Shown here: positions 1 to 20,272 of the stretch, piece after piece
How the letters are laid out: each line of letters begins with the position of its first letter
How positions within the stretch are numbered: position 1 is the first letter of the stretch
IMG/VR virus record: IMGVR_UViG_3300006327_000096
Coordinates: 1-20,272 of that record
Source: a virus
Length of the DNA: 20,272 nucleotides
Reading direction: 5' to 3' (one strand)
Translations under genes and position numbers: made by a program
Notes under the pieces: generated by a model
What the model was told of the DNA's origin: nothing
The model's database searches: none
The model's input: only the letters and a program-made list of their open reading frames with translations

Positions 1-6
1 TGAGAA

Positions 7-213
7 TTGTCATCAACATTTTTAATATCCGCAAGTGCAATACTAACGTTTACTGTATTAAATCCTGCAACTAAAATTTTTATACCAATGTATTTTGTTG
101 GTTCTATTTTAGGAGTGATTAGTGCAGTTATACGAAAGGCGGCATTTGTAATACTATTATGTTCATGGTTTACACTCATGAACGGAATTGCAATTTGGAA
201 GTTATTTTTATGA
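7..213 (+). CDS. Small two-segment membrane protein, unknown function
   Basis: A 68-residue, strongly hydrophobic protein with two likely membrane segments (about residues 5-37, broken near a Pro-Ala-Thr-Lys stretch, and 47-66), and an Arg-Lys pair between them. The frame is closed by a TGA at bases 1-3, so the earliest possible start is TTG at 7; an ATG at 88 would give a 41-residue version with one or two segments. The stop overlaps the next ATG as an ATGA joint at 210-213, which supports both this gene and the start of the next. Small inner-membrane proteins are common in T4-like genomes, but no family is recognised. The start is uncertain because any ribosome binding site would lie outside the window. 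Confidence 0.5.
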   Translation: MSSTFLISASAILTFTVLNPATKIFIPMYFVGSILGVISAVIRKAAFVILLCSWFTLMNGIAIWKLFL

Positions 214-527
214 TCTATATGGTAGACATAGACGGAACAATATGTTATACTGACGGAAGTAATTATAAAGAAAGTAAGCCAAATGAAGGACGCATAGAGA
301 TTTTAAATAAACTCTATGACGAAGGAAATGAACTACATTATTGGACTGCCAGAGGTGCAAATTCTGGTATAGATTGGCAAGAGTTTACAGAGGCACAATT
401 AAAAGGCTGGGGAGTTAAATTTACAACAATTAAAATGGGAAAACCCCATTACGATTTATGGATAGATGATAAGGCGATAAATGATAGAGAATACTTTTGG
501 TACGGACCACGTGGAATTAGAAAATAA
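210..527 (+). CDS. Mini HAD-superfamily phosphatase
   Basis: A 105-residue protein with the four HAD motifs in order: an Asp-x-Asp-Gly-Thr motif at residues 6-10 (D6 nucleophile, D8 acid/base), Thr46 in the second motif, Lys75 or Lys78 in the third, and an Asp-Asp pair at 86-87 that would bind magnesium. It is much shorter than most HAD enzymes and has no room for a cap domain, as in small phage and capsule-locus HAD phosphatases. The substrate cannot be read from sequence; a sugar or nucleotide phosphate is plausible. An in-frame ATG at 159 exists, but the ATGA overlap with the upstream stop at 211-213 and the position of the first motif favour 210. It precedes the DNA polymerase by 15 bases. 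Confidence 0.75.
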   Translation: MIYMVDIDGTICYTDGSNYKESKPNEGRIEILNKLYDEGNELHYWTARGANSGIDWQEFTEAQLKGWGVKFTTIKMGKPHYDLWIDDKAINDREYFWYGPRGIRK

Positions 528-542
528 AAGCGAGGCATCTTC

Positions 543-3221
543 ATGAGTTATGTAGATGCTATGTTTGATCGTGATGCTGATATAATTCGTGTAGTAGAAC
601 GAAAAGAAGGCAAACGTCATTTCACAGAATATCCTATAAAATATACATTTTATTATAAAGATCCTCGCGGTAAGCATAAAAGCATTTATGGTGATCCTTT
701 AAATAGAATAGTATCTAAGTCAACTAAAGACTTTCGTAAAGAACTTGCAATAAACAATACAAAAACATTATTTGAAAGTGATGTAAATCCAATCTTTCAA
801 TGTTTAAGTGAAAACTATCTTAATCAAGATGCACCTAAACTTAATGTAGCATTTTGGGATATAGAAACAGACTTTGATCCTGAACGTGGCTTTGCTGATC
901 CATCAGATCCGTTTATGCCGATAACTGCAATTAGTGTACATTTACAATGGATGGATACACTTGTTACATTAGCAGTTCCTCCTAAAACAATTACAATGGA
1001 TGAAGCTAAAGAACAAACTAAAGAATTTCCTAACACACATTTATTTGAAAAAGAAGAAGAGATGTTAAAAACATTTCTTGATTTAATTGAAGATGCTGAT
1101 ATAATAAGTGGTTGGAATTCAGAAGGTTATGACATTCCATATACAATTAATAGAGTAAGCAGAATATTAAGCAAAGATGATACAAGACGCTTTTGTCTTT
1201 GGAAACAACTTCCAAAGAAACGTGAATATGAAAAATATGGGCGTAAACTTGAAACATATGATTTAGTAGGTCGTGTACATTTAGATAGTTTAGAACTGTA
1301 TAGGAAATATACATATTCTGAAACACATTCTTATAGATTAGATGCTATTGGTGAAGCAGAAATAGGTGAAACAAAAACAGTTTATGAAGGTACATTAGAC
1401 GAACTTTATAAAAACGATTTTAAAAAGTTTATTGAATATAATAGACAAGATGTTGCATTATTAGATAAACTAGATAAAAAATTAAAGTTTATCGATCTTA
1501 GTAATGAACTAGCACACGCAAATACTGTATTACTGCAAACTACAATGGGTGCAGTAGCAGTTACTGAACAAGCAATTATTAACGAAGCACACGGTAGAGG
1601 ATTACAAGTACCTAATAGAATAAAACGTGAACCAGGTACTACTGCGGCGGCTGGTGCTTATGTGGCATTTCCTAAAAAAGGATTACATAAGTGGATTGGA
1701 TCAATGGATTTAAATTCACTATATCCGTCTGTTATTAGAGCATTGAATATGGACCCAGCAACTATTGTAGGACAATTAAGACCAACAGATACAGATGCAA
1801 TGGTCGAAGAAGCAATGACATTACAGAAAAAATCATTTGCAGGTGCATGGGAAGGTCGCTTTGGCACATTAGAATACGAAGCAGTAATGGAACAACGTAA
1901 AGATATTGACATTACTATTGATTGGGAAAACGAAGATACTGAAATAATGAGTGCATATCAAGTTTACAAATTAATATTTGATAGCCGTAAACCTTGGATG
2001 TTAACAGCAAATGGTACTATTCTAACAAACGAATTTGATGGTGTTATACCTGGACTATTAAAACGTTGGTATGCAGAACGTAAAGAACTGCAAGAAATGA
2101 AACAAAAAGCAATCAACGCCGGTAATAAAATTGAAATAGACTTCTGGGATAAAAGGCAACTTGTTAAAAAGATTAACCTAAATAGTTTATATGGTGCAAT
2201 ATTAAATCCTGGTTGTAGATTCTTTGACAAACGTATTGGACAATCAACTACATTAACTGGAAGACAAATTGCAAAACATATGGCGGCTGAAGCTAACAAA
2301 GTTATTACAGGCCAATACGATCATGTAGGTGATAGTGTAATATACGGAGATACAGATTCTGTATACTTTAGTGCTTTTCCTGTATTGAAAAAAGAAATTG
2401 AAACAGGTAAATTACCTTGGACAAAAGAAAGTGTTATTAAATTATATGATCAAGTAGCAGATGAAGTTAATAAGACGTTTATCGAATTTATGGGCAAAGC
2501 ATTTCATTGTCCAAAGACTCGTGCAGATGTAATTGCGGCAGGTAGAGAAATGGTTGCAGAAAATGGCTTATATATTACAAAGAAACGTTATGCGGCATTA
2601 ATATATGATGATGAAGGTGAACGTAAAGATGTAGACGGCAAGCCAGGCAAAGTCAAAGCTATGGGTTTAGATCTTAAACGTTCAGATACTCCTGTGTTTA
2701 TGCAGAACTTTTTAGCTGAAATATTACACATGGTATTAACTGATAAAACAGAAGCTGAAGTATTAGAACGTATTACAGAATTTAGAACAGAATTTAAATT
2801 ACGTCCTGGATATGAAAAAGGCTCTCCTAAACGTGCTAATAAAATCGGTGAATATCAACGTAAAGAGGAAAAGCAAGGTAAAGCAAATATGCCCGGACAC
2901 GTTCGAGCAAGTATTAATTGGAATACATTAAAACGAATGAATGGAGACAAATATAGTCAAACAATTGTAGATGGTATGAAAGTTATTGTTTGCAAATTAA
3001 AACAAAATCCATTAGGTTATACAAGTGTTGCATACCCTACAGATGAATTACGTTTACCTAACTGGTTTAAAGAACTTCCATTTGATAATGAATCTATGGA
3101 AGAAACTATTATTGATAATAAACTAGGTAACTTAATTGGTGTATTGAACTGGGATGTTGCAAGTACACTACAACATAATACTTTCCAAACATTGTTTGAT
3201 TTTGGAGATGGAGAAAAATAA
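543..3221 (+). CDS. 43: T4-like family B DNA polymerase (gp43)
   Basis: The replicative DNA polymerase with a proofreading exonuclease, 892 residues (T4 gp43 is 898). The exonuclease motifs are Exo I (D106, E108), Exo II with Asn192 and Tyr196-Asp197, and Exo III with Tyr299 and Asp303. The polymerase motifs are A (D389 followed by SLYPS at 392-396), B (Lys542/543 through NSLYG at 547-551) and C (YGDTDS at 601-606, with catalytic D603 and D605). The C-terminus ends in a Phe/Asp-rich tail, where T4-type polymerases bind the clamp. A GAGG at 532-535 lies seven bases before the ATG. The gene appears intact, with no intein or split as seen in some relatives. The stop overlaps the next start by one base (TAATG). 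Confidence 0.97.
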   Translation: MSYVDAMFDRDADIIRVVERKEGKRHFTEYPIKYTFYYKDPRGKHKSIYGDPLNRIVSKSTKDFRKELAINNTKTLFESDVNPIFQCLSENYLNQDAPKLNVAFWDIETDFDPERGFADPSDPFMPITAISVHLQWMDTLVTLAVPPKTITMDEAKEQTKEFPNTHLFEKEEEMLKTFLDLIEDADIISGWNSEGYDIPYTINRVSRILSKDDTRRFCLWKQLPKKREYEKYGRKLETYDLVGRVHLDSLELYRKYTYSETHSYRLDAIGEAEIGETKTVYEGTLDELYKNDFKKFIEYNRQDVALLDKLDKKLKFIDLSNELAHANTVLLQTTMGAVAVTEQAIINEAHGRGLQVPNRIKREPGTTAAAGAYVAFPKKGLHKWIGSMDLNSLYPSVIRALNMDPATIVGQLRPTDTDAMVEEAMTLQKKSFAGAWEGRFGTLEYEAVMEQRKDIDITIDWENEDTEIMSAYQVYKLIFDSRKPWMLTANGTILTNEFDGVIPGLLKRWYAERKELQEMKQKAINAGNKIEIDFWDKRQLVKKINLNSLYGAILNPGCRFFDKRIGQSTTLTGRQIAKHMAAEANKVITGQYDHVGDSVIYGDTDSVYFSAFPVLKKEIETGKLPWTKESVIKLYDQVADEVNKTFIEFMGKAFHCPKTRADVIAAGREMVAENGLYITKKRYAALIYDDEGERKDVDGKPGKVKAMGLDLKRSDTPVFMQNFLAEILHMVLTDKTEAEVLERITEFRTEFKLRPGYEKGSPKRANKIGEYQRKEEKQGKANMPGHVRASINWNTLKRMNGDKYSQTIVDGMKVIVCKLKQNPLGYTSVAYPTDELRLPNWFKELPFDNESMEETIIDNKLGNLIGVLNWDVASTLQHNTFQTLFDFGDGEK

Positions 3222-3751
3222 TGCATGGAATGATAGACTTAGAAACATTAGGAGTTAAACCTAACTCTGCTATATTAACAGTTGGAGCAATTAAATTTAA
3301 TCCTTTTACTGATGACGAGCCTCATGATGGATTATACCTACGTATTAATGTAGATGACCAAACTGAAATAGGTCGCACAATTGACCAAGGTACATTAAAC
3401 TGGTGGGCTAAACAAAAAGCAAGTATAAGAGACGAAGCCCTAGGTGATGAAGACAGAGTAGACCTACGTGACTTTACTAAACGCCTAAATAAATGGTGTG
3501 TTGGTTTAGATTATTTGTGGGCTCAAGGGCCTATGTTTGATTTTGGTATGTTAGAAAACTTATATGAACAACTAGGTCAGCCAGTACCTTGGAACTTTTG
3601 GCAAATACGTGATAGTCGTACATTGTTTGCAATGATGCCTAAAGACCCTCGTAAAGCTATACAGAGCGACGCACACAACGCCTTAGCGGATTCTTACTAT
3701 CAAGCCAAGTGCGTCCAACAAACATATAAGCATTTTGGAATAAAGAGATGA
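3221..3751 (+). CDS. dexA: DexA-like DEDD 3'-5' exonuclease
   Basis: A 176-residue DnaQ-fold exonuclease resembling T4 DexA. Motif I is Asp6-x-Glu8 in an IDLET context. A Leu-Asn-Trp-Trp segment near residues 59-62 matches the Ile-Glu-Trp-Trp of DexA. Motif II is Asp107 within a Phe-Asp-Phe segment, and motif III is His152 with Asp157. Trp-Gln-x-Arg-Asp-x-Arg at 127-133 is another shared element. T4 DexA is 227 residues, so this version is shorter. A role in degrading host or single-stranded DNA, or in recycling, is inferred from DexA. The gene directly follows the polymerase with a one-base overlap and overlaps the HemB gene by four bases (ATGA), so all three should be co-translated. Confidence 0.85.
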   Translation: MHGMIDLETLGVKPNSAILTVGAIKFNPFTDDEPHDGLYLRINVDDQTEIGRTIDQGTLNWWAKQKASIRDEALGDEDRVDLRDFTKRLNKWCVGLDYLWAQGPMFDFGMLENLYEQLGQPVPWNFWQIRDSRTLFAMMPKDPRKAIQSDAHNALADSYYQAKCVQQTYKHFGIKR

Positions 3752-4608
3752 GATTGATACAGCCTATTTTTGCTGGTGTTGAAACTAAAGACACCGGTTT
3801 AGGCAAGAATAATAAAATTTATAATGCTTGGAAGGAAATTAACGAGCGAGTACAAAAAGATATTGATTTAGGTGTTAAAGAATTTCTTTTATTTTATATT
3901 CCAGAATTTAAATTAGGTGAAAAAGCAGATACTTGGAGGCAAGGCGAAGGTATCGACGAACATAAATTTGATCAAGTATGTGTAACTGCCGCTAGTCTTT
4001 CTACATTACCAATTAAACTAAATGTAGATGTTTGTTTATGTGCATATACCAAAGATGGGCATTGTTGCATAACAAATGATCAAGAACGTACAGACCAATT
4101 ATTATTAGAACAAGCAAAAGCAATTTATACAGCCTCTGGTGCCACGATTGCACCAAGTGATTGTCAACTTAATACTGTTAAGAATATTAAAAATATTAAA
4201 GATGGTAATATTCCAGTAATGAGTTATAGTACAAAGTTTCGCTCTACTTTTTACGGCGGATGGCGAAACGTAATGGGAATTGAAAAGGGTATCGAAAGAC
4301 CTTATCAGTTAGATGTATCATCGAGAGCAGATGCTATCCAACGTTCAATTGACTATGCTAATGATGGTGCAGATGAATTAATGGTTAAACCTGGTATGAC
4401 GAGTATAGATTTAATTCGTGATATCAAAAATGCTACAAACAAACCTTGTGGGGTGTTTCAAACCTCAGGAGAATACTTAGGTATAGGTGCGCCTGGTAGT
4501 TTATTAGAAACATACAAAATATTTAAACGAGCTGGAGCAGACTATATGATTTCTTATGGAGCAAGAGATTTATGTTATCTAAAAGTGTCGAAAGGAGACT
4601 TAAAATAA
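3748..4608 (+). CDS. hemB: Porphobilinogen synthase (delta-aminolevulinate dehydratase), short form
   Basis: This enzyme condenses two 5-aminolevulinate molecules to porphobilinogen, the first shared step of haem, chlorophyll and corrinoid synthesis. The 286-residue protein shows the family hallmarks. A zinc site has Cys96, Cys98 and Cys106 in a CLCAYTKDGHC segment, and an APSD motif lies at 135-138. The first Schiff-base lysine, Lys163, sits in SYSTKF followed by FYGGWR. The second, Lys214, is in the LMVKPG signature. A Ser-Gly-Glu-Tyr loop lies near residue 242. Bacterial HemB is usually about 320-340 residues; the missing part is the N-terminal arm, since the protein begins at the first barrel strand (LIQPIF). 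Upstream sequence encodes DexA in another frame, so the arm is truly absent. The gene overlaps dexA (ATGA) and purC (TAATG). No other tetrapyrrole gene is visible. The family call is near certain; its benefit to the phage is inferred. Confidence 0.93.
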   Translation: MRLIQPIFAGVETKDTGLGKNNKIYNAWKEINERVQKDIDLGVKEFLLFYIPEFKLGEKADTWRQGEGIDEHKFDQVCVTAASLSTLPIKLNVDVCLCAYTKDGHCCITNDQERTDQLLLEQAKAIYTASGATIAPSDCQLNTVKNIKNIKDGNIPVMSYSTKFRSTFYGGWRNVMGIEKGIERPYQLDVSSRADAIQRSIDYANDGADELMVKPGMTSIDLIRDIKNATNKPCGVFQTSGEYLGIGAPGSLLETYKIFKRAGADYMISYGARDLCYLKVSKGDLK

Positions 4609-5519
4609 TGGGTACTTTAGTAGTTGAAGGTAAAACAAAATTAATTACAAAAGGTGATAAGCCTTTTACAGTTAATATGATAGCAAAAGATTTTTTAACA
4701 GGTGGCGATGCCGCTAAAAAAGAAGAACTTACTGATATAGGAATACAAAAAACAAAACAAGCATCGAACGTATTTAAGATGCTTGAAAAGAATAATATTC
4801 CTACATCTTTTATTGAACAATCAAAACCAAATACTATGATTCATCATGAGTGTGAAATGATTCCACTTGAATTTGTTGTTAGACGTTATGCTTTTGGTAG
4901 TTACTTAAAACGTAACCCTGCACCATTAGATGTTGGCTATGGTCCTGACGTAAAACGTTTTGAAACTCCGGTATGGGAAATTTTTCATAAACATTCTGTT
5001 GTAATGCCTCCATGGGTAACTACACCTACACAAATGGATGAGAATGAAGCTAGAGAAAAATATCTAATAGATGGTTCATGGGCTGACGGTGTATATACAG
5101 ATCCTTATATTAAAATTACTGATGATGAATGGGGACTGTATTCTGCAAAAGATCCTATTAAAGGTGAACCTTTAATGACTACTGAAGTCTTACTTCGTGA
5201 CAGTGAATTAGAGACTGCAATTAATAAAATTGTTATTCCTGCCTTTGAAGCTATAGAAAATAGTTGGAAGGAAATTCGTACAGTTGACGGACCTGTACAT
5301 CTAGTAGATATAAAATTTGAATTAGGATGGCGAGTTTTTGGACATCCTAAAGATAGTCTTTTAGTATTATCAGATGTTGTTGATAATGATAGTTGGCGTA
5401 TTTGGCCTGGCGGAAATTCTAAAAAACAATTAGATAAACAATCTTTTAGAGATGGAGAAGATTTATCTAATGTTGCAAACAAGTACCAATTAGTAACAGA
5501 ACTAACGAGTAAATTTTAA
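4608..5519 (+). CDS. purC: SAICAR synthetase (phosphoribosylaminoimidazole-succinocarboxamide synthase)
   Basis: This enzyme joins aspartate to CAIR using ATP, in de novo purine synthesis. The 303-residue protein has EGKTKLI at 7-13 (N-terminal ATP-site strand), the VVRRYAFGSYLKR segment at 90-102 that matches the family's VVR-x-x-A-x-GS-x-x-KR signature, a Thr-Asp-Pro-Tyr at 164-167, DIKFELG at 234-240, and an LSDVVDNDSWR segment at 254-264 equivalent to the usual LxDExxxDxxR. It is longer than E. coli PurC (237) and nearer the yeast Ade1 type (about 300). The start is ATG 4608, preceded by AAAGGAG at 4591-4597; an in-frame ATG at 4572 lies inside hemB and has no such site. Marine phages often carry purine genes, presumably to feed DNA synthesis. 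Confidence 0.93.
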   Translation: MGTLVVEGKTKLITKGDKPFTVNMIAKDFLTGGDAAKKEELTDIGIQKTKQASNVFKMLEKNNIPTSFIEQSKPNTMIHHECEMIPLEFVVRRYAFGSYLKRNPAPLDVGYGPDVKRFETPVWEIFHKHSVVMPPWVTTPTQMDENEAREKYLIDGSWADGVYTDPYIKITDDEWGLYSAKDPIKGEPLMTTEVLLRDSELETAINKIVIPAFEAIENSWKEIRTVDGPVHLVDIKFELGWRVFGHPKDSLLVLSDVVDNDSWRIWPGGNSKKQLDKQSFRDGEDLSNVANKYQLVTELTSKF

Positions 5520-5932
5520 TGAAAATTGGTATAACATTTAGTACATTTGATTTATTACACGCAGGACATATTGCTATGTTGCGTGAAGCAAGAGAACAAT
5601 GCGATTATCTTATTGCTGGGTTACAAGTTGATCCAACAATAGATAGACCAGAAAAAAATAAACCTATTCAAACTATAGTTGAACGATACACGCAATTAAA
5701 AGGTGTACGTTATGTTAATGAAATTATTCCCTATGTTAAAGAAACAGATATAGATGATATCCTTTTATTACGTAACGGTATTAATATACGTATCCTTGGT
5801 GTTGAATATGAAGGTAAAGATTTTAGTGGTAAAGCAACAGGTGAACGTTTAGGAATAGAGCATTATTATAATAAACGTAATCATAGATTCTCTAGTACTG
5901 ATTTAAGAAAAAGAGTAACGAATGATAGTTGA
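5519..5932 (+). CDS. TagD-like cytidylyltransferase (nucleotidyltransferase, HxGH type)
   Basis: A 137-residue member of the cytidylyltransferase family related to glycerol-3-phosphate cytidylyltransferase. The N-terminal strand runs into FSTFDLLHAGH, with the HxGH nucleotide-binding motif at 14-17. The C-terminal Arg-Phe-Ser-Ser-Thr segment, near residues 122-126, corresponds to the RTxGISTT motif that binds the CTP phosphates. The length matches TagD (about 129-130). It would transfer CMP to a phosphorylated alcohol or sugar; the acceptor cannot be told. ATG overlaps the purC stop by one base (TAATG). Together with the downstream epimerase and oxygenase it suggests activated sugar or polyol chemistry, possibly for envelope or particle modification. 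Confidence 0.85.
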   Translation: MKIGITFSTFDLLHAGHIAMLREAREQCDYLIAGLQVDPTIDRPEKNKPIQTIVERYTQLKGVRYVNEIIPYVKETDIDDILLLRNGINIRILGVEYEGKDFSGKATGERLGIEHYYNKRNHRFSSTDLRKRVTNDS

Positions 5933-6500
5933 AAATAATAAAACACCTTTTTACCATACAATTATTCATGATTACTTTACACCTGAAGAACGTGAACTTA
6001 TTTGGGATGAATTAGAAACTTTACATTCTAAGCTCGAAGGTCCTGAAGTTACAGGAGACCCAAGAGCATCGATGTTAAAACGTGGACTTTATTTAGATCA
6101 CGAATATGAAAATAGACGTAATGAAAGTAATATATTATCTATATCTAGAAAAATATTTGATTTAGAAAAACTTGGACAATTAAAAGAAAATATCTTTTCT
6201 AAATACTTAAACGTATGTAATCTAGATTATACATTACTTAATTACTATCCAACACAAAGCAACTATAAAGATCATCGTGATGTTAGTGTTTTAAGTTCAA
6301 CTATTTGCTTATGGAAAGAACCAAAGCAATTTACAGGTGGTAATTTATTTTTTAAACAATATAATTACACACCATTAATGATGAATAATAGTATGATTCT
6401 ATTTCCTGGATTTGAATTACATGAAATTTTAGATACTGAAGTAACAAAGGAAACATTTGGCAGATACGCAATAAGCCAATTTTATTTAATAAATGGTTAA
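5922..6500 (+). CDS. 2OG-Fe(II) oxygenase (prolyl-4-hydroxylase-like)
   Basis: A 192-residue protein with the double-stranded beta-helix signature of 2-oxoglutarate/Fe(II) dioxygenases. His118-x-Asp120 and distal His167 would bind iron, and Arg181, 14 residues further on in a Gly-Arg-Tyr-Ala-Ile segment, would hold 2-oxoglutarate. A GGNLFF strand at 139-144 and FPG at 161-163 are typical of the P4H-like branch. The substrate is unknown; in phages, members are proposed to hydroxylate proteins, nucleobases or small molecules. It overlaps the cytidylyltransferase by 11 bases and the epimerase by 8. It is not closely similar to the second oxygenase at 17624. Confidence 0.85.
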   Translation: MIVENNKTPFYHTIIHDYFTPEERELIWDELETLHSKLEGPEVTGDPRASMLKRGLYLDHEYENRRNESNILSISRKIFDLEKLGQLKENIFSKYLNVCNLDYTLLNYYPTQSNYKDHRDVSVLSSTICLWKEPKQFTGGNLFFKQYNYTPLMMNNSMILFPGFELHEILDTEVTKETFGRYAISQFYLING

Positions 6501-7254
6501 AGATATTCACTCAAAAAAAATATTAATAACAGGCAGTCGTGGAATGGTTGGTGAAGAACTACGAATAAGATTATTATACGACCACGAAATACACACATTA
6601 GATTTACTAGACGGACAAGACCTTAGAACTTGTGATTTAGATTATGATGTAGATGTAATATTTCATTTAGCTGGAAAGAGCGGTGTCAGACGTAGTCTTA
6701 CACATCCAAAAGAATATTGGGAACATAATGTGATAGCATCAAAAAGATTATTTGAGGCATTTCCAAAAGCAAGGATTATATATGCAAGTTCAAGTACTGC
6801 AAAAGAACCTTGGAGGAATCCTTATGCTTTATCAAAACATACAATTGAAAAGATTGCGCCACGTTCATCATTAGGATTACGTTTTACAACTATATACAAT
6901 GGAGACCAAGAACCTAGGCCAAATATGTTTATACCAAAACTTCTTAGACGCGAAATTGACTACATTAATATAAACCATAAACGAGATTTTATACACGTTA
7001 GCGACATTTGTGATGCTTTAATTCATTTAATGAATAAAAGATTAACAGGTGTATTTGATTTGGGCACAGGTAAATCACACAAATTGAAAGATATTACAGA
7101 CCATTTAGGTTTGTATCCTAAACAACAAATTGGCGACAAGCATGAGCGTCTAGATAACCAAGCCGATATTACAAGACTAAAAAAATCAGGGTGGAAACCT
7201 ACCCTTGATATATTTGAGTACTTTAATGAGCGAGGACTACAAAAAAATGCTTGA
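6493..7254 (+). CDS. NAD-dependent epimerase/dehydratase (extended SDR), short form
   Basis: A 253-residue Rossmann protein. The glycine-rich NAD motif is at G14-x-x-G17-x-x-G20 after a Lys-Ile-Leu-Ile-Thr strand. HLAGKSG at 58-64 is the extended-SDR motif that follows strand 4. A Ser-rich strand at 99-101 leads to the catalytic Tyr111-x-x-x-Lys115 pair. DFIHVSDICDA near 165-175 and FDLGTG further on match nucleotide-sugar epimerases such as UDP-glucose 4-epimerase. Typical members have 310-340 residues, so the C-terminal substrate-binding lobe is reduced. The product sugar cannot be named. The 3' end carries the -35 hexamer of the next promoter. Confidence 0.85.
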   Translation: MVKDIHSKKILITGSRGMVGEELRIRLLYDHEIHTLDLLDGQDLRTCDLDYDVDVIFHLAGKSGVRRSLTHPKEYWEHNVIASKRLFEAFPKARIIYASSSTAKEPWRNPYALSKHTIEKIAPRSSLGLRFTTIYNGDQEPRPNMFIPKLLRREIDYININHKRDFIHVSDICDALIHLMNKRLTGVFDLGTGKSHKLKDITDHLGLYPKQQIGDKHERLDNQADITRLKKSGWKPTLDIFEYFNERGLQKNA

Positions 7255-7279
7255 CTTTGTATTAAAACAATCATATAAT
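7251..7279 (+). promoter_or_regulatory. Sigma70-type promoter upstream of the clamp gene
   Basis: TTGACT at 7251-7256 and TATAAT at 7274-7279 are separated by 17 bases, a near-perfect match to the bacterial housekeeping consensus. The -35 box overlaps the end of the epimerase gene. Transcription would begin near 7286, leaving a very short leader with GGAG at 7291-7294 before ATG 7303. It is likely an early or middle promoter read by host RNA polymerase, driving the clamp and TGT-like genes. Confidence 0.75.
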
Positions 7280-7302
7280 AAACATTTAATGGAGAAAAAC
7301 GT

Positions 7303-8037
7303 ATGAAAGACATCTTACAAGATATCGTTGCCCATACACATTCGCTAGGATTTCTTAATCTAGTTAAAGTTACAGGCGACGACCAAAGTACAACTATCGA
7401 GAGTATGGCTGAGGATCGTTCTGTAATTTTATCAGCAACAACTAAAACACCAGTTTCTGAATTTAAAGAAACATTTGGTATGCCTAATTTAGATAAGTTA
7501 GCTTTGCATTTAAAGAATCCGGAATATCAAAAAAATGCAAAACTATCTGTAGAAAAAGCAGATAGAAACGGAGTAACTATTCCGACACATATTCACTTTG
7601 AAAATGAAGCAGGTGATTTCCAAAATGATTATCGTTTTATGAACAGCGAGATTATTAATGAGAAATTAAAATCTGTTAAGTTCAAAGGTGCAACTTGGGA
7701 AGTAGAATTTGAACCAAGTATGGCGGCAATCAATAGAATGAAATTGCAAAGTGCCGCACACGCAGAAGAAACTGTTTTTACAGTTAAAACAGAAAATAAT
7801 ACATTAGTATTTTACTTTGGTGATCATTCAACACACGCAGGATCATTTGTATTCCAACATACAGGAGTTGTAAACGAATTAAAACATTCTTGGAGTTGGC
7901 CAGTAGCACAAGTACAAGCTATATTAAGTCTTGATGGAAAACAAACAATGAAAATTTCCGATCAAGGGGCTATGCAAATTAGTGTTGATTCAGGATTAAC
8001 GGAATATAATTATATTTTACCTGCACAATCTAAGTAG
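7303..8037 (+). CDS. 45: Putative DNA polymerase sliding clamp (gp45-like)
   Basis: A 244-residue protein that I read as a divergent T4-type sliding clamp, the ring that tethers the polymerase to DNA and, in T4, activates late transcription. T4 gp45 is 228 residues. The N-terminal half has the clamp-like order of strand, Phe-x-Glu-x-Phe and a domain helix (residues about 51-70, Leu-Asp-Lys-Leu-Ala). The second half begins with a Phe-Glu-Pro-Ser-Met helix start and ends in a short LPA tail after a Tyr-Asn-Tyr-Ile strand. No invariant motif exists for this family, so the call rests on size, the two-domain pattern, the position in the replication block and a strong own promoter. GGAG lies eight bases before the ATG. 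The clamp-loader genes 44 and 62 are not next to it, unlike in T4. Confidence 0.65.
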   Translation: MKDILQDIVAHTHSLGFLNLVKVTGDDQSTTIESMAEDRSVILSATTKTPVSEFKETFGMPNLDKLALHLKNPEYQKNAKLSVEKADRNGVTIPTHIHFENEAGDFQNDYRFMNSEIINEKLKSVKFKGATWEVEFEPSMAAINRMKLQSAAHAEETVFTVKTENNTLVFYFGDHSTHAGSFVFQHTGVVNELKHSWSWPVAQVQAILSLDGKQTMKISDQGAMQISVDSGLTEYNYILPAQSK

Positions 8038-8046
8038 GGGGAATGT

Positions 8047-9591
8047 GTGAATAAAGATCTTACAACTGCACAAAAAGATTATGCAATCTTTCTTCCAGCA
8101 ATAAGTGGCTTCTTTGCAACTTATATAGGAAAACAACGTCATGACGAATACGTTGATAAAACAAGAGTACCGTCGAACTTTCCAAACGATGTAGAAAGTA
8201 TGAACTGGCTAAACCCACAAAAAGGTTTATTCAATTATCATTGGAGTTTATATAGTGCAGGTCATGCCGAACTAGATGTAAACAAACATTCACCTAAAGA
8301 AGATATGATCCGTAATAGGGATCGTAATAATAGTTGGCTACTTGGTGACTCAGGTGGTTTCCAAATAGGTAAAGGTGTTTGGGAAGGTGATTGGAAAGAT
8401 CCTAGCTGTCCTAAAGCTAAAAAGAAACGTGAACAAGTTTTAACTTGGATGGACGCATATATGGATTATGGAATGATATTAGATATTCCAGCTTGGGTAT
8501 CACGTTCGCCAGCTGGAGCAAAAGCAACAGGAATTGACAATTATCAAGATGCCGTTAATGCAACACGCATTAATAACGATTACTTTATGAAAAATCAAAA
8601 TGGTAATTGTAAATTCTTAAATGTTTTACAAGGCGAAAACCATGCTGATGCAGAAGATTGGTATCAGCAAATGAAAGATTATTGTGATCCTACAAAATAT
8701 AGTGATCATTTTAGAGGTTGGTCAATGGGTGGCCAAAATATGTGTGACATACACCTAGTACTAAAAAGAATTGTAGCATTACGTTTTGATGGACTATTAG
8801 AAACAGGTAAGCATGACTTTATGCACTTCTTAGGTACATCTAAACTTGAATGGGCGGCCTTACTGACTGACATACAAAGAGCAGTTCGTAAATACCATAA
8901 TCCAAACTATACAGTTACATTTGATTGTGCAAGTCCTTTCTTAGCAACTGCAAATGGGCAAGTTTATATTCAAACAGAAACAGAAGATAGATCTAAATGG
9001 GTATATCGAATGGTTCCGAGTATTGATGATAAAAAGTATGCTACAGATACTCGTTCATTTAAAGATGCAGTACTACAAGATGGTATATTTAAAAACTTTG
9101 AAGATTCTCCTATAACAGATGGTTTAAAAGTTTCAGATATTTGTTGTTATAAACCGGGCGACCTAAATAAAATAGGTAAAGAAGGTAAAACTAGTTGGGA
9201 TTCATTTAGCTATGCAATTCAAATGGGACATAATGTTTGGCACCATATTAATGCAGTACAAGAAGCAAATAGACAATATGATAACAATGTTATTCCAAAA
9301 ATGCTAGTTGAAGAAAAATTTGATAGAGTTTATTTTAGAGATGTTGTTGAGGCGATATTTGCAACAGATAATAAAGATACTGCAATGGCCGTAATAGAAG
9401 AATTTAATAAGTTCTGGTTATCTATTATTGGTACTAGAGGTGCAACAGGTAAAAAGACAATTAACGCAAGTACACAGTTCGGTAATCTTTTTTGGGAAGG
9501 TGATGATATTAATGGTATTACACAAGATGCCGATAACGAACTTGAGTTAGAAGAAAGCAAGTTAGAGGAACTGGAGAATGAACAAAAGTAA
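8047..9591 (+). CDS. dpdA: TGT/DpdA-like 7-deazaguanine base-exchange enzyme
   Basis: A 514-residue protein of the tRNA-guanine transglycosylase superfamily, probably the phage DNA branch (DpdA) that swaps guanine for a 7-deazaguanine. The DSGGFQ motif at 101-106 gives Asp101, matching the general acid/base (Asp102 in Zymomonas TGT). A Phe-Asp-Cys-x-x-Pro segment gives Asp293, aligned with the TGT nucleophile in FDCVxPTR. A barrel segment WSMGG near 226-230 matches the Gly-Gly substrate loop. The CxCxxC zinc site is reduced: only a Cys-Cys pair (ICCYKPGD) and a later Met-Gly-His-Asn remain. The C-terminus is acidic and Glu-rich. The start is GTG 8047 behind a purine-rich AGGGGGAA. It lies 9 bases after the clamp gene under the same promoter, and FolE and QueE are encoded further on. 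The TGT fold is clear; DNA rather than tRNA as target is inferred from context. Confidence 0.8.
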   Translation: MNKDLTTAQKDYAIFLPAISGFFATYIGKQRHDEYVDKTRVPSNFPNDVESMNWLNPQKGLFNYHWSLYSAGHAELDVNKHSPKEDMIRNRDRNNSWLLGDSGGFQIGKGVWEGDWKDPSCPKAKKKREQVLTWMDAYMDYGMILDIPAWVSRSPAGAKATGIDNYQDAVNATRINNDYFMKNQNGNCKFLNVLQGENHADAEDWYQQMKDYCDPTKYSDHFRGWSMGGQNMCDIHLVLKRIVALRFDGLLETGKHDFMHFLGTSKLEWAALLTDIQRAVRKYHNPNYTVTFDCASPFLATANGQVYIQTETEDRSKWVYRMVPSIDDKKYATDTRSFKDAVLQDGIFKNFEDSPITDGLKVSDICCYKPGDLNKIGKEGKTSWDSFSYAIQMGHNVWHHINAVQEANRQYDNNVIPKMLVEEKFDRVYFRDVVEAIFATDNKDTAMAVIEEFNKFWLSIIGTRGATGKKTINASTQFGNLFWEGDDINGITQDADNELELEESKLEELENEQK

Positions 9592-9772
9592 AAAAAGAAG
9601 ACGCTTACAAGAAGAGTTTGATTACTTACATAGAAAAGTTGAACAAATGGAACAAGAAAGAGATAATAAAGGCAACAGAGGCTGGACATCAAAAGGCTTA
9701 CTAACTAAACATAAAAAATTAAAACTAAAAATCAAAGATGAATTGGCAAAATTAAAATTACACCAGATGTAA
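9578..9772 (+). CDS. Small basic coiled-coil protein (DUF465/YdcH-like)
   Basis: A 64-residue, very Lys-rich protein with two helices separated by a Gly-Asn-Arg-Gly turn around residues 32-36. The second helix, with alternating Lys-Leu and ending in a Lys-Asp-Glu-Leu-Ala-Lys-Leu pattern, resembles the YdcH/DUF465 helical hairpin. Function is unknown; binding to nucleic acid or to a partner protein is possible from its charge. ATG 9578 lies 14 bases inside the end of the TGT-like gene, behind GGAG, so it is translationally coupled. It is the last gene before the promoter at 9780. Confidence 0.7.
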   Translation: MNKSKKRRRLQEEFDYLHRKVEQMEQERDNKGNRGWTSKGLLTKHKKLKLKIKDELAKLKLHQM

Positions 9773-9779
9773 AAAAGGC

Positions 9780-9807
9780 TTGACATATGGATAAGATATG
9801 TTATAAT
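9780..9807 (+). promoter_or_regulatory. Sigma70-type promoter before the 9852 operon
   Basis: A perfect TTGACA at 9780-9785 and TATAAT at 9802-9807 are separated by 16 bases. The site lies in a 79-base gap between genes, with transcription expected near 9814 and a leader of about 38 bases before ATG 9852. No terminator hairpin is visible between the preceding stop and this promoter, so read-through from the clamp operon is likely to add to it. Confidence 0.75.
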
Positions 9808-9851
9808 AAACTGTATAGTAATATTATTTAGGCAAAACGAGGTACAAACTT

Positions 9852-10169
9852 ATGAAAACTTTTATGCTGTTATTGGCGTTTACTATCACTGACCCAGGCG
9901 GAATAGAACAAGAAGAAATTGTTAATGTGCTATCAAGACATTTTGATACAAAACCGGAATGTGTTGAGTTTGTAGAAGATTGGGAAGATACAATCCGATC
10001 ACGTGGACTTAGAGTTGTCCAAGGAATGTTAAAAGAAGGATGGACAGTTGATTTAATCCATGTTGGTTGCACAGAAAAACCAAGTTTGGAAGTTATAACA
10101 GGCGTTAAAGAAGAGGCAAAAGAATCTTTTCCAGGTGATGAGAATTTTGGATCAGGAAGTGACAATTAA
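9852..10169 (+). CDS. Small hypothetical protein with hydrophobic N-terminus
   Basis: A 105-residue protein that begins Met-Lys-Thr and continues with a short hydrophobic run (residues 4-11). This could be a weak signal sequence or simply a buried strand; no clear cleavage site is seen. The body is acidic with two cysteines (about residues 37 and 74) that could pair if the protein were exported. The tail is rich in Gly, Ser and Asp. A GAGG at 9839-9842 lies nine bases before ATG. The stop overlaps the next ATG by one base (TAATG). I do not recognise the family. Confidence 0.75.
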   Translation: MKTFMLLLAFTITDPGGIEQEEIVNVLSRHFDTKPECVEFVEDWEDTIRSRGLRVVQGMLKEGWTVDLIHVGCTEKPSLEVITGVKEEAKESFPGDENFGSGSDN

Positions 10170-10711
10170 TGGAACGTGCTTATAAAGATGGTGAAAGTTC
10201 GAACGTAGTATTTTTTACTGGGTTTGAAGTAGAAAAAACGCCTGCCTTTGGAATGGACACATTATTTGTAGTTGGCCCACAACCTTTAAACGATATCATT
10301 AAACACGCAGAACACCAAGGTAGCGAACATATATATCTTGGTGCTAATCAAAGTTTCCACGTAGACCTAGTACAAAATCATCTAGGTGAAATCGATTTAT
10401 GGACAGAAATTATAGAGGGTTTACTCGACCAGAACTACTGGGTAACATTAGATTATGATGTTAAGTATCATAAATGGATACTAGAAGGTGGGTTTAACGA
10501 GTATGATAAATTTATTTCACAAATTAGTATAAAGTTACCTAATATAGAGGAGTTAAATTATAATGCTTGTATTAAACTTGATGACAGAGATTTTGATGCA
10601 TCTAACCCTGGTGTTTGGATTCACCAAGTACATGATTTAATGGATCGACGTACTTTTACAAAATGGAGCGAGTACGAAAAAGATGCTCCAATAGAGGTTG
10701 ACAAAAAATAA
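10169..10711 (+). CDS. Conserved T4-like marine phage protein, unknown function
   Basis: A 180-residue protein of the type I recall from T4-like cyanophages, without an assigned function. Recognisable segments are VVFFTGFEVEKTPAFGMDTLF near the N-terminus (residues 13-33), HIYLGANQSFH at about 54-64, a VTLDYDV strand at about 92-98, and NPGVW followed by a His-Gln-x-His-Asp motif near the C-terminus. The alternation of strands and helices suggests an alpha/beta enzyme fold, but no catalytic motif of a known family is evident. It starts in a TAATG overlap and its last codons contain the -35 box of the next promoter. The position just before the T-fold candidate may link it to the same pathway, though this is only a guess. 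Confidence 0.85.
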   Translation: MERAYKDGESSNVVFFTGFEVEKTPAFGMDTLFVVGPQPLNDIIKHAEHQGSEHIYLGANQSFHVDLVQNHLGEIDLWTEIIEGLLDQNYWVTLDYDVKYHKWILEGGFNEYDKFISQISIKLPNIEELNYNACIKLDDRDFDASNPGVWIHQVHDLMDRRTFTKWSEYEKDAPIEVDKK

Positions 10712-10726
10712 AGAAGGTAGTATACT
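10698..10726 (+). promoter_or_regulatory. Sigma70-type promoter overlapping the end of the previous gene
   Basis: TTGACA at 10698-10703 and TATACT at 10721-10726 have the ideal 17-base spacing. Transcription would begin near 10733, downstream of the ATG at 10728. A message from this promoter would therefore use a later start, and ATG 10806 with GAGGAG at 10792-10797 is well placed. The leader would be about 73 bases. Confidence 0.65.
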
Positions 10727-10805
10727 AATGGGTATAATGGACCAAATGGTATTAGAAAATATGGAAAAAGAAAAACATGAAAAAATTATGCGAGGAGCAA
10801 GTCGC

Positions 10806-11168
10806 ATGATATGGGTTACATTCCGCAAAGAAGGAATACATAAGTATCCTGCGGCATTAGATGATCCAAAATTAGCTACAGGAGATAAGTTTGATGTATC
10901 CTTTTTAGGATATCCACATAGACATATTTTTCATTTTAAAGTAGCAATCGAAGTATTCCACGATGATAGGGATATTGAATTTATACAATTTAAAAGATGG
11001 TTGGAGGAACTATATGAAGGGGAATTAAATGTAGACTACAAATCTTGTGAAATGATGGCAGATGATTTATACGAAAAAATTTCTGCACGTTATTCAGGTA
11101 GAACAGTACACATTGACATTTCTGAAGATGGCGAAAATGGTTGCCATATAGAATATGCAGATAGCTAA
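10806..11168 (+). CDS. T-fold protein, candidate QueD-like (6-pyruvoyl-tetrahydropterin synthase family)
   Basis: With the start chosen here the protein has 120 residues, the size of QueD. His12 follows an aromatic strand (VTFRKEG), and His38-Arg-His40 follows a loop. This is the H...HxH zinc layout of the QueD/PTPS family (His16, His31, His33 in E. coli). The strand FKVAIEV, an Asp-Ile-Glu-Phe segment before a helix, SCEMMADDLYEKI (like the family's TSExxAxxI helix) and VHIDISEDGENG (like VxVxET) also fit in order. The catalytic cysteine expected a few residues before HxH is absent. Such proteins recur in T4-like cyanophages as conserved unknowns, as far as I recall. GAGGAG at 10792-10797 supports ATG 10806; starts at 10728 or 10737 would add a Glu/Lys-rich extension. 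The family call is a proposal made from motif order. Confidence 0.5.
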   Translation: MIWVTFRKEGIHKYPAALDDPKLATGDKFDVSFLGYPHRHIFHFKVAIEVFHDDRDIEFIQFKRWLEELYEGELNVDYKSCEMMADDLYEKISARYSGRTVHIDISEDGENGCHIEYADS

Positions 11169-11182
11169 AAGGAGACCACATT

Positions 11183-11395
11183 GTGGGTTATTTTGCAGAA
11201 CGTCCCGACGTAGTACAGATCTTTGATGATCTTGATAAGTTACGCGACTTTTGTCGTTTTGAAGGTTACAAGTTTGATGAACGAGACTTGTATAATAAAA
11301 AAAGCCGAGTTTGGCAGGCTTTCTTAAATCCAGAGAAGGCTCGAAGAGAACGTCAAGCAAGGCATCGTCATAAAAGGAACAAACGTAGACAATGA
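11183..11395 (+). CDS. Small basic conserved phage protein
   Basis: A 70-residue protein with an acidic, aromatic N-terminal half (a Phe-Asp-Asp-Leu-Asp helix, then a second helix around Arg-Asp-Phe-Cys) and a strongly basic C-terminus rich in Arg, Lys and His (residues 52-70), which could contact nucleic acid. The start is GTG 11183 with AAAAGGAG at 11167-11174, eight bases upstream. The stop overlaps the next ATG as ATGA. Similar short proteins occur in T4-like cyanophages as far as I recall; no function is known. Confidence 0.75.
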   Translation: MGYFAERPDVVQIFDDLDKLRDFCRFEGYKFDERDLYNKKSRVWQAFLNPEKARRERQARHRHKRNKRRQ

Positions 11396-12438
11396 CAATT
11401 TATATAGTAGATATTGAAGCAGTTGATACAAGATACACTAAACAATGGAAAGAGTATCTGCCAGCACAACTACGGAAAGCTACTCAAGAAGATGTTGTTG
11501 TTATCAGTGGAGGAGAAACTCCTCAGGCTACAACGCCTGGGGCTTTTCTTAACTTTGGTGGTACAAACGTTTATAAAAGTAAACAACTCGAACAAATAGG
11601 CGAAATGTTTTGTAATGGAAAAATACAAGACGGTGACTATTTCTTATATACAGATGCATGGAACCCTACTGTTTTACAATTAAAATATATGGCAGAGTTG
11701 TTAGGTGTAAAAATTAAAATTGGTGGTATGTGGCACGCCGGCAGTTATGATCCGGCAGACTTTTTAGGTAGATTAATTGGAGATGCACCTTGGTGTAGAT
11801 TTGCAGAACAGTCTATGTTTGAAGCATATGATCATAATTTTTATGCAACACAATTTCATATTAATCTTTTTCTTAAGAGTTTTAAAAATGCATATCCAGG
11901 TAAAATGGTTCGTACTGGTTGGCCAATGGAATACCTAGCACGTAGTTTAGACTCTTATAAAAATATGCCAAAAGAAAATTTAATTTTATTCCCACATAGA
12001 ATCGCACCAGAAAAACAACCAGACATATTTAGAGATTTACCAACACAATTACCCGACTACGAATTTATAGTATGCCAAGATCAAGTTTTAACAAAGAACG
12101 AATATCATAATTTATTAGGTCGTGCTAAGATTGTGTTTAGTGCTAACTTACAAGAAACATTAGGTATAAGTTGGTACGAAGGTGCATTAGTTGATACTAT
12201 ACCAATGGTTCCAGATAGATTAAGTTACCAAGAGATGGGTTTAGAAGAATTTAAATATCCATCAGAATGGACTGCTTCTTTCAAAGCCTATACACATCAT
12301 AAAGAAGCAATTACCGAGCGAATTAAGGATTACATAGAAAATTATGATAATTATATTCCTTTGATACGTAAACAAGTTACTAAATTAAAAAACGATTTCT
12401 TTAGCGGAAAAAAATTATACGAAGGGATTATATCATGA
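11392..12438 (+). CDS. GT-B glycosyltransferase-like protein
   Basis: A 348-residue protein whose C-terminal half has the layout of GT-B (GT4-type) glycosyltransferases. It starts with a Leu-Ile-Leu-Phe-Pro-His-Arg strand and loop with a Pro-Glu-Lys-Gln segment. A YEFIVC strand follows, and then a helix and AKIVFSANLQETLG. The Glu255 to Glu263 spacing is the EX7E motif that binds the donor sugar nucleotide, in an ETLGISWYE context followed by a VPMVPD-like turn. The N-terminal half is an alpha/beta domain with no strong motif. The acceptor may be DNA bases, capsid proteins or a host glycan; the sequence does not tell. It starts in an ATGA overlap and ends in another with the next gene. A terminator-like hairpin lies inside the gene at 11510-11550. 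Confidence 0.7.
   Translation: MTIYIVDIEAVDTRYTKQWKEYLPAQLRKATQEDVVVISGGETPQATTPGAFLNFGGTNVYKSKQLEQIGEMFCNGKIQDGDYFLYTDAWNPTVLQLKYMAELLGVKIKIGGMWHAGSYDPADFLGRLIGDAPWCRFAEQSMFEAYDHNFYATQFHINLFLKSFKNAYPGKMVRTGWPMEYLARSLDSYKNMPKENLILFPHRIAPEKQPDIFRDLPTQLPDYEFIVCQDQVLTKNEYHNLLGRAKIVFSANLQETLGISWYEGALVDTIPMVPDRLSYQEMGLEEFKYPSEWTASFKAYTHHKEAITERIKDYIENYDNYIPLIRKQVTKLKNDFFSGKKLYEGIIS
11510..11550 (+). promoter_or_regulatory. Two mutually exclusive hairpins, attenuator- or terminator-like, inside a gene
   Basis: GAGGAG (11510-11515) and CTCCTC (11519-11524) form a perfect six-pair stem with an AAA loop. The overlapping CCTCAGGC (11521-11528) can instead pair with GCCTGGGG (11535-11542) around a six-base loop, giving eight pairs including one G-T, followed at once by CTTTTCTT (11543-11550). 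The second form resembles an intrinsic terminator. The two cannot form together. The site is about 120 bases inside the glycosyltransferase-like gene, in sequence far richer in G+C than its surroundings. Confidence 0.4.
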
Positions 12439-12785
12439 CTATTGACACATCTAAACTGCCCAAAACAGACATTAATCTATCATATGATACTAACCTTGTA
12501 TCAACAATGGACAGTACCCCTTATACTATAACATTTGATAGTACATCAGAAATGGAAAATAGCCCAACTGCTATTACACTTAATAATAGCACACCTATTA
12601 CATGGAGTACAGGTACAGGTCCAGAATGGAATAATGTTGGTAATTGGCCATCTGAACTTATTATTAATGACATGATTAAAAAATATCCTGGACTTAAATT
12701 ACAATATGAAAAGTTTATGACTGTATATAATCTAATTAAAGACGAATACAAATATGAGGAACCTATTAATGATGGATCTGTTTAA
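12435..12785 (+). CDS. Conserved hypothetical phage protein
   Basis: A 116-residue protein with two parts. The N-terminal 65 residues are rich in Thr, Ser, Asn and Asp with alternating polar and hydrophobic residues, and look like extended strands or a disordered region. The C-terminal 50 residues are helical, with a Trp-Pro-Ser-Glu-Leu, a Lys-Lys-Tyr-Pro-Gly-Leu segment and a Tyr-Glu-Lys-Phe-x-Thr-Val-Tyr helix. The composition of the first part would suit a structural or adhesive element, but there is no family evidence. ATG sits in an ATGA overlap with the preceding gene, and the 3' end overlaps the cupin gene by 17 bases. Confidence 0.75.
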   Translation: MTIDTSKLPKTDINLSYDTNLVSTMDSTPYTITFDSTSEMENSPTAITLNNSTPITWSTGTGPEWNNVGNWPSELIINDMIKKYPGLKLQYEKFMTVYNLIKDEYKYEEPINDGSV

Positions 12786-13254
12786 AAATAGGAAACGAAT
12801 TATTTACGATCGTCATAATAATATTCCGTATTTAATTAGATATTATTTGTTTTTAAAAGAAAGAAAAAATTTTCCTTTTAATATTACGTTGCATAAAATT
12901 TTAGTTAGCGATTTAGATGACTTGCATGACCATCCATGGAACTATGCTACATTAATTTTAAAAGGTGGATATTATGAACACACACCAGAAGGTAAATTTT
13001 GGCGTGGTCCAGGACACTTTCGTTTTTGTAAAGCATCATCTTTACATAGATTAGAACTTGATAAAGACGAAGATGGAAATGAACTACCTTGTTGGAGTTT
13101 ATTTTATATGGGGCGAAAACAACAAGAATGGGGTTTTATAAAAAATGGCAAATGGATACACAATGAAAAATATCTTGCTGAAAAAAATAAAGAACCTAAA
13201 AATAGATTAGAACAAATGGCATCATTAACACATGATCCTATTGCTCATTGTTAA
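12769..13254 (+). CDS. Cupin-like metal-binding protein
   Basis: A 161-residue protein with a cupin-type beta-barrel pattern. A His-Asp-His-Pro-Trp segment (genomic 12926-12940) gives the HxH metal pair. A KGGYYEH strand follows, and later a Ser-Leu-His-Arg-Leu segment supplies another likely ligand. Cupins range from dioxygenases to sugar epimerases and isomerases, so the reaction is open; no 2OG-oxygenase Asp is present in the first motif. ATG 12769 is chosen because GAGGA at 12756-12760 lies eight bases upstream; in-frame ATGs at 12754 and 12772 are alternatives. A gene order of glycosyltransferase, cupin and phosphoribosyltransferase hints at nucleotide or sugar metabolism. Confidence 0.75.
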   Translation: MMDLFKNRKRIIYDRHNNIPYLIRYYLFLKERKNFPFNITLHKILVSDLDDLHDHPWNYATLILKGGYYEHTPEGKFWRGPGHFRFCKASSLHRLELDKDEDGNELPCWSLFYMGRKQQEWGFIKNGKWIHNEKYLAEKNKEPKNRLEQMASLTHDPIAHC

Positions 13255-13262
13255 GGAGAATT

Positions 13263-13751
13263 ATGGTTAAAAAACATTATTACAGTTGGACTAATATAGA
13301 AAATATGTGTAAACAGATTGTACTTGGTATGTACAAAGATAAATGGATACCTGAGTACATTGTAGGTATTACACGAGGTGGTAATATACCAGCGGCTATA
13401 TTAAGTAATATGTTAGATATTAGATGTGAATCATTAAAAGTTGCATTACGTGATCACAAAAGAAAAAATGAATCTAATACATGGATGGCTGAAGATGCCG
13501 TTGCAAAAAGAAAAAATATTTTAATAATAGATGATATCAATGACACAGGTGCTACTTTCAAATGGATTAAAAATGATTGGGCTATTAATGGTCATGACAA
13601 TGTTCGCTTTGCAGTTTTAACTGAAAACTTATCAAGTGAATTTGGAGATGTCAAATATTGGGCTCATGAAGTAAACAAAGCCGAGGATGATGTATGGTTA
13701 GTATATCCTTGGGAGAACGTTGGATCGTATAAAGATGACAAATGTTGTTGA
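13263..13751 (+). CDS. Purine-type phosphoribosyltransferase
   Basis: A 162-residue type I phosphoribosyltransferase, which would attach a base to PRPP for salvage. The PRPP-binding motif is ILIIDDINDTGATF at 86-99, with the acidic pair Asp90-Asp91 and the following Thr-Gly turn. The N-terminal GITRGGNIPA at 35-44 is the pyrophosphate loop, and a Tyr-Trp-Ala-His segment follows in the C-terminal part. Length and motifs are nearest to hypoxanthine/xanthine phosphoribosyltransferases; a trailing Trp-Leu-Val-Tyr-Pro-Trp is typical of the xanthine/guanine type. AAGGAG at 13254-13259 sits just before ATG 13263, which is preferred over an in-frame start at 13248. The gene may complement PurC by salvaging purines from host DNA. 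Confidence 0.87.
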   Translation: MVKKHYYSWTNIENMCKQIVLGMYKDKWIPEYIVGITRGGNIPAAILSNMLDIRCESLKVALRDHKRKNESNTWMAEDAVAKRKNILIIDDINDTGATFKWIKNDWAINGHDNVRFAVLTENLSSEFGDVKYWAHEVNKAEDDVWLVYPWENVGSYKDDKCC

Positions 13752-13962
13752 GTTTAAAAAGAAAAAAGAAGTTTATGTTTTAAAATTTAAAACAGCAAAT
13801 GTTATTAAGTTTACAAAAAATGAAGAGCATGATGACATTATGTTAGAAGTGCAACAAAACAAAGGTACTGCTTGGGTACCAGCACTTAACCTTAACGAAG
13901 CCCGTAAACGATTACATTCAATGATGACTGTACTCGAATGGGTAGAGGAGCATGACAAATGA
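13735..13962 (+). CDS. Small hypothetical protein
   Basis: A 75-residue protein starting at ATG 13735, 17 bases before the end of the phosphoribosyltransferase gene. The N-terminal half is a Lys-rich strand region (Val-Val-Glu-Phe-Lys-Lys-Lys), the middle is acidic, and the C-terminus is a Met/Leu-rich helix ending in Trp-Val-Glu-Glu-His. The C-terminal codons overlap the next ATG as ATGA. No family is recognised. Overlaps at both ends and coding-like composition support it as real. Confidence 0.7.
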   Translation: MTNVVEFKKKKEVYVLKFKTANVIKFTKNEEHDDIMLEVQQNKGTAWVPALNLNEARKRLHSMMTVLEWVEEHDK

Positions 13963-14354
13963 AACTAGAAGAAACTGTTTGGCACAAAAATAGTGAACCA
14001 TTAGTTAAAACAAAATATTTTTATGTATGGAAGGACAAGTATCCAGTAACTGAAGGACACTTATTGTTTGTTCCTAAAGAAGAAGATTGGCATCATTTAG
14101 CACAATGCTATAAGGCCGCTTACCAATGGGGTTATGATTGGGTACAAAAAGGATTTTGTGATGCTTATAATATTGGTCAGAATGTTGGCCGTGAAGCAGG
14201 GCAAACTATAATGTATGCTCATGTACATTTAATTCCTAGACGTAAAGCTGATATGTCTGATCCTACTGGCGGAGTACGTCATGCTATTCCGGAAAAAGGA
14301 AACTATAAACAAAACGAAGCTGATCCACAACAAATGAAATTGTTCGAAGAATGA
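13959..14354 (+). CDS. HIT-family (histidine triad) nucleotide-binding protein
   Basis: A 131-residue protein with the HIT layout: an N-terminal sheet with EGHLLFVPK near residues 32-40 (family GHxLVxPK), a central helix, NxGxxxGREAGQT near 72-83, and the catalytic loop at 85-93. The usual HxHxH triad is Tyr86-x-His88-x-His90, so the first histidine is replaced by tyrosine. The middle histidine, the nucleophile in this family, is kept as His88. HIT enzymes hydrolyse or transfer nucleotides from dinucleoside polyphosphates or nucleoside phosphoramidates. The ATGA overlaps at both ends place it in the same operon as the phosphoribosyltransferase, consistent with nucleotide metabolism. Confidence 0.87.
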   Translation: MKLEETVWHKNSEPLVKTKYFYVWKDKYPVTEGHLLFVPKEEDWHHLAQCYKAAYQWGYDWVQKGFCDAYNIGQNVGREAGQTIMYAHVHLIPRRKADMSDPTGGVRHAIPEKGNYKQNEADPQQMKLFEE

Positions 14355-15226
14355 GAATCGCGGCATTAGGTTGCAGTCATACAGCCGGTTATCAAATAAC
14401 AAATGTACCAAAAGATGATGTTCCTTTAACACAAGAGAACTGGCCCTTTTCTGGTCGTTGGCAAGATAACAACTGGGCAGAAGAATATATTAATAGTAAA
14501 GATGCTGATGGTGTAATATTTGCAAGAATTGGGAATGGCTGGTATGAATACAGCGAATGGTTAAGTTTTCTTTTTAAAAAATATAATGATATTAAGGAAG
14601 TTATAGTACAAAATACTTACTGGAATAGATTTCGTGTAACATCAATTAATCCACCGGATTACGAACACATGATTCCACTAGAAGCATTATATAAGCACGA
14701 AACAACGAAAGGAAACATCGATTGTTGGACAAAACACGTAGAAATAAAGGATTCTGATAACCCTGAGTATAGAGTTATTGATGCTCCGCATCAAATTAGG
14801 GCAAAAGATTACTTAAATACAGTAAACGTAAACATCACGTACTATCCTAGATTTAACTGGAATGAACCTGACTTACGAAAAATCTCGTATATGGAGGGCA
14901 AAACATGGTTAGAAATCATGAGCCTGAAATCGCAACGAGAATGGCTTAAAGAAATATATATTTTACAAGCACTATGTAAAGAAAATAATGCCAAACTAAA
15001 ATTGTTTGGTTTAAATAAATGGACTTGGATACCCTCAAAAATGGAAGATTATTTCAATTTTGATAGTACTCAAGTAGCAACGAATTCTGTAGAAGATTGG
15101 TTTTCTCAGAATAAAGGGATTGATATTCAAAAACATACTGTCGATGATGAACACTATTCAAAAGACATTCATCGTATTATAGCTTTAGAGTATCTTCCAT
15201 CTCAATTTGATAACAATAACTTGTAA
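14351..15226 (+). CDS. SGNH/GDSL hydrolase-like protein
   Basis: A 291-residue protein. The N-terminal strand runs into LGCSHTAGY (residues 6-14), which has the position and shape of the GDSL block I with Ser9 as the likely nucleophile. Near the C-terminus a DDEHYSKDIH segment (about 265-274) matches the Asp-x-x-His block V. A Gly and Asn for blocks II and III are plausible (GNGWYEYSEW near 61-70). The enzyme might remove acyl or acetyl groups from glycans or lipids; the substrate is unknown and blocks II and III are weak, so this is a fold call. It starts in an ATGA overlap and is followed by a strong AAAGGAG for the next gene. Confidence 0.65.
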   Translation: MRIAALGCSHTAGYQITNVPKDDVPLTQENWPFSGRWQDNNWAEEYINSKDADGVIFARIGNGWYEYSEWLSFLFKKYNDIKEVIVQNTYWNRFRVTSINPPDYEHMIPLEALYKHETTKGNIDCWTKHVEIKDSDNPEYRVIDAPHQIRAKDYLNTVNVNITYYPRFNWNEPDLRKISYMEGKTWLEIMSLKSQREWLKEIYILQALCKENNAKLKLFGLNKWTWIPSKMEDYFNFDSTQVATNSVEDWFSQNKGIDIQKHTVDDEHYSKDIHRIIALEYLPSQFDNNNL

Positions 15227-15237
15227 AGGAGAGTACA

Positions 15238-15435
15238 ATGCGAGACAAATTATTAGATGCTTTTAGGAGTCATGTATCTGGTATGATAGCAAAACACGTA
15301 GCCAATATTGAGGTTTTACTCACGGCTAGTGTTGGAGTTGCTGAACATCCAGATATTATCGAAACTATTAGCAAAGAAATGGAACTTGTAGCCAAATACG
15401 ATGAAATGCTCGAAATGGCAAACAAACATTTTTAA
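15238..15435 (+). CDS. Small helical conserved phage protein
   Basis: A 65-residue, mostly helical protein with three amphipathic helices (about residues 1-27, 35-47 and 49-63), a Gly-Val-Ala-Glu-His-Pro-Asp-Ile-Ile segment in the middle and an aromatic end. Proteins of this shape recur in T4-like marine phages, from memory, with no known role. AAAGGAGAG at 15224-15232 is a strong ribosome binding site for ATG 15238. It ends just before the promoter at 15440 and is the last gene of its operon. Confidence 0.75.
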   Translation: MRDKLLDAFRSHVSGMIAKHVANIEVLLTASVGVAEHPDIIETISKEMELVAKYDEMLEMANKHF

Positions 15436-15439
15436 TTAC

Positions 15440-15468
15440 TTGACAAGAAGCTTAATATATTGTATTAT
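15440..15468 (+). promoter_or_regulatory. Sigma70-type promoter upstream of folE
   Basis: A perfect TTGACA at 15440-15445 and TATTAT at 15463-15468 with 17-base spacing, in an 86-base gap. Transcription should start near 15475, with a leader of about 47 bases. The leader has a weak GGCA/TGCC hairpin (15489-15502) and a ten-codon open frame (15487-15519) ending two bases before the TTG of folE. Confidence 0.7.
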
Positions 15469-15521
15469 AGTATATAAAGTAAAGTAATGGCAATCCACTG
15501 CCTTAACATCGGAGAATAAAA

Positions 15522-16199
15522 TTGGGAAAAGTAAGCGAAGCAATTAAAAAAAGACTTAAAGAGTCTAATATAAGATTTTATGCTAATGACAATATTAGCG
15601 AACATATCTATGATGACGAGAGAGATCAACTTCAAATTGAAGTGCAAGAGGCATTTCAAAAAGTTCTTGATGCATTAATAATAGATACTGAAAATGATCA
15701 CAATACTCGGAGTACTGCAAAACGGGTAGCAAAAATGTACGTCAACGAAATATTTGGCGGACGTTATAAAAGCAGACCAGCAGTTACCAGTTTTCCGAAT
15801 ATGGGGTATAAAAGTTTATACACTAGTGGACCAATTAGTATTAGGTCCACCTGTGCTCACCATTTTCAAAACATTGTTGGTAATGCATGGGTAGGAATTA
15901 TTCCCGAAGATGAAGTTATCGGTCTTAGTAAGTTTAATCGACTTGTTCACCATGTTGCTGAACGCCCTCAAATACAAGAAGAAATGACTACAGAGATTGC
16001 TAACGAGTTGTCTAAGTTTGCAAAAACAAGACACGTGGCAGTTGTAGTTAAAGCAGAACATCATTGTATGACACAACGTGGTGTAAAAGAACACGAAAGT
16101 GATATGACTACTGCTATCATGTTAGGTGCATTTAACGAAGATCCTGCACTAAAACAAGAATTCTATGATATTTGTTTGAGTATGAAAGGACACGGATAA
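15522..16199 (+). CDS. folE: GTP cyclohydrolase I
   Basis: This enzyme converts GTP to dihydroneopterin triphosphate, the first step of both folate and 7-deazaguanine synthesis. The 225-residue protein has the zinc ligands Cys111, His114 and Cys182, one residue off from E. coli (110, 113, 181). Other family segments are TAKRVAKMYVNEIF near 65-78, GLSKFNRLVHHVAERPQ at about 138-154, and HHCMTQRGV at 180-188. The usual CEHHF is CAHHF here, with Ala112 replacing Glu. The start is TTG 15522 behind GGAG at 15511-15514, a rare start codon that may limit yield. No closer ATG is available, since the first in-frame ATG would remove the N-terminal helix. It heads the operon that includes QueE. Confidence 0.95.
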   Translation: MGKVSEAIKKRLKESNIRFYANDNISEHIYDDERDQLQIEVQEAFQKVLDALIIDTENDHNTRSTAKRVAKMYVNEIFGGRYKSRPAVTSFPNMGYKSLYTSGPISIRSTCAHHFQNIVGNAWVGIIPEDEVIGLSKFNRLVHHVAERPQIQEEMTTEIANELSKFAKTRHVAVVVKAEHHCMTQRGVKEHESDMTTAIMLGAFNEDPALKQEFYDICLSMKGHG

Positions 16200-16369
16200 T
16201 GGATAGTGTTGCTTCGCTTACCACACCCAGAGAGTTTTGGGACCGAAAGGTTGATAAGGCAATACAAATGTTTGAGTATGGTGCTTGGACAGAAGAAAAG
16301 TTTTTGGACGAAATGTCCAGATTAGGCTATGATAAGGCTGTTATAAGGGAGAAGATATATGAAGGCTAG
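16199..16369 (+). CDS. Small hypothetical protein between folE and queE
   Basis: A 56-residue protein starting at ATG 16199 in a TAATG overlap with folE; an in-frame ATG at 16172 lies inside folE and is not preferred. It is helical, with Trp-Asp-Arg-Lys at 18-21, a central FEYGAWTEE segment and a C-terminal Tyr-Asp-Lys-Ala-Val-Ile-Arg helix. It overlaps queE by 11 bases. Its constant coupling to two pathway genes suggests a partner role, but nothing in the sequence names one. Confidence 0.7.
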   Translation: MDSVASLTTPREFWDRKVDKAIQMFEYGAWTEEKFLDEMSRLGYDKAVIREKIYEG

Positions 16370-17225
16370 AGTGTGCGAATCATTCTATAGTGTACAAGGA
16401 GAAGGTAGATTTGTTGGTGTACCTTCGGTCTTTTTACGTATGTTTGGTTGTAATTTTAAATGCCGTGGTTTTGGAATGCCACGTGGTGAATTGGCAAATG
16501 ATTATGATCTAATTGCTAAAGACCACCTGGAAAACCCGGATAAGTATAAAGTATTGAAAGATTTACCATTAGTGCATAGGGGTTGTGATTCTTATGCATC
16601 GTGGGATCCTAGATTTAAAAAATTTACTACGGATTACCAACTAGATGATTTAGTTGATGAATTACTTTCTCTTACACCAGAAGGCAAATGGACTTGCGAT
16701 AATGGGCAAGATATCCACCTAGTAATAACAGGGGGTGAACCACTGCTCGGATGGCAAAGGATGTACATAGAGCTATTTGAACATCCTCGAATGGGAGATT
16801 TAAAAAATGTTACGTTTGAAACAAACACAACGCAAGAGCTTAGAGATGATTTCCGAGATTATATCGGATCTAAAGCAAGATTTCATACTACTTGGTCGTG
16901 CTCTCCGAAACTTACTGTCAGTGGCGAGTTATGGAGTGATGCTATCAAGCCTGAAATTGCTAATTCATATTTTACTGTCCCTGACACTCACTTGTATCTT
17001 AAGTTTGTGGTCGCTGATGAAGTGGATGTGGACGAAGTTACAAAAGCTGTGGAAGAATATAAATCTGCCGGAGTTGAGTGTCCCGTCTATTGTATGGCCG
17101 TGGGCGGGTGCTATGAAGAATACCAAGAAAACGCAAAAACAGTCGCCAACCTCGCAATGGGACGAGGATGGAGATACACGCCAAGATTACACGTCGATAT
17201 CTTCGGGAACTCCTGGGGAACTTGA
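16359..17225 (+). CDS. queE: 7-carboxy-7-deazaguanine synthase, radical SAM
   Basis: This radical SAM enzyme rearranges 6-carboxytetrahydropterin to 7-carboxy-7-deazaguanine. The 288-residue protein begins with the QueE signature SFYSVQGEGRFVGVPS (residues 8-23). The iron-sulphur cysteines are Cys31 and Cys35 (CNFKC). The third, normally two residues after the second, is Phe38 here, and Cys76 in a CDSYASW context fits as the displaced ligand. This gives Cx3Cx40C, with about 38 extra residues carrying a Gly-Phe-Gly-Met-Pro-Arg-Gly loop. SAM-binding ITGGEPLLGW (about 124-133) and TFETNTTQ (about 148-155) follow. QueE is usually 210-250 residues, so the loop explains much of the excess. The 3' end is markedly richer in G+C than its neighbours. 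I recall a similar loop in cyanophage proteins. Confidence 0.92.
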   Translation: MKARVCESFYSVQGEGRFVGVPSVFLRMFGCNFKCRGFGMPRGELANDYDLIAKDHLENPDKYKVLKDLPLVHRGCDSYASWDPRFKKFTTDYQLDDLVDELLSLTPEGKWTCDNGQDIHLVITGGEPLLGWQRMYIELFEHPRMGDLKNVTFETNTTQELRDDFRDYIGSKARFHTTWSCSPKLTVSGELWSDAIKPEIANSYFTVPDTHLYLKFVVADEVDVDEVTKAVEEYKSAGVECPVYCMAVGGCYEEYQENAKTVANLAMGRGWRYTPRLHVDIFGNSWGT

Positions 17226-17252
17226 TATGGATAAACTTAGAAGTTCAGGAAT

Positions 17253-17627
17253 ATGAAAATGTTAGATAAAATAAAAGAAATGATTAAAGGTAAAAAGGAT
17301 CCTAAAGAAAAAGATCGTCTTACTTTATTAATGGAAGAAAAAAAGAAAGCTACTAAAAACAAGAAACCTTGGGTAGCTGTCTTGGAAACTCACGTTAATG
17401 AGCATGATATTAAAAATGGATTCTTTGAACTTGATTGGAACAACGAATTTATAGAACAACTATTAGATGCTGGTTACAAAGGAGAAAGTAATGAGCAAAT
17501 AGTAGACGGTTGGTTTAAAGACGTTGCACGTAATATCTTAAAAGAACAAGGCTTTGATCCAACACGTGGTGCAGGTTATATCAATGTTGGTCCAGCTAAT
17601 AAGGATGGTAAAAGTGAGGTATCGTGA
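17253..17627 (+). CDS. Conserved T4-like marine phage protein
   Basis: A 124-residue protein with a Lys-rich, charged N-terminus (residues 1-37), then the segment PWVAVLETHVNEHDIKNGFF (39-58), a WNNEFIEQLLDAGY helix and a WFKDVARNIL helix. The C-terminus is Gly-rich with a Tyr-Ile-Asn-Val-Gly turn. It is of a type seen in T4-like cyanophage genomes, with no assigned function. An ATG at 17259 is an alternative, but ATG 17253 overlaps the stop of a nine-codon open frame (17227-17256) that follows queE. The stop overlaps the next start as GTGA. Confidence 0.8.
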   Translation: MKMLDKIKEMIKGKKDPKEKDRLTLLMEEKKKATKNKKPWVAVLETHVNEHDIKNGFFELDWNNEFIEQLLDAGYKGESNEQIVDGWFKDVARNILKEQGFDPTRGAGYINVGPANKDGKSEVS

Positions 17628-18313
17628 TAGAAATTCAAACTCTAAAAAGTCAAGACCCTCTAAATAGTTATGCACCCCATTGGGACATTAAGTTCGGTGT
17701 CGCAACTTGGGATGATAACGAAAAGATTGAAAAATTAAAAAAATACCTTTTAAAAAAAGAAGATGACATATTAAAAATGGAGCCTGGACTACATGACGGT
17801 GCTACAGGTTTAGGATACGAATCTGTTACTGCAAGGTTTGGTAAGTATAATCTTTTTGATTTTATAGATGAAGAAGAAACACTAGGCGATCTTTTAAAAT
17901 GGTTACAAAAACAATATTTAGATTTTGTAGAGCAAGATAAAACTCCAGTAGAGGATTTATTAATTGTTTGCTGGTATAATATTATGAATGTAGGTGGAAA
18001 AATAAATGCACATAGCCACGGAGCGGCACCTATAACATACCTTAGTGGGAATATGCATTTAGACAATTATAATACAAAAACATATTATCAATACCCATAT
18101 GAACCAGATATTTTTCATCATTTACAAAATAAAAAAGGACAAATAACTTTTTTTCCAGGTTACATAATGCATCACACAGACGAATTTGAAGGACCAGATA
18201 AAAGATTAAGTATTGCATTTGATCTATGGATTAAAAAATTTGGAGTCCCAAGTCCATTAAAAACCAAAGAATTTATGAGTGAGGAAATAGCACATGAAAT
18301 ACGTTCTAGTTGA
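17624..18313 (+). CDS. Putative 2OG-Fe(II) oxygenase (2OG-FeII_Oxy_5-like)
   Basis: A 229-residue protein whose C-terminal half fits 2OG-Fe(II) oxygenases of the 2OG-FeII_Oxy_5 type. His130-Ser-His132 leads into the ITYLSGNMH strand. GQITFFPG at 172-179 precedes distal His183/184, and Arg194 in a Lys-Arg-Leu-Ser-Ile-Ala-Phe strand would bind 2-oxoglutarate. The first motif is H-x-H rather than H-x-D, so iron binding may differ or use another residue. The N-terminal half is helical and charged. The start is GTG 17624 behind GAGG, overlapping the preceding stop by four bases. The substrate is unknown. Confidence 0.75.
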   Translation: MIEIQTLKSQDPLNSYAPHWDIKFGVATWDDNEKIEKLKKYLLKKEDDILKMEPGLHDGATGLGYESVTARFGKYNLFDFIDEEETLGDLLKWLQKQYLDFVEQDKTPVEDLLIVCWYNIMNVGGKINAHSHGAAPITYLSGNMHLDNYNTKTYYQYPYEPDIFHHLQNKKGQITFFPGYIMHHTDEFEGPDKRLSIAFDLWIKKFGVPSPLKTKEFMSEEIAHEIRSS

Positions 18314-19280
18314 TACAGCAAATACTTTCTTTAGAGCTCGTCATGTAGTACGTGGCGAACTTGATATGAAGGTAGGTATGGCGTTTCATATTACTTTTAA
18401 TAGCTTAAAGAAAGCATGGAATGACTTTGATGCTGACCATATTGTATTTTGTTTAGAAGGTCGTAGTTGGCGTAAAGATGTTTACGAACCATATAAAAGA
18501 AATAGACAAGATCAACGAGCGGCTTTGACCGAAAAAGAACAAGAAGAAGAAAAAGTTTTTTGGGAAACATTTGATAACTTTAGAGATTTTATAGTAAACA
18601 AAACAAATTGTACTGTTTTACATCACCCAGAATTAGAAGCTGATGATTTAATTGCAGGTTGGATACAACATCATCCTAATGATGAACACGCAATTATATC
18701 AACAGATGGTGATTTTACACAATTAATTTCACCAACAGTATGTCAATATAACGGTGTATCAAATGTAACTATTACACACGAAGGTTATTTTGACGATAAA
18801 GGCAAACCAGTACTTGATAAAAAGACAGGCAAAGATAAAGAGGCACCTAATCCTAAATGGGCACTTTTCCAAAAATGTGTCCGTGGAGATACAAGTGATA
18901 ATGTATTTTCTGCATATCCAGGCGTTAGAAATAAAGGCACTAAAAACAAAGTAGGCTTAGAAGAAGCATTTAACGATATGACAACAAAAGGTTACAGTTG
19001 GAATAATTTAATGTTGCAACGTTGGGTAGATCACGAAGGAAAAGAGCATAGAGTATTAGACGATTATAATCGAAATGTAGAACTATGTGATTTATCTGCA
19101 CAACCGGAAAATATTAAAGAAAAAATTAAAAATACGATTGTTGAAAACGCACAACCTAAAAATATTCCGCAAGTAGGTTTGAGACTTATGAAATTTTGTG
19201 CATTATACGATATGCAAAGAATAACAGACAATGCTCAGGCTTATGCTGAACCACTACAAGCGAGGTATCCTGTATTATGA
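18294..19280 (+). CDS. rnh: T4 RNase H-like 5'-3' exonuclease (FEN family)
   Basis: A 328-residue flap-type nuclease homologous to T4 RNase H (305 residues), which removes RNA primers on the lagging strand. Metal ligands appear in order: Asp7 (VDTANT), Glu115 with Asp117-Asp118 (EADD), Asp138 and Asp140 (TDGD before FTQL) and Asp199 with Asp202 (RGDTSDN). A Tyr-Pro-Gly-Val segment after the last block marks the helix-three-turn-helix. A WRKDVYEPYKRNR segment near 59-71 matches the WRRDF-x-YYKKNR of T4. YNRNVELCDL near the C-terminus also matches. The ATG is 20 bases inside the previous gene. Products act at replication forks with gp43 and the clamp. Confidence 0.93.
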   Translation: MKYVLVDTANTFFRARHVVRGELDMKVGMAFHITFNSLKKAWNDFDADHIVFCLEGRSWRKDVYEPYKRNRQDQRAALTEKEQEEEKVFWETFDNFRDFIVNKTNCTVLHHPELEADDLIAGWIQHHPNDEHAIISTDGDFTQLISPTVCQYNGVSNVTITHEGYFDDKGKPVLDKKTGKDKEAPNPKWALFQKCVRGDTSDNVFSAYPGVRNKGTKNKVGLEEAFNDMTTKGYSWNNLMLQRWVDHEGKEHRVLDDYNRNVELCDLSAQPENIKEKIKNTIVENAQPKNIPQVGLRLMKFCALYDMQRITDNAQAYAEPLQARYPVL

Positions 19281-19786
19281 CAGATGTAAAAGCTAAAGAA
19301 ATTTTAAAAAACAAATTTTGGATAATTGAAGATATGCAAAGTGCTAAAAAAATAGGCACGTTATCTAAAGACGAAAACAATCATTATATGTATTGTTGCC
19401 AAAACAATCCAACTAATAGACTTAATTCTAAAACTGAATATTATAATTGCTTAAAAGATCTTAAAAAAGGAATTGGCGGTAATATACTTTGGACTAATGC
19501 TACCATAAGTGATGCTACTAAAAGTGTTGATAAAGAAATTTACGGATTATCAACTAGTACTGTACCGTACAATGCTGTTTACGATCTTAAAAGGAAATTT
19601 GCATTATTCACTAAAAGTAAAAAATCTAAGAGTTTATATTGTGCTGGTTTCTTTATAATTCATTTTGATAAGGGTTGGGTTAAGAGTTTTTGTCCTAAAC
19701 TAGTTACACTTGAAAAATATGAACATAAAGGACCATTTAAAACTGAATTAGAAATGCGTCAGGAGTTAAGTCGTGCAAACCGTTAA
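19277..19786 (+). CDS. Conserved T4-like marine phage protein
   Basis: A 169-residue basic protein. The N-terminus has KFWIIED followed by strands with two adjacent cysteines (Tyr-Cys-Cys near 39-41). The middle has a YGLSTSTVPYNAVYDLKRK segment (about 89-107). The C-terminal third is the best conserved in memory of cyanophage homologues: KSKSLYCAGFFIIHFDKGWV (about 117-136), then KSFCPKLVTLE and GPFKTELEMRQEL. Small strand-rich folds like this often bind nucleic acid, but no function is assigned. It overlaps rnh as ATGA and the next gene by 14 bases. Confidence 0.85.
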   Translation: MTDVKAKEILKNKFWIIEDMQSAKKIGTLSKDENNHYMYCCQNNPTNRLNSKTEYYNCLKDLKKGIGGNILWTNATISDATKSVDKEIYGLSTSTVPYNAVYDLKRKFALFTKSKKSKSLYCAGFFIIHFDKGWVKSFCPKLVTLEKYEHKGPFKTELEMRQELSRANR

Positions 19787-20015
19787 ACCTTTAAACACTA
19801 TTCCACTAGAGCAATTTATTGATAAAGTTAAAATTGCTGAGAATTCAAAACAAATTGAAGTTAAAATAGAGATCAAAGAAGCTAAAAATCTTGCTCTTAC
19901 ATTAGGTGGAGTAATGTCTAGATTACACGGAGATCTTGAAAAATTAGTAGATCAAGCTAATAAAACAGAAGAAGTCGTTAATATTACTATGGACGGCGGA
20001 TCTAAGTGGAAATAA
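19773..20015 (+). CDS. Small conserved phage protein
   Basis: An 80-residue acidic protein starting at GTG 19773, with AGGAG at 19761-19765 seven bases upstream. A Val-Glu-Val-Lys-Ile-Glu strand region at 29-35 leads to a helix with Leu-Ala-Leu-Thr-Leu-Gly-Gly-Val-Met and Arg-Leu-His-Gly-Asp-Leu-Glu (about 41-57). The end is Asp-Gly-Gly-Ser-Lys-Trp. It is the last gene of the operon, followed by a 92-base gap. Function unknown. Confidence 0.75.
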   Translation: MQTVKPLNTIPLEQFIDKVKIAENSKQIEVKIEIKEAKNLALTLGGVMSRLHGDLEKLVDQANKTEEVVNITMDGGSKWK

Positions 20016-20107
20016 CACCATAATTCACCTCTACAACAACCTCTACTCATAAAGTAAACTGCGTACATAACTACTATATTGAGATAAATATTAGTAAGGA
20101 AAAGAAT
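20016..20107 (+). promoter_or_regulatory. Intergenic leader with a late-type promoter
   Basis: GATAAATA at 20083-20090 matches the T4/cyanophage late-promoter pattern (N)ATAAATA, bound by the gp55-type sigma factor with the sliding clamp as activator. No TTGACA-like box is paired with it. An AAGGAAAAG sequence at 20096-20104 is the ribosome binding site of the next gene. Two copies of CCTCTAC (20028-20034 and 20040-20046) lie 12 bases apart. No terminator hairpin was seen. Confidence 0.65.
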
Positions 20108-20272
20108 ATGAGTAGACCAAAACCGGATATTATATTAGAGAACGTAAACAAAAAGACATATCGTTCAGAACAAGTTCTGAAGGCCGATGCCATATGGGCT
20201 GTCTTTTATCAGAATAAACCTTTCAATTTAAAATCATCAAATGTGTTAACAAACTATCCAGGACCAAAATAT
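20108..20272 (+). CDS. Conserved T4-like late gene, 3' part outside the window
   Basis: The frame from ATG 20108 stays open to the window end (55 codons). It begins Met-Ser-Arg-Pro-Lys-Pro and contains KKTYRSEQVLKAD (residues 15-27), an AIWAVFY strand (28-34) and NYPGPKY at the end. I recall this opening from T4-like cyanophage proteins of unknown function, but could not check it. The late-type box at 20083 suggests a structural or assembly role late in infection. The ribosome binding site is AGGAAAAG, four or so bases before ATG. Confidence 0.8.
   Translation, partial: MSRPKPDIILENVNKKTYRSEQVLKADAIWAVFYQNKPFNLKSSNVLTNYPGPKY

Follow-up and report, generated by a model that had tools for sequence, protein, structure and literature searches.

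An arm-less porphobilinogen synthase homologue shared by a clade of viral genomes

We report here that a viral genome fragment encodes a homologue of porphobilinogen synthase (PBGS, HemB/ALAD) that has no N-terminal arm and keeps its active-site residues. The whole stretch of DNA analysed, hereafter the window, is a record of 20,272 bases and probably corresponds to a fragment of a viral genome, that of a large marine bacteriophage. Its hemB is a host-derived gene that has been kept intact across viral genomes. We consider, with a probability of about three in four, that the product would be a catalytically competent zinc-type PBGS serving as a phage AMG for heme supply, and that the gene would be of alphaproteobacterial origin and later exchanged.

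HemB makes the first ring of heme. The earlier known contacts of phages with tetrapyrrole metabolism lay at its start (AlaS), at HemC and HemF, and at its end (heme oxygenase and bilin reductases). If our reading is true, with a viral HemB and with contigs bearing five to seven genes of the pathway, some marine phages would encode most of the heme steps, presumably so that respiration continues at a time when the host genome is shut down.

Identity of the reading frame and its active site

The gene lies on the plus strand at positions 3748..4608, from an ATG at 3748 to a TAA at 4606-4608, and codes for 286 aa. The first-pass annotation had taken it for a phage-encoded HemB, an identification that is now confirmed. 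The protein matches the Pfam ALAD profile (PF00490) with 160.3 bits (8.5e-47; curated cut-off 24.6), and its top sequence match in the PDB is the E. coli PBGS 1b4e (E=1.6e-30). An AlphaFold2 model, computed from 49 aligned sequences of the window and the loci, displays a confident alpha-beta barrel (pLDDT 93.7, pTM 0.92), and the 50 best PDB matches returned by Foldseek for this model are all PBGS, with TM values up to 0.84. A chance match is excluded by these profile and sequence scores together with the dN/dS values given below. PHROGs holds no family matching the protein. The NCBIfam equivalog PRK09283 is the best-matching model, yet it gives 150 bits against a cut-off of 297, and the window HemB is thus too divergent to be named automatically by that equivalog.

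Comparison with viral and bacterial HemB, which had been proposed as a check, agrees with HemB for the catalytic lysines as well as for the fold. The Schiff-base lysines K163 (4234..4236, plus strand) and K214 (4387..4389, plus strand) align with K195 and K247 of E. coli and stand in TKF and MVKP contexts in 79/79 viral rows, K163 being invariant in all cellular rows as well. The zinc cysteines C96, C98 and C106, which correspond to E. coli C120, C122 and C130, are unchanged in the 79 full-length viral homologues; as predicted from the sequence alone, both lysines and all three cysteines are therefore intact. The cysteines are found with D94 and H105, equally invariant (79/79), in the segment DVCLCAYTKDGHC (codons 94-106, 4027..4065, plus strand). 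The window protein also has S137, Y160, R173, R184, Q187, S240 and Y270, and the substrate set known in E. coli numbering as D118, S165, Y192, R205, R216, Q220, S273 and Y312 is complete. R184 (4297..4299, plus strand) is the counterpart of E. coli R216; owing to a deletion in the lid, the R216 column is shifted by one in the 79-row census, and R184 was confirmed through the R.YQ spacing in the alignments. With this residue read by its spacing, none of the catalytic, zinc and substrate residues checked changes in the 79 viral rows. The E. coli HemB row used in the alignment, the residue census and the quick tree matches the PDB alignments where they overlap, and the arm is visible in the cellular rows taken from databases as well. 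Judged by its three-cysteine site, the window HemB is a zinc-type PBGS.

The protein thus shares with cellular PBGS (E. coli 1b4e, human 1e51) the alpha-beta barrel, the two Schiff-base lysines, the zinc-cysteine triad and both sets of substrate-binding residues. It differs from them by the absence of the N-terminal arm and of the allosteric magnesium ligand, by a one-residue deletion in the active-site lid and by shorter loops (286 against 323-356 aa); several loops are likewise shortened in the alignment of viral HemB with the cellular rows. In the lid, R184 is one residue nearer to Q187 than in the cellular form (R-x-Y-Q versus R-x-x-Y-Q). R.YQ alone is found in 82/82 viral sequences, and R..YQ is present in 80/80 of the cellular ones. 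The SDMMDG motif also departs from its otherwise conserved D-G, with L141-N142 in the window HemB. We count the deletion between R184 and Q187, this D-G change and the NCBIfam score below its cut-off against our explanation. One could assume from the lid and motif changes that the enzyme itself has changed, keeping the ALA-binding machinery and making another product, or acting as a sink for ALA or zinc. This appears unlikely, given that the residues listed above are invariant in all 79 viral rows and that the D-G change is common to viral HemB and to the sole HemB of HIMB59-type cells.

Loss of the N-terminal arm

In cellular PBGS, control works through a switch between octamer and hexamer for which the N-terminal arm is required. 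We took about 25-35 residues ahead of barrel strand 1 as the criterion for such a switching (morpheein) PBGS. The window HemB has 0 residues there: it starts at strand 1, and its first strand is modelled from residue 2. The arm is truly absent, as the first-pass annotation had proposed, because the frame upstream of the ATG holds only 6 sense codons, none of them a start, before an in-frame stop. Across the 82 viral loci, with partial loci set apart, the possible N-terminal extension is 0-11 residues, except for one spurious value of 30. Cellular homologues have at least 23 residues in nearly all rows and 15-17 in the HIMB59 type, the few cellular rows with smaller values being misleading because their alignment starts inside the protein.

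The position of E. coli E232, which we take to be a ligand of the allosteric magnesium, is occupied by R199 in the window HemB. Among the 79 viral rows it is R in 62, S in 11 and K in 6, and the residue census gives S for the HIMB59 group. This magnesium has been linked to the octamer interface of PBGS (PMC7729013). Being arm-less, the viral HemB is predicted to be unable to use the arm-barrel contact that switches octamer and hexamer, and therefore would probably be a constitutive enzyme in the form of a dimer or some other small assembly, and should not respond to magnesium. The earlier suggestion of a smaller, possibly unregulated form is accordingly upheld as far as the sequence goes, by the loss of the arm and the replacement of E232 with R, S or K, and for size and regulation themselves it stays a prediction. 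On the other hand, arm loss could lower the activity of the viral HemB, since in human PBGS the octamer-specific arm interface steadies the closed active-site lid (PMC7729013); the rate could drop unless the lid changes compensate. With a natural arm-less lineage at hand, and an arm of half length in its closest relatives among cells, it becomes a testable question whether the arm serves catalysis or only control.

A viral clade exchanged between phages

In the window, hemB belongs to a block together with a family B DNA polymerase (543..3221), a dexA-like 3'-5' exonuclease (3221..3751; Pfam Rv2179c-like, 8e-38; phrog_255 exonuclease) and a purC-like SAICAR synthetase (4608..5519; Pfam SAICAR_synt, 5e-34), all on the plus strand. 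The overlaps that had been noticed on both sides of hemB are real: the dexA stop and the hemB start share 4 nt (ATGA), and the hemB stop and the purC start share 1 nt (TAATG). A 37-nt overlap with purC, resulting from a mechanical ORF start at 4572, was discarded in favour of the start at 4608, which lies behind GGAG. The order polymerase-dexA-hemB-purC is that of the window's own lineage. In the neighbour clustering of 82 loci, dexA is directly upstream of hemB in 12, and the same dexA-hemB-purC order, for which a search had been advised, was found in 7, counting the window and its duplicate (L002). In L127-L129 and L142, hemB is followed by the next gene with no purC in between.

Two scans of IMG/VR yielded about 80 further loci encoding viral HemB, 45-100% identical, and altogether the arm-less form is carried by 82 viral loci and 52 distinct proteins, in uncultured aquatic phages. 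The gene had been described as unusual at this place; this holds for the locus, but not for the gene, which marks a viral clade with 52 or more distinct proteins and occurs in many gene contexts. All viral HemB fall into one clade (UFBoot/SH-aLRT 100/99), and the sister group of this clade is the HemB of HIMB59/'Pelagibacteraceae' (100/96), as in a quick tree of 132 rows; the names HIMB59 and SAR11 for these cells are those of record titles only. Both groups lie inside a divergent YGAR subfamily that also comprises Acidobacteria, Bdellovibrionota, Marinimicrobia and some alphas. The stem leading to the viral clade is long, with 0.57-0.8 changes per column, which would fit a changed enzyme.

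The sister proteins (L023, L042, L046 and L033; about 307 aa) have in common with viral HemB the signatures YGAR, GLGxN, KF(R/K)S and S-D-x-x-x-N-T and the loss of E232. Their arm is already cut to about 16 aa, whereas viral HemB has not even this short arm; the viral proteins also differ by shorter loops and by the R.YQ deletion in the lid, and are only about 40% identical to them. In the HIMB59/'Pelagibacteraceae' genomes searched, the short-armed protein is the single HemB, so this divergent form must work in cells. A class-wide search found a canonical HemB in most Alphaproteobacteria, the HIMB59-like form being rare. One alphaproteobacterial MAG (L020, genome G029) carries a canonical HemB gene together with a second one that belongs to the divergent YGAR type. 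The cyanophage frame in which the gene had first been placed has to be abandoned, as the closest enzymes from cells are those of Alphaproteobacteria and, among viruses, the best-placed relative is a pelagimyophage. We propose that the viral hemB would stem from a single, ancient acquisition of an alphaproteobacterial gene for a HemB like that of HIMB59/'Pelagibacteraceae', would then have lost its arm, and would afterwards have passed among different myophage lineages.

Exchange between phage lineages is suggested by the identity of HemB, which is discordant with that of the flanking genes. Compared with L125, the window is 92% identical in polymerase and 90% in dexA, and only 68% in HemB; compared with L101, HemB is 83% identical and the polymerase about 30%. 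These exchanges, as well as dN/dS values of 0.4-0.5 in a few close pairs, could also be expected of a decaying or marginally active passenger gene moved by recombination without benefit for the phage. Such a gene is improbable in view of the 52 distinct proteins without decay of active-site residues and of the tight overlaps with neighbouring genes. Moreover, viral hemB is under purifying selection, with pairwise dN/dS of 0.05-0.5 in well-diverged pairs, mostly about 0.05-0.31.

Another hypothesis is that the contig is chimeric or misassigned and that its hemB is host DNA, the window record being a metagenomic fragment without isolate. This is largely refuted and only a very slight chance is left to it. 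The second record, L002, is 99.99% identical to the window over 10.4 kb, and independent contigs place hemB between phage polymerase/exonuclease and purC. Viral HemB forms its own clade, at most 42% identical to any cellular row, and the contigs that bear its relatives also encode T4-like terminase, sheath and gp23.

Heme genes in related contigs and the proposed role

At some loci, hemB adjoins genes identified by Pfam as HemF, HemC and HemE. The order hemF-hemC-hemE-hemB occurs in L137-L151, where the ends of hemC-hemE-hemB overlap (for example L148:7321-10831 and G003:84688-88166, with AlaS about 8 kb away); hemF followed by hemB-hemC is found in L115-L123, and hemE-hemB-hemC in L122 and L132. 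Family searches in up to 30 viral contigs detected HemF in 10, HemC in 8, AlaS in 6, HemE in 5, heme oxygenase in 4 and bilin reductase in 3, while ferrochelatase and HemD were found in 0 of the 16 viral contigs searched for them, many of which are fragments. A 177-kb contig (G002; L118/L168-L176) carries six tetrapyrrole genes, namely AlaS near the T4-like large terminase, neck genes and tail sheath, HemF-HemB-HemC apart from AlaS, and HemO and a bilin reductase at 9-10 kb. This pelagimyophage contig has a gp23 that shares 90.7% identity with the gp23 of Pelagibacter phage Mosig. A 107-kb contig (G003) has the same six genes plus HemE; its viral nature, supported by IMG/VR and by matches to RNR, ligase and tail-spike of phage type, is somewhat less certain. 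In some lineages, most of the heme pathway is predicted on one viral contig. Within the hemF-hemC-hemE-hemB operons porphobilinogen is the expected product of the same HemB clade, which argues further against a changed enzyme.

We propose that in the infected cell the viral HemB would condense two 5-aminolevulinic acids into porphobilinogen, and that this output would keep or raise the supply of tetrapyrrole (heme) during infection. Phages with hemB would probably keep the heme supply of their hosts running. A push by the phage on host tetrapyrrole flux, suggested from the start, is plausible, and is strengthened because relatives carry viral AlaS, HemC, HemE and HemF. Some lineages would have built a viral pathway around hemB, with AlaS, HemB, HemC, HemE and HemF, then heme oxygenase and bilin reductase. 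A more detailed version, to which we would give slightly less than even odds, is that an arm-less, non-allosteric PBGS in a small constitutive assembly would be, in some lineages, one step of a viral route from glycine/succinyl-CoA to bilin. The viral part (AlaS, HemB, HemC, HemE, HemF, HemO and bilin reductase) would cover most of heme synthesis, and the host would provide HemD, the late oxidase and ferrochelatase.

A parallel can be drawn with the viral 5-aminolevulinate synthase valaS, which occurs with hemO and pcyA/X and is active in E. coli (Wegner et al. 2024, PMC11480375). It is likewise a tetrapyrrole AMG of aquatic myophages and stands one step before HemB in the pathway, and some hemB contigs also have AlaS, HemO and bilin reductase. 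A paper of 2020 described HemF (coproporphyrinogen oxidase) and HemC (porphobilinogen deaminase) in a deep pelagimyophage ecotype (PMC7029224), which represents the same virus group as G002 and the same pathway. The main text of the former names neither hemB nor porphobilinogen synthase, and that of the latter does not name HemB. We found no report of a viral HemB or HemE in the literature, subscription journals and preprints being outside the scope of the search. The enzyme family itself and the idea of tetrapyrrole AMGs are already known; as far as we found, what is new is the clade of viral HemB, with the arm-less form and the operons. It also seems that no phage isolate in INPHARED carries the viral HemB family. 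The tblastn matches obtained there for HemB, HemC, HemE and HemF look like bacterial contamination or mislabelled bacterial contigs: they are unannotated Listeria/Salmonella/Escherichia 'phage' fragments, most of them a few kb long, Salmonella contigs and an 'Acinetobacter phage' assembly with host-type hem genes. The phage-labelled records OR847151, OR848524, OR851529, OR845814, OR844993, CAKLQH02 and CAKLQF02 appear to be contamination of this kind, with host-type hem genes.

The window's own lineage is a different case. Its polymerase and the gp23 of its 200-kb sister contig (G001) find their closest matches in jumbo phages such as Phosso and Atu_ph07. This sister contig has hemB, and family searches found no AlaS, HemC, HemE, HemF, HemO or bilin reductase on it, a result that we count against our explanation and that a changed enzyme would explain. 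Under our preferred reading, this lineage seems to keep hemB alone, with host enzymes supplying the other steps. Other genes of nucleotide metabolism surround the replication block of the window: besides purC, they are, in the order in which they are listed, a phosphoribosyltransferase (13248-13751) and a HIT-domain protein (13959-14354). The window also encodes GTP cyclohydrolase I (FolE, 15522-16199), a QueE-like radical SAM protein matched in its N-terminal part only (16359-17225) and a protein of 514 aa that matched no family and whose sequence resembles a DpdA-type transglycosylase (8047-9591); together, these FolE, QueE-like and DpdA-like genes could point to a possible 7-deazaguanine modification of DNA.
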